Of a DNA stretch of 64,000 bases, positions 1 through 64,000 are shown in pieces. The notes under the pieces are model-generated. The model worked only from the letters and a program-made list of their open reading frames with translations, ran no database searches and was not told the origin of the DNA. Made by a program: the position numbers and the translations under genes. Numbering within the stretch: the stretch's first letter is position 1; each line of letters starts with the position of its first letter. The DNA is from Thiotrichales bacterium (GTDB taxonomy: Bacteria > Pseudomonadota > Gammaproteobacteria > Thiomicrospirales > Thiomicrospiraceae): assembly GCA_016936535.1 (NCBI GenBank), contig JAFGXP010000001.1, positions 1 through 64,000 of the forward strand, in the 5' to 3' direction.

Positions 1-1926
1 CACATCTTCATCAAAGTTTTCAAACAACTGCTCACGTGTATTGACCATTTGCGCGTTAATTTCATGCGCTAGGTCAGACTGCAATTGGGCAAAGGCTTGT
101 TGAATCTCTTCCGGCTGACGGCAAGAGTCGTAAATCTGTTTAATGCGTTTTTCAAAATCCACCCCACTGCCAATCGCCCCTAAGACTTCATCGGATGCAC
201 CAAATACGCCATCAAACAGGGTAAATTTTTGTTGAAGTAACTCGTGAACGCGCTTATCCGCTTCGTTTGTAAGATCAATAAAATTGAGCACCACCACATC
301 ATGCTTTTGCCCGTAACGATGACAGCGGCCGATTCGTTGCTCAATTCGCTGCGGATTCCACGGCAAATCGTAGTTGATCACCAAGGAGCAAAATTGCAGG
401 TTGACACCTTCCGCCGCGGCTTCGGTGGCAATCATAATGGTGCCTTGCTCTTTGAAATATTCCACCAAGGCGGCGCGCGTATCGGCCGTTTTTGAACCGG
501 TAATTTTGTCGCTATTTTGGTGTTTTGTTAACCAGGCCTGGTAGATTTGACGGGCTTCAATACTATTGTTTTCACCATTAAACAGCACCAAACCTTGGCC
601 ATACTCGGTTTCCGCCAAGATTTGCCGTAGGTATTCTTGAGTTCTTTTGGACTCGGTAAAGATAATCGCTTTTTGCTCTGCGCCTTGTTTTTCCAGCTCG
701 TGGAAAGCGCGTTCAAGCGCCGTTAAAAGTGCAGTGCCTTTGGCATTTTCACGAATATTTTGCGCCAGCTCTTTAAAGGCTCTAAGTTCGTTGATTTCAT
801 CCTGAATGGAGTCGATTTGTTCTTGCGTCAGAACCTCTGATTCCTCCCCTTCTTGCCATTCATCGGAAGTTTCATCGAGTGCTTCAAAGTTCTCACCGAT
901 TTGCGTCATCACCTCTTGATCTGGCAAATTGTTTTCTAAACGCTGTATCAAAGAATCCAGCGCCCCAGCAATCGCAAACGAAGACGAGGCTAACAATTTC
1001 CACATGACCATGGAGATGAGTTGGCGCTGACCGCTGGGCAAAGCATAGAGATTGGGGCGGCGTAAATAATCCGATACCCAAGCATAAAGCTGCTGCTCGT
1101 CACTCGAAGGGGTGAACTCTTCCACCAAGGGAATGCGCTTAGTGTAAGAAACATACTGCTGCACATCCTTGCGCAAAGTACGTTTGCAGATCGGTTGAAT
1201 ACGATTTTTGAGGTCTGCGAAGGTTAAGCTGTCATTGATGCGCGCATATTTAATGCGAAAACTGTCCAAATCCCCAAATAAGGTTTCGTCGATAATGCTG
1301 ACCAGCCCATATAGTTCTAGCAGTGAATTTTGCAGTGGTGTTGCCGTTAGCAAAACTTTTTGCGTTTGCGCCAAAGTGTCTTTAATCACCTGCGCTGTTT
1401 TATTGCTTTTTTTATAGACGTTTCTTAGTCGGTGCGCCTCGTCAATCACCGCTAAATCCCAAGGCAACCGCTTTATATCATCGGCTTTCGCTTTCGCAAA
1501 CTGGTATGAACAAATGACAATCTTTTCACCTTGATCAAAAGGATTGCGCATTCCTTCTTTTTTCAGCGCTTTGTAACTGTCGCCTTCTAAAATCAGGCCA
1601 TCGACACCAAACTTTTCCTGCAATTCTTGATGCCATTGTTTGCGCAGGTTGGCAGGGACAATGATTAAAATTCTGCGGCGATACTCGGCCCACTTTTGGG
1701 CAATCACTAACCCCGCCTCAATCGTTTTACCCAAGCCCACTTCATCCGCCAATATAACGCCCTTGGACAAGGGATTCCGAAAAGAAAACAAAGCGGCATC
1801 AACTTGATGAGGATTCAAGTCAATTTGCGCATCCATAATGGCACCAGTGAGCTTATCTTGACTATCGGCGGCTAAACGGCGCGTCAGCTGCCAGGCGAAG
1901 TATTGGGATTGATGAGAAGAAAACAT
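1..1926 (-). CDS. SNF2-family DEAD/DEAH helicase, 3' end outside the window
   Basis: The frame is open from an ATG at 1926 to the window edge (642 codons, no stop reached), so only the N-terminal part is present. It shows a complete SNF2/HepA-type ATPase core. Motif I reads DEVGLGKTIEAGL near residue 55, the DEAH box is near residue 160, and motif III (LLTATPLQNS) follows. An acidic linker comes next, then the C-terminal helicase lobe with ATEAAAEGVNLQFC and the arginine-finger motif QRIGRCHRYGQ. Members of this family translocate on double-stranded DNA; some belong to restriction or other anti-phage modules and others to transcription recycling. The ~90 bp between it and divergent coaE is AT-rich. 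Its true partners lie to the left, outside the window, so the role is undetermined. Confidence 0.88.
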   Translation of the reverse strand, partial: MFSSHQSQYFAWQLTRRLAADSQDKLTGAIMDAQIDLNPHQVDAALFSFRNPLSKGVILADEVGLGKTIEAGLVIAQKWAEYRRRILIIVPANLRKQWHQELQEKFGVDGLILEGDSYKALKKEGMRNPFDQGEKIVICSYQFAKAKADDIKRLPWDLAVIDEAHRLRNVYKKSNKTAQVIKDTLAQTQKVLLTATPLQNSLLELYGLVSIIDETLFGDLDSFRIKYARINDSLTFADLKNRIQPICKRTLRKDVQQYVSYTKRIPLVEEFTPSSDEQQLYAWVSDYLRRPNLYALPSGQRQLISMVMWKLLASSSFAIAGALDSLIQRLENNLPDQEVMTQIGENFEALDETSDEWQEGEESEVLTQEQIDSIQDEINELRAFKELAQNIRENAKGTALLTALERAFHELEKQGAEQKAIIFTESKRTQEYLRQILAETEYGQGLVLFNGENNSIEARQIYQAWLTKHQNSDKITGSKTADTRAALVEYFKEQGTIMIATEAAAEGVNLQFCSLVINYDLPWNPQRIEQRIGRCHRYGQKHDVVVLNFIDLTNEADKRVHELLQQKFTLFDGVFGASDEVLGAIGSGVDFEKRIKQIYDSCRQPEEIQQAFAQLQSDLAHEINAQMVNTREQLFENFDEDV

Positions 1927-1957
1927 TTTAAAGATTGCTCAAAAAATAAGTATAGTA

Positions 1958-1999
1958 ACAAAAACCTTAAACCTTGTTTTTGTAAACCTAGAAAAACAA
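1958..1999 (+). promoter_or_regulatory. AT-rich leader with two mutually exclusive hairpins before coaE
   Basis: A central TTGTTTTTGT (1974-1983) can pair upstream with ACAAAAA (1958-1964) or downstream with AAAAACAA (1992-1999). The element lies 17 bp before the coaE start. The arms are made only of T/G and A/C runs, so chance is a real explanation. No function is claimed. Confidence 0.25.
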
Positions 2000-2016
2000 A
2001 AAAGAGACTATAGGAT

Positions 2017-2637
2017 GTGAAAATTATTGGTTTAACCGGCGGAATTGGTAGCGGTAAAAGCACGTTTTGTGCGTTGATGGCTGAGCGGGGGATCGAAACG
2101 GTGGACACAGACCAAATTGCGCGAGAGGTGGTGGCGCCGGGCACAATGGGCTTACAGCAGGTCTTAGCGGAGTTTGGTCAGGCAATGCAAAATAGCGATG
2201 GTTCTTTGAATCGAGCAGCGCTTCGCGAGGACATTTTTACCAATCCGGCAGATGAGGTGCCCCGCAAAAAACTGGAGGGGATTTTACATCCATTGATTCA
2301 AGCCGAAACCCAAAGACAGATTTGGGCTTATCAGCAAGATGCCACCTATCAGGCCCCCTATCTTTTGGTTGCCATTCCGCTGCTGGTTGAGGGCATCCTT
2401 AAAACCGGACAAAAACCCTCTTACCTTGATGAAATTTGGGTATTGGACTGTGATGAAGCAACACAAATTGCGCGCGCGCGCCAGCGCGATGGGGTCACTC
2501 AGCAACAAATTGAAGCGATTATCGCCAGCCAAGCCACACGCGCCCAACGTCGGACTTGGGCGGATTGGGTGATTCACAATGATGCGGACTTGACGAACTT
2601 GAAGCAGCAGATTAACGCAAGACTAACGAATCCTTAA
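2017..2637 (+). CDS. coaE: Dephospho-CoA kinase
   Basis: This enzyme catalyses the last step of coenzyme A synthesis, ATP-dependent phosphorylation of the 3'-hydroxyl of dephospho-CoA. The 206-residue protein begins with the P-loop GLTGGIGSGKS (residues 5-15) followed by the DTDQIARE substrate segment typical of CoaE. The length is normal for the family. The start is a GTG: the overlapping ATG two bases upstream runs straight into TGA. In E. coli coaE lies near secA and the dcw cluster, so its presence here agrees with ancestral neighbourhood. It converges on glcF, and the two stop codons interlock over four bases (TTAA). Confidence 0.95.
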   Translation: MKIIGLTGGIGSGKSTFCALMAERGIETVDTDQIAREVVAPGTMGLQQVLAEFGQAMQNSDGSLNRAALREDIFTNPADEVPRKKLEGILHPLIQAETQRQIWAYQQDATYQAPYLLVAIPLLVEGILKTGQKPSYLDEIWVLDCDEATQIARARQRDGVTQQQIEAIIASQATRAQRRTWADWVIHNDADLTNLKQQINARLTNP

Positions 2638-3872
2638 AGCGGATCATGCCTAGGTTGTTCACACTTCGCCTCACTTAACAACTCAATCCAGTGTTTTACC
2701 GGCGTTTGGGTGCCCTTTTGCAGATGCAGTAAGCATCCAATATTGGCGGTCACAATCACCTCGGGGTCATCTTGCTGTAAATGCTGAAGTTTTTGCCGGC
2801 GCAGTTGTTTCGCCAGCGTCGGTTGCAAGAGCGAATAGGTTCCCGCTGAACCGCAACACAAGTGCGCATCCTGTACCGGATTGACCCGATACCCCAATTT
2901 ACGCAAGGTGGTTTCAACCACGCCCTGCAATTTTTGACCGTGTTGCAAACTGCAAGGGGCATGAAAAGTGATGTTCTGGTTGTCATAGTGCGTTAAGGGC
3001 GAAAGATCCTGTTTGAGCAAGAACTCGGAAATATCAAAAGTGGCCGCCACCACTCTCTCAGCTTTGGCTCGGTATTCGCAATCGTTGCGCAGCAAATGAG
3101 CATAATCTTTTAGCATTGCGCCACATCCACTGGCGTTTGAAAGAATGGCTTGCCCTCCTTGATCCAAATATGCACACCACTGCTCGACATTACGCTTTAT
3201 TTTTTCAAGGGCCTCTGCCTGTCCAGAAAGATGATGTTCAATCGCACCGCAACACGCACTTTGTGGCGTTTGCAGCACGTGAAATCCTAATTTATTCAAC
3301 ACCTTAATACTGGCTTGATTAATGTTTGGTGCCAAGGCCGGCTGTACACATCCCGACACCAATAAAACCGAGTGGCGCACAGCATCTTCACGATCGGCCA
3401 ACTGCTGCTGTAATACCAACGCCTCAACGCTGAACTTTAATGCTTTGGAGTGACGCAAAAAAGGAAGCAGGCGAATCAAACCATTAAATAACATAGGGGT
3501 CGTCAGGCTTTTACGTAAGCCCCAACGCAAGGCACGCTGCCAAAAGGCTCTGGGGCTAGCGTGTTCAATCGCCTCTCGCCCAATTTCCAGCAGATGGGCG
3601 TATTTTACGCCCGAAGGACAGGTCGTTTCGCAAGCGCGGCAGCTTAAACAGCGATCGAGATGCGTTAAAGACTCCCCACTCACCGGATTGCCTTCAAGGG
3701 CACTTTTAATTAAATAGATTCGCCCGCGCGGGGAATCTAATTCATCGGCCAATAAGCCATAAGTTGGGCAGGTTGCCAAACAAAACCCGCAATGCACGCA
3801 GCTGCGCAGAATCTTATCCGCCGTCTGGCCCGGCTCTGTGGCCAATAAATCTTGGGGTAAATGGGTTTGCAT
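2634..3872 (-). CDS. glcF: Glycolate oxidase iron-sulfur subunit
   Basis: GlcF carries electrons from the flavin subunits of membrane-associated glycolate oxidase towards the quinone pool. The 412-residue protein has two ferredoxin-like 4Fe-4S motifs near the N-terminus (Cys25/28/31/35 and Cys75/78/81/85). It also has two cysteine-rich CCG-type motifs of the heterodisulfide-reductase type (ACCGAIE and LCCGSAG). It is the last gene of a glcD-glcE-glcF operon and starts 20 bp after glcE. Length and motif order match GlcF of other proteobacteria. Confidence 0.95.
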   Translation of the reverse strand: MQTHLPQDLLATEPGQTADKILRSCVHCGFCLATCPTYGLLADELDSPRGRIYLIKSALEGNPVSGESLTHLDRCLSCRACETTCPSGVKYAHLLEIGREAIEHASPRAFWQRALRWGLRKSLTTPMLFNGLIRLLPFLRHSKALKFSVEALVLQQQLADREDAVRHSVLLVSGCVQPALAPNINQASIKVLNKLGFHVLQTPQSACCGAIEHHLSGQAEALEKIKRNVEQWCAYLDQGGQAILSNASGCGAMLKDYAHLLRNDCEYRAKAERVVAATFDISEFLLKQDLSPLTHYDNQNITFHAPCSLQHGQKLQGVVETTLRKLGYRVNPVQDAHLCCGSAGTYSLLQPTLAKQLRRQKLQHLQQDDPEVIVTANIGCLLHLQKGTQTPVKHWIELLSEAKCEQPRHDPL

Positions 3873-3892
3873 AATTCCGACAAATCCTAAGG

Positions 3893-4861
3893 TTACAAAT
3901 CTTGAAACACATGATAGGGATCAAAGACTTTTTTGAGTCCCTGTTTGATTTTTTGCACACCCAAACCGTCGTTATGGCGTGGCAAAAAACGCTCGTCCCA
4001 TAGGGTCACATAAGGGTGCTCTGGCTTATGCTCACTCGCAACCCAACGCCGACTGCCACACATCCCCACCGCAATTGTCCCATCAATGCAAGGCGTGGTA
4101 CTTTCCACGTCTAGACGCCAAAGCTTCTGTCCCGGCGGCAATTTAGGTCGAAACGGGTTGAGCGTTTGCCAGACTTGATTATCCACCGCTTCAACGCCCA
4201 CTCGATTGGTCTGCTTAGGGTGTGCGCCCATCACCCGATAATAGAAATAACCTCCATAATAGGCCGCACCTGAGAGCGGCAGAGAGGTACCGGCCAACTG
4301 ATTCATTAAAACAATTGCCTCGCACTCCGGCATTTCAATCCGATAAGTGACTTCTTCAACCAGAGGCACCACCTTCAAACTCAGCTCAGTAACCAACGCC
4401 ATGGAACCCTTGGAACCTGCCAACATTCGCGACACATCGTAACCGGCGACGTTCTTGATCATTTTGCCGCCAAAACTAAGCGCGCGACCTTGGCCGTCCA
4501 GTAATTTCGTGCCCAGAACATAATCTCGTAATTTGCCGCGAAACGGGCGAGCGGGGCCGGTTAAAGCGCAGGCATAGGTACCGCCAATGGTCGAATTACC
4601 GTATTCAGGGGGCTCAAATGCCAACATTTGTTTTTTCTCAGCCAGTACCTGTTGTAACTCTTGCAAGCGCGTGCCAGCGCGGGCCGTAATAACCAACTCA
4701 GCCGGTTCATAAGACAAAATCCCACTATGCTCTTGTATCGACAACACCTGCGCCGTGTCATTCAGGGGCACCTTGGAGTTGCCGCCCACAATTTGTAAGG
4801 TTTGATTTTCGTGCCGTGCTTGTTGAATTTGCTCGGCTAAAAGTTTCACAGTTTGCTCCAT
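3893..4861 (-). CDS. glcE: Glycolate oxidase FAD-binding subunit GlcE
   Basis: GlcE is the second flavin-binding subunit of the three-part glycolate oxidase (GlcDEF), which oxidises glycolate to glyoxylate. The 322-residue protein shows a PCMH-type FAD-binding fold with the nucleotide-binding stretch NSTIGGTYACALTGPARPFRG and then GKMIKNVAGYDVSRM, both characteristic of GlcE. Its ATG shares one base with the glcD stop codon (TAATG), so the two are translationally coupled. The C-terminus ends in FDPYHVFQ, close to the conserved FDP(x)GVF end of the family. Confidence 0.93.
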   Translation of the reverse strand: MEQTVKLLAEQIQQARHENQTLQIVGGNSKVPLNDTAQVLSIQEHSGILSYEPAELVITARAGTRLQELQQVLAEKKQMLAFEPPEYGNSTIGGTYACALTGPARPFRGKLRDYVLGTKLLDGQGRALSFGGKMIKNVAGYDVSRMLAGSKGSMALVTELSLKVVPLVEEVTYRIEMPECEAIVLMNQLAGTSLPLSGAAYYGGYFYYRVMGAHPKQTNRVGVEAVDNQVWQTLNPFRPKLPPGQKLWRLDVESTTPCIDGTIAVGMCGSRRWVASEHKPEHPYVTLWDERFLPRHNDGLGVQKIKQGLKKVFDPYHVFQDL

Positions 4862-6297
4862 TAAAATCGCTCCAAATGGGCAAACGGCAACTGCCCCTTA
4901 TGCACATGCATCTGTCCCAACTCCGCGCAACGGTGCAAAGTCGGCACAGCTTTGCCAGGATTGAGCAAACCGGTATCATCAAATACCGCCTTAATTCCAT
5001 GAAAAATTTCCAGCTCATCGCCCTGATATTGATGGCACATTGAATTGAGTTTTTCGACACCCACGCCGTGTTCGCCAGTAATGGTTCCACCCACATCAAC
5101 ACACAGGTTTAAAATATCGCAACCAAACGCTTCAGTACGCTGCAATTGACCAGGTTGATTTGCATCGTACAGAATCAAAGGATGCAAGTTGCCATCGCCG
5201 GCATGAAATACATTGGCCACTCGCAAATCGTATTTTTGCGATAACTTAGCGATTTCTTCCAAAACATAAGCCAACTGACTGCGCGGAATAGTGCCATCCA
5301 TACAATAATAATCGGGCGAATAGCGCCCAACCGCCGGAAATGCATTTTTACGTCCTTGCCACAAGGCAGTACGCTCACGCTCGTTTTGCGACACTCGAAT
5401 TTGATAGGCACCTTGACCGGTCAGAATCTCCGCCACACGTTGTGCATCGACCTGAACCTGATCGTGACTGCCATCCACTTCACACAGTAACAGCGCTTGC
5501 GCATCAGTTGGATAACCAACCTTGGCAAAATCCTCTGCCGCTTGAATCGAGAAGCGATCCATCATTTCCAAACCAGCTGGGATAATCCCTTCTTGCAAAA
5601 CGGCGGTCACCGCTTCGGCACAGGCTTTTACGCAAGAAAACGCGGCCATCACCAGCTGCGCGGCTTCCGGCTTAGGCAAGAGCTTAAGTTTAATTTCGAC
5701 AATCACGCCCAACAGCCCTTCTGAGCCATTCAGTAAAGCCAACAAGTCGATGCCATCGTCTTTTTCATCAAATACGTACTCTTCACCAGCCATATTCAAA
5801 ACCCGAATCGACGTGACATTGTGCACCGTCAAGCCATATTTCAAGCAGTGGACACCACCGGAATTTTCGGCAACATTCCCACCGATTGAACACGCAATTT
5901 GCGACGATGGGTCTGGTGCGTAATAAAGACCAAAAGGCTCAACCGCTTGAGTCACTTGAATATTTCGCACCCCCGGCTCAACCACAGCAATACGTTGCAA
6001 AGGATCAATCTTTAAAATCTTATTTAATTTTGAGAGCCCCAAAACAATGCCCTCTTTAAGCGGCAAAGCCCCGCCGGCCAATCCTGTACCGGATCCGCGC
6101 GTAATAACAGGGGTCTGATGTGCTTTACAAATTTGCAGAACCCTTTTGACCTGGTCAATGTTTTCAGGCAACACCACCGCCAAAGGTTTTTCGCGATAAG
6201 CCGAAAGCGCATCGCACTCATAAGGACGACAGGCCTCTTCGCTGGTCAAAACCGACGTATTGGGGAGCGCCTGTTGTAAAGCTTGCACAACCTGCAT
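4861..6297 (-). CDS. glcD: Glycolate oxidase subunit GlcD
   Basis: GlcD is the catalytic FAD-linked oxidase subunit that converts glycolate to glyoxylate. The 478-residue protein has the PCMH FAD-binding motif RGSGTGLAGGALPL around residue 65, GGNVAENSGG, and the C-terminal FAD-oxidase domain with NVFHAGDGNLHP and GGTITGEHGVG. It heads the glcDEF operon. Its start at 6297 is preceded by an AAGAG-type ribosome binding site and lies 74 bp from the divergent aminotransferase start. In an autotroph this complex disposes of glycolate made by the RuBisCO oxygenase reaction. That physiological role is inferred from context. Confidence 0.95.
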   Translation of the reverse strand: MQVVQALQQALPNTSVLTSEEACRPYECDALSAYREKPLAVVLPENIDQVKRVLQICKAHQTPVITRGSGTGLAGGALPLKEGIVLGLSKLNKILKIDPLQRIAVVEPGVRNIQVTQAVEPFGLYYAPDPSSQIACSIGGNVAENSGGVHCLKYGLTVHNVTSIRVLNMAGEEYVFDEKDDGIDLLALLNGSEGLLGVIVEIKLKLLPKPEAAQLVMAAFSCVKACAEAVTAVLQEGIIPAGLEMMDRFSIQAAEDFAKVGYPTDAQALLLCEVDGSHDQVQVDAQRVAEILTGQGAYQIRVSQNERERTALWQGRKNAFPAVGRYSPDYYCMDGTIPRSQLAYVLEEIAKLSQKYDLRVANVFHAGDGNLHPLILYDANQPGQLQRTEAFGCDILNLCVDVGGTITGEHGVGVEKLNSMCHQYQGDELEIFHGIKAVFDDTGLLNPGKAVPTLHRCAELGQMHVHKGQLPFAHLERF

Positions 6298-6308
6298 TTT
6301 GATATCTC

Positions 6309-6338
6309 TTGTAAGTCGTTGGAACGAACAATTATAAT
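6309..6338 (+). promoter_or_regulatory. Sigma-70-like promoter for the glyoxylate aminotransferase
   Basis: TTGTAA (6309-6314) and a consensus TATAAT (6333-6338) are separated by 18 bp, 34 bp before the aminotransferase start. The core CAATTATAATTG is palindromic, so a -10 also exists on the minus strand for glcD, but no good minus-strand -35 is visible. Confidence 0.5.
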
Positions 6339-6371
6339 TGGATGCACGCTTTTTTCTATAGAGGATTATCT

Positions 6372-7487
6372 ATGCAGTCATTCAACCCACCTATAAGAAC
6401 CCTTATGGGTCCTGGTCCCTCCGATATTCATCCACGTGTTTTACAAGCGATGGCTCGTCCTACCATTGGCCATCTTGATCCTGCGTTTATCGGCATGATG
6501 GACGAAGTGAAAGAACTGCTCAAATACGCCTTCCAAACCAAAAATGAACTCACCATGCCCGTCTCAGCGCCCGGTTCTGCGGGAATGGAAACCTGTTTTG
6601 TGAACTTGGTGGAACCCGGCGACAAGGTGATTGTCTGTATCAATGGCGTTTTCGGCAATCGGATGAAAGAGAATATCGAACGATTTGGTGGTCAAGCTGT
6701 GGTGGTGGCCGATGATTGGGGCACTGCGGTCACACCGGCCAAACTCGAAGCGGCCTGTGCGGCGCATCCGGATGCCAAAATTGTTGCATTTGTCCATGCC
6801 GAAACCTCAACTGGGGCTTGCTCGGACGTCAAAACGCTGTGTGAAATTGCGCGCAAATATGACTGTCTGAGCATTGTAGATGCCGTGACTTCCTTAGGCG
6901 GTGTAGAACTGCGCGTTGATGAATGGGGCGTCGATGCCATCTATTCGGGTACACAAAAATGCCTTTCCTGTGTACCAGGTATCTCGCCCATTTCTTTCTC
7001 GGAAAAAGCCTTAGACAAAGTCCGCAACCGTAAAACCAAAGTCCCCAGTTGGTTTTTAGACCTCAATCTCGTCATGGGTTATTGGGCGGGGGGTCAAAAA
7101 CGCGCTTATCATCATACCGCTCCGGTGAATACTCTTTATGCGCTGCATGAATCACTGATTATGCTCAAGGACGAAGGGCTCGAAAACGCTTGGCAGCGCC
7201 ATGCCCAGCTGCATCAAGAACTGAAAAGTGGCTTAGAATCGATGGGGATTCGTTTTGTCGTACCCGAAAGCCAACGTTTACCTCAACTAAATTCAGTTTG
7301 GATTCCAGACGGCGTCAAGGATGCCGAAGTACGCGCTCAACTGCTGAATGAGTACAATCTTGAGATTGGCGCGGGCTTGGGCGATTTTGCCGGCAAGGTG
7401 TGGCGGATTGGCTTGATGGGACAAAGCTGCCGCAAAGAAAAGGTGCTTTTCTGTTTGGCGGCTTTGCAAGCTGTCCTACCACACTAA
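6372..7487 (+). CDS. Alanine/serine-glyoxylate aminotransferase (class V, PLP)
   Basis: This pyridoxal-phosphate enzyme transfers an amino group to glyoxylate to make glycine. From the ATG at 6372 (GAGG ribosome site seven bases upstream) it is 371 residues. The Schiff-base lysine is Lys196 in SGTQK, and SAPGSAGMETC and SIVDAVTSLGG are class V motifs. The segment YHHTAPVNTLYALHESL and the C-terminal GKVWRIGLMG closely resemble eukaryotic and bacterial alanine-glyoxylate aminotransferases. The amino donor (alanine or serine) cannot be fixed from sequence. An upstream in-frame ATG at 6342 has no ribosome site. It diverges from glcDEF, which supplies its glyoxylate substrate, and is followed by a strong terminator. 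Confidence 0.92.
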   Translation: MQSFNPPIRTLMGPGPSDIHPRVLQAMARPTIGHLDPAFIGMMDEVKELLKYAFQTKNELTMPVSAPGSAGMETCFVNLVEPGDKVIVCINGVFGNRMKENIERFGGQAVVVADDWGTAVTPAKLEAACAAHPDAKIVAFVHAETSTGACSDVKTLCEIARKYDCLSIVDAVTSLGGVELRVDEWGVDAIYSGTQKCLSCVPGISPISFSEKALDKVRNRKTKVPSWFLDLNLVMGYWAGGQKRAYHHTAPVNTLYALHESLIMLKDEGLENAWQRHAQLHQELKSGLESMGIRFVVPESQRLPQLNSVWIPDGVKDAEVRAQLLNEYNLEIGAGLGDFAGKVWRIGLMGQSCRKEKVLFCLAALQAVLPH

Positions 7488-7515
7488 ATCCACCAACCAA
7501 TCATCACCCTAATTG

Positions 7516-7543
7516 AAAAGCGCAGCCCAAACTGCGCTTTTTC
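7516..7543 (+). terminator. Rho-independent terminator after the aminotransferase gene
   Basis: A perfect stem GCGCAG (7520-7525) / CTGCGC (7532-7537) has a six-base loop, is preceded by AAAA and is followed by TTTTTC. It lies 28 bp after the aminotransferase stop. Confidence 0.9.
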
Positions 7544-7589
7544 GCTTTACACGTTTTATTACGCAACGAACCACAGGAGCGCTGAACGC

Positions 7590-8378
7590 ATGAACGCCAA
7601 TCGAATTGCCGGACAAACGGCCTTGATTACCGGAGCCACTTCCGGTTTTGGCTGGGCGACCGCTTGGGCCCTGGCCAATATGCAGGTTAATTTGCTACTG
7701 CTGGGACGACGCTCGAATCGTTTAGAGGCGCTGGCCACCCAACTGCGTGCCGAACATCCCACCTTACAAATCGAAACCTTAGTCATGGATGTCCGAGATT
7801 ACCCTCAGCTCCAAACTCAATTGCACGCGTTTATGGCGCAGACGCCGATTGATATTCTCATCAACAATGCCGGTTTAGCCGCTGGATTAGGTTCAATGGT
7901 TGAGGGGGATGTTCAGGATTGGGAGCAAATGATTGACACTAACTTAAAGGGCCTGCTGTATGTTAGCCGGACACTCTTACCACAGATGCAAGCCCGCAAT
8001 CGCGGACACATTATCAATATCGGCTCAATGGCGGGCAACCAGACCTATCCAAATGGCAATGTCTATTGCGCAACGAAAGCCGCTGTCCACGTCTTGGGGC
8101 AGGCGATGAACATGGACTTACTCGGCAGCGCCATTCGAGTGTGCACTCTTGCACCGGGTGCGGCTAACACTGAGTTTTCAACAGTGCGCTTTCATGGCGA
8201 CCAAGCGAGAGCAAACCAAGTTTATCAAGGTTTTGAACCCTTACTGGCCGAAGACATTGCCGAAATGATTCTGTATGTACTCAACGCCCCACCACACGTT
8301 AATATCCAAAAAATAGATATGATGCCCACCGCGCAACGCAGTCCTTATCATCTGCATCAAAACGCCTTTGTGGACTAA
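7590..8378 (+). CDS. SDR-family oxidoreductase, YdfG-like
   Basis: This is a short-chain dehydrogenase of 262 residues. The Rossmann motif is GATSGFG (residues 15-21), INNAG follows, and the catalytic Ser146, Tyr159 and Lys163 are in place (YCATK). The C-terminal PPHVNIQKIDMMPTAQ is the signature ending of YdfG-type NADP-dependent 3-hydroxy acid/malonic semialdehyde reductases. Proximity to glycolate and glyoxylate genes invites a role with a small hydroxy acid, but this is only context and a terminator separates it from them. AGGAG lies ten bases before the ATG. It converges on rlmC with a four-base stop overlap. Confidence 0.85.
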   Translation: MNANRIAGQTALITGATSGFGWATAWALANMQVNLLLLGRRSNRLEALATQLRAEHPTLQIETLVMDVRDYPQLQTQLHAFMAQTPIDILINNAGLAAGLGSMVEGDVQDWEQMIDTNLKGLLYVSRTLLPQMQARNRGHIINIGSMAGNQTYPNGNVYCATKAAVHVLGQAMNMDLLGSAIRVCTLAPGAANTEFSTVRFHGDQARANQVYQGFEPLLAEDIAEMILYVLNAPPHVNIQKIDMMPTAQRSPYHLHQNAFVD

Positions 8379-9523
8379 GCCTCACGCCGCAACAGCACAA
8401 TCACTTCGGCATGGTCAGTATGCGCAAACAAATCAAAGATACGCGCTTGTTGAACCCGAAATGAGGGCAGACGAGCCAAATCTTTCGCCAAGGATTGCGG
8501 ATTACAACTGGAATAAATCAGGTTCTTTACTGGGGCTGCACCGTCTAAAAATGCACACAATTCCGCGCCAATTCCCCTTCGTGGGGGGTTAACAATGACG
8601 GCATCGGGCATCTCATGCAACCGATTGGCTTGTAAGGCAAAGTCGTCGGCTTTGAGCGCGCGAAAAACCAAGTGATAAAACCCCAACTCGCTCGCCGATT
8701 GCCGAGCACTGGCAATCGCTTGTTCGGATACTTCAATGCCAACAATATTTTGTTGCCCTGCTTGGGCGGCATGCAAAGCAAATCCACCAACGCCGCAAAA
8801 CAGATCCCACAGCGCTTGTGGCCGAATTTGCATCAACCATTCTTGCGCTTGCCGATAGAGTCCTGCCGCCACCTCATCATTGGTCTGAAAAAAACTTTGT
8901 GGCTTAAGATGCAGCGGTAAATCATTAAGCCACATGGTTAAACTCGACTGTTCACTGAGCAGAATTTCGTGCGGTCCTTCAATAATGGCCATAGCGACCG
9001 GTTGAATATTGACTGACACAACCTGCAACCCTGGACAAGAGGCCAATAACTTAGGGAGCAGCTCTCGCATCGTATCGACCCACTGCTCAGAACGCAGTAC
9101 AAAACGCAACATCAGAGCCTGCTCACGCTGGCTGTAAGTCAACAAAACATATTTCAATTCGCCAGTCCGCGATTGAATATGATAAGGCGGCAAACGGCAG
9201 GCCGTAATCCACGCCTTAATCGGTGCAAAAGCCTGTTGTATCGCTTCAGGGTAGAGCGGACACTCCGATAAATCTTGCGCAACACCTTCGTAATCGACCA
9301 GCCCGAATTGGGGATCTTGCCAAGATCCTCCCACTGCCATTTTCGCTTTATTACGAAACCCCATCGGCGCTGTGGCAAAAATCGGTAACCATTGATGCTC
9401 GGCAATCATTGGCAGTTGCGCGGCACAGGCACCCTGTTTTTCCACCAATTGTTGAGCATAAGGCATCCGCAAATGGGTACAAGAACGACATTGGCCTTGA
9501 TTGAAATAGACGCACGAGCTCAT
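8375..9523 (-). CDS. rlmC: 23S rRNA (uracil-747-C5)-methyltransferase
   Basis: RlmC methylates U747 of 23S rRNA using S-adenosylmethionine. The 382-residue protein aligns along its length with E. coli RumB/RlmC: the same iron-sulfur cysteines (Cys4, Cys12, Cys15, Cys88), GFRNKAKM, the SAM motif DLFCGVGGF, VNPPRRGIG and the catalytic cysteine in YSSCNP. It lacks an N-terminal TRAM domain, which separates it from RlmD. Its ATG overlaps the stop of the upstream Nudix-ThiE gene (ATGA), so the two are translationally coupled. Confidence 0.93.
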   Translation of the reverse strand: MSSCVYFNQGQCRSCTHLRMPYAQQLVEKQGACAAQLPMIAEHQWLPIFATAPMGFRNKAKMAVGGSWQDPQFGLVDYEGVAQDLSECPLYPEAIQQAFAPIKAWITACRLPPYHIQSRTGELKYVLLTYSQREQALMLRFVLRSEQWVDTMRELLPKLLASCPGLQVVSVNIQPVAMAIIEGPHEILLSEQSSLTMWLNDLPLHLKPQSFFQTNDEVAAGLYRQAQEWLMQIRPQALWDLFCGVGGFALHAAQAGQQNIVGIEVSEQAIASARQSASELGFYHLVFRALKADDFALQANRLHEMPDAVIVNPPRRGIGAELCAFLDGAAPVKNLIYSSCNPQSLAKDLARLPSFRVQQARIFDLFAHTDHAEVIVLLRREA

Positions 9524-10464
9524 GATTTACCCCAAAACTCGCCAATTGCCGCAATGCCTTGCGCCCCCTGCTGTTTTGCGTGCGCAAGCAGTTCGCGAGT
9601 CATGCCGCCTAGGGCAAATACCGGCACCGGAACCTGTTTTACCATTTGATGAAACGCCTCCCAGCCGAGAGCATCCTGGTCAGGATGGGTTGCGGTCGGC
9701 AAAACCGGAGAAAGTAAAAGAAAATCCGGCTCAAGCGTTAACGCCTGGGCTATCTCCTCGGCATTATGGGTAGAGATCCCTAGCAATTTGTCTTTAGCGA
9801 TAGGACGAGCGGTATATTCAAACAATTGATTGGAAGCGAGCTGAATTCCGTCGGCACCACTTCTGGCTAAAATCTCCGGCGAACCATTGAGCATCAATTT
9901 CGCGCCCGCCTGATGAACCATGGGCAAATTCGCTTGCGCCAACTCAATCACCTCTTCATCTTGCAAACCTTTTGCCCGCAGTTGAATCAGCTGAACCCCG
10001 GTATTTAAGAGCTGTTTTACCTTAACCGAGAAGTCTTGCGCGTCGGTAAATTCACCACTAATCGCGTACTTATCCCCCAAGGCCAGAACCGTCAAAATGC
10101 CTTGATTCGCTGCCGGAAACCTGAGTTGATGCAATTCGGCAAGCTCAAACCAACGGACGTGTTGCCCCTCTTTGCCATAAGGTATGCCGTCAAAGTCAAA
10201 GGTTTGATAGACATGCAGTCGCACCGCAACGGTGCCGTAGTCCCAGGGTATTTCAATCAGAGGCTGCCAATGATCGGTCGTCACACCCAGCTCTTCAAAA
10301 AACTCACGCTGCAGCGCTTGCTCAAGACTTTCGCCGCCCTGCACTTTGCCGCCGGGAAATTCCCAGCAATTGGCATGACTCTGGTGCTGTTGACGCAGAC
10401 TCAAACACACTTCGTTTTCGCAGCGCAGTAAACCGACCACAATCGGCAAATACTCTTTCACCAT
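9520..10464 (-). CDS. Nudix hydrolase fused to a ThiE/TenI-like domain
   Basis: Residues ~1-130 form a MutT-type Nudix domain with GGKVQGGESLEQALQREFFEELG, matching the GX5EX7REUXEEXGU box. It is predicted to hydrolyse oxidised or damaged nucleoside triphosphates. Residues ~150-314 form a thiamine-phosphate-synthase-like TIM barrel (IQLRAK, GISTHN, FALGG). The ThiE HLGQ-type motif is altered to IQLAS, so true ThiE activity is doubtful. Such fusions are known downstream of secA-argJ in other gammaproteobacteria. The ATG at 10464 is chosen because CAGGAAGAG sits just upstream; a start 30 bases further up lacks one. It is the first gene of a pair with rlmC. Confidence 0.88.
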   Translation of the reverse strand: MVKEYLPIVVGLLRCENEVCLSLRQQHQSHANCWEFPGGKVQGGESLEQALQREFFEELGVTTDHWQPLIEIPWDYGTVAVRLHVYQTFDFDGIPYGKEGQHVRWFELAELHQLRFPAANQGILTVLALGDKYAISGEFTDAQDFSVKVKQLLNTGVQLIQLRAKGLQDEEVIELAQANLPMVHQAGAKLMLNGSPEILARSGADGIQLASNQLFEYTARPIAKDKLLGISTHNAEEIAQALTLEPDFLLLSPVLPTATHPDQDALGWEAFHQMVKQVPVPVFALGGMTRELLAHAKQQGAQGIAAIGEFWGKS

Positions 10465-10572
10465 CTTGACTCTTCCTGTCCAATCCATCGGCAATTCATC
10501 AGCAAACTATTGTACGAGATTTTTTTCAGCTAAAATAAGCCTCATTTTCCATTCACACGAAGCCGGATAGCT

Positions 10573-11631
10573 ATGAGTCAATTTTGGAGTCCACTGGTTC
10601 ACGATCTTACCCCCTATGTACCGGGCGAACAGCCTAAGATCGACAATCTGATTAAACTCAACACCAACGAAAATCCCTACCCGCCTTCCCCACGGGTATT
10701 GACCGCGATTGCCGAACAAACCAACGAAAAACTGCGCCTTTACCCAGACCCAAATGGCGATCTGCTCAAAGCCTCGATTGCCAAGTATCACGGTGTGGAC
10801 AGCAGTGAAGTTTTTGTTGGCAATGGTTCGGATGAAGTGCTCGCACACGCCTTTCAAGCACTGTTAAAACAGGATGAACCCCTGCTTTTCCCCGATATTA
10901 CTTATAGCTTTTATCCGGTCTATTGCGGACTCTACGGTATCGACTATCGCACTGTGCCCCTGGATGAAAATTTTTGCTTAAAAGTGGCCGATTATCAGCG
11001 TCCATGCGGGGCGATTATTTTTCCAAATCCAAATGCTCCCACTGGACGCCTGCTGCCATTGGATGCCGTACGTCAACTGTTAGAAATGCACCCCAATCGG
11101 GTGGTTGTCGTGGATGAAGCCTATGTCGATTTTGGTGGCCAAAGCGCAATTGGGCTCATCAAGGACTATCCCAACTTATTGGTTTGTCAAACCCTTTCCA
11201 AATCACGTTCCTTAGCCGGATTACGGGTGGGTTTTGCGGTTGGGCAGGCCCATTTAATTGAAGCGTTAGAACGGGTTAAAAATAGCTTTAACTCTTACCC
11301 GCTTGATCGCCTAGCCCTGTTTGGCGCCAGCGCGTCTTTTGACGATGAAGATTACTTTCAACGCGGCTGTCAAAAAATCATTGCCACGCGCGAGGTCTTA
11401 ACCGCGGCCATGCAGCAGATGGGCTTCAAGGTCATTCCTTCTGCGGCGAATTTTATTTTCGCAACCCACCCGCAAAAATCGGCGGCTGACTTAGCACAAC
11501 AGCTGCGCGAACGTAAAATTTTAGTGCGCTATTTTAATAAACCGCGCATCGACCAATACCTACGCATTACGATTGGCACCGATGCCGAAACCCAAGCGCT
11601 CATCAAGGCCTTAAGCGAAATAACCGCTTAA
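10573..11631 (+). CDS. hisC: Histidinol-phosphate aminotransferase
   Basis: HisC is a class I/II PLP aminotransferase that makes histidinol phosphate in histidine synthesis. The 352-residue protein shows the family opening [12 protein letters not shown], the phosphate-binding and PLP motif [16 protein letters not shown], and the Schiff-base lysine in [15 protein letters not shown]. Length is typical. It stands alone rather than in a his operon. Paralogues of this type in some bacteria also act on aromatic amino acids, so the exact substrate is slightly uncertain. A terminator follows. Confidence 0.92.
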
Positions 11632-11681
11632 ACTGATTACATTGGTTAAGCTGAAAAACTGTTTTTTTAAAACATCAATGC

Positions 11682-11718
11682 AAAAGGCCGGGAACACAAA
11701 CTGTCTTCTCGGCCTTTT
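11682..11718. terminator. Bidirectional terminator between hisC and argJ
   Basis: The arms AAAAGGCCG (11682-11690) and CGGCCTTTT (11710-11718) enclose a ~19-base loop. Flanking A and T runs allow it to stop transcription from both convergent genes. Confidence 0.75.
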
Positions 11719-11768
11719 ACTTTTAGTTGAGAACAATCGCGGTCTGTTCTGCGTTTATCTCAATTAAC

Positions 11769-12980
11769 TTACGAACGATATTCGGCGTTAATTTTCACAT
11801 AGTCATACGAAAAATCACACGTCCAAACCGTTTCATTGACCTGACCGCGCTTTAGAACAATACGAATATCAATATCGGTTTGTTTCATGACTTCTTGGCC
11901 TTGTTCTTCGGTGTAACTTGCTGCCCGCCCACCGTTGGCGACAATGCAATACTGACCCAGATAAATCTCCAAAGCATTCAAATCCAGATTTTCAACGCCG
12001 GCACGACCCACCGCCGCTAAAATTCGCCCCCAGTTTGGATCTGAGGCAAAAAAAGCCGTTTTAACAAGTGGTGATAAGGCAACAGCATGTGCTACTTTTA
12101 AAGCCTCTTCTTCCGATTGCGCCTGCTCAACAATCACCGACATAAACTTTGTCGCGCCCTCGCCATCGCGCACAATCATCTGCGCTAATTCGGTCATCAT
12201 TTGGGTAACCGCTGCAACAAACTGCTGGTACGCTGGACTTTGCTCATCGGTAATTTCTGGCATATCCGCTTGACCGGTTGCACTCAAAGTGCAGGCATCA
12301 TTGGTTGAGGTATCGCCATCCACCGTAATCCGGTTAAAACTCACTTTAACGGCCGCTTGCAAGGCTGATTGCAAACAGGCTTGACTGATTTTGGCGTCCG
12401 TGGCGGCAAAACCGAGCATAGTTGCCATATTAGGGTGAATCATACCGGAGCCTTTGGCAATCCCGCTAAGCGTCACATCTGCACCCTCAATATTAACCAC
12501 TCGGCTGACCATCTTCGGCACAATATCTGTGGTCATAATCGCCATGCCTGCTGCGTTCCAGCCATCAATGCTCATCTCAGCCAAGGCAGCTGGAATCCCT
12601 GCGGCAAACTTCTCCATTGGCAAGTTTTGACCAATCACACCGGTAGAAAATGGCAAGACCTCTTCCGCGGTACACCCCAACTCTTTGGCAAGGAGAGTGC
12701 AACAGGCTTGCGCATCTTTCATCCCTTGCTCTCCAGTTCCCGCGTTAGCATTCCCAGCATTGATTAGCAGGGCACGCGGGGCAATTTGTGCTAAATGCCG
12801 ACGTGCGAGCGTCACGGGCGCTGCACAAAAAGCATTGGTCGTAAAAGTGGCTGCCGTGCGGCTGCCGGGTGCTAATTCAATAATCACTAAATCGGGTTTA
12901 CCATTTTTTTTGATTTTGGCTGCCGTGGTACCTAAATAGGCTCCGGCAATAGGGTGGACTTGCACAGGCTGATTGCTCAC
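11769..12980 (-). CDS. argJ: Glutamate N-acetyltransferase/amino-acid acetyltransferase
   Basis: ArgJ transfers acetyl groups in the cyclic arginine pathway (ornithine acetyltransferase, often also N-acetylglutamate synthase). The GTG at 12980 has GAGGA eight bases upstream and yields 403 residues, the normal family size. The longer frame reaching 13094 would add an unconserved N-terminus that crosses the secA terminator. The self-cleavage site is visible as NMATML after KGSGMIHP, where cleavage before Thr creates the two subunits and the nucleophile. FFASDPNWGRILAA is the conserved substrate motif. It lies downstream of secA, as in other gammaproteobacteria. Confidence 0.94.
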   Translation of the reverse strand: MSNQPVQVHPIAGAYLGTTAAKIKKNGKPDLVIIELAPGSRTAATFTTNAFCAAPVTLARRHLAQIAPRALLINAGNANAGTGEQGMKDAQACCTLLAKELGCTAEEVLPFSTGVIGQNLPMEKFAAGIPAALAEMSIDGWNAAGMAIMTTDIVPKMVSRVVNIEGADVTLSGIAKGSGMIHPNMATMLGFAATDAKISQACLQSALQAAVKVSFNRITVDGDTSTNDACTLSATGQADMPEITDEQSPAYQQFVAAVTQMMTELAQMIVRDGEGATKFMSVIVEQAQSEEEALKVAHAVALSPLVKTAFFASDPNWGRILAAVGRAGVENLDLNALEIYLGQYCIVANGGRAASYTEEQGQEVMKQTDIDIRIVLKRGQVNETVWTCDFSYDYVKINAEYRS

Positions 12981-13008
12981 GATCGATTCCTCATCTCGAT
13001 TCACAAAG

Positions 13009-13048
13009 AAAAAACCCACTGTGCAAACGCGGTTGCTGACAGTGGGCT
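13009..13048 (-). terminator. Rho-independent terminator of secA
   Basis: On the minus strand CCCACTGTC (13046-13038) pairs with ACAGTGGG (13022-13015) and is followed by a run of T. It begins ~25 bp after the secA stop and ends only ~29 bp before the argJ start. Confidence 0.88.
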
Positions 13049-13072
13049 TGGGGTTAATTTTGCTTGGGCATC

Positions 13073-15814
13073 TTAGCTTAGTTTGCCGCAACACTGTTTA
13101 TATTTTTTACCTGAGCCGCAGGAACAGGGATCATTGCGGCCAATTTTCGGGGCATCGCGACGCACAGTTTCCGGCTCGGCGGTCTGTGTAGGACTTGGCT
13201 GTGCTTGAGCCTGATCAATCGCATCTGCAATGCTACTGGCCGCAGGATGACTGGCTTGTAACTGTTGGGGCTGATGCGGCTGCTCTTCATATTCCGCAAT
13301 GTCTTGTTGCCCGCCGATCTGCACCAGCGACAACACCTTAACGGTTTCCAATGTCACTTCACTTAAGAAGCTTTTAAAGAGCTCAGCCGATTCACGACGG
13401 TACTCTTGGAAAGGGTCTTTTTGCGCATAACCACGCAAATGAATACCACGACGCAGATAATCCATCTCAGCCAAATGCGTGCGCCATTGTTTGTCGATGG
13501 TTCTCAGCAAAACTTCTTTTTCAAAATGGTGTCGAGTTTGCGCATCCACAATGGCCATCTTCTGCACATAACGCGCCTTAAGCTCGCTAATCATCTTGGC
13601 AATCAAGGTTTCTTCGTACAGATTTTTATCTTCATCCAACCATTGCTGCAACGGCAGATGTGACCCAAGCTCTTCATGGACCGCTTTTTCCAGATTATCC
13701 AAGTCCCACTGTTCATGCAGTGAACCCGGCGGAATATAACTGGCCACCAACTGTTCAACCATCTGCTCACGCAGACCATCAATCACATCGGTCACTTCCG
13801 CTTCGTCTGCCGCCATCAACTCATTACGCTGGGTATACACAACCTTACGCTGCTCATTGGAAATATCATCAAACTTTAGCAGGTTTGCCCGCTCATCTTG
13901 GTGCATGCGCTCGACTTGCTTTTGCGCCCGCTCGATCGACTTGGTTACCATCTTGTGCTCAATCGCTTCATTTTCGGTCATGCCCAAACGTTTCATCATC
14001 CCTTTGACCCGTTCAGAAGCAAAGCGACGCATGAGATCGTCATCCAATGAAAGATAGAAGCGCGTGACCCCGACATCCCCCTGACGACCGGAACGCCCCC
14101 GAAGCTGGTTATCAATTCGGCGTGATTCATGGCGCTCAGAACCAATCACCTTTAAGCCACCCAACTCCAGTACTTTGGCTTGACGAATTTTCCAATCCTG
14201 TTTTACCGCGTCGATTGCTTCCGGTGACGCATCGGCCCCCAAGGCTTCCAATTCGGTTTCCAAATTACCGCCCAGCACGATGTCGGTGCCGCGACCAGCC
14301 ATATTGGTTGCAATCGTCACCGCACCTGGACGACCGGCATCGGCAATGATGCTGGCTTCGCGTTCGTGCTGCTTAGCATTTAAGACTTCATGCGCAACGC
14401 CCGCTTGTACCAAGAGACGCGAGAGGCGCTCGGACATTTCAATCGAGGCAGTTCCCACAAGAATCGGTTGGCCAGTTGCATGCGTTTCACGAATGTCTTC
14501 AACAATCGCGGCAAACTTTCCTTCCATTTCCAAAAAAACCAAATCCGGCAAATCTTGGCGCTGAGGCACTTTATTCGGCGGAATCACCACCACTTCGAGA
14601 CGATAGGTAGAAAGAAATTCACCCGCTTCGGTATCCGCCGTTCCAGTCATTCCAGAGAGCTTAACGTATTGACGGAAGAGATTCTGGAACGTAATGGAAG
14701 CAAAGGTCTGACTTTCAAGCTGAATGGTAACGCCTTCTTTGGCCTCAATCGCCTGATGCAGGCCTTCGCTCCAACGCCGTCCTTGCATTTTACGGCCTGT
14801 GAACTCATCAATAATCACCACTTGGCCGTCTTCCACAATGTAATCGCGGTTTTTTTCAAATAACAGATTGGCTCGCAAGGCGGCGTTGATGTGAATCATT
14901 AATCCGATGTTGGTCGCATCATACAGTGAAGCGTCTTCCGCCAATAATCCTACTTCGGTTAACAATTGTTCAACCTTAGCATGGCCATCGTCCGTTAAAA
15001 AAACCTGGCGCGATTTGGAATCAATAATGTAATCTCCGGTCGTGGTCTTGGTTTCAGGGTCTTCTTCACCCAATTCCAAGTGCGCGACCAAAGGATTGAT
15101 TTTGCGATACATTTCGGCTTTATCTTCGGCTGGGCCCGAAATAATCAAAGGCGTACGCGCCTCATCAATCAAGATGGAATCCACCTCATCAATCACCGCA
15201 AAAAACTGCTCACGCATCACCCGTTCGCCAGCAAAAATGGCCATGTTATCGCGCAGGTAATCAAACCCAAACTCGTTATTGGTTCCGTAGGTAATGTCCA
15301 TTGCATAGGCGAGCTGCTTTTCTTGAGGACTCTGGCCAGACACCACCACACCGGTGCTTAAACCAAGAAAACCATACAGCTGCCCCATCCACTCCGCATC
15401 ACGCTTGGCAAGGTAATCATTCACCGTAATGACGTGAACACCTCGCCCTGCCAAGGCGTTTAAGTAAACCGCCAAGGTTGCCACCAAGGTTTTACCTTCA
15501 CCGGTGCGCATCTCTGCAATTTTGCCTTGATGCAGCGCAATTCCACCGATCATCTGCACATCGTAGTGGCGCATACCAAAAACCCGTTTACCCGCTTCAC
15601 GCACAACCGCAAAAGCTTCTGGCAGAATCTCATCCAGTGTCTTGCCATTGTTGAGCGCCGATTGAAAAGCCGCCGTTTTGGCTTGCAGCTTTTGATCACT
15701 CAGCGCCTCTAAACTCGGCTCAAATGCATTAATTTGCTGCACGATTTTTCGATACTGTTTCAATAGCCGCTCGTTACGACTGCCAAAGATTTTCTTGAAG
15801 ATATTAAACGCCAT
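13073..15814 (-). CDS. secA: Preprotein translocase ATPase SecA
   Basis: SecA is the motor that pushes unfolded secretory proteins through SecYEG. The 913-residue protein is full length. It has Walker A in [14 protein letters not shown] near residue 102, the DEAD-type motif [21 protein letters not shown] near 208, the second ATPase fold with [14 protein letters not shown], and the C-terminal SEC-C zinc motif [17 protein letters not shown] for SecB and lipid contact. A Q-rich spacer precedes the zinc motif. It is divergent from dciA and followed by its own terminator before argJ. Confidence 0.98.
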
Positions 15815-15953
15815 GGATTAAACAATTCCGGTTATTGACTCTATAAGAGCTTGCATGAAAACGCTGCCTGCCAAGGCAATCTGGCTAATTTAGCCCGATG
15901 CAAAGCCGCTGTCGAGGCACAGCTTCGGTTTTTGCCGAAAATTATGCGGTAAA

Positions 15954-16442
15954 ATGACGCAACATTCTAGCACAACCCAAGCGTGGCCAAACGTGAAACC
16001 GTTATTAAGTCAAACTCAAGGTACTTTAAAAAATCTACTGGAAAGCGCCCAGTTTTTTCAACTGCTGCTTGAGACGGCAAGAGACCCTCTGCCAAACTTA
16101 TTGCAAACTCATCTGATTGGCGTTGCCTTTGAACAGCAAACGCTCTTGCTGCAGATTGATCACGCTTTGTTTGCGACTCAATTACGTTTTTATGAGCCCA
16201 GTATTTTAGGGGCGTTTCAAACCCATTTCCCGCATCTGCAACTCAATCGAGTCAAGGTACGCGTACAAGCTTTAGAAGAAAAACCGAGAAGTAAACGTTC
16301 AGTTAGCAGCTACCCGAGCTCAGAAGATGCTGAGGCGATGCAACAGTTGAGTCAAGAAGTGGAATCGGAGGCTCTGCGCCAAGCCCTGCTGCGCTTAAGT
16401 CAGCGGGCTCAGTCACAGTTTGAATCTGAGGAAGAATCGTAA
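15954..16442 (+). CDS. dciA: DUF721/DciA-family protein
   Basis: DciA is the ancestral bacterial loader or operator of the replicative helicase DnaB, used where DnaC or DnaI is missing. This 162-residue protein shows the DUF721 core (residues ~10-110) with LANLL-like FQLLLETARDPLPNLLQTH, and a charged, glutamate-rich tail. The family is poorly conserved, so assignment rests partly on position: in many gammaproteobacteria a DUF721 gene lies between lpxC and secA on the opposite strand, exactly as here. No strong ribosome site precedes the ATG. Confidence 0.72.
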   Translation: MTQHSSTTQAWPNVKPLLSQTQGTLKNLLESAQFFQLLLETARDPLPNLLQTHLIGVAFEQQTLLLQIDHALFATQLRFYEPSILGAFQTHFPHLQLNRVKVRVQALEEKPRSKRSVSSYPSSEDAEAMQQLSQEVESEALRQALLRLSQRAQSQFESEEES

Positions 16443-16455
16443 AACGAAAACCGTT

Positions 16456-17373
16456 TTAAACGACTAAGGTTGAAGAGTAATTAACCGGTGGTGTTTGCTC
16501 GCGAAAACTGACCAACTCATAACACTCTGGCTGATTCAGCAGCGCGCGAATCAATTGATTATTCAAAGCATGTCCGGATTTATGTGCATTGAACTCACCA
16601 ATGACCGGATGCCCTAACATATAAAGATCGCCGACGGCATCGAGAATTTTATGACGAACAAATTCGTCTTTATCGCGAAGACCTTCGGCATTCACCACGC
16701 CTTCATCCCCTAAACCAATCGCGTTTTTTAAACTGGCGCCCAGACCAAGGTTTTTCGCACGCAGCATATCCATGTCTTTCATAAAGCCAAAGGTTCGCGC
16801 GCGCGAAACCTCTTTAAAATAAGAGGTTGCCGAAAAGTCCAATACCATTTTTTCGGCTGTGTTTTCAAAAGCCGGGTGCGAAAACGCAATTGAGAAATTT
16901 AAACGGTATCCTTCAAAAGGTAAGAACTCAGCCCAGCCGCCCTGCTCGTTTTCCACCCTTAAGGGTTTTAAAATCCGAACAAACTGTTTGGGCGCCTCTT
17001 GCACTTTAATTCCGGCAGCTTGGAGTAGAAAGACAAAGTGCGACGCACTCCCGTCCATAATCGGTACTTCGTCCGAAGTAATATCAATAAATACATTATC
17101 GATTCCAACGCCTGCCAGTGCCGACATCAAATGCTCAATGGTTGCAATTTTCAGGAGCACGCCCTGATGCTGACAGACAATGGTGGTGCACAGTGTGGTT
17201 TCCCCAACAATCTGCGGTGAGACTTTAAATTCAGCAGCGGGTTCAACATCGATTCGACGAAACACAATTCCAGTATCCACTGGGGCGGGACGCAACGTCA
17301 TGATTGACTCGTGCCCGGTATGCAGACCGATGCCACGCGCCTTAATGGAGTTGACTAGAGTTCTTTGGTTCAA
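16456..17373 (-). CDS. lpxC: UDP-3-O-acyl-N-acetylglucosamine deacetylase
   Basis: LpxC catalyses the committed zinc-dependent deacetylation of lipid A synthesis in the cytoplasm. Starting at the TTG at 17373 (MNQRTLVNSIKARGIGLHTG) gives 305 residues, the same length as the E. coli enzyme; a TTG 39 bases upstream would add an unconserved extension. Zinc ligands are visible in TIEHLMSALAG (His) and HKILDAVGD (His and Asp), and VPIMDGSA and ISRARTFGF are active-site segments. Its usual upstream neighbour ftsZ is absent; a hairpin and then ftsA precede it. Confidence 0.96.
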   Translation of the reverse strand: MNQRTLVNSIKARGIGLHTGHESIMTLRPAPVDTGIVFRRIDVEPAAEFKVSPQIVGETTLCTTIVCQHQGVLLKIATIEHLMSALAGVGIDNVFIDITSDEVPIMDGSASHFVFLLQAAGIKVQEAPKQFVRILKPLRVENEQGGWAEFLPFEGYRLNFSIAFSHPAFENTAEKMVLDFSATSYFKEVSRARTFGFMKDMDMLRAKNLGLGASLKNAIGLGDEGVVNAEGLRDKDEFVRHKILDAVGDLYMLGHPVIGEFNAHKSGHALNNQLIRALLNQPECYELVSFREQTPPVNYSSTLVV

Positions 17374-17475
17374 GGTTTTGCTCTTTTCTATACAAATGAG
17401 GGAGTCCAACAACTTCTCAACAAGCGTTCTGTGTCAAAGTGATGACGAAAATTTTACAGGATTCTACCATAATCG

Positions 17476-17513
17476 AAAAAATGAACGTGCGCCAATTGTT
17501 TGGATTTTGGCGC
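17476..17513 (-). terminator. Terminator-like hairpin between ftsA and lpxC
   Basis: Perfect seven-base arms GCGCCAA (17507-17513 and 17489-17495 read on either strand) enclose an 11-base loop. On the minus strand a run of six T follows nine bases later. The distance to the T run weakens it as an intrinsic terminator. It lies where ftsZ normally stands. Confidence 0.5.
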
Positions 17514-17545
17514 GAAGAGAGGTTTGAAACCTGAGCTGGGCGTGG

Positions 17546-18823
17546 CTAAAAGCTCGCGCTAAACCAGTTTTTGAGGCGACGCAAGCGGCTTCCCAAGGTG
17601 GCGAAAAAACCAGGCCCTTTTGCTCTTGGCGTCACATAAACGTAGCCTGGATTGTCCAAATCAAAATTTTGGTGAGCATACAATAACAAGCCAATCGCGG
17701 TGGCCAGTTCCGAGTGATTGACTTCATGCACCAAGCCGCCACTCAATACGTCGCTTTTAGGAACCCCAATGCGGACCGGCATATCAAAGATTTCTTCTGC
17801 TAAGGGAACACTGCCAAAAATCATCGAAGAACCACCGGTAATGACAATTCCCGCGCCGAACATTTCTTTGGAGAAACCATCTTGTTTTAGGCGCGCTTCC
17901 ACATTTTCAAAAATTTCTTCCATACGGGGGCGAATGACTTCGGAAAGCAACCGCTGCCCGAGCGCAAAAGGCTCACGCTCACCAACGCGTTGCACATCGA
18001 ATTTAAAATCTTCTTTAATCAAACTGGGCATGGCGCAGCCGTATTGCACCTTAATTCGCTCAGCGGAATCGGTTGGCGTGTTAAAAGCAATTGCAATATC
18101 GTTCGTCACGTAGTTACCGGCAATCGGAAGAACCGCAGTGTATTGCATCGAGCCATTTCGATACACCGTAATATCGGTGGTGCCCCCACCAATATCCACC
18201 ACACACACCCCCAACTCTTTCTCATCGTCACTCAGCACCGCCTCGCTGGCTGCCAATTGCGCTAGAACCGGAGTCGATTTGGCCAAACCTGCAGAGAGCA
18301 CACACTTTTCAATATTGCGCACCGCACTTTGGCTGGCGGTAATAATATGGGTTTTGACTTCAAGGCGTTTGCCAGCCATGCCCTCTGGTTCAAGAATGCC
18401 TTCTTGCATATCGAGGGTAAATTCTTGAGGCAAGACATGCAGCATATGCTCTTCGGTAAGTGAATATTTGCCGGCGTGCGCCTGCTGAGTCACACGCTGA
18501 ACATCCTCAGCAGTAACCTCATTGTTAATGGTAATCACACCGTGCGAACTGATGCTTTTGATGTGACTGCCGGTAATACCGATATAAGCGCAGTCCACTT
18601 GGCAACCCGCAAAACTCTGAGCTTCCTCCATCGCGGTACGAATTGAGCGTTTGGTCTCTTCAATATTAATGACCACCCCATTACGCAAGCCTTTAGAGGG
18701 CACAATGCTATAGCCGCGAATTTCGATATGATTGGGCGAGAGTTCGCCAATCACCGCTTTAATTTTTGAGGTACCGATATCCAAACCCACAATAATGTTT
18801 GGACTAGTCTGCATGCTCGCCAT
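17546..18823 (-). CDS. ftsA: Cell division protein FtsA
   Basis: FtsA is the actin-like protein that tethers FtsZ to the membrane and recruits later divisome proteins. The ATG at 18823 has GGTGGAG eight bases before it and gives 425 residues. Actin-fold motifs are VGLDIGTSKIKAVIG (phosphate 1), CVVDIGGGTTDITV (phosphate 2) and GIVITGGSSMI. The C-terminal GSRLRRLKNWFSASF is the membrane-binding amphipathic helix. It follows ftsQ, but ftsZ, its partner and almost invariable next gene, is ~27 kb upstream in this window. Confidence 0.97.
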   Translation of the reverse strand: MASMQTSPNIIVGLDIGTSKIKAVIGELSPNHIEIRGYSIVPSKGLRNGVVINIEETKRSIRTAMEEAQSFAGCQVDCAYIGITGSHIKSISSHGVITINNEVTAEDVQRVTQQAHAGKYSLTEEHMLHVLPQEFTLDMQEGILEPEGMAGKRLEVKTHIITASQSAVRNIEKCVLSAGLAKSTPVLAQLAASEAVLSDDEKELGVCVVDIGGGTTDITVYRNGSMQYTAVLPIAGNYVTNDIAIAFNTPTDSAERIKVQYGCAMPSLIKEDFKFDVQRVGEREPFALGQRLLSEVIRPRMEEIFENVEARLKQDGFSKEMFGAGIVITGGSSMIFGSVPLAEEIFDMPVRIGVPKSDVLSGGLVHEVNHSELATAIGLLLYAHQNFDLDNPGYVYVTPRAKGPGFFATLGSRLRRLKNWFSASF

Positions 18824-18877
18824 CCGTGTTACTCCACCCTGCCTCAAGCGTAAAATGATTTGGTCTTTTTGTGTTAT

Positions 18878-19630
18878 TCAAGGCGTTTTCTTACCGATCA
18901 CAAAACCGTTACTATAGCGCAAATCAAAGCTCTGTGCCGAGTTTCTCAGCGCCTCCGGAATTTGCGGATAGACTTGGAAAAAACGCTGCAACTGCCCTTG
19001 CCAATCGGCATCTTCGACCCGTATTTCTTGTCCATTGAGAAGCGAAATTTGCCAAACTTTGCCGGGTAAAGATGCAAGACCTTTTAGCGGAATTTGTTGT
19101 TCCGCAAACAAAGGACTCAACTCGACCCAGCGCTGAAGTACCGCTTTGGAGTCTTGCAAATCGCCATCCAAAACAATCAAATCTCGATAAGCATCAAGGT
19201 TATATGGGAAAAAAACCTGGCCCTGCTGATTAATCAACCCACCCAAACCCCAACGCGCCACCGGCTTTTGCTCAAGCAGATGCACCGCTAATTTATCTGG
19301 CCAAACTCGTGTCACCTCGGCTTGTGCAACCCAATCCAGCTGGGTTAGGCGCACTTGAACTTCTTCGATAGGCAGATCCCAGAAAGAGCGACCAAGATAG
19401 GGCTGCAATACCCGATCAACATCCTCTTTTTCCACCTCATTCAAGACCGCCTGCAACTGATAATGGTCAATGCTTTTGGCAAACCAATTCTCGCCTACCT
19501 TCTGCGGCAGCCACAACCAGGCGATGAAAACCACCGCTAAAGTACTGATCAGCAACCAAAAAGCCACCTTAGGTAGCTTTGAGCCTTCCTTTAACGGCCT
19601 CTCAAGCGGGTGTTCTGAAGAATTTGTCAT
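18878..19630 (-). CDS. ftsQ: Cell division protein FtsQ
   Basis: FtsQ is a bitopic inner-membrane divisome protein bridging FtsA/FtsZ and the FtsL-B/FtsW-I complex. The 250-residue protein has a short cytoplasmic tail, one transmembrane helix (about residues 24-43), a periplasmic POTRA domain, and the FtsQ beta domain with FPYNLDAYRDLIVLDG. It lies between ddl and ftsA in the standard dcw order. A GGGAAGAG ribosome site precedes the ATG. Confidence 0.92.
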   Translation of the reverse strand: MTNSSEHPLERPLKEGSKLPKVAFWLLISTLAVVFIAWLWLPQKVGENWFAKSIDHYQLQAVLNEVEKEDVDRVLQPYLGRSFWDLPIEEVQVRLTQLDWVAQAEVTRVWPDKLAVHLLEQKPVARWGLGGLINQQGQVFFPYNLDAYRDLIVLDGDLQDSKAVLQRWVELSPLFAEQQIPLKGLASLPGKVWQISLLNGQEIRVEDADWQGQLQRFFQVYPQIPEALRNSAQSFDLRYSNGFVIGKKTP

Positions 19631-19678
19631 CTCTTCCCTTTTTAGAGGACAAACGCCTCAAAAACCATAAGCAACGGC

Positions 19679-20596
19679 TTACTTGGCCCGTTGCAAAATG
19701 CGTTTCACCAACTGGGCAAAACTCATGCCACTGGCCTTGGCCGCCATGGGAACCAAACTGTGATCGGTCATACCCGGTACCGAATTCAACTCAATCAACC
19801 AAGGTTGATTGTCGTCATCCAACATTAAATCGACTCGCCCCCAAGTCTCCGCCCCCACGACAGAAAACGCTTCTAAAACCAGCTGCTGAATCTGTTCTTG
19901 TAAGGCGATCGGCAAGTCCACTGGACACAAATACTGAGTCTCATTCGACTGGTACTTCGCTTGATAATCGTAAAAACTATTCTGTGTTTTTAGCTCAATC
20001 AGCGGTAACGCCTGATTCTCCAAGACCGCGCAGGTAAATTCACGTCCACTAATCCATTGTTCAATCAAGACGTCACTGTCATACACTTGAGCCGCTTGCA
20101 CGGCTTGCGGTAAATCTTCACGTCGCTCAACCTTTTGCATACCGATGCTCGAACCCTCATGAATTGGCTTAACAATGACTGGGAAGCGCAATTCAAACGT
20201 ATCGATTGCCAAAGGACGTTGATTGGAGACCCAAACAAAATTGGGCGTAGGCAAGTTGGCACCACGCCAAATCCATTTGGTGCGGAGCTTATCCATTGCG
20301 ATAGCTGAGGCACTCAACCGACTGCCGGTGTAAGGCATTTTTAAATCCTGCAAAATTGCCTGCACCGTGCCATCTTCACCCCAACGTCCATGCAATGCGA
20401 TAAAAGCAACGTCAAAGTCTTGCGCAACCTGTTGCAGCTGTCGCAGATTTTTGACATCAATTGCCTTGGCATCGATGCCCTGCGCTTGTAAAGCCTCGGT
20501 AACCGCTTTGCCACTGCGCAATGAAATATCACGCTCGGCGGCCAAACCGCCCATTAACACCGCCACCTTAGTATGGGGATTTAATTCAAACGCCAT
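19679..20596 (-). CDS. ddl: D-alanine-D-alanine ligase
   Basis: Ddl joins two D-alanines with ATP for the peptidoglycan stem peptide. The 305-residue ATP-grasp enzyme shows VAVLMGGLAAERDISLRSG at the N-terminus, the serine loop PIHEGSSIGM, and the Mg-binding end WLIELNSVPGMTDHSLVP. This is the DdlB type found in dcw clusters. AAGGA lies six bases before the ATG. murC precedes it directly; no murB is present between them. Confidence 0.96.
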   Translation of the reverse strand: MAFELNPHTKVAVLMGGLAAERDISLRSGKAVTEALQAQGIDAKAIDVKNLRQLQQVAQDFDVAFIALHGRWGEDGTVQAILQDLKMPYTGSRLSASAIAMDKLRTKWIWRGANLPTPNFVWVSNQRPLAIDTFELRFPVIVKPIHEGSSIGMQKVERREDLPQAVQAAQVYDSDVLIEQWISGREFTCAVLENQALPLIELKTQNSFYDYQAKYQSNETQYLCPVDLPIALQEQIQQLVLEAFSVVGAETWGRVDLMLDDDNQPWLIELNSVPGMTDHSLVPMAAKASGMSFAQLVKRILQRAK

Positions 20597-20618
20597 AGGG
20601 TTCCTTCAAAACTCTGCT

Positions 20619-22013
20619 TTAATTCTTTTTTTCAGACTGCTCTGCCCATTTTTTGGCTTGCTGTCCAATATCCCCAGCGCCCATCAGCAGCAAGAGGTCT
20701 TGCTCGAGCAAAACCTCAGCACAGAGGGCATCCAGCTGCTCAATCGATTCGGCATAAAATCCCTGCCCACCCCGTGTCCGCAAGGATTGCAACAAGGCTT
20801 TGGAATCAAAATTTGCCAAGGGTTTTTCACCGGCTGGATAGACTTCACACAGAATCACCAAATCGGCCAACAACATCGCTTGAACAAATTCATCAAACAA
20901 ATCGCGCGTTCGGCTGTAACGATGTGGCTGAAACAGCAATACTAAACGCTGGTCAGCAAAGGCGGTTCGTGCTGTTTTCAAGGTTGCCATCAGCTCGGTC
21001 GGATGGTGGCCATAATCATCCACAAGGGTAACGACCCGCCCACCAATCTGACGCTGCGGATAAACTTCAAATCGTCGCCCCACACCGGCAAACTCAGCCA
21101 AAGCTTGCACAATCGCCGAAAACTCCACCTCCAACTCCAAAGCAACACTAATTGCTGCCAAGGCATTCAATACATTATGCTCACCGGGCAGGTTCAGCGT
21201 GATTGGGATACGCGGTTCCTGCCCACGTAGTTGCAAATCAAAATGCGTACGCATTCCGTCCGCTCGTAGGTTCACCGCTCGCACATCGGCCTGATCACTG
21301 AAACCGTAACCGATAAATTTACGGCTGATTTTGGGCAAGAGTTGACGAATATTTTCATCTTCCAAGCAAACAATCACCTTGCCATAAAAGGGCAAGCGAT
21401 GGATAAACTCAATAAAGGTATTTTCAAGATTACGGTAGTCCCCTTGATAGGTTTCCATATGATCTTGATCGACATTGGTGATGACCGACAGCATCGGCGC
21501 AAGATGCAAAAAGGAAGCATCCGATTCATCCGCCTCAGCCACCAGATAACGACTGGCTCCCAAGCGAGCGTTACTGCCAATTTGATTAAGCTTGCCACCA
21601 ATTACATAGGTCGGATCAATGCCGGCCTGGGTTAATACGGCGGCTGTCAAGCTGGTGGTGGTGGTCTTGCCATGCGTACCGGCAATGGCGATACCAAAGC
21701 GCATACGCATCAGTTCGGCTAGCATCTCGGCACGGGGAATGACCGGAATCCGTGCTTCACGCGCCCATTCCACTTCTGGATTGTCTTTGCCGATTGCGGT
21801 AGAAACAACGACCACATCGGAGCGCTTAACATGCTCAGCGTTGTGTCCCATCTGCACCACAGCACCGAGCTGGAGCAGATGCTCAACGGTTGGGTTTTTA
21901 CGGATGTCGGAACCACTCACGCGATAGCCGAGATTCAGACAGACTTCAGCAATCCCCGCCATCCCCACACCACCAATGCCGACAAAATGAATTTGTTGAA
22001 CCTGTTCCTTCAT
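20619..22013 (-). CDS. murC: UDP-N-acetylmuramate-L-alanine ligase
   Basis: MurC adds L-alanine to UDP-N-acetylmuramate, the first Mur-ligase step. From the ATG at 22013 (MKEQVQQIHFVGIGGVGMAG) it has 464 residues. It has the N-terminal dinucleotide-type glycine motif, the ATP loop GTHGKTTTTSL, and the central YGHHPTE and PHRYSRT motifs. It heads the block murC-ddl-ftsQ-ftsA. Upstream stands the sufS terminator, so this block must have its own promoter, unlike a standard dcw cluster where murC follows murG. Confidence 0.95.
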   Translation of the reverse strand: MKEQVQQIHFVGIGGVGMAGIAEVCLNLGYRVSGSDIRKNPTVEHLLQLGAVVQMGHNAEHVKRSDVVVVSTAIGKDNPEVEWAREARIPVIPRAEMLAELMRMRFGIAIAGTHGKTTTTSLTAAVLTQAGIDPTYVIGGKLNQIGSNARLGASRYLVAEADESDASFLHLAPMLSVITNVDQDHMETYQGDYRNLENTFIEFIHRLPFYGKVIVCLEDENIRQLLPKISRKFIGYGFSDQADVRAVNLRADGMRTHFDLQLRGQEPRIPITLNLPGEHNVLNALAAISVALELEVEFSAIVQALAEFAGVGRRFEVYPQRQIGGRVVTLVDDYGHHPTELMATLKTARTAFADQRLVLLFQPHRYSRTRDLFDEFVQAMLLADLVILCEVYPAGEKPLANFDSKALLQSLRTRGGQGFYAESIEQLDALCAEVLLEQDLLLLMGAGDIGQQAKKWAEQSEKKN

Positions 22014-22102
22014 ACACTCTATATTTTGCCTAATTGAAACTGCGCATATCATACAACGGCTAAACCGTGATGAGGCGGCTTTTTCTCGACCGCTTTAATG
22101 GG

Positions 22103-22146
22103 GTAAAAACGAAAAAACCCATTGCTGCGAAACAACAATGGGTTAA
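22103..22146 (-). terminator. Rho-independent terminator of the suf operon
   Basis: On the minus strand AACCCATTG (22144-22136) and CAATGGGTT (22124-22116) form a nine-base stem followed by TTTTCGTTTTT. It lies ~35 bp after the sufS stop and isolates murC from suf transcription. Confidence 0.92.
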
Positions 22147-22178
22147 TAATTCAGACCAATTTAAACGCCTTGGTCGTT

Positions 22179-23399
22179 TTACAGCAGCATCGCCTTCGCC
22201 TCTTGTAAGGCCGCAACCAAACGATCAATATCCGCAAAATTATTATAGACTCCAAACGAAGCACGAATTGTGGCTGGCACCTTAAAATGTTGCATAACAG
22301 GCATAGCACAATGATGACTGGCGCGTAAAGCAATCCCGTCTTGATCCATTAAGGTGGCCATATCGTGTGGATGCACCCCCTCAATCACAAACGAAATCAC
22401 GCCCCCTTTCTCAGCCGCCTGACCAATAAACCGCAAGCCCTCAATTTCTTTTAAGCGGTCGGTCGCATAAGCTAGGAGCTGCGCTTCATAGGCCGCAATT
22501 TCCGGCAAACCAATCTCTTGTAAAAAACGAATCGCTTCGGCCAAACCGATCGCGCCTTCAATATGCGGAGTACCGGCTTCAAACTTATAAGGCAGGATGT
22601 TGTATTCGGTTTTTTCAAAGGTTACCGAATAAATCATATCGCCCCCACCTTGGTAAGGCGGCATGGCTTCTAACAAGGCTTCTTTGGCGTAAAGTACACC
22701 AATGCCGGTTGGACCGTACATTTTATGCCCCGAAAGTGCATAAAAATCACAATCCAAATCGCGCACATCCACCGGCATATGTGGGGTGGCTTGGGCACCA
22801 TCCACCAAAACTTTCGCGCCAACCGCGTGCGCAATTTGCGCCATAGCCTTAACGGGATTGATGGTACCCAGGGCGTTTGACATTTGGGTTACCGCTAACA
22901 ACTTGGTTTTGGCGGAAACCATTCCTTGCAGTGCATTTAAACAGATTTCACCGCGATCATTCATCGGCAAAACCGACAAACGAATGCCAATTTGATCGCG
23001 CAACAGCTGCCAAGGCACAATATTTGAATGATGCTCCATCTCCGTGATGATGATTTCATCACCGGCTTGTAGATTCGTACGCGCCCAAGACTGAGCCACC
23101 AAATTAATGGCTTCGGTGACCCCTCTCACAAACACAATTTCCCGAGTCGAAGCAGCATTTAAAAACTGACGTGTGGTTTCTCGCGCGCCCTCGTATAACT
23201 CGGTAGCGCGTTCACTCAAGCCGTAAACCCCACGATGAACATTGGCATTCTGCTGGGCATAGTAGGTCGTAATCGCATCAATCACCCGCTGCGGTTTTTG
23301 CGAGGTTGCCCCATTGTCCAAATAGACTAACGACTGACCATTTTCCTTTTGATTCAAAATTGGAAATTGGCTACGGATTTCAGCAAATTTTGCGTTCAT
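22179..23399 (-). CDS. sufS: Cysteine desulfurase SufS
   Basis: SufS removes sulfur from cysteine and delivers it as persulfide for iron-sulfur assembly. From the ATG at 23399 (AAGAAGAG ribosome site) the protein has 406 residues. The PLP lysine is in ALSGHKMYGPTG, and the catalytic cysteine lies in RASHHCAMP, which identifies the group II SufS/CsdA type. It ends the sufB-C-D-S operon. A sulfur-acceptor gene (sufE or sufU) is not in the window. Confidence 0.95.
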   Translation of the reverse strand: MNAKFAEIRSQFPILNQKENGQSLVYLDNGATSQKPQRVIDAITTYYAQQNANVHRGVYGLSERATELYEGARETTRQFLNAASTREIVFVRGVTEAINLVAQSWARTNLQAGDEIIITEMEHHSNIVPWQLLRDQIGIRLSVLPMNDRGEICLNALQGMVSAKTKLLAVTQMSNALGTINPVKAMAQIAHAVGAKVLVDGAQATPHMPVDVRDLDCDFYALSGHKMYGPTGIGVLYAKEALLEAMPPYQGGGDMIYSVTFEKTEYNILPYKFEAGTPHIEGAIGLAEAIRFLQEIGLPEIAAYEAQLLAYATDRLKEIEGLRFIGQAAEKGGVISFVIEGVHPHDMATLMDQDGIALRASHHCAMPVMQHFKVPATIRASFGVYNNFADIDRLVAALQEAKAMLL

Positions 23400-23448
23400 A
23401 AACACTCTTCTTAACACAGTCGGTTAAATCAGGAACAACGCAGCCGTT

Positions 23449-24771
23449 TTAAGGTAAATGCGTCTGCTGCAATGCCAAGGCTAAGCGCTCCATCACCCAG
23501 CGCCGAATCGGCTCTTGGCGAACCACTTCTGCTGGCTCAAGCAAGAAGGCTTGGGTAATCATCCGCAAAGCATCTGCTTTATGGATGCCACGCGCTTGCA
23601 AGTAAAAAATCTGGTTTTTATCAATTTGGCCAGAGGCAGAGCCGTGCGAACACTTCACATCGTCCGCATAGATTTCCAACTTTGGCTTCGTGTTCATCTT
23701 GGCAAAATCAGACAACAACAGGTTTTTATTATCCATCTGTCCATCCGTTTTCTGCGCTTGTTGATCCACCCGAATCATCCCGTCAAAAACGCCAATTGCT
23801 TGGTCCTCTAATACAAACTTATGCAACTGACGACTGAACCCCTTCGCCTGATTGTGATGGGTGCAGGTACGAGAATCAACGGTTTGCGCACCCAAGCCAA
23901 TACAAGCACTGTTCTGTTGATTTTCAATCTGCTCGCCATCCATAAACAAATGATTTTGGTGACGACTGAGTTGAGAACCTATTGCCCCATAGAAAGTTGT
24001 AAACTGACTGGCCTCGGCTTGATAAATAAACTGATTATTAAAATAAAAACTATCGCGGTTTTGCTCTTGCAACAGAATTTGCTGCACGCGGGCGTGCTTA
24101 CCAAGTTCTATTTCGGTCACCACATTGACACAACCGGCACCTTGCGATTGCAAAGAAACATATCGCTCAATCAGTGTGACTTCGGCGTTTTCGCCCACCG
24201 ACACGCGCTGACGAAGCACACTGTGGTGCAACGGCTGTGTCTGTAGATGCAATACAAAAATCGGCAAGGATAAGGTGACATTCGCTGCCACTTCAAGCAC
24301 CATACCATCCTGAAATAACATCGAGTTTAAACTGGCAAATGGCTCCGCTAAAACCGTATCTTGATTGGCAAACAAGCCGCCTAACTCAGTATTAGCCTGT
24401 AAGGCATCGGCAAAACTTTCGAGAAGAACACCGGCAGGAAGCTGCGACAATTCATCCGATAAGGTCTCACAAAAATGGCCATCGACCCAGACCAGTTTGA
24501 TAACCGGAAAACTCGGCATCCAGGCTTGCCAGTTCGCCACAGGCTGGGAGATACCCTGTTGAGAAAAATGCTGGGCAAGAAATCCGCTGAGCTTGCTGTA
24601 CTTCCAATCTTCGTCTTTAGCGGTTGGAAAAGCCTGCTCAACAAAGCGCTCTTGCGCCTGCTGGCGAACCTTGCTCAAAAACGGGTTTTGCGACGTCTGA
24701 GCAATCTGCTGCGCCTGCTGCAAATAGAAATCGAGCGCTTGTTGCGCAATGGGGGAGCGTTTTTTTACCAT
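23449..24771 (-). CDS. sufD: Fe-S cluster assembly protein SufD
   Basis: SufD is part of the SufBC2D scaffold on which Fe-S clusters are built. The 440-residue protein has the N-terminal helical region and the C-terminal beta-helix core with KMNTKPKLEIYADDVKCSHGS, including the conserved CSHG, and ends in the helical segment contacting SufC. A GGGAG ribosome site precedes the ATG, and the gene starts 18 bp after sufC. N-terminal variation is normal for the family. Confidence 0.94.
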   Translation of the reverse strand: MVKKRSPIAQQALDFYLQQAQQIAQTSQNPFLSKVRQQAQERFVEQAFPTAKDEDWKYSKLSGFLAQHFSQQGISQPVANWQAWMPSFPVIKLVWVDGHFCETLSDELSQLPAGVLLESFADALQANTELGGLFANQDTVLAEPFASLNSMLFQDGMVLEVAANVTLSLPIFVLHLQTQPLHHSVLRQRVSVGENAEVTLIERYVSLQSQGAGCVNVVTEIELGKHARVQQILLQEQNRDSFYFNNQFIYQAEASQFTTFYGAIGSQLSRHQNHLFMDGEQIENQQNSACIGLGAQTVDSRTCTHHNQAKGFSRQLHKFVLEDQAIGVFDGMIRVDQQAQKTDGQMDNKNLLLSDFAKMNTKPKLEIYADDVKCSHGSASGQIDKNQIFYLQARGIHKADALRMITQAFLLEPAEVVRQEPIRRWVMERLALALQQTHLP

Positions 24772-24789
24772 CCGAAAATCTCCCTTACC

Positions 24790-25548
24790 TTACGCGTTTT
24801 GATACTGCTGAATAATCTCATCGTATCCGTTTTTCTCAAGCTCAAGCGCCAGTTCAAAACCACCGGATTTAATGATGCGGCCGTCATAGAGCACGTGAAC
24901 GTGATCCGGTTTGATGTAATCCAGCAGACGCTGATAATGGGTCACAACAATAAAACTTCGCTGAGGTGAGCGTAATGCATTCACCCCATTTGCCACCAAA
25001 CGCAGGGCATCAATATCAAGACCGGAGTCGGTTTCATCCATAATGCACAGCTTGGGCTCCAGCAAAGCCATTTGAAAAATATCGTTACGTTTTTTCTCAC
25101 CGCCAGAAAACCCAACATTGACCGAACGCTCAAGTAGATCGGCTCGCATTTCTAATAACGCGATGCGCTCTTTCGCAAACTCGTCAAAATCAAACATATC
25201 CAATGCCGGCAGCCCACGTTCCTGACGCACTGCATTGACGGCGGTCTGCATAAACAACTTATTACTGACCCCCGGAATTTCCACCGGATACTGAAACGCC
25301 AAAAAGAGTCCTTTACGGGCGCGCTCCTCCGGATCCAACGCCAATAAATCTTCGCCATCAAAATCGACGGCACCCGCAGAGACTTCGTAGTCTTCACGCC
25401 CAGCCAACACACTGGCTAAGGTACTTTTTCCCGCCCCGTTAGGGCCCATAATGGCATGTACTTCGCCGGCATTTACCTGCAAGTTCAGTCCTTTTAGAAT
25501 CACTTTCTCATCAATTTGAGCTTGCAGATTTTCAATGTTTAATAACAT
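24790..25548 (-). CDS. sufC: Fe-S cluster assembly ATPase SufC
   Basis: SufC is the ABC-type ATPase of the SufBCD scaffold. The 252-residue protein has Walker A GPNGAGKST, the signature NVGFSGGEKKRNDIFQ, Walker B KLCIMDETDSGLD and the H-loop in VVTHYQRLLDYI. Those sequences are specific to SufC rather than to transporter ATPases. It is separated from sufB by 103 bp holding a strong inverted repeat, an unusually wide gap inside a suf operon. Confidence 0.97.
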   Translation of the reverse strand: MLLNIENLQAQIDEKVILKGLNLQVNAGEVHAIMGPNGAGKSTLASVLAGREDYEVSAGAVDFDGEDLLALDPEERARKGLFLAFQYPVEIPGVSNKLFMQTAVNAVRQERGLPALDMFDFDEFAKERIALLEMRADLLERSVNVGFSGGEKKRNDIFQMALLEPKLCIMDETDSGLDIDALRLVANGVNALRSPQRSFIVVTHYQRLLDYIKPDHVHVLYDGRIIKSGGFELALELEKNGYDEIIQQYQNA

Positions 25549-25577
25549 GTTTACAGCCTTTTATCTGGTAACCTGTA

Positions 25578-25612
25578 AGAGCCAAATATCCATCTTTTCG
25601 GTTTTTGGCTCT
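25578..25612. repeat. Nine-base perfect inverted repeat in the sufB-sufC gap
   Basis: AGAGCCAAA (25578-25586) and TTTGGCTCT (25604-25612) enclose 17 bases. In the minus-strand mRNA this forms a hairpin ~30 bases before the sufC start. There is no T run, so it is not an intrinsic terminator; processing or pausing is possible. Confidence 0.6.
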
Positions 25613-25651
25613 GTGCTTATTGAGGGTTTCATCAACGCGCTTTAGGGCGTT

Positions 25652-27148
25652 TTACCCTACCGAACCCTCTAAGGAAATCGCCAACAACTCTTCCGCCTCT
25701 TGAGCAAATTCTAACGGCAGCTCAGAAAAAACCTCTTTGCAAAAGCCGTTAACAATCATCGAAATCGCATCCTGCTCGGAAATACCGCGCTGCTGACAAT
25801 AAAACAACTGATCTTCGCCAATACGCGAGGTCGTGGCCTCATGTTCAATCTGTGCGGTGGCGTTTTCCACTTCAATGTACGGGAACGTATGCGCACCACA
25901 CTGGTCACCAATCAACATCGAGTCACACTGTGTAAAGTTACGCGCGCCCTCCGCTGAGGCCAAAATTTTGACTTCACCACGATAGGTGTTATCGCTTTTG
26001 CCGGCGGATAATCCCTTAGAAATGATCGTGCTGCGCGTATTCTTACCGATGTGAATCATTTTCGTGCCGGTGTCCGCTTGCTGGCGACGGTTGGTCAAGG
26101 CCACCGAGTAAAATTCGCCAATGGAATTATCCCCTTTCAAAATACAGCTGGGGTATTTCCATGTAATGGCCGAACCGGTTTCCGCTTGCGTCCAAGACAA
26201 CTTAGCATTGCGACCCTCACAAATGCCACGCTTGGTGACAAAATTTAAAATACCGCCTTCGCAGTTTTCATCCCCTGGGTACCAGTTTTGCACAGTAGAG
26301 TATTTGACCTCAGCATCTTCATGCACAATCACCTCAACCACCGCCGCATGCAGCTGATAGGTATCGCGAACCGGAGCAGAGCAACCCTCAAGATAACTCA
26401 CATAGCTACCCTTTTCCGCCACAAGAATGGTTCGCTCAAACTGACCGGTTTTGGCCTCGTTAATTCGGAAATAGGTAGAAAGATCCATCGGACAGCGCAC
26501 GCCTGGTGGAACATAAACAAAAGTACCGTCTGAGGCGACCGCAGAATTTAAGGCCGCAAAATAGTTGTCATAATAGGGAACAACGGTGCCCATGTATTTT
26601 TGCACCAATTCTGGGTGTTCTTGAACCGCTTCAGAGAAAGAGCAAAAAATAATCCCGTATTTCGCAAGCTCTTCTCGCTTGGTGGTGGAGACCGAAATCG
26701 AGTCAAAAATCGCATCCACAGCAACATTGGCATCGTTATCGCCAATCGGCACGCCCAGAGCCGCAAAAGCTTTGGCGACTTCTGGATCAATCGCTTGAGC
26801 GTCATCCGTGCCACAGCTTCCAGCACAGTTGCCGCATTCTGGGGCAGAATAGTAAGAATAATCTTGGTAATCGAGCGGGGCATATTTGGCTTTAGCCCAA
26901 TGCGGTTCGCGCATGGTCTGCCAGTGGGCAAACGCTTTTAAGCGGAAATCCAGCATCCATTGCGGCTCATTTTTCTTTGCGGAAATGGCACGCACTACCT
27001 GCTCGTTAATGCCTTTTTCAAAGGTTTCAACGTGCGTTTTGGTCTCAAACCCTTCGCGGTAATTGAACTTCTTTTGAAGAATCTGATTAATCTCTTCGTA
27101 TTCACTCTGCGCGGGTGTCAGATCGATCATTTGCTTTGCTTCAGCCAT
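25652..27148 (-). CDS. sufB: Fe-S cluster assembly protein SufB
   Basis: SufB is the scaffold subunit that receives sulfur and holds the nascent cluster in the SufBC2D complex. The 498-residue protein contains [13 protein letters not shown] near residue 108, [37 protein letters not shown], and the C-terminal core with [16 protein letters not shown] and [15 protein letters not shown]. It is first in the operon. No sufA or Rrf2-family regulator gene lies upstream here; the preceding gene on this strand is the degenerate COG0523-like gene. Confidence 0.96.
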
Positions 27149-27180
27149 ATCACTAACGCCTAATATGTAAATTTCGGGGT

Positions 27181-27209
27181 ATTTTAGTAGGTTATTCCAC
27201 CAAAGTCCA
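27181..27209 (-). promoter_or_regulatory. Possible sufB promoter with an IscR-like half site
   Basis: On the minus strand TGGACT (27209-27204) and TAAAAT (27186-27181) are spaced by 17 bp. The -10 overlaps ATAACCTACTAAAAT, which resembles the left half of the type 1 IscR consensus; the right half does not match. The -35 is poor. Confidence 0.3.
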
Positions 27210-27292
27210 TTTCGTGCCGTGGATGGACCACCGCAAGGGAGTTCTTTACCCCAAAAAATACAAGGTTATTTTGGTGAAAATTCAACGGCTTA

Positions 27293-28024
27293 TTATACGG
27301 TCTTGCTCGGCGAATCACAGGTCAAAAGCGCGCTTTCCAACCAAACAAGATCGAGCGCCTCACCTTCAATTCTCAACTGCCCTAAAAACAAGGAGGGCAA
27401 GAGTTCGGCAGCGGCAAATAAATCCCAACGCAGCGCTGAACCTTCAATCTGCACCCAATTAGCATATTCCTGGGTAGCTAAAACTCCTTGCACACGAGCT
27501 ATGCGCATACCCAGAGCGCTTTTGGCATTATCCAGAACCATTAACACCTGCTCCAAATTTGGGCGTTCCAAGCAGAAGGTGTGTGTTTGCCAAGTATCCA
27601 CTGGCTTTTGCACAGCCGTAAAATCCAATGAAGGACGTAAGGTGTCGAAAAGTCCGCTGGGCAAGGCGTGTTGCACGCTCAATCGGATTGGCAAATCAGG
27701 GGCTTGCTGACGCAGCCATTGTTGCCAACGCTGTTGCAGCTCTAAACTGGTGGCCTCCAGAAAATGTAACACTACCAGCTGTGCCGCTTGCAATAAACAC
27801 TGCAATTTTGCCTCAAGCCACGCATCGCGAGATTGTTGCCAAAAACTTCGGGCATCCACCACCAAACAACGAACTGTGTTTGAATCCGATTTCAAGAGCG
27901 GCAAGGCGTTAAAAGGCACCGGTTCAATGAGGCAACCTACACGATCTTGCCAGGCTTGAGCCAAACGTCGCTTGCCACATCCGGGCAAACCGAAAAGCTG
28001 AAGGCACTGTGGCTTTGCACCCAT
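27293..28024 (-). CDS. Degenerate COG0523/CobW-like P-loop protein in the znuA operon
   Basis: The 243-residue protein has the fold pattern of a G3E GTPase of the COG0523 (CobW) family but with eroded motifs. The P-loop is GLPGCGKR (residues 12-19), with Arg where Ser or Thr should bind magnesium. The Walker-B-like CLVVDARS lies at 53-60. The position of the NKxD guanine motif (84-91) reads VVLHFLEA, and no CxCC metal site is present. The C-terminal part (about 160-243) resembles the CobW C-terminal domain. It starts 21 bp after znuA, so the two are probably co-transcribed; COG0523 proteins are known partners in zinc homeostasis. It may be a non-hydrolysing relative or a partner protein. Family assignment is by eye. 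Confidence 0.5.
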   Translation of the reverse strand: MGAKPQCLQLFGLPGCGKRRLAQAWQDRVGCLIEPVPFNALPLLKSDSNTVRCLVVDARSFWQQSRDAWLEAKLQCLLQAAQLVVLHFLEATSLELQQRWQQWLRQQAPDLPIRLSVQHALPSGLFDTLRPSLDFTAVQKPVDTWQTHTFCLERPNLEQVLMVLDNAKSALGMRIARVQGVLATQEYANWVQIEGSALRWDLFAAAELLPSLFLGQLRIEGEALDLVWLESALLTCDSPSKTV

Positions 28025-28045
28025 TCTGCATTCCCTCTAAGGTTT

Positions 28046-29005
28046 CTAAGGTTGCGTTGCGCTCGGCGTCAAACACTCGGTTAATGAACGCGTGACATAA
28101 CGGGTGAAATCATCGTAATACAAAAAACCTTGGGCGCGTGCTTTCGGTTCGGCTAACAAATATTGAGTCCCCATCGGATCGAGCATTCCAATTTTTGCAG
28201 AAGTTCCAGCAGTCAAGGCCTCCACCTGCTTGGTTGGAAACTGCGGCTCTTGGAACACACATTGCACATCACTCTCCTGTACGCGGGCACGTAACGCTTG
28301 CATCCGTTTTAAACTGGGTGGAACTTCGGGGTTCAAACGAATCGACCCCACACCCTTTAATCCATAATGGGCTTCGAAATACTGGTAAGCATCGTGCAAA
28401 ACCAAAAACCCCATGTTGCGAACCTCAGCCAGTTGCTGTTGATTCTGTTGATCTTGCTCCTGTAATTTGGCCAACCAAGCCTGTTCACGCTGCTGATACA
28501 AACCTGCTTTCTCAGGGGACTGCTTTTGCAACCATGCGGACGCCGCACGAACCATCAGTTCAGCATTGTGTGGAGCCATCCATAGGTGACCGTCATATCG
28601 CAAAGCGGAGTGCTCCCCTCCTTCCTCTGGGCTATGTGAATGCATTTTCTTCTCCCACAATCCACCTTGGCGAATCGGTAGTGTTTGCACCCCAGCCAGC
28701 TCACTCAACGCCAAGTGTGTGGCCGAAATCCCTTGTGCCGGCTTATTCACCCAAGCATCGACCGGCGAACCCACCCGTAATAGCAAATCGGCATTTTGCA
28801 AACTCTGCCAATGCGATGGCTTAAGCTGAAAGCCATGCGGACTCACACCCGGCTTGAGTAAAATCTCAATACGATCTTCGGGCTCTAACAAAGGGGCAAT
28901 CATGCCGGCCAAGGGCGGAATCGTTACCGTAATTTGTACGGCTGCTGCCGGTAGGGCTAATGCCGACGCGCAAATGGCCGCCAAAACAAACGTCATTTTT
29001 TTCAT
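28046..29005 (-). CDS. znuA: Zinc ABC transporter substrate-binding protein
   Basis: ZnuA captures zinc in the periplasm for the ZnuBC permease. The 319-residue protein has a Sec signal peptide (MKKMTFVLAAICASALALPAAA), the first metal histidine in SPHGFQLKPSHW, and a short histidine/acidic loop (MHSHSPEEGGEH) typical of zinc binders. Further conserved histidines are in VLHDAYQYF. GGAG is seven bases before the ATG. It diverges from znuCB; the ~150 bp between them contains no canonical Zur box that I could recognise. Confidence 0.93.
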   Translation of the reverse strand: MKKMTFVLAAICASALALPAAAVQITVTIPPLAGMIAPLLEPEDRIEILLKPGVSPHGFQLKPSHWQSLQNADLLLRVGSPVDAWVNKPAQGISATHLALSELAGVQTLPIRQGGLWEKKMHSHSPEEGGEHSALRYDGHLWMAPHNAELMVRAASAWLQKQSPEKAGLYQQREQAWLAKLQEQDQQNQQQLAEVRNMGFLVLHDAYQYFEAHYGLKGVGSIRLNPEVPPSLKRMQALRARVQESDVQCVFQEPQFPTKQVEALTAGTSAKIGMLDPMGTQYLLAEPKARAQGFLYYDDFTRYVTRSLTECLTPSATQP

Positions 29006-29046
29006 TTTTTTACTCCAAAAAAACTTTAAGAAGACAAACTCGCGCT

Positions 29047-29065
29047 AGATTTCGCTAAAAAATCT
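29047..29065. promoter_or_regulatory. Dyad in the znuA-znuC divergent promoter region
   Basis: AGATTT (29047-29052) and AAATCT (29060-29065) form a perfect six-base inverted repeat with a seven-base spacer. It lies between two divergent zinc-uptake units. It does not match the enterobacterial Zur consensus, so operator function is speculative. Confidence 0.3.
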
Positions 29066-29153
29066 GTTAAACCGACCAGGATTACCGATAATAGCGCGCA
29101 AAAGCCAAGGCTTCAGGGTCGTTCAATTCAGTTTAGCAAAGGTGTCAAGTTCC

Positions 29154-29966
29154 ATGTCTCAGTGCCATTGTGCCCAACCTCACTCGCAACTGTTATTGCA
29201 AGCACGGGGCCTATATCAACAGTTTGCCGATCAGGAAGTCCTGCAAAACATTGATTTAGAACTTAAATCCGGCGAAATCGTTACCTTGATCGGCCCAAAC
29301 GGTGCCGGAAAATCGACCTTGCTGAAAATTTTATTGGGATTATTGCCGCCGAGCCGCGGCACGGTCTGGCGCCGTCCTGGCCTACGGATTGGTTTTATGC
29401 CGCAGAAAATTCAAATCGATCCGACCCTACCGATGACGGTAGCACGTTTTTTGGCCTTGGCAAAAACGCCGTCTAACCCTGCAGACAACCCACTGAGCTT
29501 CGCGCAGATTTTAGAAGATCTCAATTTGCATGCTTTGCTTGAGAAACCGATTCAACGGGTTTCCGGCGGCGAAATGCAGCGTGTGTTATTAGCGCGCGCC
29601 CTCTGCACTCAGCCCCAACTGTTAGTTCTAGACGAACCGGTACAAGGCGTGGACATTCAAGGGCAGGCAGAAATTTATCAATACCTTAATCAAATTCGTA
29701 ACCAGTATCAATTTTCGATTTTAATGGTGAGCCACGACCTGCACATTGTGATGCGTCATACCGATCACGTACTGTGCTTAAATCGACACTTTTGTTGCTC
29801 CGGCCACCCGCAAGAAGTCAGCCAATCGCCTGATTTTATTACCCTATTTGGCACACCAGACCCCGCCATTGCCCTGTATGAACACCATCACAACCCACAC
29901 ACCTGCGAACATACCCACGGCGAAGGTCATCTTCACCTGCAAACCGGCGATCAGGAGTCCCGATAA
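29154..29966 (+). CDS. znuC: Zinc ABC transporter ATP-binding protein
   Basis: ZnuC powers zinc import through ZnuB. From the ATG at 29154 it has 270 residues: Walker A GPNGAGKST, signature VSGGEMQRV, Walker B LLVLDEP and H-loop MVSHDLH. Metal-rich ends are notable: Cys/His at the N-terminus (MSQCHCAQPH) and a histidine-rich tail (EHHHNPHTCEHTHGEGHLHL). Histidine-rich tails occur in other ZnuC proteins. Its stop overlaps the znuB ATG by one base. Confidence 0.93.
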   Translation: MSQCHCAQPHSQLLLQARGLYQQFADQEVLQNIDLELKSGEIVTLIGPNGAGKSTLLKILLGLLPPSRGTVWRRPGLRIGFMPQKIQIDPTLPMTVARFLALAKTPSNPADNPLSFAQILEDLNLHALLEKPIQRVSGGEMQRVLLARALCTQPQLLVLDEPVQGVDIQGQAEIYQYLNQIRNQYQFSILMVSHDLHIVMRHTDHVLCLNRHFCCSGHPQEVSQSPDFITLFGTPDPAIALYEHHHNPHTCEHTHGEGHLHLQTGDQESR

Positions 29967-30760
29967 TGTTTGAACTTTCCTCTTTTATGCTGATGGCGCT
30001 GCTCGGCGGCTTAGGATTGGCCCTGATTTCAGCACCACTTGGCGTGTTTGTGGTTTGGCAACGCCAATCTTACTTTGGCGCCACCTTGGCGCATTCGGCA
30101 CTGCTTGGCGTCAGCCTTGCCCTGCTGATGCAAACCCACTTAACCTTGACACTGGTCATCGTATCCCTGCTGATCGCCTGGGGCATTTTCAGTCTCAGCC
30201 ACACCAAACAACTTTCGGCTGACACCCTGCTGGGCATTTTGGCGCACAGCAGTCTGGCGCTGGGGTTAATTATTATTAGCCTGCAAGACTCGGTTCAAAT
30301 TGATTTGATGGGCTATTTGTTCGGCGACATTCTGAGCCTAAACACCACCGACTTGCTCTTGATTGGCCTGACTGGAGGACTCATTGCGCTTTTTTACTGG
30401 TATCACTGGCAAGACATGCTCAACATCACCTTAAACAGCGAGTTAGCACACGTTGAGGGCACGCCGGTCAAGCGTGTCCAACTGCAATTTGTTCTGCTTT
30501 TAGCCTTTATGATTGCCCTATCCATGAAGATGGTTGGTGTTTTATTGGTGACATCCCTACTCATTATTCCGGCTGCAGCCGCTCGTCGATTAGCTCGAAC
30601 TCCAGAACAGATGTTGCTATGGAGTATGCTACTGGGGTCGCTGTCGGTGCTCTTAGGCATTCTGGGCTCTTACTGGTACGATCTTCCTACCGGCCCAGCG
30701 ATTGTGATGGCTGCCACGCTTTTATTTGCCGTTTTGCTGCTCAAAAAACCCTTTGCCTAA
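29966..30760 (+). CDS. znuB: Zinc ABC transporter permease
   Basis: ZnuB is the ABC-3 family membrane permease of the zinc importer. The 264-residue protein shows seven or eight hydrophobic segments and the family motifs VWQRQSYFGATLAHSALLGV near the N-terminus and VGVLLVTSLLIIPAAAARRLA near residue 195. Overlap with znuC and shared direction indicate one transcript. It converges on folA with nine bases between the stops. Confidence 0.94.
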   Translation: MFELSSFMLMALLGGLGLALISAPLGVFVVWQRQSYFGATLAHSALLGVSLALLMQTHLTLTLVIVSLLIAWGIFSLSHTKQLSADTLLGILAHSSLALGLIIISLQDSVQIDLMGYLFGDILSLNTTDLLLIGLTGGLIALFYWYHWQDMLNITLNSELAHVEGTPVKRVQLQFVLLLAFMIALSMKMVGVLLVTSLLIIPAAAARRLARTPEQMLLWSMLLGSLSVLLGILGSYWYDLPTGPAIVMAATLLFAVLLLKKPFA

Positions 30761-30769
30761 ACGCCCAAC

Positions 30770-31276
30770 CTATCGTTCAAGAATCACAAAATCAAACGCA
30801 TAGGTATGACGCGCATCGGCAGGATGGTGTTCGCGCGCGACCTCAAACCACCTTCCCTCTTGCGTCCAATCCGGGAAATAAGTATCGCCTTCGATTTCTG
30901 CATGGATTAAGGTTAAATACAGACGATCCACTTGGTGCAGCAGCTGCTGGTAAAGTTGACCGCCGCCGATAATCACCACTTCTTGCGGATTATCGGGTTT
31001 TAAGGCGGTTAAAGCTTGCTCGACCGAGGCAAACACCGGCACGGAATACTTCAACTCTTTTTGACGACTGATGACCATATTTTGCCGATTCGGCAAGGGA
31101 CGACATCCCAGCGATTCAAAAGTTTTACGACCCATAATCACTGGCTTGCCGATGGTTTGCCGTTTAAACCACTGCAAATCATCGGGCAAATGCCAAGGCA
31201 TGGTATTGTCTTTGCCGATCACTCGGTTTTGGCTCATGGCCGCAATCATCGACAACTTTATTTCGTTTTCATTCAT
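30770..31276 (-). CDS. folA: Dihydrofolate reductase
   Basis: FolA regenerates tetrahydrofolate from the dihydrofolate produced by thymidylate synthase. The 168-residue protein has [30 protein letters not shown], with the active-site Asp in the PDDL segment, then GRKTFESLG and [10 protein letters not shown] for NADPH. Size and motifs are typical of chromosomal DHFR. Its ATG overlaps the thyA stop by four bases, so the two coupled enzymes are co-translated. Confidence 0.96.
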
Positions 31277-32106
31277 ACCGAGACACTCGCTTTAATATGG
31301 GGATGCGCCTGATAATCCAGAATCTCAAAATCGTCAAAATGATAATCAAAAATCGACGCTGGTTTGCGTTTAATTCGTAAGGTGGGCAATGGCAAAGGCT
31401 CGCGCGTTAGCTGTAACCGCGCTTGTTCGAGCGTATTGTTATACAGATGCACATCGCCACCAGTCCAAATCAACTCCCCCACATCCAAATCACATTGCTG
31501 TGCCATCATATGCAACAAGAACGCGTAGCTGGCAATGTTGAATGGCACCCCCAAAAAAGTATCCGCACTGCGCTGATAAAGCTGACAAGAAAGCCGGCCG
31601 TTGGCGACGTAGAATTGAAAAAACGCATGGCACGCAGCCAATGCCATTCGCCCCTGCTCGACATTGGCTTGCGGCGAAACCGATTCATCGGGTAAATCCG
31701 CTGGGTTCCAGGCCGACACCAACATACGACGGCTGTTAGGGTTGTTTTTTAAGGTCTCAATCACCTCAGCAATTTGATTAATGGTTTCACCATTTGGTTT
31801 TTGCCAAGCGGTCCACTGCTTTCCGTACAAGGGACCAATCTGCCCCTCTTGAGTCGCCCACTCATCCCAAATTCGCACCCCGTGTTCTTGCAAGTAAGCA
31901 ATATCGGTGTCTCCTTTTAAAAACCACAACAATTCATGCAGAATCGATTTGATATGCAGTTTTTTGGTGGTCAACAGGGGAAACCCTTGCTGTAAATCAA
32001 AACGCATCTGATAGCCAAACACCGAGCGGGTACCCGTTCCTGTTCGATCACCTTTTTCGGTACCATGGTCAAGAATATGTTGAAGCAGATCTAAATAAGC
32101 ACGCAT
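31273..32106 (-). CDS. thyA: Thymidylate synthase
   Basis: ThyA makes dTMP from dUMP using methylene-tetrahydrofolate. The 277-residue protein contains the active-site cysteine in [26 protein letters not shown] near the N-terminus, and the dUMP-binding [19 protein letters not shown] and GDVHLYNN. Length is close to the 264-residue E. coli enzyme with a small insertion around residues 90-110. It forms an lgt-thyA-folA operon; lgt-thyA adjacency is common in gammaproteobacteria. Confidence 0.97.
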
Positions 32107-32115
32107 CTTTTCTCC

Positions 32116-32925
32116 TTACGCCTCTGTCGCAGCCATTTTGCTTGCACGCCGATAGGCGTAGAACATTAAGCCGGCACCGCCGAGAATCATTGGCGTGGAT
32201 AAAATCTGGCCCATTGTGACCCAATTCCATAGCAGGTAGCCTAATTGAGCGTCCGGCACGCGCCAAAATTCAACAAAAAAGCGGAAAACGCCATAACCCA
32301 GCAAGAAAAGACCACCGACAGCCCCAGCCGGACGCGGTTTGCGCGCAAACCACAGCAAAATCAACAAGAGTACTAATCCCTCTAAAAAGGCTTCCAGCAG
32401 TTGAGTTGGGTATTTATTAACGGTCATTTGCAATTGCGGATCATAAACCGCCATCCCCAAGGGCGAATCGGTGATTTTCCCCCACAACTCGCCATTGATA
32501 AAATTACCAATGCGTCCGGTAAGCAGGCCAATCGGCACCAAGGGGGCGACAAAATCGCCAACTTGCAGAAAACTTTGACCGGTTTTGCGTGCCAACAACC
32601 ACAAGGCAATCAAGACGCCAAGCAATCCACCGTGGAAAGACATGCCCCCTTGCCAGATTTGCAAAATGGCCGACGGCGTTTGCAGATAATGCGCCAAATC
32701 ATAGAACAGGACATAGCCAATCCGCCCGCCCAGTATGACGCCTAGGGCGACATAAAAAAGCAAATCACCCACCATATCACTGTTCCAGGGTGCGCGATTT
32801 TTAGCTCGATACAATGCTAATGCCCATCCTCCGGCAAACGCCAGAAGATACATCAGACCGTACCAGTGGATATTAAGAGGCCCTAGGGATAAGGCAACAG
32901 GATCAATTTGAGGATAGGCCCACAT
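32116..32925 (-). CDS. lgt: Prolipoprotein diacylglyceryl transferase
   Basis: Lgt attaches diacylglycerol to the lipobox cysteine of prolipoproteins in the inner membrane. The 269-residue protein has the usual seven hydrophobic helices. It shows the signatures [33 protein letters not shown] and the Lgt motif [13 protein letters not shown], and ends with [13 protein letters not shown]. Ten bases separate it from thyA. Confidence 0.96.
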
Positions 32926-32985
32926 ATTTCGCTCAATTTCTTGGTCAAAAAGATGCAGGCATAATACCAGAGGAAGGACGTAAAT

Positions 32986-35034
32986 TTAAAACTTAAACTG
33001 ACCGATCAAGCTCTCTAAACGCTGAGAAAGGCGCTGCAAATCGTAACCCGATTGCTGGGTGCGTTGTGCACCGTCCAAAGCCCTCTCAGTGACCTGATGA
33101 ATTTCAAAAATATTGTTATTAATTTGTTGCGCCAATTGCGTTTGCGCATGGGCGGCATTTAACATTTGGTCTGACATCTGACTGATATCCTGCATCAAAA
33201 TGGTCACAGGCTGCAGCGTATTTTTGGATTCATTCACCGTGCGCATACTGTTTTGCACCGCGTCTTGCCCCACACCAACCACCGCCACCGTTGACTGAGT
33301 GGCTTTCAGGATTTTATCGACAATCCCTTCAATTTGACTGGTGGAATCTTGAGTACGCTTCGCCAGTGAACGGACCTGATCGGCGACCACCGCAAAACCA
33401 CGACCATGCTCTCCGGCACGGGCGGCCTCAATCGCAGCATTTAACGCCAATAAATTGGTCTGTTCGGCAATTTCTTGAATAACATTGACCACCGAACCAA
33501 TCGACTGACCATCCTGACGCAACTGACCCACTGCCTCAATCATCTGCTGCATACTCTGATCCAGGCTTTCCATGACTTGCACACTGTCCACAACCGTTTG
33601 CCCACCTTGTAAAACTCGCTGCGCAGCCTGCTGGGTTGCACGGGTGGTATTGCTGGAATGATCCTCAACTTTCTGCGCCTGCTGAGTCATCTCAAGCATC
33701 GACTGATTCAACCCCGATGTGGCTTTGGCCTGTAACTCAACCCCCTCCTTCATCGACACGGTAATTTGCTGTAAACGCTCCGAAGCACCCTCTAGTTGTA
33801 AAGCGGTGCGTCCAATTTCCGACAACAGCGTCTGAATGCGCGTAATGAACTGGTTAAAATGCTTCGCCAAATCGCCAATTTCATCTTGGCTTTGAATCGG
33901 TAACCGCTGGGTTAAATCACCTGAACCGCGCGCAATCTCACCCATGGCTTGCGAAATTTGCTCAACCGGTTGCACCACCGCCTGGGTCACTCGGCGCGAC
34001 ATCAGCATGCCAATCAGCTGTCCGGTCAAAGAAAAGAGCAACAAAAAGAAGATGTTCCATAAACTGCTACTGGCTACCGCTTCACCTGCCGCTTCGGTTT
34101 GCTGCTGAGCCAAATCACCAATTGCATCCAGATGCTGATAGAGCGCCTGGTAAAGGGGTTGAATCTGCGTGTCAATCAACACCAAGTCTTGTCGCCATTG
34201 CCCACCTTGATGCAGAGTTTTCAAGGTCAAAAAATGGTTTTGATAATCTTCAAATGCCTGAGTAATTTGCTCTAAGGCAATTTCTTCTTCCAGTGTCAAT
34301 TGCGCGGCTGCGGACACCGATTCGTTTTGACGATAAAGTGCCAAAACCGTCAAGAGCTCGGCAAATCGGGTCAGATAGCGTTCAGTCTGCTCGGCCATTT
34401 CTGGACTACGAAAGGCCAAATAACCGCGTAAATTACTCCCAACATTTAACCAAGCGGCTTCCATTTCAAGAATCGTTTCTAATGGAACCTTCCGCTCGGT
34501 ACTCAACGCATCCATTTCGGAATAGCGCATCAACAACAGCGACTGCTGTATCTGCCGGCTGTTCGGCATTAAATTTTCTTGGGCGTAACTAAAGGCGGGA
34601 AACTTCAGATTTGGAGACGCTTGCAGCTGCTGAATCTGCATTACCAAAGGTGGCAGTTTTTCTAATTCTTCGCGGATGGCGAGAGCATGCTCTAAAAAAG
34701 CTGGCGCAAACGCCCCCTGTTGCAAACGGGTGTTTAACGCCAACACCTTTTGCTGCGCCACTTCACTTTGTTGTAAATAGGTTTGCAAATCTTCAGGGTG
34801 ACCGCTGAGCATATAGCCATTCAGTAGGGTCATATTACGTTCGAGCTGCAAAGACAAAGCTTGTGCTGCACGCTCCAAAGGTTGAACCTGGCTAACTAAC
34901 TGTTCTACATTGGAACGAACCATCGACAAGTTAATGACAGCTTGAATGGTGATAATCGCCAAGGCAGCCCAAATCACGCCAAAGCCGAACTTCATTTTCT
35001 GTTTAAGGCTGAATTTGCGAAGCAACTTATCCAT
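32986..35034 (-). CDS. Methyl-accepting chemotaxis protein
   Basis: This is a transmembrane chemoreceptor of 682 residues. Helix TM1 is at about 16-38, a ~285-residue periplasmic all-helical sensor spans about 39-324, TM2 is at about 325-345, a HAMP domain at about 346-400, and the signalling hairpin tip is [24 protein letters not shown]. The large helical sensor suggests a helical-bimodular (HBM) type rather than a small four-helix bundle; its ligand is unknown. No CheR/CheB pentapeptide is present at the C-terminus (it ends GQFKF). It lies alone between murG and lgt, an unexpected place for a chemotaxis gene. Confidence 0.92.
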
Positions 35035-35174
35035 TTTTCTGTGACTCTCTATTGAGTTAAGGAGGATGTCATCTGCAAAGCAAAAGAAAAGCCAACTCTA
35101 CCATTTACTTAAAACTCAACGACTGAAAACGCCGTTTCACCCCTTGTAAAGCGCGGCGCTACATAGAAGCCTGC

Positions 35175-36275
35175 CTAGGTTTCAGTACTCTGTAACAAAG
35201 CCAACAAACGTTGGGCAATCTGCTGCCGTGCCATTTGCGGCGCTTGCTGTCGAATTTGCAGAGAAGCCTGCGTGCGTTTTTCAGGATTTTGACACCAATT
35301 GCAGATGGCTTGCGCCAATTGTTCGGCATTCCATTGCGCCTGTTGCATAATCTGCCCGCCGCCGAGTGTACAGAGCACCTCAGCATTCGCCGTTTGGTGA
35401 TTGTCCACCGCGTGCGGGTAAGGAACGAGAATCGCAGGTCGTGCACTGGCCATTAATTCACTAACGGTTAAGGCACCAGAGCGGCAAATCACCAGCCCCG
35501 CTTGCTGATAGGCGTTGACCATATCCTCAATAAATGGGACAACCTCAGCCTTGACCCCCGCTTGGGCATAGGCCTCTTGAGCACTGACCAGCGTCTTTTG
35601 CCCCGCTTGATGCAATACCGCAGGCCGTTGTGCCTCCGGTATTTTCGCCAAAGCCGCCGGCACCATCTGATTTAACGCTTGAGCCCCACGACTGCCACCC
35701 AAAATTAACAAGCGGCATTCATCATTCATCGACAAAATAGGAATCTGTTCAAGACCATCACGTACTGGATTACCGACGACCACGGTTTGCGCCAAGCGCG
35801 GAAAACGCTTTGGACTTTGCTGGGCGAGTGGAAAGGCTAATAGAACACGCTCAGCTAAGAATGAAAGAAGACGGTTGGTGAAACCCGGAATCGCGTTTTG
35901 CTCATGCAAGACCAAAGAGATTTTCAGTTTTTTGGCCGCTAAACCACCCGGCCCACAAACAAAGCCTCCCATGCCAAGCACCAAGTCCGGTTGTTCCCGA
36001 CGCAAAATTGTCAGCGCCTGCCGATAAGCCCGATAGACTCGAAACGGCGCTTGCAACCAACCGGAAAGCCCTTTGCCTCGCAAACCGCAAATCGCAATTT
36101 CAGAATAGGCCAAACCCGCCTTATTCACCCACTCCGCCTCCATACCCCCGGCGGTACCCAGCCAATGAATGTCCACTTGGTAGGGTTTGAGTTCATTGGC
36201 AATTGCAATGCCCGGAAAGACATGGCCGCCAGTACCGCCGGCCATAATCAGGACTTTTTTGTTCGCTTGGGACAT
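35175..36275 (-). CDS. murG: UDP-GlcNAc:lipid I N-acetylglucosaminyltransferase
   Basis: MurG converts lipid I to lipid II on the inner face of the membrane. From the ATG at 36275 (MSQANKKVLIMAGGTGGHVFPG) it has 366 residues; an upstream in-frame start adds 22 unconserved residues. The first GGTGGHV loop, GMGGFVCGPG, LILGGSRGAQALN and the UDP-GlcNAc motif ICRSGALTVSELMASARPAILVPYPHA are all present. It is the last gene of the proximal dcw block. murC, its usual successor, is 13 kb away. Confidence 0.96.
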   Translation of the reverse strand: MSQANKKVLIMAGGTGGHVFPGIAIANELKPYQVDIHWLGTAGGMEAEWVNKAGLAYSEIAICGLRGKGLSGWLQAPFRVYRAYRQALTILRREQPDLVLGMGGFVCGPGGLAAKKLKISLVLHEQNAIPGFTNRLLSFLAERVLLAFPLAQQSPKRFPRLAQTVVVGNPVRDGLEQIPILSMNDECRLLILGGSRGAQALNQMVPAALAKIPEAQRPAVLHQAGQKTLVSAQEAYAQAGVKAEVVPFIEDMVNAYQQAGLVICRSGALTVSELMASARPAILVPYPHAVDNHQTANAEVLCTLGGGQIMQQAQWNAEQLAQAICNWCQNPEKRTQASLQIRQQAPQMARQQIAQRLLALLQSTET

Positions 36276-36385
36276 GAGGCTTTCTCTTACAAGGTCAACC
36301 GCAGAAGGATTATCAATAAATCTCAGCGCTTTCAGCGCCACTTTTTAGCACGCAACTTTGCTCGCCAAAAGCGTCTAAACCGGTG

Positions 36386-37618
36386 CTAGGTCTTTTTGCT
36401 ACGCCCTAGAGGACGACGGACACTGGCTTCGACCACTGAGGGCTCGGCCACTTCAAACTCTTTATCTTGACGTCGGTCGTAATCGTCACTGTGTTTCGGA
36501 TTGGGGTAAAAACGCGACAGGTGTTCCACCTTAAGCACAATCGCAAAAGCCAGCATAAACAAAATCATACTGCTACCACCGTAACTGAACAGAGGAAGCG
36601 TCAAGCCCTTAGTGGGAATTAAGCCTAAATTGGCACCCATATTAATCCCTACTTGCAAGACAAACCAAAAGCTCACGCCATAGACATAGAGCGCGCCAAA
36701 ATGATAGTTGGCGGCCTTAGCTTGAGCCGCAATTCGGAACAAACGATAGATGACTGCCAGGTACAGAATCACTAGGCCCATCACGCCAAGAAAACCAAAT
36801 TCTTCAGCAAAAATCGAAAAGATGAAATCGGTGTGCGCATCCGGCAAATAGAGCATTTTTTGCACACTATTACCCAAGCCAACCCCTGTCCATCCTCCAG
36901 ACCCTTGAGCCAAAATAGCCTGAATCAATTGGTAGCCGCTGCCATAAGGGTCTTGCCAAGGGTCAAAAAAAGAGGTTAAACGTGAGATTCGATAAGGTTC
37001 CATCAGCACCAAAAGCGCAAGGATGCCAATCATTGGAATAATGGTGTACACAAAATGCCGCGCCGGCGCGCCCGAAATCAACAACATGCCAATCAAAATC
37101 ATGGCAATCAGCAGTACCGATCCAAAATCCGGCTCCAAAATGAGCAGTAGCGCCATAAAACCAAAGGGCAACGCCAAACGCAGCACTGCAGTAAAGCTCT
37201 CGGATACCTCACTGCGATGGAGTGTCAAATAACCTGCCATAAACACAATCACCGAGAACTTCATTAATTCAGCCGGCTGGAAGTTAAAGATACCCAGAGG
37301 AATCCAGCGCTTCGAGCCGTTAATTTCAACACCGACAATCAACACCAAAATCAGTAGGCTCAAACTGAAAAGCAACAACAGGCCCCGTCTTTGAATCCAG
37401 TTAGACAATGGAATTTGATAAACCACATAGCCGGCAATTAAGCCAATCCCCATGGCTACAGATTGGCGAATAACAAAAAAGAAGGGATTGCCATAGCGCT
37501 CTTCGGCAAAAGCGACAGAGGCAGAAAACAACATCACCACCCCCAAAAAGGCGATGGCAATCAACATCACCAATAACGGATTGTCGAGTTTAGAATCGGA
37601 TACAGAAGATTGCGGCAT
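36386..37618 (-). CDS. ftsW: Septal peptidoglycan glycosyltransferase FtsW
   Basis: FtsW is the SEDS-family polymerase of septal peptidoglycan and works with FtsI. The 410-residue protein has about ten hydrophobic helices, the conserved NGSKRWIPLGIFNFQPAELMK loop, ILEPDFGSVLLI, and PTKGLTLPLFSYGGSSM near the C-terminus, all SEDS signatures. A charged cytoplasmic tail follows. It lies between murD and murG as in the standard dcw order. Confidence 0.96.
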   Translation of the reverse strand: MPQSSVSDSKLDNPLLVMLIAIAFLGVVMLFSASVAFAEERYGNPFFFVIRQSVAMGIGLIAGYVVYQIPLSNWIQRRGLLLLFSLSLLILVLIVGVEINGSKRWIPLGIFNFQPAELMKFSVIVFMAGYLTLHRSEVSESFTAVLRLALPFGFMALLLILEPDFGSVLLIAMILIGMLLISGAPARHFVYTIIPMIGILALLVLMEPYRISRLTSFFDPWQDPYGSGYQLIQAILAQGSGGWTGVGLGNSVQKMLYLPDAHTDFIFSIFAEEFGFLGVMGLVILYLAVIYRLFRIAAQAKAANYHFGALYVYGVSFWFVLQVGINMGANLGLIPTKGLTLPLFSYGGSSMILFMLAFAIVLKVEHLSRFYPNPKHSDDYDRRQDKEFEVAEPSVVEASVRRPLGRSKKT

Positions 37619-37627
37619 GGTTATTCT

Positions 37628-39004
37628 TCACTCCGACAACAGAACCGGCTCAGGATGAGTGGCATTCAGCCCCGGCGGGGCAAACAGAGCTTGCACAATA
37701 CGTTTAAACGCCTGACCACGCTCAACATAATTTTTAAATTGATCAAAACTGGCACAAGCCGGTGAGAAGAGCACACAATCGCCACCTGCGACCTGAGTGG
37801 CCGCCAAACTGACCGCCTCTTGTAAAGTTTCAACCTGATACACCGTTGAAAAACCTTGGGCTTGCATGGCTTGGGCAATCGCCTGCCGGTCGCGGCCAAA
37901 CAGAATGACGGCATGGCAGTTAGCCTGTACCGCAGGAACTAAGGGGCTAAAATCAGCTTCTTTACTGACGCCACCGGCCAATAAAAAAATTCGTCCAACG
38001 GTCTGTGCACCAAAGGTTTCCAGCGCGGTCACGGTCGCCCCGACATTTGTTCCTTTGGAATCATCAATCCATTGCACTCCATTTACTTCAGCCACCAATT
38101 GTGTTCGATGCGGCAGCCCAGCAAAATCCGTTAACACCTGGGAAAAGACCGAATGCGAAATCAAAAATGGCTCGCACAATGCCATCATTGCCAAGGCATT
38201 AAGCTGGTGATGTTTGCCTTTGAGTTGCATTTGCGCGGTATCAATCAGCGGCGTGTTTCCTCTCGCCAAATAGACTTTGCCTTCCCGATGTAACAGACCA
38301 TAATCTTGTTCACGTTCTGGCGCATCTAACCCAAAATACTGAACTGCCTCAGGGAGCTTACCCAGAATCGTAAAGCCTTTCGGCAAGAGAGCTTGCTCGG
38401 TATCGGCAAAAATTTTAAACTTCGCTTGCGTGTAAGCAGCCAAATCGTCGTAACGATCCATATGGTCTTCGCTGATATTCAAAATCGCTGCCGAAACGCA
38501 GTGCAAGGAGTAGGTCGTTTCCAACTGAAAACTGGACAACTCCAACACAAACACCTCGTAATCGTGTTCATCCATCAACGCATCCAAAGCTGGAAGACCG
38601 ATATTTCCGGCTACCGCCACCTGATAACCAGCCGTTTTCAACGCCTCTCCAATCAAGGTGGTGACCGTGCTCTTGCCATTCGAGCCAGTAATTCCAATAA
38701 CCGGTACCCCAACAGCACGAGCAAAGAGCTCAATATCTCCAATGACCTCAACCCCTTCGGCAATCAACGCTTGAACCCAAGGCGTTTTCAAGGCAATTCC
38801 GGGACTTAGAACTAAGGTTTCAATTTGTTTCGGCCAGGTTTTGGGTAAATCGCCTGCGGCAAATTTGATCTCAGGAAACGCCCTTTGCAAAGGCTCAAGG
38901 TCAAAATTGGCCCGCGTATCATAGGCCAAACAAGGCATATGCTGCGCTTGTAAAAAACGCAAAACGGATTCTCCTGTCATGCCTAAACCGGCGACTAAAA
39001 TCAT
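37628..39004 (-). CDS. murD: UDP-N-acetylmuramoylalanine-D-glutamate ligase
   Basis: MurD adds D-glutamate to the muramoyl-alanine precursor. The 458-residue protein begins with the Rossmann-like VAGLGMTGESVLRFL, has the ATP loop GITGSNGKSTVTTL, the metal motif LELSSFQLE, NISEDHMDRY, and DDSKGTN. Sequence and length are typical. It starts 13 bp after mraY and is followed closely by ftsW, so translation is probably coupled along this part of the cluster. Confidence 0.96.
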   Translation of the reverse strand: MILVAGLGMTGESVLRFLQAQHMPCLAYDTRANFDLEPLQRAFPEIKFAAGDLPKTWPKQIETLVLSPGIALKTPWVQALIAEGVEVIGDIELFARAVGVPVIGITGSNGKSTVTTLIGEALKTAGYQVAVAGNIGLPALDALMDEHDYEVFVLELSSFQLETTYSLHCVSAAILNISEDHMDRYDDLAAYTQAKFKIFADTEQALLPKGFTILGKLPEAVQYFGLDAPEREQDYGLLHREGKVYLARGNTPLIDTAQMQLKGKHHQLNALAMMALCEPFLISHSVFSQVLTDFAGLPHRTQLVAEVNGVQWIDDSKGTNVGATVTALETFGAQTVGRIFLLAGGVSKEADFSPLVPAVQANCHAVILFGRDRQAIAQAMQAQGFSTVYQVETLQEAVSLAATQVAGGDCVLFSPACASFDQFKNYVERGQAFKRIVQALFAPPGLNATHPEPVLLSE

Positions 39005-39017
39005 AGCTAAATTCCTT

Positions 39018-40100
39018 TTAGCGTAGCTTTAAAGAAGCAAGGCCAATCAAGACCAAAATAATCGTTACAATCCAAAAACGCACAATAACGGTAGATTCAT
39101 GCCAGCCTTTCTGCTCAAAGTGATGATGCAAAGGGGCCATTAGAAAAATGCGCTTGCCGCGCAGCTTATAAGAGCCTACCTGCAAAATCACCGATAAGGT
39201 TTCCGCAACAAACACCCCGCCCATAATGACGAGTACCAACTCTTGTTTGACCGAAATGGCCATTACCCCTAAAGCTGCGCCAATTGATAGGGAGCCGACA
39301 TCGCCCATAAAAACTTGGGCTGGATGGGCGTTGTACCACAAAAAACCCAACCCAGCACCCACGAGGGCAGCTGCAAAAATCGTAATTTCACTGACCCCGG
39401 GAATAAATGGGATATTTAGGTAATTGGAGAAGACCGCATTGCCAGAGAGATAAGCAAACAGACCAAGCGCACCAGAAATCATCACCGCTGGCATAATCGC
39501 CAAGCCATCTAACCCATCCGTTAAATTCACAGCATTTGACGTGCCCACAATCACAAAGTAACTCAGTAAGATGGTCCAAGCCCCCAAATGCAGCACCGTA
39601 TCTTTCATATAAGGAATAAGTAACTGCGTCTCCGCCGGAACCGTTGATAAAGCAAACAGAGCATAAGCGGCAACAAAACCGACCACAGACTGCAACAGAT
39701 ATTTGGTTCGGGCACGCATCCCCTTAGGATCCCGATGCACCACTTTTTTATAGTCATCAATAAAGCCAATCACCCCGAAAGCCAACATGGTTAAGGTGAC
39801 AATCAGCAAATAATGATTCGTTAAGTCTCCCCAAAGAACGACCGCCACGGCCACTGAAAATAAAATCATGGTACCACCCATGGTCGGCGTTCCCTTCTTT
39901 GCCAAATGGGTTTGCGGACCATCGCTGCGAATCGCTTGCCCGACTTTTAGGCGCGTCAACCAACGAATCATCGTTGGACCGATAACAAAAGACAGCAGCA
40001 ACGCAGTCAGCACACTCATAATAGTGCGCATGGTGATATAGCTAAACACGGAAAACCCAGAGATATACTGCTGCAAATACTCGGTAAGATACACTAACAT
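39018..40100 (-). CDS. mraY: Phospho-N-acetylmuramoyl-pentapeptide-transferase
   Basis: MraY transfers phospho-MurNAc-pentapeptide to undecaprenyl phosphate, forming lipid I. The 360-residue membrane protein has the E. coli length, about ten helices, [27 protein letters not shown] and the C-terminal [12 protein letters not shown] histidine motif of the active site. A 120 bp gap with a short hairpin separates it from murF, the widest gap in this part of the cluster. Confidence 0.97.
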
Positions 40101-40127
40101 CGGTTACTACTCTTTCTGTACGGTCAA

Positions 40128-40160
40128 AGAATCCTGGAAGGATTTTTTCGTTTTTTTATT
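40128..40160 (+). terminator. Plus-strand terminator-like hairpin in the mraY leader
   Basis: AATCCT-GGA-AGGATT (40130-40144) is followed by TTTTCG and seven more T on the plus strand, so it would stop antisense transcripts. On the minus strand the hairpin is followed by CTTTGACC and should not terminate dcw transcription. Confidence 0.45.
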
Positions 40161-40220
40161 ATTTCAATTAAATGATGCAAAGGCCTGAGACTGAACTCAT
40201 GGCTCAACTTATGGCTGAAC

Positions 40221-41738
40221 TCAAGCCGGTTGCGACAGACCCCAGCGCGACACCAACGCTTCAACAATCCGTTCCATCTGTGCCGTTCGCGACCCCTTAA
40301 CGAGAAGGTGCAAAGCCGGTGGCGAAGGGTCGGTTTGCAGATAGTGTTCAATGTGTTGATCAAGCGCTTTAATCATACTGGCATGATCCGGATAAGCCGC
40401 GCACAGAGCGGCAAACGCTGGCGATGGCGTGGCGTTTGCCAAAAAATGCATAGGCATCTGTTTCGCCGCATCACCATACACTAAGAGCGCATCTACACCC
40501 AACTTAGCAGCATATTCCGCCACCTCGCGATGCCCTGGCGCACTGAACGCACCCAACTCACCCATCGCGCCCAAACAGGCGATATGTTGCCCAGGCAAAG
40601 CCATTAAAGCTGCCAAGCCAGCCTTAACCGATTCGGGGTTGGCATTATAACTGTCGTCCAATAAAAAGCCGCAGGCAATCGGCGCCTTCTGCAAACGTCC
40701 AGGCACGCCAGAAAACTGCATCAGCCCCTGCAAAATTTGTGACAAGGATAAGCCCGCGAGCAACCCCAATAAAACACAGGCGCTCGCATTAATTGCATGG
40801 TGCTCACCCAACACGTTCATCGAGATGGGTGTCGAGAAGACTTCGCCGTCCGTTAAGCGTCCATAGAGTTCAAAGTAAATGCTTTCGTCTCTAACTTGAA
40901 AATGGCGGTACCCCACAAAGGACTCATTGAGAATCGAATCCTCCCGAGGGTTAAAGAGCGCAACCTGCACAATCCCTAATCGTTGACATTTCTGCAACCA
41001 ATCTTGAATCCCAGGGCTTTGAGCATTAAAAACCGCAATGCCTTGTTCGGGATCTAAACTTTCAATGATTTCGCCCTTGGTATCAATCACGCCCTGCAAA
41101 CTGCCAAACCCCTCAAGATGAGCACCCGCAGCATTGGTAATAAGCGTCAAATCGGGTTGAGCGATTTGGGTTAGATAGCGAATTTCACCGCGATGGTTAG
41201 CACCCATTTCAATAATGGCGTATTCATGCTCGGGCCGAAGCTGCAAAAGCGTTCTTGGCACGCCAAAATCATTATTCAAATTCCCTTGCGTGGCCAGCGT
41301 TTTGCCTGCCTGAGCAAAAATCTGCAACAACAAGGTTTTACTGCTTGTCTTACCATTGCTGCCCGTCACCCCAATCAACTTTTTCACCGGCATTTGTTGG
41401 CGATGCCAGCGTGCAAAGTCAGCCAGCGCCAAACGAGTGTCTCCCACCCAGACCATCGCCGGTTGAAACTCAGAAGGCTTTAAAGTTTGCTTTAATTGCG
41501 CCCAAGCGGCTTGATCGGATATTAGACAAACCGGCGTTTTGGCTTGCACAGCCTGCGACAAAAATTGGTGGGCATCCATTTTTTGTCCCCGTAGCACAAT
41601 AAACAGACTCTGCTCATCCAATTCACGCGAATCGGTTGCCACCTGACGAAAGGAGCGGCTTCCCACCTCGGGATTTAACCAACTGCCCCCCACGGCCTTC
41701 AAGAGCTGCTCTAATGTCCAAAAAAATTCACTCTGCAC
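40221..41738 (-). CDS. murF: UDP-N-acetylmuramoyl-tripeptide-D-Ala-D-Ala ligase
   Basis: MurF adds the D-Ala-D-Ala dipeptide made by Ddl to the UDP-MurNAc-tripeptide. The GTG at 41738 has AGGAT just upstream and gives 505 residues; a GTG 30 bases earlier would overlap murE and lacks a ribosome site. Motifs include the ATP loop GVTGSNGKTSSKTL, NLNNDFGVPRTLL, IEMGANHRGEI, and DDSYNANPESV. It is somewhat longer than the 452-residue E. coli enzyme, with insertions in the central and C-terminal domains. Confidence 0.95.
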   Translation of the reverse strand: MQSEFFWTLEQLLKAVGGSWLNPEVGSRSFRQVATDSRELDEQSLFIVLRGQKMDAHQFLSQAVQAKTPVCLISDQAAWAQLKQTLKPSEFQPAMVWVGDTRLALADFARWHRQQMPVKKLIGVTGSNGKTSSKTLLLQIFAQAGKTLATQGNLNNDFGVPRTLLQLRPEHEYAIIEMGANHRGEIRYLTQIAQPDLTLITNAAGAHLEGFGSLQGVIDTKGEIIESLDPEQGIAVFNAQSPGIQDWLQKCQRLGIVQVALFNPREDSILNESFVGYRHFQVRDESIYFELYGRLTDGEVFSTPISMNVLGEHHAINASACVLLGLLAGLSLSQILQGLMQFSGVPGRLQKAPIACGFLLDDSYNANPESVKAGLAALMALPGQHIACLGAMGELGAFSAPGHREVAEYAAKLGVDALLVYGDAAKQMPMHFLANATPSPAFAALCAAYPDHASMIKALDQHIEHYLQTDPSPPALHLLVKGSRTAQMERIVEALVSRWGLSQPA

Positions 41739-41754
41739 GCACCTATCCTCTTGC

Positions 41755-43347
41755 TTACTCTGCACCACCAGAGCGGTTTTGTTTCATCCAATCACGCACC
41801 ACCTGCTGATCTAAAAATGGGTAACGCTGTCCCTGAATCTCTTGATAATCCTCATGTCCTTTGCCGGCAATCACCAATACAATCGGCTGCAACAAATCGA
41901 CACTGGCTGCACGCAGGGCAGACTCAATCGCGGCTTGGCGTTCGACAACCACTTGCGCCGCCTGCGGTCGCTGCATGCCCGCTAAAATTTGTTCAATAAT
42001 CGCCTCTGGCGGTTCGGAACGAGGATTGTCTGAGGTAAGAAACACTTGGTCGGCCAGGCGTTCGGCAACCGCGCCCATTTTGGGACGTTTAAAAACATCA
42101 CGATCGCCACCGCATCCAAACAGAACCCAGAGCTTCGCCTCCGGTTGGTGAGCTCGCGCCGCTATTAAGAGTTTTTCAAGGGCATCTTCTGTGTGCGCAA
42201 AATCAACCAGAACCATGGGCTGCGAAGCAACTCGCTCCATGCGCCCCACCACCGGACGCAAATGTTTTGCAGCACAGATTAAATCGGCGAGGGCAAAACC
42301 TTGCGCCGCGAGGCAGCTTAAGGCACAAAGGACATTTTCCGCATTAAAAGCACCCAGCAAAGGCAGATCCAAATCAAAAACGTGCTGCTGGTTGTGTACT
42401 TGCAACCGCATACCTTGAGGCGTTAGCTGCAGATGTTCGCCCGAAATACGAGATACCTCGGAAGAGATCGGTAAGACAGATTCAGTAGTCGAGTTCAGCG
42501 CATATCCCCAGAGCGCACTCGGATGATCGAGAATCGAATGTGGATGCCCCTCGTTCAGCAACGATTGACCGACAGAATCCCGTAAATTAATCACTTTATG
42601 CTCGGCAGGGTATTGATGAAACAGTTGAACCTTTGCGGCCTCATAAGCGGCTTGACTGCCATGAAAGTCCAGATGGTCACTGGTCACTTGGGTTAAGGCT
42701 AAGGTTGAAAACTGCAGTTGCGCAATTCGGCCGAGCGCAATCGCATGTGAGCTGACTTCCATGACAGCATAACCCAACCCCAGCTCAACAAACTGTGCCA
42801 GCAAACGCTGAAGCGCAAGCCCCCCAGGCGTCGTATTGTGGCTTTTTTGTAAAGACGACAAGGGCCCATTTCCTAAGGTGCCAATCAAACCCACCTTTTT
42901 CCCCATCGCCTCCAATAACTGCGCGGTATAGAAAGCGGTTGATGTTTTACCATTGGTACCGGTAATCCCAATGAGCGTTAACTTTTGGCTGGGGTGCTCG
43001 AAAAACCAAACGGCCAAATCCGTCAAGACGTTTGGCAACGAAGGGACATAAAGCCAGTCGGCCTTTGCGGCTCGGCACTGCGCTAATTGACCTTCCGAGG
43101 GCGCTCGGTCACTGATAATTAAAAATGCACCCCGCGCTAAAACATCGGTTAAAAAGGTTAAACCATGGTGACGCAATCCAGACAAGGCTACAAAAGCCGC
43201 GCCTGGTAAAATTTGACGCGAATCCTCGGTTAAATCGGTCAGAAAACATTCTGTGGTTGAACGCAGACGATGACAAGTGTATCGACGTACAGAGCCTTTT
43301 ATCGGCTGCGATTGCAAAAAAACCTGAAGCATCTCTAGCGATTTCAT
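41755..43347 (-). CDS. murE: UDP-MurNAc-L-Ala-D-Glu:meso-DAP ligase
   Basis: MurE adds the third stem residue. The 530-residue protein has the ATP loop GITGTNGKTSTAF, HNTTPGG, MEVSSHA, and the substrate motif DNPRSEPP, whose DNPR marks meso-diaminopimelate specificity, as expected for a Gram-negative wall. Its start overlaps the ftsI stop by four bases (ATGA). The C-terminal VIAGKGHEDYQEIQG is the conserved closing segment. Confidence 0.96.
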   Translation of the reverse strand: MKSLEMLQVFLQSQPIKGSVRRYTCHRLRSTTECFLTDLTEDSRQILPGAAFVALSGLRHHGLTFLTDVLARGAFLIISDRAPSEGQLAQCRAAKADWLYVPSLPNVLTDLAVWFFEHPSQKLTLIGITGTNGKTSTAFYTAQLLEAMGKKVGLIGTLGNGPLSSLQKSHNTTPGGLALQRLLAQFVELGLGYAVMEVSSHAIALGRIAQLQFSTLALTQVTSDHLDFHGSQAAYEAAKVQLFHQYPAEHKVINLRDSVGQSLLNEGHPHSILDHPSALWGYALNSTTESVLPISSEVSRISGEHLQLTPQGMRLQVHNQQHVFDLDLPLLGAFNAENVLCALSCLAAQGFALADLICAAKHLRPVVGRMERVASQPMVLVDFAHTEDALEKLLIAARAHQPEAKLWVLFGCGGDRDVFKRPKMGAVAERLADQVFLTSDNPRSEPPEAIIEQILAGMQRPQAAQVVVERQAAIESALRAASVDLLQPIVLVIAGKGHEDYQEIQGQRYPFLDQQVVRDWMKQNRSGGAE

Positions 43348-45356
43348 CGCTGCTCTCTCTGCGTAAGCTGGGCAGTCTTCATACTGTTACTGTGTGGCTG
43401 GATTGGTAACTCGGGTAACTCCTGCCAATCCGGCGCAACTTTACGTAGGCGTAACGCATGCGTCATGACTTCTTGAAAGACTGGAGCGGCAACTAGGCCA
43501 CCGTAATATTTGCCACGTGAGGGTTCATCAATCGCCACCACCATCACCATATCGGGATTAGAGGCTGGCACCAACCCTGCAAACAAGGAAATATAGGTGT
43601 TTTCTTCATAGCCGCCCTTACCAGATACCTTGTGAGAGGTTCCTGTTTTACCCGCTACTTGATAACCAGGAATCATGGCCAAGGGCGCGGTTCCGCCAGG
43701 CGCAGCCACTTTTTTCATCATTTCAAGCATTTGATTCGCCGCTTGAGCGGAAAAAATCTGCTTAGCAACGGGCGCTTCATCGGCCGCCATCTTAAACATT
43801 TGCGGCTCAATTAATTTGCCTTGGTTAGCAAATACGGTATAGGCCCGCGCCAAATTCAATAAGTTGAGATTTAATCCGTAACCGTAAGAACTGGTCGCTT
43901 GATCAATTTTTCGCCATAGATTCACCGGCTTTAAAAAGCCATTCGTCTCCCCAGGAAGATAGGTCATGGTTCCATCCTGAAACCCCAACTGCTTGAGCAA
44001 GTCATGCTGAACTTCAGCCGACATCATAAACGCCACCTTGGCGGTGCCAATATTACTCGATTTCTGAATAATCTCTTGTGGTGTCAAAATACCATGCCGA
44101 GAAGTATCTTTAATCACGCTGCCCTGAACACGCAAAAAACCGCTACCGGTATCAATTTTTGAATCAACGTCGATCACCCCTTCATCCAAGGCTTTGGTAA
44201 GAATGAACGGCTTAATGGTGGAGCCCGGTTCCATTAAATCCGCAATCACTCGATTGCGAATGCCTGGCCCGTGCCGCTTGGAAACATCGTTGACATTAAA
44301 ACTTGGTAAGCTGGCCATAGCCAACACTTCACCGGTTTTCGCATCCAACACGACCGCGCTTGCACTTTTCGGCTGATGTTTGTACATCACTTCTTTAAGT
44401 GCTTTATAAGTTAAATACTGAATATTTTGATCCAAACTGAGCATCAGAGGATGACCATCTTGCTCTTGCGTTAGGGTGCCCAGCAGGTTAATTACATTGC
44501 CTTTGACATCTTTTACCACGCGTTTTTTGCCATTTTGCTCGCTTAAGTGGCGATTGTAGGCCAGTTCAATTCCTTCAATGCCCAATCCATCAATATTGGT
44601 ATAACCCAATAAATTGGCCATACTTTCGCCATTTGGATAATAACGTTTGTATTCCGTGCTGAGATAAACGTGCGGTAAACGCAGTTGCTCCACTTTTTGT
44701 TGAAAATCAGGGGTGAGACCGCGTTTGACAAACATATGACGGCGTTTTTGATTGGCATAGGTTTTTGCACGTAAAGACTGCACAGGCATATTGAGAAGCT
44801 GCGCTAAACGATCAAGTGTGTAAATGAAGCGTTCAATTTCCGCATGATTCACCCACAAGGAAGTGTGCTCCTTTTTCACGCTAATCTGGCGTTTAATCCC
44901 TTCGTAGGTTGTTTGATAACTGTGCTCGGTTTTTTTCAGATAAATACCGGGAACCCCAAGCGCTTCAATCCGCTTCGACAGATCCTCACTGGGAACATAG
45001 CGAATAAAACTGAGTTTACGGTCCTTGTTTTGCTTGGCAAGTTGCAACAGTTGGGCATTGCTTAATTGCAAGAGTTCGAGGAGTTGCTGATAGTTTGTCT
45101 CATTTTTTACAATCTGCTTGGGATCGATTTCAACCGCTACCATCGGCGTACTCATTGCCAATAAATTGCCGTGGCGGTCATAAATTTGCCCACGCACCCC
45201 GGGAACCTGATAGGTTCGAACATGGCGATCATCGGCCAGCTCCCGATACTCTTCAGCACGGAGAACTTGGGTCACAAAGGCTTGCGTCAGCAAAATCCCC
45301 ATCATCACCACAATCAGAAAAAAAATGACGATTTCACGATTGAGATATTTACTCAC
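43344..45356 (-). CDS. ftsI: Septal peptidoglycan transpeptidase FtsI (PBP3)
   Basis: FtsI is the class B penicillin-binding protein that cross-links septal wall. From the GTG at 45356 (AAGG nine bases upstream) it has 670 residues: one transmembrane helix near residues 10-30, a PBP dimer domain, then the transpeptidase with the acylated serine in EPGSTIKPF, SSN in QKSSNIGT, and KTGTS. Many FtsI proteins are ~590 residues; the extra length is mostly in the N-terminal periplasmic part. A TTG eight codons earlier is an alternative start. It overlaps the end of ftsL. Confidence 0.94.
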   Translation of the reverse strand: MSKYLNREIVIFFLIVVMMGILLTQAFVTQVLRAEEYRELADDRHVRTYQVPGVRGQIYDRHGNLLAMSTPMVAVEIDPKQIVKNETNYQQLLELLQLSNAQLLQLAKQNKDRKLSFIRYVPSEDLSKRIEALGVPGIYLKKTEHSYQTTYEGIKRQISVKKEHTSLWVNHAEIERFIYTLDRLAQLLNMPVQSLRAKTYANQKRRHMFVKRGLTPDFQQKVEQLRLPHVYLSTEYKRYYPNGESMANLLGYTNIDGLGIEGIELAYNRHLSEQNGKKRVVKDVKGNVINLLGTLTQEQDGHPLMLSLDQNIQYLTYKALKEVMYKHQPKSASAVVLDAKTGEVLAMASLPSFNVNDVSKRHGPGIRNRVIADLMEPGSTIKPFILTKALDEGVIDVDSKIDTGSGFLRVQGSVIKDTSRHGILTPQEIIQKSSNIGTAKVAFMMSAEVQHDLLKQLGFQDGTMTYLPGETNGFLKPVNLWRKIDQATSSYGYGLNLNLLNLARAYTVFANQGKLIEPQMFKMAADEAPVAKQIFSAQAANQMLEMMKKVAAPGGTAPLAMIPGYQVAGKTGTSHKVSGKGGYEENTYISLFAGLVPASNPDMVMVVAIDEPSRGKYYGGLVAAPVFQEVMTHALRLRKVAPDWQELPELPIQPHSNSMKTAQLTQREQR

Positions 45357-45672
45357 GCTCGGGCGCCTTATCCATGACAAAAATTGTCTGTTTATGCACT
45401 TGATTACTGACCATCTTCAGTCTTTCTTTGGCAATCCGCTCAACATTGGCCGGCGAACTTAAATGCATTTTTTCCAACATCAATTCGCCCCAAGTATGGC
45501 GCGCGGCAACCAGTTTATCGACATTTTGGTAATACTCTTTTTGAATGCCTCGTACCTGATGCGACAGGTAAATATTGGTAAAGAGTAAGGCAAGCAAAAG
45601 CAGCACTAACAGGCTGAATAAAAAAAGCCCACTCGGTTTAGGGGAACGCAAGTGAGCAGGGTTAGATGACAT
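45349..45672 (-). CDS. ftsL: Cell division protein FtsL
   Basis: FtsL is a small bitopic divisome protein that pairs with FtsB. The 107-residue product has a short charged cytoplasmic end, one transmembrane helix (about residues 15-36) and a periplasmic coiled coil ending in NVERIAKERLKMV, the family-like C-terminal segment. The ATG at 45672 follows GGAGAG. Position directly before ftsI supports the assignment despite low sequence conservation in this family. ftsZ precedes it, which is unusual. Confidence 0.9.
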   Translation of the reverse strand: MSSNPAHLRSPKPSGLFLFSLLVLLLLALLFTNIYLSHQVRGIQKEYYQNVDKLVAARHTWGELMLEKMHLSSPANVERIAKERLKMVSNQVHKQTIFVMDKAPERE

Positions 45673-45711
45673 CCTCAATCTCTCCGTCTAATTGACCAAA
45701 GCCACCACACC

Positions 45712-45728
45712 CAACCCAAAAAGGGTTG
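45712..45728. repeat. Hairpin between ftsZ and ftsL
   Basis: CAACCC (45712-45717) and GGGTTG (45723-45728) form a six-base stem with a five-base A/T loop, 20 bp after the ftsZ stop. No T run follows on the minus strand, so it may act as an attenuator, an RNA-stabilising end or nothing. Confidence 0.5.
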
Positions 45729-45747
45729 AGTGCAGCAAAAACCGTCT

Positions 45748-47181
45748 TTAATCTTTTTGACGACGCAGGAAGGCAGGAATGTCTAGGAGATCACGCTTGC
45801 CGTAACGATCATTTACCAAATTGGCCATGCTACCGGCTTGCGCACTCGCGGCTTGCGTTTCGACTTCACGAAGGCTCATCGCAGGTTGCGCATTGCTATG
45901 CATCTGCATAGCATGCTGTCCCATATAAGCATCGGCTACTGGGGCAGCCACAGACGGATTGGCCTGCATTGTCGGCGCACTACCATAAGCGTTTACCGAC
46001 TGATGCTGTGAATAGTTAGGCTGCTGGTGCGTAGTCTGTCCATTTTGGTTCATGGCGGCCGCTTGCGGGTTTGCAGAATAGGCTTGACTCATTTCAGGCT
46101 GGGCAAAATTTTGCGCACCAGGGTTATGACCAAACTGGGTAGCGGTTTGCTGCTGCATATGATTTACCGCACTGTTCAACCCCATTGGACGGCTTTGCTG
46201 CGGCTGCTGGTTGACATCTTGACGACGACTGAGACCGGTAGCCACAACCGTGACCCGAATTTCGTCATTCATACTTTCATCTAAAGAGTTACCAATAATG
46301 ACTTTGGCATCCGGAGCCGCAACCTGATCAATGACGTCGCCCACCGCATTAAACTCGCTAATGGTCAAGTTAGGGCCACTGGTTACGTTAATCAAAATGC
46401 CTTTTGCGCCCGACACTTCAATGTCATCCAATAACGGATGCGCAATCGCTTTTTTGGTCGCTTTGATTGCGCGATCATCACCCGTGGCATAACCCACACC
46501 CATTAACGCCATTCCACGTTCGGACATCACCGTGCGCAAATCTTCAAAATCGACGTTGATTAAGCCCGGACGCGTGACCAGTTCCGTAATCCCCTGCACC
46601 GCGCTCAGTAAAATTTCGTTGGCATAATTAAACGCATTACTTAGGGTAAAGTCATCCCCCACGATTTGCTGAAGCTTGTCATTGGGAATGGTAATCAGTG
46701 AATCCACATGCTGAGAAAGCTCTTCGATTCCCGCCTTGGCCGCCGCGCCACGACGCTCGTAAGAAAACGGCTTACTGACCACCCCAACAACCAAAACGCC
46801 CATCTCACGTGCTAATTGTGCCACCACGGGTGCCGAGCCAGTACCCGTTCCTCCGCCCATGCCTGCGGCAAGAAACAGCATGTCTGCACCTTCGATTTCA
46901 CGCTTAATCATTTCCAAAGAATCGCGTGTGGCCATCCGCCCTTTCTCAGGATCAGCACCGGCTCCCAAGCCTTTTTCGCCAAGCTGGATGCGCTTTTGCA
47001 CCCGCGAATGGGCAAGGGCTTGTGCATCGGTATTCGCCACAATGAAATCCACGCCTTCGATGGTGTTCTCCATCATAAAATTAACGGCATTACCGCCACC
47101 GCCACCTAAACCAATGACTTTGATCACCGGCATACCGGCTTGGCGAATGTTTCCTGGGGTGTCTTCGGAAATAAATTTCAT
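45748..47181 (-). CDS. ftsZ: Cell division protein FtsZ
   Basis: FtsZ is the tubulin-like GTPase that forms the division ring. The 477-residue protein has the GTPase core (about residues 18-325) with VIGLGGGGGNAVNFM, the tubulin signature GGGTGTGSAP, and NVDFEDLRTVM. A Q/N/A-rich linker of roughly 130 residues follows, then the conserved C-terminal peptide DLLDIPAFLRR, which binds FtsA and ZipA. The linker is longer than in E. coli (383 residues in total). Its place is unusual: between rsmH and ftsL at the start of dcw instead of after ftsA. No second copy is in the window. Confidence 0.97.
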   Translation of the reverse strand: MKFISEDTPGNIRQAGMPVIKVIGLGGGGGNAVNFMMENTIEGVDFIVANTDAQALAHSRVQKRIQLGEKGLGAGADPEKGRMATRDSLEMIKREIEGADMLFLAAGMGGGTGTGSAPVVAQLAREMGVLVVGVVSKPFSYERRGAAAKAGIEELSQHVDSLITIPNDKLQQIVGDDFTLSNAFNYANEILLSAVQGITELVTRPGLINVDFEDLRTVMSERGMALMGVGYATGDDRAIKATKKAIAHPLLDDIEVSGAKGILINVTSGPNLTISEFNAVGDVIDQVAAPDAKVIIGNSLDESMNDEIRVTVVATGLSRRQDVNQQPQQSRPMGLNSAVNHMQQQTATQFGHNPGAQNFAQPEMSQAYSANPQAAAMNQNGQTTHQQPNYSQHQSVNAYGSAPTMQANPSVAAPVADAYMGQHAMQMHSNAQPAMSLREVETQAASAQAGSMANLVNDRYGKRDLLDIPAFLRRQKD

Positions 47182-47246
47182 GTTTCTAACCTCTGTCTGT
47201 TGTCACTCAATCGCGCTGAGCGAGGGTGTTAATCTTGTTTGGTTGT

Positions 47247-48197
47247 TTAAAGGAGTGTCGGGGTCGCAAGCCGTTGCGCAACCCGCAACACGGCACTGCG
47301 TGAGCGGGCATTGAGTTCGCATTCCTGCTCACTCGGAAAAATCGGTTTACCTATCCGTTGCAAAAGCGGTTCTATCACCTCAATCTGCACCGGTGAATCT
47401 GGAAAAAGATCGCGAATCATCGACTGATCACGCATAAACACTTTGACAATCCGATCTTCCAAAGAATGGAAGCTGATTACTGCCAAACGGCCTTCTGGCG
47501 CTAAAACAGTGAGGGCGGCCTCCAGCACGTTTTTTAAGACCTCTAACTCACGATTAACGGCGATGCGAATCGCTTGAAACGTGCGCGTGGCAGGGTGTTT
47601 ATGCTTGTCTTTTTTAGGTGAGGCACGCTCAACCAAATCGGCAAGCTGTTTCGTAGTGTCTAAAGCGCCGGCGGCAGTGGCTTCTTTAATGACTCGGGCA
47701 ATCCGTCCAGAGAAGCGTTCTTCTCCATAATTTTGCAGAACCAGCTTGAGTGTTTTCTCATCCACTTGCACCAACCACTCGCGTGCGCTCAAACCCTGAT
47801 TTGGGTTCATGCGCATATCCAATGGACCGTTACGCATAAAACTAAAGCCGCGTTCGGCTTGGTCTAATTGAGGGGATGAGACGCCTAAATCCAGCAATAA
47901 ACCGTCAATTTTGCCGCTCAGCCCTCGCGCTTGACAGTAGTCATCTAAGTGTTCAAAACTGCCATAAATCATCTCAAATCGCGGATCAACAAAATGCGTT
48001 TGCGCATAGGCAACCGCTTCTGGATCTTGATCGATGGCCAACAACCGGCCGTTTGGCCCTAATTGTTTTAGAATTTCGCTAGAATGGCCTCCGCGACCAA
48101 AAGTGCCATCAATGTAAACGCCATCGGGTTTAATGTTTAACGCACAGAGGGATTCGGAAAGCAGTACTGAAAAGTGCGCATTGTCACTGGCGTTCAT
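47247..48197 (-). CDS. rsmH: 16S rRNA (cytosine-1402-N4)-methyltransferase
   Basis: RsmH (MraW) methylates N4 of C1402 in the ribosomal P site. The 316-residue protein has VYIDGTFGRGGHSSEIL for SAM binding, DGLLLDLGVSSPQLD, RGFSFMRNGPLDMRM, FQAIRIAVN and SFHSLEDRIVK. It follows mraZ as in nearly all dcw clusters, but the next gene is ftsZ rather than ftsL. Confidence 0.97.
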   Translation of the reverse strand: MNASDNAHFSVLLSESLCALNIKPDGVYIDGTFGRGGHSSEILKQLGPNGRLLAIDQDPEAVAYAQTHFVDPRFEMIYGSFEHLDDYCQARGLSGKIDGLLLDLGVSSPQLDQAERGFSFMRNGPLDMRMNPNQGLSAREWLVQVDEKTLKLVLQNYGEERFSGRIARVIKEATAAGALDTTKQLADLVERASPKKDKHKHPATRTFQAIRIAVNRELEVLKNVLEAALTVLAPEGRLAVISFHSLEDRIVKVFMRDQSMIRDLFPDSPVQIEVIEPLLQRIGKPIFPSEQECELNARSRSAVLRVAQRLATPTLL

Positions 48198-48276
48198 AAC
48201 TTCGTCTTTTTATTAAATATTCACAGGATTTTATGAGATGAGGCCCAACGCCTTTTTCATCGCCATTTTGAGCATT

Positions 48277-48732
48277 TTAAAAACTTAAATCACCCAACAT
48301 TTCGGACATAGCCGGCAAATCAATTTCTTGCAGAATGTCTGAGCAAGTGGCTTCCCAAGCATTTTTATCCCACAACTCCAACTTCTTGCCTTGACCAACC
48401 AAAACCGATTCCTTAAGTATTTGCGCATAACTAAGCTGCTCTTTACTCATCAGAATCCGTCCCTGAGCATCCATCACCTGCTCCACCGCTCGTCCAACAA
48501 AAATCCGCTGAAGGTTGCGGACTGCGTGATTCGCATTTGGCAACGCCATTATTTGATTTTCCAATGCGCGCCAATCGTGGTAGGGATAAAGCGCCAAGCA
48601 TTTCGCGGTTAAATCCAACGCAATCACCAGCGTCGAGTTATGCTCCTGATCCAAATAATCGCGGAACTTTTTCGGCACAGCGAGACGCCCTTTGGTATCC
48701 ACATTCAGGTTGTAGCTGCCTCGAAAAAACAC
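48277..48732 (-). CDS. mraZ: Transcriptional regulator MraZ
   Basis: MraZ is an AbrB-like DNA-binding protein that represses the dcw promoter. The 151-residue protein contains two SpoVT/AbrB-type repeats: LNVDTKGRLAVPKKFRDYL near the N-terminus and VMDAQGRILMSKEQL near residue 90, each with the DxxGR motif. The start is a GTG giving MFFRGSYNL, which aligns with the E. coli start. Three boxes of the MraZ operator type lie within 31 bp upstream, so autoregulation is likely. Confidence 0.95.
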   Translation of the reverse strand: MFFRGSYNLNVDTKGRLAVPKKFRDYLDQEHNSTLVIALDLTAKCLALYPYHDWRALENQIMALPNANHAVRNLQRIFVGRAVEQVMDAQGRILMSKEQLSYAQILKESVLVGQGKKLELWDKNAWEATCSDILQEIDLPAMSEMLGDLSF

Positions 48733-48738
48733 CTAATT

Positions 48739-48763
48739 CACCACTTTTCGCCACTTTGCCCCA
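48739..48763 (-). promoter_or_regulatory. MraZ operator: three TGGNG boxes at 10-bp spacing
   Basis: On the minus strand TGGGG (48763-48759), TGGCG (48753-48749) and TGGTG (48743-48739) repeat with five-base spacers. This is the known MraZ box architecture (TGGGN plus five). They lie between the promoter and the mraZ GTG; the last box ends seven bases before the start. Confidence 0.85.
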
Positions 48764-48775
48764 CAATTTGAACTA

Positions 48776-48804
48776 ACTATATTCATCCGTTGTGCCAGTG
48801 TCAA
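48776..48804 (-). promoter_or_regulatory. Strong sigma-70 promoter of the dcw cluster
   Basis: On the minus strand TTGACA (48804-48799), an exact consensus -35, is followed after 17 bp by TATAGT (48781-48776). The MraZ boxes begin about 12 bp downstream, so a bound MraZ would block initiation or early elongation. Confidence 0.85.
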
Positions 48805-49378
48805 CTCAGGCTTAAATCTAAAATTCTTTTATATGACAACAACTTAGCTAGTTAAAATTGTTTACAGCCTTAATCAACTTTTTAATTTCCCCAATTTTTT
48901 CATGCACTTATTCCAAAGTCTAAAACATCCCCTTAAAGCAACTCGCAAACTTGACAAATCAAACACCGGCCTTACTTCAGACTGGCACCCTCTTAAAAAA
49001 ACACTCTATATAGAATTATTAAAAAACAAAACACTATATGTAGTATAAAAAACCAATACCAAAAAAAAATTAAGATTTTCTTCATTTTTTTTGAATTGCA
49101 TTAAAAAGTCTATTTTTGCTACAGATTTCAAGTATGTGTGGAGGATTGCAAAGCGCTGGACCAATAAGGGTCAATCTGCAGAGAAAAATCGTCTTTAAAT
49201 GCTTCAAAAGAGATGAATAACGACAAAAAATTAACTTAATACCAAAAAAGGAAAGCAACAAAAGGACGGTGGGGAATTTTCCCAAAAATAAAGCAACAAG
49301 AGGTAAAAAGGAAAACAAAAGAGAAGAATAAGAGAAGGAAAGAAAATAAGAAATAACGACACAAAAAATGGAAAAAAT
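48805..49378. other. AT-rich intergenic region between the mraZ promoter and rnpB
   Basis: About 570 bp carry no convincing gene. The frames here are short, made of hydrophobic low-complexity residues, and cross into rnpB. The part next to rnpB (about 49240-49378) is almost pure purine on the plus strand, hence pyrimidine-rich downstream of the rnpB transcript. A palindrome GGGGAATTTTCCC lies near 49273. A mixed segment at about 49130-49190 has nested short complementary words, but I could not build a known RNA from it. Confidence 0.6.
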
Positions 49379-49779
<401 letters not shown>

Positions 49780-49781
49780 TT

Positions 49782-49810
49782 TTAATAAACACAGCGAAAC
49801 TTTCTTTCAA
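49782..49810 (-). promoter_or_regulatory. Promoter of rnpB
   Basis: On the minus strand TTGAAA (49810-49805) and TATTAA (49787-49782) are separated by exactly 17 bp. The -10 ends a few bases before the RNA 5' end, as expected for this RNA. Confidence 0.8.
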
Positions 49811-49865
49811 GTGGACAGTCGGCCTGATTCGCCGGCAAAAACGCCAATAACGTCACGATCAAAAA

Positions 49866-51134
49866 TTACTCTTTGGGGAGCTGGGTGTACAAAGCTTTAG
49901 CAAGCTGATTACGATATCGATAGGGTACCGGTTGATTCGCCAAAAACACAAATGGCCACCATTGCTGACGATAATAAAAATAGCCAGCCAAGGTACTGAC
50001 CCCAACCAAAGAACCGGATTTTGCAAAAACTCCAGGTTCAATTTCAGGTAAAAGTTCACGCCAAGGGCTTAATGCCTGTAACACCTGCCAAAGCTGATGA
50101 GCACTGAGTCGATTTTGTCGGGATAAACCCGCTCCATCAACCAAGCGAACCTGCTGAGCATCCCAACCAAACTGATGCTGCAAGGCTTGAGCATAATAAG
50201 TCGAAACCGCCGCCGCCTGTGCCGGCAAATGGGTTTTCTCCGCGACCAAATTCAGCGCTAGCTGATTGGCAATGAAGTTGGTCGAGTAGCGCAGCATCGC
50301 CGAGATAACCTGCGCTAAATTTTTTTGATTCGCGTGCTGATAGTGCACGCTTGCTGGAGTCACAGGCGAAACCGGCATTTGTCGCAAGGTCTCATCCAAG
50401 ACCTCAATACCTTGCTGCCGCAGGAAAAAAATCAGCAATTCAGCGGCATATTGCTGATTCCGCGCTGGATCAGTGCCTGTATTAATCCGCTCGTCCTGAC
50501 CATCCTTTAAACGCAAGCCAGCGTCTTTGATGATCTGCAATGCGGTCGGAGTAATGGGGGTTTGCGGTTCGGCTGAAAGCCACTGCCCGTGTTTTTTAAG
50601 CACATGCAGACTGTTAAAATTGGCGCTAAATGCACTATTGATAGCATCATATGGATTCAAGCTTTCGCCGGTACCGGGTAAACGAATCGCTTCTGCATAC
50701 CAGCGATTCGCCATCTGCAAGTAAGCCAATTGATAAATTCCTTGCGCTCGTAAACGCTTGGCCAATTCGATGGCGATGCGCGCTAACTCTTCTGAAACCA
50801 AAAAAGGATCACCTGAGCTCTGTAGATGTAAGACGGCTTGGCCATTAGGATGAATATGCACCTTAAATTCCGTCACAAAATGATGGTCAGCTCCCCAGTG
50901 TTGCAAGGCTAATAAGGCCGTAATCAATTTGGTGGTTGAAGCCGGAATCAGTGCTTGTTGTGCTGCATCAGCAAAAAGCGGTTTCCCATTGGGCTCTGCG
51001 ACCAACAAAGCGGCTGGAGCCAAAGTTTGATAAAACGCAAATTCTTTTCCCGAAAATGTTGTTTGTGGCGGTGCCGCCAGCGCAGGCATCAGCCAAAGAA
51101 AGCTTGCACCTAACCCCATCTTTATCTTCATCAT
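49866..51134 (-). CDS. dacB: D-alanyl-D-alanine carboxypeptidase/endopeptidase (PBP4 type)
   Basis: This is a periplasmic class C penicillin-binding protein that trims or hydrolyses peptide cross-links. The 422-residue protein has a signal peptide (MMKIKMGLGASFLWLMPALAA), the nucleophile motif STTK in PASTTKLITALLAL near residue 66, SxN as RYSTNFIANQLALN, and KSG in FAKSGSLVGV. The large insertion between the first two motifs is typical of the DacB/PBP4 family. KSG replaces the usual KTG, a tolerated variant. It diverges from rsmJ and ends just upstream of the rnpB promoter. Confidence 0.9.
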   Translation of the reverse strand: MMKIKMGLGASFLWLMPALAAPPQTTFSGKEFAFYQTLAPAALLVAEPNGKPLFADAAQQALIPASTTKLITALLALQHWGADHHFVTEFKVHIHPNGQAVLHLQSSGDPFLVSEELARIAIELAKRLRAQGIYQLAYLQMANRWYAEAIRLPGTGESLNPYDAINSAFSANFNSLHVLKKHGQWLSAEPQTPITPTALQIIKDAGLRLKDGQDERINTGTDPARNQQYAAELLIFFLRQQGIEVLDETLRQMPVSPVTPASVHYQHANQKNLAQVISAMLRYSTNFIANQLALNLVAEKTHLPAQAAAVSTYYAQALQHQFGWDAQQVRLVDGAGLSRQNRLSAHQLWQVLQALSPWRELLPEIEPGVFAKSGSLVGVSTLAGYFYYRQQWWPFVFLANQPVPYRYRNQLAKALYTQLPKE

Positions 51135-51214
51135 TTTGTTACCGAGTATCCAGCCAACGCCAATTCTTTTATCATAGTTCTCTTTTTATCACCTTTGCCG
51201 AACAGGAGCTTACC

Positions 51215-52069
51215 TTGTCCCCATCCTCTGCCCCCAATATCTGGATTGACGATCGTTTCTTACCGGAAGCGGCGGCGAAATTACAACATGTGCTTAATTA
51301 CCCACGGCTCAGTCAAGCCACATCACAACACCCTTATCAACCGAAAATCGACACCCTCTTAGGCTGGCAAACCTCCGATGACCTACAGCCAAAACTGTCC
51401 TTATTTCCAGCGCAAAGCGGCGCCGTCTGCATTGACTTTCTAACCGGTAAAAAAGCTCATCGTCGGCAGTTCGGAGGCGGAATGGGGCAACCTTTAGTAC
51501 GCGCAATGGGCCGAATCGAGTCGCGACTACCAACCGTTTTCGATGCCACCGCAGGCATGGGCGCAGACGCTTTTGTGCTGGCTTCGCTGGGCTTTGAGGT
51601 TTGGATGAATGAACGCAGTCCGCTGATCGCTGCCCTGATCGCCGATGGCTTAGCACGCGCGCAACACGCGGATGAACTGGATGCCGACAGCCAAGCCATT
51701 TTTAGACGAATGCGCCTAAGCCAAGGGGACAGTGCCCTGCAAATGCAAACACTTAACCCCGCTCCCGAAACCATTTACCTAGATCCCATGTATCCTGAGA
51801 AAAAGAAGCGTGCGGCCACAAAAAAAGAGATGGCGGTTTTGCAACAACTTATTGGGCCTGATTTAGACAGCAGTCGCCTGTTGGATGCGGCTTTGAATAC
51901 CGCACAATATCGGGTCGTCGTCAAACGCCCTAAAGGTGCAGAGCCGATTGCGCACCCCATTCAACCCAGTGCCACAATTGACAGCCCCAACACACGTTAC
52001 GACCTGTACGCGATCAAAGCGCTGCAAGAGCATATTCAAAAGCTCAAACGCCCTCTGACTCAGGTTTGA
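51215..52069 (+). CDS. rsmJ: 16S rRNA (guanine-1516-N2)-methyltransferase
   Basis: RsmJ methylates G1516 of 16S rRNA. The frame is open far upstream, but the TTG at 51215 has AGGAG seven bases before it and the conserved sequence begins after it, giving 284 residues. Family motifs are AVCIDFLTGKKAHRRQFGGG, VFDATAGMGADAFVLASLG for SAM, ETIYLDPMYPEKKKRAATKKEM and VVVKRP, as in E. coli YhiQ. It converges on rsmI and overlaps it by 26 bases. Confidence 0.92.
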   Translation: MSPSSAPNIWIDDRFLPEAAAKLQHVLNYPRLSQATSQHPYQPKIDTLLGWQTSDDLQPKLSLFPAQSGAVCIDFLTGKKAHRRQFGGGMGQPLVRAMGRIESRLPTVFDATAGMGADAFVLASLGFEVWMNERSPLIAALIADGLARAQHADELDADSQAIFRRMRLSQGDSALQMQTLNPAPETIYLDPMYPEKKKRAATKKEMAVLQQLIGPDLDSSRLLDAALNTAQYRVVVKRPKGAEPIAHPIQPSATIDSPNTRYDLYAIKALQEHIQKLKRPLTQV

Positions 52070-52940
52070 GCGCGAGAACACGGGAATAAACTGCTTTGCG
52101 TTTTACTTGATAGAACTCAGCGACAATTTCGCTGATCTGTTTTACGGGTAAGCGCTGTTGCAGCAACACCCCAATTAAGTCGTCCCATTCACTGACACTT
52201 GGTGCCTCCTCGGCGAGGACTGCACCGCTCACCATTACCACAAATTCGCCGCGAACCCGATCTGAATGCGCGGCGAAATAGGCGAGAACCTCCGCGAAAT
52301 CGCCACTCACAAATTGTTCAAACTGTTTCGTCAACTCTTTCGCCACCACCAATTGGCGCTGCGAACCAAAAATCTCAGCCATGTCTTGCAGCGACTCAAT
52401 TAAGCGGTGGGGGGACTCGTAAAATACCAATGTCCGCGACTCATCCGCCAACTTGGCAAGGGCTTGTAAACGTTTGCTCGACCGCGCCGGTAAAAACCCT
52501 TCATAAGTAAAGCGATCGGTCGGTAAGCCAGCCGCACTCAAGGCGGTAATCACCGCACTGGGACCCGGAATCGGTACAACCGCAACCCCAGCTTGGCGTA
52601 ACCGTTTTACCAAGACATAACCTGGATCATTAATCAAAGGCGTGCCGGCATCGGAAATTAAAGCGCCATTTTCCCCCCGTAACAAACGGTTTAAAAGCTG
52701 CTCTGTACGCTCGGTTTCATTGTGCTCATGCAAACTAATCAGCGGGCGTTGCAAAGCATAATTTTGCAATAAAATTTTGCTGTGCCGCGTATCCTCTGCG
52801 GCAATCCAATCAACCTGAGCTAAAAGTGCTAACGCCCGCTGACTGATATCTTGCAGATTCCCAATCGGTGTCGCCACCACATAAAGCGTCCCGCAGGAGG
52901 CGCTGGCACGAACAGACGTACTGGCTGAAAAAAGAGTCAC
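52044..52940 (-). CDS. rsmI: 16S rRNA (cytidine-1402-2'-O)-methyltransferase
   Basis: RsmI adds the 2'-O-methyl group to C1402, the same nucleotide that RsmH methylates on N4. From the GTG at 52940 (AAAGGA upstream) it has 298 residues: LYVVATPIGNLQDIS, AAEDTRHSKILL, SDAGTPLINDPGY, PGPSAVITALSAAGLPTDRF and FYESPHRL are the classic segments. It diverges from lpoA, as in E. coli and Pseudomonas. Confidence 0.95.
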   Translation of the reverse strand: MTLFSASTSVRASASCGTLYVVATPIGNLQDISQRALALLAQVDWIAAEDTRHSKILLQNYALQRPLISLHEHNETERTEQLLNRLLRGENGALISDAGTPLINDPGYVLVKRLRQAGVAVVPIPGPSAVITALSAAGLPTDRFTYEGFLPARSSKRLQALAKLADESRTLVFYESPHRLIESLQDMAEIFGSQRQLVVAKELTKQFEQFVSGDFAEVLAYFAAHSDRVRGEFVVMVSGAVLAEEAPSVSEWDDLIGVLLQQRLPVKQISEIVAEFYQVKRKAVYSRVLALKPESEGV

Positions 52941-53051
52941 ATTAGGTCCTTTAACGGATAAATAAAAACACCGAAGAATCACGAACTTGCCGCTCGGCCA
53001 CGCTTAAATGGCATATAATTTTGGCTATTCTAACTAAATCTCTGCACAGCT

Positions 53052-54728
53052 ATGTTTTTTTCCGATTGCGAAACCGTTTCAAACGCCCCCAATGTATCTC
53101 GTCTACGCTGGCAACACGCTGGTCTGAGCGCATTACTTTGCAGCTTACTGCTGGCGGGCTGTTTTACACCAAAGCCGAGCGCGCCCCCCAGCGAACCAAC
53201 CAAGCCGGTAGAGCCGAGCGTTCAAATTCAACCGGTAGAACGCCCAACCCTGATTGTCGCCAGTGACCCGCAAGCTGAGCGCGTTGCCGCCCTACAAAAT
53301 CGTGACTGGGCGCGTTATGTGCAATTTAGTGATGAACTCTGGCAGACTTCCGCTCCAGAGCAGCAAGCCAAGATTGAACAAGAAATTTGGCAAACCTTGC
53401 TGCCTCTGGATGCCCTGACACTCATGCAACTCGATCAAAATCCCGATCCAAGAGTCAATGCCTGGACCCATCTCCTACAAACCCTGCAAACCGATGCACT
53501 CAACTTTCCGCGTGCTTTAGAAGACTTGCAGCAACTGGAAACGTCCGCTCTCTACCAAAATCACCTTTTACCCCAGCTGTTAAGCCAACGCCCTACTCCC
53601 GCCCCGCTTGAACAGATTGCGATTCTCTTGCCAATGCAAGGCAAATTTAAAGTGGTGGCCGAGCAGATTCAAACGGGTCTTCTTAAAGCCTATTACGACA
53701 GCGGTTTGCAATCCAATTTGAGCTTGCGTTTTTACGATAGCAGCGATGAATCCCAAATCAGCAGTCTGTACTTTCAAGCCAAGCAAAATGGCGCACAACG
53801 TATTATCGGCCCCCTGCGTAAACCCGCCTTAGAACAACTGGTTGCCTTTGATGATGAAAACCTCATTGCGCTGAACTCGCTGGATTATCCGACCCGCTTT
53901 GTGCAGTTCAATCTCAAATCGAGTGATAAAACGAGTCAACTGATTAACGGTTTTGTTCAACAAAACATTCAAACACTGGGGCTGCTAAACAGCGATGAAC
54001 CTGGCCAACGTGCTGCCGCAGAGCAGCTCAGCCAAGCCTGGCAAGCACTGCTGCAGCACGCGCTTGTCCAAGTGACTTACAGCGATGACAATCCACAACT
54101 GCGCCAAGCTTTCGATCGTCTTCTCAATATCCCCCAAAGCTTAGAACGCCGCGCGCAATTGCGAAATATTTTGGGGATAATGCCTGAGTTCTATCCATAC
54201 AGCCGACAAGATTTACAAGCCATAGTGGTATTTGATTCTGCCAGTCGATTAGCGGTCATCAACCCGCAAAAATCACTCTATCTGTTATCAACACCGCTCT
54301 ATGCAGCCACCGATTTTGATCCCCAAAATGCGCAGCACTTACGGAATAACCGAGACCTTAAAGAGGTGCAATTGCTCACCCAGCCAATGATCCTGAACCC
54401 CAACCAAGTCAATGGTATTTTCGAAGCATTCGGCTGGGATGCTATGCAAGCGGCGCTCAATCTCGATTTGTTACGCAAAGGCGCTTGCTTAACCCACACC
54501 CAAACAGGACAAATTCGATTAGAAAACAATCGATTACAGCAACATCTGGTTTGGGCCAAGTTTGATGCAAAAGGTCAACTTCGCCCTTATCAACTGCCGA
54601 GTGCACCAACAAATAACGATTCAAATCCGGCCGAAGAAGAGGGAGAACCCGCTCAGGGCGTCAAGCCGTTTTTTCGTGAAGAGGCCGACTTGCAGCAACG
54701 TCTGCAAGAAGAAATGCCGCTGCGTTAA
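53052..54728 (+). CDS. lpoA: Penicillin-binding protein activator LpoA
   Basis: LpoA is an outer-membrane lipoprotein that reaches through the periplasm to stimulate PBP1A. The 558-residue protein has a signal sequence ending in the lipobox LLAGC (Cys37), a proline-rich spacer, an N-terminal helical TPR-like region, and from about residue 180 a periplasmic-binding-protein-like domain (IAILLPMQGKFKVVAEQIQTG). This two-part layout and its place between rsmI and yraN are diagnostic. A TATAAT at 53014-53019 may be its -10, with no clear -35. Confidence 0.9.
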   Translation: MFFSDCETVSNAPNVSRLRWQHAGLSALLCSLLLAGCFTPKPSAPPSEPTKPVEPSVQIQPVERPTLIVASDPQAERVAALQNRDWARYVQFSDELWQTSAPEQQAKIEQEIWQTLLPLDALTLMQLDQNPDPRVNAWTHLLQTLQTDALNFPRALEDLQQLETSALYQNHLLPQLLSQRPTPAPLEQIAILLPMQGKFKVVAEQIQTGLLKAYYDSGLQSNLSLRFYDSSDESQISSLYFQAKQNGAQRIIGPLRKPALEQLVAFDDENLIALNSLDYPTRFVQFNLKSSDKTSQLINGFVQQNIQTLGLLNSDEPGQRAAAEQLSQAWQALLQHALVQVTYSDDNPQLRQAFDRLLNIPQSLERRAQLRNILGIMPEFYPYSRQDLQAIVVFDSASRLAVINPQKSLYLLSTPLYAATDFDPQNAQHLRNNRDLKEVQLLTQPMILNPNQVNGIFEAFGWDAMQAALNLDLLRKGACLTHTQTGQIRLENNRLQQHLVWAKFDAKGQLRPYQLPSAPTNNDSNPAEEEGEPAQGVKPFFREEADLQQRLQEEMPLR

Positions 54729-54752
54729 TTTGGCCATAAAAGGCGCCGCACC

Positions 54753-55115
54753 GTGAAACTTCTCAGTAAATGGATTGGTCAACAAAAGGAACAGCAAGCC
54801 AGCGATTGGCTGCAACAGCAACAGCTGCAAATCCTAGCGCGAAATTTTCGCTGCGATCGGTACCGCAAAGGAGAAATTGACCTCATCGCTTTAGACCGCG
54901 ATAAGGTGCTGGTTTTTTTTGAAATCAAATACCGTAAAGATACCGAATACGGTCATCCACTCGAATTCATTCACGCTGCCCAGCAGCAACGCATTCGTCG
55001 GTGCGCGGAAGTCTTTCTGCTCAAACACCCAGAATATCAAGACTGTGATTGCCGTTTCGATGTGGTCTTCTTTTGCGGACAAAACCCAGCAGAATGGTTA
55101 CAGAATGCTTTCTAA
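54753..55115 (+). CDS. yraN: UPF0102/YraN-family nuclease-fold protein
   Basis: This 120-residue member of the UPF0102 family has the restriction-endonuclease-like fold pattern: a helical start with ASDWLQQQQLQILARNFRC, then GEIDLIALD and VFFEIKYRKD, the D-ExK core of PD-(D/E)XK proteins. The biological role is not settled. The start is a GTG 24 bp after lpoA, so it is probably co-transcribed. It converges on ppsA with a four-base overlap of stops. Confidence 0.9.
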   Translation: MKLLSKWIGQQKEQQASDWLQQQQLQILARNFRCDRYRKGEIDLIALDRDKVLVFFEIKYRKDTEYGHPLEFIHAAQQQRIRRCAEVFLLKHPEYQDCDCRFDVVFFCGQNPAEWLQNAF

Positions 55116-57550
55116 GCATTTTTTTCGTCAGGATTCTCGGCTTGCAGAATCACGGGAAGCGTTTTCAGCACTGAATCTGGGTTCAGGCTGATAGCATCAA
55201 TTCCCAAACCCACTAAAAACGCGGCAAAATCGGGGAAATCCGAAGGGGCTTGGCCGCATAAGCTAATATGTTTGCCATTACGTTTTGCGCCTTCAATGGC
55301 CCAAGCCACCATTTTTTTAACCCCTGGATCACGCTCATCGTAATCAAACGCCACCTTTTCCGAATCACGGTCCACGCCGAGCACCAACTGCGTCAGGTCG
55401 TTTGTGCCAATCGAAAAACCATCAAAATAGGCGCTGAATTCGTCGATCAACAGAACATTATTTGGAATCTCACACATCATATAGACCTGCAACCCTTGCT
55501 GTCCGCGCACTAAACCATTCAATTCCAAATTACGCAAAACCTGGCGCGCCTCTTCGAGGCGTCGGCAAAAAGGCACCATGACAACCACATTGGACAAGCC
55601 CATCTGCTCACGCACGTGTCGCAGGGCTTGGCACTCTAATGCAAAGGCCGGTGCAAACTGGGCATCGTTATAACGAGCCGCCCCGCGAAATCCAAGCATC
55701 GGATTCTCTTCATCGGCTTCAAAATCACTCCCGCCCAGCAGGTTTGCATATTCATTGGTTTTAAAATCCGATAACCTTACCACCACCGGTTTTGGATAAA
55801 ACCCAGCCGCCAAGGTACCGATACCCTCTGCCAATTTCTGCACAAAAAAAGCGGCACCACTGGCATACCCCTGAATCAATTCGGACAAATCCTGTTGCGT
55901 TTGCACTGAACGCACGCGCTCTGGAAACAACAAGGCTAAAGGATGCGCTTTGATTTCGGTATTAATGATAAATTCCATCCGCGCTAACCCCACCCCAGCA
56001 TTTGGCAAGGCGCTCAGACCAAAGGCCAATTCGGGATTGCCCACATTCATCATGATGGCGGTTTTAGGCTTGGGCAAGGCCGTTAAATCGGTTTGCGTTA
56101 GGGTATAGGGCTGCGCGCCCGCATAAACTCGACCCATATCGCCTTCTGCGCAAGAAACCGTGACCATCGCACCTTCGGCAATCAACTCGGTGCCCTGCCC
56201 CGTTCCGACCACCGCGGGTATGCCTAACTCGCGAGCAATAATTGCCGCATGGCAAGTTCGTCCCCCACGATTCGTCACCAAAGCCGAAGCCATTTTCATC
56301 ACCGGCTCCCAATCTGGGGTGGTTATATCCGATACCAGCACCTCACCGACTTGAAACTGTTTCAACCCCTCGACCGAGGTAATCACTCGTGCGCGACCAC
56401 TGGCAATCTTGCTACCCACCGCGCGCCCAGTCACGATTGGGGTCAGCTTTTCGGCTTCAGCGCAAAGATGATATTGCACCAAAAAATGCCGCTGCTGTTG
56501 AGAGGCAACCGTTTCTGGTCGCGCTTGAACAATAAACAATTCACCGCTCAAACCATCCTTCGCCCACTCAATATCCATGGGTCGCGCTTGACCTGCTTTA
56601 GCACTGTAATGTTGTTCAATCTGCAGGGCATAACCCGCTAACTGCAAGACCTCTGAGTCGTTCAAACAAAACTGCTGGCGTTCGAGTAAGGTCGTGGGCA
56701 CATTGTGGACTGGATTAAGTGAATTGGCATCGGTGCTGTACACCATTTTGATTTTTTTAGCGCCACGATGACGTTTTAATACTTGGCGAAACCCTTGCAA
56801 ATAGGTTGGTTTATGCACAAAGAACTCATCCGGATCCACCGTCCCTTGCACCACATTTTCGCCTAAACCGTAAGCGCCAGTAATCATCACCGCTTCCTTA
56901 AAACCGGTTTCGGTGTCGAGCGTAAAAATCACTCCCGCACTGGCCAAATCTGAACGCACCATTTGCTGGACACCAATCGACAGCGCCACCTCAAAATGAT
57001 CAAATCCCTGATCCATACGATAATGAATGGCACGATCGGTAAACAAACTGGCAAAGCAACGTTTACAAGCTTCTAAGTAAGCGGCTAGACCGCGAATGTT
57101 TAAATAGGTATCTTGCTGGCCGGCAAAACTCGCGGTAGGCAAATCCTCGGCCGTGGCTGAACTGCGAATGGCAAATGAGGCGCTCTCTCCCGACAGAGCC
57201 AGCAGCTGCTGATAGGCTTGAGTCATTTCTTGCAAAAGGTCGTCCGGAAGAGGCGCTTCGTAAATACGTTTTCTTATTTCCAACCCTCGGCGCTGCAAAT
57301 CACTCGGATTCTGCGGTGCCAAGCCGTCTAAGAGCGCCCGCAACTGCGGCCAAAGTTGATTGGCTTGTAACAGATGGCGATAGGCCTCGGCGGTAATCGC
57401 AAAGCCATTGGGAACAGGTACACCATGCGGTTTTAATGCTTGAACCATCTCACCTAAGGAAGCGTTTTTCCCGCCGACTAAAGCAATGTCTTCAATCCGT
57501 AGCTGATCAAAAAAACGGATAAAGCGCCAAGAAGAGTGTCGTTCGCTCAT
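55112..57550 (-). CDS. ppsA: Phosphoenolpyruvate synthase
   Basis: PpsA makes phosphoenolpyruvate from pyruvate with ATP to AMP, feeding gluconeogenesis. From the ATG at 57550 the 812-residue protein has the N-terminal ATP-grasp domain (LVGGKNASLGEM), the swivelling domain with the phosphorylated histidine in NRGGRTCHAAIIARELGIPAVVG, and the C-terminal barrel with MCEIPNN, GTNDLTQLVLGVDRD and the catalytic cysteine in ISLCGQAPSD. A GTG three codons earlier is less likely. A perfect 10-base inverted repeat straddles its ribosome binding site. Confidence 0.96.
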   Translation of the reverse strand: MSERHSSWRFIRFFDQLRIEDIALVGGKNASLGEMVQALKPHGVPVPNGFAITAEAYRHLLQANQLWPQLRALLDGLAPQNPSDLQRRGLEIRKRIYEAPLPDDLLQEMTQAYQQLLALSGESASFAIRSSATAEDLPTASFAGQQDTYLNIRGLAAYLEACKRCFASLFTDRAIHYRMDQGFDHFEVALSIGVQQMVRSDLASAGVIFTLDTETGFKEAVMITGAYGLGENVVQGTVDPDEFFVHKPTYLQGFRQVLKRHRGAKKIKMVYSTDANSLNPVHNVPTTLLERQQFCLNDSEVLQLAGYALQIEQHYSAKAGQARPMDIEWAKDGLSGELFIVQARPETVASQQQRHFLVQYHLCAEAEKLTPIVTGRAVGSKIASGRARVITSVEGLKQFQVGEVLVSDITTPDWEPVMKMASALVTNRGGRTCHAAIIARELGIPAVVGTGQGTELIAEGAMVTVSCAEGDMGRVYAGAQPYTLTQTDLTALPKPKTAIMMNVGNPELAFGLSALPNAGVGLARMEFIINTEIKAHPLALLFPERVRSVQTQQDLSELIQGYASGAAFFVQKLAEGIGTLAAGFYPKPVVVRLSDFKTNEYANLLGGSDFEADEENPMLGFRGAARYNDAQFAPAFALECQALRHVREQMGLSNVVVMVPFCRRLEEARQVLRNLELNGLVRGQQGLQVYMMCEIPNNVLLIDEFSAYFDGFSIGTNDLTQLVLGVDRDSEKVAFDYDERDPGVKKMVAWAIEGAKRNGKHISLCGQAPSDFPDFAAFLVGLGIDAISLNPDSVLKTLPVILQAENPDEKNA

Positions 57551-57584
57551 TGTGTTCACCTTTTTTCATAGACCTGAACACAAT
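57549..57584. promoter_or_regulatory. Ten-base inverted repeat around the ppsA ribosome site
   Basis: ATTGTGTTCA (57549-57558) and TGAACACAAT (57575-57584) are perfect complements with a 16-base spacer. In the ppsA mRNA the spacer loop holds AAAAAAGG (the likely Shine-Dalgarno) and the 3' arm ends in the first two bases of the start codon. It could be an RNA switch or a DNA operator. Confidence 0.6.
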
Positions 57585-57678
57585 ACGACTTTCTACGCAA
57601 AATGAAAGCCCTCACCGAGGCCCACCGTGACTTTTCTTGCGCTGGCTCAGGAAGCGGCTCAAGCCCATCTCTGGCTGA

Positions 57679-58365
57679 TTAAGCCGGTTTTTCAACGACA
57701 AGACGCACCGTTCGAGGAAAATCGGTGCGCTCCACCAGCACAAAACCGGCGCTCTGCAATAAATAAATCAAATCTTCCGCATGGTAACGATTGTGTTCTG
57801 AAAAGTGTTCAAAAACAGCTTCAATCGGCAATGAAGCCATCGGCTCTTGCCATAAATCGCCTTGCGGAAATTTATGCTCAAGATAGGCACTCAAGGGTTG
57901 ACGCACCAAATCAATCACACACCAGCGGCCTCCGGGCTTCAACCAAGCAAAAACCGCCTTGATTAAACTGACCGGCTGCGGCAGCTCATGCAAGAGCATA
58001 TTCGCCATAACCGCCGCCACTTGGCCGCTCTGCGCCCAATTTAGATCCGGTGCCAACAAATCGCCGCGCAATAAATGGGCGTTCTCTGGCAAACTCAAGG
58101 CGGCGGCTAACATATAATCGGCCGCTTCAATCCCCAAAATGCGATTGTGCGGATAGCGCAATGCCAAATCTTGAACAAACTGCCCAATTCCCGCTCCCAA
58201 ATCAAGCACAACCTCCTGAGGCTGAATCGGACCACTCATTTGTTGATTCCAAAAAGCCCAAAACGCTGTGTCATGGCGACGTTCATAACTTTGGGTAATC
58301 ATCGTGCGTGCTTGTTCACCATCTCCACCGTGATGACGCAAAATCTGTTGTTGGGTTTTCTCCAT
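57679..58365 (-). CDS. SAM-dependent class I methyltransferase
   Basis: The 228-residue protein has a Rossmann methyltransferase core: VVLDLGAGIGQFV (motif I, about residues 53-65), ILGIEAADYML, and a VMANMLLHELPQP motif followed by LKPGGRWCVIDL. This matches methyltransferase_11/25-type enzymes. The substrate is unknown. The ATG at 58365 has an exact AAGGAG seven bases upstream, and the gene begins 10 bp after the WYL-nuclease chimera, so it is read with it. In the inferred ancestor it would have followed addA directly. Confidence 0.85.
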   Translation of the reverse strand: MEKTQQQILRHHGGDGEQARTMITQSYERRHDTAFWAFWNQQMSGPIQPQEVVLDLGAGIGQFVQDLALRYPHNRILGIEAADYMLAAALSLPENAHLLRGDLLAPDLNWAQSGQVAAVMANMLLHELPQPVSLIKAVFAWLKPGGRWCVIDLVRQPLSAYLEHKFPQGDLWQEPMASLPIEAVFEHFSEHNRYHAEDLIYLLQSAGFVLVERTDFPRTVRLVVEKPA

Positions 58366-58375
58366 TCCAGTCTCC

Positions 58376-59764
58376 TTAAGGCTGCGCATTCGACAGCGCA
58401 TTTAACTCAATCCATTCATCCAACTGCGCAAAATAGAGTACTTGTTTTTGCGGACGAGTTTCTTGCGCTTGAAAAAGTTCCGCATAACGTTGCAGCTGAG
58501 GTCGATAACGCGTGCACTGCTCCGCAAGAAAATCGGCTCGGGTTTGTGCATCGGTTGCATCGGGCGGCGTACTGGTTTTATAGTCGATAATCCAACGCAC
58601 TCCCTGTGCATCGACAAACGTTCGGTCAACAATATGTAAAGCCACTTCCCCTTGGGCATTCTGCGATTGCAACACATACTCATTGCGCGCATCCACCTGC
58701 TGAGCTGAAAGGGCCCAACGGATTTTTGGCTGATGCCACGCCTGTTGTAAACACCGTTGCGCTCGCGGCCAAGCCAGCTGAACTTGCCGAGTATCTAAAC
58801 CCTGCTGCCCCAACCAACGCTGATAAAAATCCGCACGCTCCTCAATGGAATCCAAAGGAATCTGCTCAATTCCCTGTCTTGCCCACAGCTCCAAGACTTT
58901 ATGCACTAAATGACCGACCGCCTGCGCAATCGGTGCCTGTTGTAAGTGTGCTCTTAATTGTGCTTTATAGGACTCAAGTGAAATAAGAGTAACAAACGGT
59001 AGCCAATATTGGACTATCGGGAGAATCTCTCGGTAATCATGTACTTTACAAGACACAAAAATACCATTATTCCTTAACTCTTTTTCGACCACCTGATTAG
59101 AAATAATATTTCTGGTTCTAAACTGATCTGAAACTTCAGGATTAATTCTTAAAACAACCTTCTGAGTTTCACTACTTCCTACCCAGACAGTATCGGTTTC
59201 ACTTACTTGCTTTTGAAGCGATTTATCAAGCTCGAATTGTTTTTCGCCCAGCCTTAGTAGCTTAATTCGACTCAGTCGAAATGTTTTAAGTTTATCGGCC
59301 TGAACATCAAAAGCCGCCAGATACCACATTCCCTTATAGAACAATAAACGGTAGGGTTGTATGCCACTATCATTTTTTGATTGATATTGAAAGCGGAGTT
59401 CCTGCCTCTGAACAATCCCCTTTTTAAGACTAGCCATATTTTGTTGCATCAAAGAAGTAACCTTTTCTAACTCAAACGGCATAATCAACCAAGAGGGATC
59501 TGGTCGCATAATTTCTTGAATTGTTGATGCTGACCACTTTGAATTTATCGGTGACAGTTGAAAATGGCTGGCGAAGCGCTGTAGATGGGCCAAATTGAAC
59601 TGACCCAAATGAATCGGATCTAGCCAAATTTTCTGACCATCTTGCTCGTAAGGCAAAAAACTTAATTTATTGTGCAGATCTCGCTGAATTGTTCGTTTCG
59701 AAACAGAAAACTCATTTACCAAGTCATTTAAGAAAAGAACTTCGCCTTGATTTAAACGATTCAA
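58376..59764 (-). CDS. WYL-domain regulator fused to an AddA-type nuclease domain (probable chimera)
   Basis: The readable frame is 462 codons. Residues 1-~30 hold the rest of a DeoR-type winged helix (VSKRTIQRDL), ~115-180 a WYL domain (QPYRL, GMWYLAAFD), and ~190-275 a WCX-like end. From ~282 the sequence changes to a PD-(D/E)XK nuclease (GHLVHKVLELWAR, His288; HIVD, Asp380; WIIDYKTS, Asp394 and Lys396) that is about half identical by eye to the last ~175 residues of the intact AddA-like protein upstream. Two 60-base samples I counted are 33% GC in the WYL part and 58% in the nuclease part. The TTG start has no ribosome site; the natural start lies 17 codons earlier behind an in-frame TAA. 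It may be inactive. Confidence 0.75.
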   Translation of the reverse strand: MNRLNQGEVLFLNDLVNEFSVSKRTIQRDLHNKLSFLPYEQDGQKIWLDPIHLGQFNLAHLQRFASHFQLSPINSKWSASTIQEIMRPDPSWLIMPFELEKVTSLMQQNMASLKKGIVQRQELRFQYQSKNDSGIQPYRLLFYKGMWYLAAFDVQADKLKTFRLSRIKLLRLGEKQFELDKSLQKQVSETDTVWVGSSETQKVVLRINPEVSDQFRTRNIISNQVVEKELRNNGIFVSCKVHDYREILPIVQYWLPFVTLISLESYKAQLRAHLQQAPIAQAVGHLVHKVLELWARQGIEQIPLDSIEERADFYQRWLGQQGLDTRQVQLAWPRAQRCLQQAWHQPKIRWALSAQQVDARNEYVLQSQNAQGEVALHIVDRTFVDAQGVRWIIDYKTSTPPDATDAQTRADFLAEQCTRYRPQLQRYAELFQAQETRPQKQVLYFAQLDEWIELNALSNAQP

Positions 59765-59815
59765 AATTTAAGCGATACGTATAGACATTACCGTAGGCGA
59801 TTTTGTTTGAGACAT
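59765..59815 (-). pseudogene. Original 5' end of the WYL gene, cut by an in-frame TAA
   Basis: An ATG at 59815 is preceded by AAGGAGGG at ideal spacing and reads MSQTKSPTVMSIRIA, then TAA (59770-59768), then continues in the same frame into ILNRLNQGEVLFLNDL. The words on both sides of the stop together make a normal first helix of a WYL-regulator winged helix. The stop therefore looks like a nonsense mutation (or recoding site) at codon 16 rather than a separate leader peptide. Confidence 0.7.
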
Positions 59816-59843
59816 TGATTACCCTCCTTATTTTTTAAAAGAC

Positions 59844-59877
59844 AGTATATGACTCGGTGGTGACACATGGCGTCACC
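59844..59877 (-). promoter_or_regulatory. Promoter and dyad operator candidate of the WYL gene
   Basis: GGTGAC (59859-59864) and GTCACC (59872-59877) form a perfect six-base inverted repeat with a seven-base spacer. On the minus strand TATACT (59849-59844) is a good -10, and the dyad covers the place of its -35. A dimeric regulator bound here would block the promoter, so autoregulation by the WYL protein is a reasonable guess. Confidence 0.5.
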
Positions 59878-59923
59878 CAATAAAAATTAGCGACAATTAT
59901 TCAATTGAAATTGAGAAAACTCA

Positions 59924-62900
59924 TTAACAACTTCTTTGTTCAACTTCCACCCAAGCATCAATTTCTGCCAGATAGAGTACCAATTTTTGCGTACGGTCTT
60001 CTTGCGCTGAGAAAAGTTCTGCGTAACGATTAAGTTGTGCTTGGTAGTATTTTTTCTGTTCGGCGATAAATTCTTGGCGTTTTTGAGCGTTATCGCAGCC
60101 CTGACAACTGCTGGTTTTATAGTCGATAATCCAGCGCGTTCCTTCATTATCAATCAAGGTGTAATCAACAATATGCAGTTCGATTTCGCCCTGCGCATTG
60201 ACCGATTGCAGTTCCAGCTCACACTGCGCCTGTTGCTGATTTTGCGATAGCGCCCAGCGAATTTGTTGATTACCGAGTGCATTGCTCAAGCAGGTTTTCA
60301 CCTTTTTCCAAGCGCGTTCAATCTGTTCGGTGTTTAAGCCTTGATGTTGCAACCAGCGGAGATAGAAACCTTCCTGCTTTGCCAAAATATCATCGGCAAT
60401 ATTTTCAATGCCGAGTCGCGCCCACTGTTCCAAGACCTTGTGAACCAGATTACCAGCCGCTTTGGAGACCAGATTCGCGCCTTGCCAGTAATCGGGTTCT
60501 AAATCGGCATTAACCTCTTCCACAATAGGCGCTGGTGCCGTTTTCTCTGCGATAACCGATAACTGCGGTTTTGGCAGATGCGCAAGCGTGTCAAACAGAC
60601 CTTGACGCTGCAACGGCAGACGAGAAACCCTAATCTCGGTTTCATTGTCGTTAGCCTCTTCCGTGTCTGGCAAATCTTGAGTTAAACGCTCGCTAATCGC
60701 CGCCTGCACCGAAGTACCCAAAGCCGGCCATAGCGATTCCAACATCGAATCTTTGGTTGCTTTAAAAGTACTTTCATCGCTATCCGCTTTGATTTTCAGC
60801 TCAGCAAACAGGTGCAGTTGCACTTTGGCGCGCGTGCAGGCGACATACAGCAAACGCCCCAATTCAAAGCCTTGTTTCTGTTTTTCAAACTGGGTCAGCA
60901 ATTTACTGAGATGCGATTTATCCTGCCCTTTTTGGTCAATCGGCGCCAACACCAAACGCTCTTCCTGCGCAGAGTCCATAAACTGGAACCACGACACCAA
61001 TTCAGGATCATCGCCCCGCGGCTTTTTATTCAATCCCGGCAGAATCACCGTATCGAACTCCAACCCTTTGGATTTGTGCATGGTCATAATCTCGATCTGC
61101 TGGCTCGGTTCGGAAGCGTCGGCACTAGCATAGAGCGTTGCGACCAGCTCTTGCAAACGACTAAACTCCAACGCCTCATGGTCAAACTGTGACAACACCT
61201 CAAAATAGGCGGCCACATTTTGTAGCGCAATCGGACTCTCAACACACAAAGCGCCGTCCAACATTAGCCAGCACTCCTTCAACAGTTTCGAGAAGTCATG
61301 GACGCCCAATTGAGTAATCGCGGTTTGTAGAATCGGCCACGCTTGTTGCAAACGCGCTTGCCCCTCTTCGCTCAGCGTCGCCAGATCAATTAAGCCGTTT
61401 TCCTGCAATGCCTGTTCAATACAGAAAGCCACCGTTTTATAAGGCTTGGCGGCGATCAACGCATGTAGATCATGCAGGTTCAAACCCACTAAAGGCGAAC
61501 GCAATAGCGCAATCCAAGCCGCACGATCGCCAAGATGCAATAGCGCGCGACTCAATGCCAAACAGTCTTGAACTTCCTGACGCTCCTGCAAGGTTTCCAA
61601 CTCTACCGCACGGAACGGAATGCCGGCTTTTTTCAGCTCAATGGCAATGGCCAAAAGGTGCGAACGCGAGCGCCCGAGCACGGCAATTTTACGACTGTAG
61701 ATTGCCTCGTTTTCCGCCGTTTCTTGTGCACGCAATATTGCTAAACGCTGCACGATAAATTCGACAATTCGTGAACTCTGCTCGCCGTCGCCGATAAACG
61801 CCCAATGGTTAAAGACCGCCGTTTCGATATCGTCACGCGGAGTGAGCGCATGGCTGAATTTGACCGCGCCCTTTGCCATGTCATCGTCTTTTGGTAACAC
61901 CTTTTTAAAGGTGTCGTTAACCCACTCGACCACCTGTTTGGCGGAGCGGAAATTGACCGTTAGATTCAGCGGTGTCAGCTGAACAGAGTCAAATTTGCCC
62001 TGCCACGCCTTGAGGAAATTCGCTACTTCCGCCTCGCGAAAACGGTAGATCGACTGCATCGGGTCACCCACAATAAACAGCGTACGCATATCTTCGCTCT
62101 GCCAACCGGCAACCAGTTTTTCGACCAACTCATACTGCTTGGAGCTGGTGTCTTGAAACTCATCAATCAGCAGATGTTGAATCTGATAATCGAGTTGCAA
62201 GGCCAGATCGGTCGGTTCGTCTTTATTACCCAGAGATTGTGACGCGGACTGGGCGATTTCAATAAAATCCGCCTCGGCACGACTCTGAAAAACCAATTTC
62301 AGGTTCGCCGCACAGACCTTCAACAACTGCATCAAGCTCTGTAATTTCAACCATTGATCGTCACTGTAATGCGGATCAGGCAAATCTTTCAGTGCCGCCA
62401 ATGCGGTTGCTAAAGAGCCGTTCCGATCATCGGCATCTCTTAATCCTTGCAGCACCTGGAGCATTTGATCTTTACGCTCTTTATCTTCGCCTTTGCCACC
62501 CGGAAAACCGTTATTTTTATTAACGGTTTTGCGGATATCGCCTTTGCCAGTCAAAAGCATATCTGCCAAAATACGCCACGCTTCGGTATCCTCTTCGGCG
62601 AACGGCCAAGCACTGGCAATCTTCGCCAAATCCGGCTGATCCTTGTGTTGCGCATAATCGGCAATCTCGCAAACCTCGGCTAAGAGCCCTTCCACTCCGC
62701 TAAGCGATTTTCGATGTTGACGCAGTTCGCTGAGCACGATTTCATGCAAAGCATTTTCCAATCCCTGTCGCGCGTCGGAATCACTATATTTCAAATGATC
62801 CATCCACTGATCGCGTTTTGCCAACATGGCGCACAACAGGCTTTGCGCTCGTGCATAACGCCCATTGACCAACTCCAACAACGGCTCGACCAGATGCACA

Positions 62901-63481
62901 AAACTCTCTTCCTGTAACACCTGACGCACTGCTTCCTGATAGGCTTGTTGCGGCTTGTCACTCAGGTTTAACTGCGAACCCATTTTGGAAAGAATCGGCA
63001 TCTGCCCGACCAGAAAACTGTTAAAACCGTCGATGGTCTTAATCCGCAAACGGTTCGGGTTACTCAGTAGCTGCCAATCCATTTCGGCATCACGTTGCAG
63101 TGCTTTTTGCGCCAATTTATGAGTATTGCGATCAACCAAACTGGCGTTATCCGCCAGCGGTTTAGAACCGAAAACCAAGGCTTTCATAATTCGCTCGCGC
63201 ATCTCCGCTGCCGCCTTTTTGGTAAAGGTCATGGCGACAATCTGCTCCGGTGATTTCACCTGCGACAAGAGCCCCAAATAGCGTTGCGTTAAGAGCGAGG
63301 TTTTTCCCGACCCTGCCGGCGCCTGCACAATAAAAGAACGGAAAGGGTCAATCGCCTGCAAACGCGCTTGCGCATCATCCAATTTAGGATCCAGTTGCAA
63401 GCCGAAAAGCTGGTCAACACTTGGCAGAACAGAATTAGGCAGAACTGAACTCGGCAAAATAGAATCGGTCATATTATTCAT
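59924..63481 (-). CDS. addA: AddA-like UvrD/RecB-family helicase-nuclease
   Basis: This is the helicase-nuclease subunit of an AddAB-type double-strand-break resection enzyme that loads recombination. The 1185-residue protein has a UvrD-type helicase: Walker A APAGSGKTS (54-62), AMTFTKKAAAEMRER, LLIDEFQDTSSKQYE (motif II), FIVGDPMQSIYRFR (motif III), LNLTVNFRS, TMHKSKGLEFDTVILPGL (motif V) and LLYVACTRAK (motif VI). A C-terminal PD-(D/E)XK nuclease runs from ~1010 (NLVHKVLEQW; Asp1120 and Lys1122 in IIDYKTS). Its ATG overlaps the stop of the upstream addB-like gene (ATGA). RecBCD is the more usual enzyme in gammaproteobacteria, hence the AddA-like label. Confidence 0.85.
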   Translation of the reverse strand: MNNMTDSILPSSVLPNSVLPSVDQLFGLQLDPKLDDAQARLQAIDPFRSFIVQAPAGSGKTSLLTQRYLGLLSQVKSPEQIVAMTFTKKAAAEMRERIMKALVFGSKPLADNASLVDRNTHKLAQKALQRDAEMDWQLLSNPNRLRIKTIDGFNSFLVGQMPILSKMGSQLNLSDKPQQAYQEAVRQVLQEESFVHLVEPLLELVNGRYARAQSLLCAMLAKRDQWMDHLKYSDSDARQGLENALHEIVLSELRQHRKSLSGVEGLLAEVCEIADYAQHKDQPDLAKIASAWPFAEEDTEAWRILADMLLTGKGDIRKTVNKNNGFPGGKGEDKERKDQMLQVLQGLRDADDRNGSLATALAALKDLPDPHYSDDQWLKLQSLMQLLKVCAANLKLVFQSRAEADFIEIAQSASQSLGNKDEPTDLALQLDYQIQHLLIDEFQDTSSKQYELVEKLVAGWQSEDMRTLFIVGDPMQSIYRFREAEVANFLKAWQGKFDSVQLTPLNLTVNFRSAKQVVEWVNDTFKKVLPKDDDMAKGAVKFSHALTPRDDIETAVFNHWAFIGDGEQSSRIVEFIVQRLAILRAQETAENEAIYSRKIAVLGRSRSHLLAIAIELKKAGIPFRAVELETLQERQEVQDCLALSRALLHLGDRAAWIALLRSPLVGLNLHDLHALIAAKPYKTVAFCIEQALQENGLIDLATLSEEGQARLQQAWPILQTAITQLGVHDFSKLLKECWLMLDGALCVESPIALQNVAAYFEVLSQFDHEALEFSRLQELVATLYASADASEPSQQIEIMTMHKSKGLEFDTVILPGLNKKPRGDDPELVSWFQFMDSAQEERLVLAPIDQKGQDKSHLSKLLTQFEKQKQGFELGRLLYVACTRAKVQLHLFAELKIKADSDESTFKATKDSMLESLWPALGTSVQAAISERLTQDLPDTEEANDNETEIRVSRLPLQRQGLFDTLAHLPKPQLSVIAEKTAPAPIVEEVNADLEPDYWQGANLVSKAAGNLVHKVLEQWARLGIENIADDILAKQEGFYLRWLQHQGLNTEQIERAWKKVKTCLSNALGNQQIRWALSQNQQQAQCELELQSVNAQGEIELHIVDYTLIDNEGTRWIIDYKTSSCQGCDNAQKRQEFIAEQKKYYQAQLNRYAELFSAQEDRTQKLVLYLAEIDAWVEVEQRSC

Positions 63482-63999
63482 TCTTCGCCCTCCTCTGTTT
63501 GCACGCGCATCTGCTGGCGCACTTCCGGCAGACGCAACGCCAGATAGGCATTGGCATATTTCACATCATCCTCTTTAGCAAATGCCATTCGTGCATCGCC
63601 CTGCTGAATTTGTCGCGCCAAATCCTCAACCTCATCTTTTAAAGACTGCAATAGATCGTCCCACTGCACCTGATAAAACTCGCTATTCTCTTTTTCGGAA
63701 AGCTTGCTAAAAATCTTTGTACCGCTTTTCGGCAAAATAGCTTCATCCTCAACCAGCGCGCTAAAACTGACGCCATCATCGGAATGCAGTAGCCCGTAGC
63801 CGATACCGCAAATTCCGTCGCTGAGTTGCTTAACCATCTTGTCTTGCGACTCCGCACCGATCTGCGCCAGTGCATGCAGATAAACCGCCAACTGCGGCGC
63901 TTGCAACGGCGTTTTCAGCAGATCATTAATGCTCGCCTTACCGCTCTTATAGTCGATAATCAGCGCCTTGCCGTCCACTTGGTCGATGCGGTCGATAAT
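63478..63999 (-). CDS. AddB-like PD-(D/E)XK nuclease, C-terminal part only
   Basis: The frame is open to the right edge, so only the C-terminal ~173 codons are seen. They contain IIDRIDQVDGKALIIDYKSG, the D-(D/E)xK core of the RecB-like nuclease found at the C-terminus of AddB/RexB and of the related 'probable DNA repair protein' family. A helical tail follows. It precedes and overlaps addA by four bases. The first internal ATG (63978) is not the true start. Whether the missing part has the inactive helicase domain of AddB cannot be seen. Confidence 0.7.
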   Translation of the reverse strand: MIDRIDQVDGKALIIDYKSGKASINDLLKTPLQAPQLAVYLHALAQIGAESQDKMVKQLSDGICGIGYGLLHSDDGVSFSALVEDEAILPKSGTKIFSKLSEKENSEFYQVQWDDLLQSLKDEVEDLARQIQQGDARMAFAKEDDVKYANAYLALRLPEVRQQMRVQTEEGEE

Positions 64000-64000
64000 C

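Follow-up and report, generated by a model that had tools for sequence, protein, structure and literature searches.

A WYL-nuclease open reading frame next to addAB in a Thiotrichales bacterium is very probably the scar of a gene replacement

The open reading frame at 58376-59764 (minus strand) of the window, the stretch of 64,000 nucleotides analyzed here, joins a WYL regulator to a RecB-type nuclease end and very probably corresponds to the scar of a gene replacement rather than to a new protein. Sequence comparisons indicate that the intact addB-addA pair beside it was imported from a relative of strains G019, G024 and G026, and that the nuclease half is what remains of the resident addA, its 3' end, still at its own-lineage place before a methyltransferase gene. 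On our best reading the apparent fusion itself is ordinary, and it is the swap of a DNA-repair gene that can be clearly read. A striking domain fusion seen in one genome can be resolved to a recombination scar by gene order together with gene trees, which here indicate that AddAB, itself a recombination enzyme, was probably replaced by the version of another species in the genus; they do not point to a new class of regulated nuclease. The features of the locus are:

57679-58365, minus strand: SAM methyltransferase gene, putatively resident (Pfam, gene order, identities)
58376-59764, minus strand: open frame (462 aa from TTG), WYL plus nuclease; junction at residues ~272-280 (~58925-58951)
58376-58940, minus strand: putative 3' end of the resident addA, a RecB-type PD-(D/E)XK nuclease without helicase (PDDEXK_1, gene order, tree position)
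58941-59815, minus strand: WYL-regulator gene, interrupted and slightly truncated, natural ATG at 59815 (Pfam, GC, alignment)
59768-59770, minus strand: in-frame TAA, codon 16 of the WYL gene (sequence)
59822-59829, minus strand: Shine-Dalgarno-like AAGGAGGG, six bases before ATG 59815 (sequence; presumed role)
59924-63481, minus strand: intact addA (1185 aa), putatively imported, 78% identical to that of G019 (Pfam, identities, trees)
63478-64000, minus strand: 3' part of the intact addB (the gene runs on to contig position 66345), putatively imported with addA

Pfam profiles recognize two domains in the 462-aa protein, WYL (PF13280, E 7.5e-15) at residues 109-171 and PDDEXK_1 at residues 266-445, and no helicase. 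Similarity to seven aligned WYL homologues stops at about residue 272, and that to AddA is clear from about residue 276-282. Much of the original prediction was borne out by these comparisons. The frame is indeed an in-frame WYL-nuclease fusion with a junction at about residues 272-280, and its nuclease end is about half identical to the C-terminus of the neighboring AddA (52% identity over fusion residues 263-455, E 1.4e-56). The catalytic set of RecB-type nucleases is His/Asp/Asp/Lys, and all the visible catalytic residues said to be kept (His288, Asp380, Asp394 and Lys396) are present. The shift in base composition was also counted correctly (33.3% GC in 59041-59100, 58.3% in 58681-58740). 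Taken by part, GC content is 37.6% in the WYL half (GC3 33.5%, codons 1-272 from TTG) against 51.3% in the nuclease half. The fusion thus shares with the AddA C-terminal nuclease both its PDDEXK_1 match and its four catalytic residues. However, it is devoid of the SF1 helicase part that AddA carries.

The WYL half had been described as a complete regulator. Its WYL domain is well recognized, also by the PADLOC WYL models, but its completeness did not hold. The TTG start (59762-59764) lies one further codon past the TAA that interrupts the gene at codon 16, and no Shine-Dalgarno sequence was found before it. Aligned with the seven homologues (that of Diaphorobacter taken from an inner start located 20 codons past its annotated start), the frame read from this TTG is short of 17 residues at the N-terminus, and the final few residues of the regulator are missing too. 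For HTH_DeoR, the match covers the profile only from position 7 onward and falls short of the cut-off. WCX is not called in the fusion at E <= 0.001, while it is called in all three WYL homologues scanned. An inverted repeat, GGTGAC-N7-GTCACC, is found before the WYL gene at 59859-59877. Since an equally long perfect arm arises in 151 of 500 shuffled versions of the 108-base stretch, the repeat is not proposed as an operator.

Gene order was compared in 33 related loci. Both addA and the methyltransferase gene are present in 23 of them, 22 belonging to the genus of the window and one to another genus of the family; the remaining 10 have no methyltransferase match, several because the contig ends. 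In 17 of the 23 loci addA lies directly before the methyltransferase gene, and none of the 33 shows a match to the WYL query (E <= 1e-3). The six other loci (L038, L040, L043, L047, L049 and L051) carry an insert of ~4.3-4.4 kb between addA and the methyltransferase gene, which in five of them is a pair of long frames. The one insert scanned, that of L038, encodes a phosphonate-binding-like protein and a dCache-PAS-GGDEF-EAL protein. A long frame seems to be broken in the L051 insert. Judged by AddA, the nearest named records belong to Thiomicrorhabdus sp. 6S3-12 (78%) and T. marina 6S2-11 (67%).

Two other origins of a second addA end were considered and are not retained. A tandem duplication at the local addA is rejected because the best stretch shared by this end and the nuclease end of the fusion is identical at 159 of 241 bases (66%) and because the two ends occupy different places in the trees. 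Insertion of a mobile element restoring the gene end is not supported either: the longest exact repeat shared by addA and the fusion, 23 bases spanning the IIDYKT codons, lies away from the junction. A separate case is found in locus L029 (G029:C96), where a second, truncated addA 3' end at ~6095-6352 lies ~1 kb behind addA and is identical to the end of that genome's own addA at 236 of 258 bases.

The identity of this genome to G019 was set, gene by gene, against that of G012 to G019. The difference is clearly positive for addB (84.4 vs 65.0, ~+19) and addA (78.1 vs 68.8, ~+9), and also for the pseudouridine-synthase gene (about 73 vs 66, ~+7) and the ygjP-like gene (70.8 vs about 66.5, ~+4). 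It is negative in all 17 comparable flanking genes on both sides (-0.8 to -15.7). The nuclease half of the fusion follows the flanks in this respect (55.4 vs 65.5, ~-10). With G024 in place of G012 as yardstick, the four block genes are again positive, the nuclease half is strongly negative (55.4 vs 71.0, -15.6) and 14 of 16 flanking genes are negative, the exceptions being yraN and the gene of a YSC84-like protein. The counts exclude two genes lacking a match in G019 or G012, and a glycosyltransferase gene at contig position 73,311 that goes in the opposite direction (69.2 vs 56.5), since it matches G024 only weakly and its counterpart in G012 is on a different contig. By identity the upstream end of the block falls at contig ~68,990-69,480, between genes that are also upstream of addAB in relatives; no crossover is visible there.

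Trees of AddAB, of the nuclease half and of the downstream and upstream flanks were built from a preselected set of 7 to 9 genomes. In the AddAB tree this genome groups with G019, G024 and G026 (100/99), and a position outside the four relatives (these three and G012) is rejected (AU p 0.0006). In contrast, the five genes of the downstream flank, combined, place it outside G012, G019, G024 and G026 (95/96). The nuclease half is likewise found outside the four relatives (94/93), and its grouping with G019 and G026 is rejected (AU p 0.020). The nine genes of the upstream flank reject the AddAB-type grouping with G019, G024 and G026 (AU p 0.0004); their best tree does not place this genome outside the four relatives, a topology holding these four together giving AU p 0.38. 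Trees of single downstream genes, which include this genome, its four nearest relatives and up to ten others rather than all rows, mostly leave it in an open fork with the relatives, and it is the combined tree alone that resolves its place. When more addA ends are included in the tree, the nuclease half lies beside the clade of the relatives, in an open fork (97/79) that includes one very long branch, while the end of the intact AddA lies inside this clade (99/81 with G024). The trees do not resolve the place of the two genes directly upstream of addB. At contig 67327-68994 (L075 9328-10995), outside the window, the ygjP-like and pseudouridine-synthase genes look imported by identity and are unsettled by the trees.

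These data bear directly on a first alternative, in which the nuclease half would be the foreign part, a fragment carrying the WYL gene and an addA 3' end having been inserted behind the resident addA. The intact addA adjoins addB as it does in relatives, and about half of the nuclease part differs from the intact addA end, both of which this alternative would accommodate. However, it is AddAB that is nested among G019, G024 and G026 while the downstream flank is not, and the nuclease part occupies the tree position of the resident, directly before the methyltransferase gene. We consider this alternative unlikely.

The replacement reading can be detailed as follows. A block of ~10 kb, including addB, addA, the WYL-regulator gene and probably the ygjP-like and pseudouridine-synthase genes, would have come from an unsampled relative of strains G019, G024 and G026 and would have replaced the resident addB together with most of the resident addA. 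That the WYL gene arrived in the same event as the rest of the block appears to be the simplest reading. The upstream end of the block (contig ~68,990-69,480) was probably joined via homologous recombination, and the downstream end would have been joined illegitimately, with the final ~185 codons of the resident addA staying in place before the methyltransferase gene. By chance, this joint would have put the 3' end of the incoming WYL gene in frame with what was left of the resident addA. The fusion is presumably without function. For the nuclease half this loss is something that we infer, because that half contains no stop codon and no frameshift; together with its intact catalytic residues, this fits a recent loss and would also fit use.

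The recombination at the two ends is likely to have resembled homology-facilitated illegitimate recombination (HFIR). HFIR events are characterized by loss of recipient DNA and by short microhomology at the illegitimate joint. Loss of recipient DNA is observed here: the genome, which is 97.54% complete, holds one addB and one complete addA besides the remnant, no second addB or AddA-type helicase part was found in it, and five weak matches correspond to other helicases. A joint of unrelated sequences is observed too, the WYL gene being fused to the addA 3' end. Events with homology at one end and an illegitimate joint at the other have been described as HFIR (PMC3240628); however, the abstract of that work speaks of small linear DNA whereas the block is here about 10 kb, and the HFIR-type scar is deduced from one genome. 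A related situation is described for the T6SS effector genes of Vibrio (PMC5361080): an incoming module takes the place of an older gene or gene domain and pushes what is left of it downstream, strings of 'orphaned' 3' regions occur at rhs loci and a mechanism akin to HFIR is proposed. In both cases the 3' remainder of the displaced gene is left downstream of the incoming module. However, in that description the immunity genes of Vibrio are retained for use, while here the end of an enzyme is left over with no evident benefit.

The fusion was not seen elsewhere. Apart from the locus itself, which alone covers both domains, the two were found together in none of 57 relatives (44 of 58 genomes, this one included, have a match) and in none of 368 other genomes of the class (369 with this one; 109 with a match, E <= 1e-10), the two search sets partly overlapping. 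One match, in G197, extends to fusion residue 288, but across two stop codons. A small number of nuclease matches start up to 29 residues ahead of the junction, short of the WYL domain. None of the 174 matching plasmid records (20 of the 174 listed) reaches 80% query coverage, and the single matching phage record covers the WYL half only. Neither genome_contigs, scanned with the WYL half, nor viral_contigs, scanned with the full-length protein, yielded a relative. The original prediction had taken the same fusion with an intact start in independent genomes as a sign of a real protein, and no such case was found among the relatives, the class genomes or the plasmid and phage records. As far as the comparison could be run, the relatives found carry either the WYL part or the nuclease part alone, the pattern that it had set against a real protein.

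The second alternative is a working two-domain protein made from the TTG, in which a WYL domain sensing a nucleotide or nucleic-acid fragment would control the RecB-type nuclease. It draws on the 462 open codons, on two recognizable domains and on an intact catalytic set; re-initiation after a 15-codon leader frame is conceivable since the TTG lies close behind the stop. WYL domains in one chain with an Mrr-like REase, an HNH endonuclease or a superfamily-I helicase have also been published (Makarova et al. 2014, PMC4012209), an arrangement of WYL and enzyme comparable to the present one. However, no AddA/RecB-type nuclease end appears among the fusions listed in the pertinent section of that paper, and the present frame, unlike those fusions, is a single, interrupted case. 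Moreover, the TTG has no Shine-Dalgarno sequence, the N-terminal part is cut, the nuclease is parted from its helicase and already accounted for as a resident remnant, and the architecture recurs in none of the genome, plasmid or phage sets above. A working protein is therefore very unlikely and, even if true, would be a variant of a known idea, as WYL-nuclease and WYL-helicase fusions are in print (PMC4012209). That the fused frame is still translated at a low level through re-initiation at TTG 59764, behind the 15-codon leader, giving a WYL-controlled RecB-type nuclease acting beside the imported AddAB, is very improbable. The original prediction had left the choice between a recombination scar and a nuclease under ligand-type control by a WYL domain. 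The latter finds no positive support, the relatives found carrying either part alone, whereas support for the scar comes from gene order, from the split between resident and imported parts seen in identities and trees, from the interruption of the WYL frame and from the absence of the fusion elsewhere in the sets searched.

An assembly or binning error joining two organisms is highly improbable: the genome is a draft of 49 contigs, the tree conflict lies within one contig and the single-base stop could be a sequencing error, but two misjoins would be needed since resident-like genes flank the block on both sides within a single contig of 84,934 bases, the search for a second addB or a second complete addA was negative, and the reported contamination is 1.33%.

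The WYL gene, presumably brought in with the replacement block, appears to be of the kind that heads phage-defense operons in some genomes. Defense-associated WYL regulators (BrxR/CapW-like) consist of an N-terminal winged helix, a WYL domain and a C-terminal WCX domain, and are placed before a defense operon. The homologues of the fusion have the same wHTH-WYL-WCX organization as BrxR and CapW and a length of about 300 aa; the fused WYL is at most 37% identical to those aligned. PADLOC detected defense matches in two of three homologue neighborhoods, PbeA and PbeC in G004 and a HerA-like ATPase on an Acinetobacter piscicola plasmid, while that of G197 shows nothing past one weak defense match. 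Unlike BrxR and CapW, the fused WYL is stopped at codon 16, has lost its end and has no defense operon behind it, this place being taken by the addA remnant, the methyltransferase gene and the gene of a PEP-utilizing enzyme. Since defense-type genes follow two of the three homologues, the WYL gene may mark the edge of a defense-type island in the donor.

In G012 and G024 (L022 and L025), the addAB trees conflict with the flank trees. As the AddAB and flank trees disagree on these two strains, addAB seems to have recombined in other strains of the genus too.
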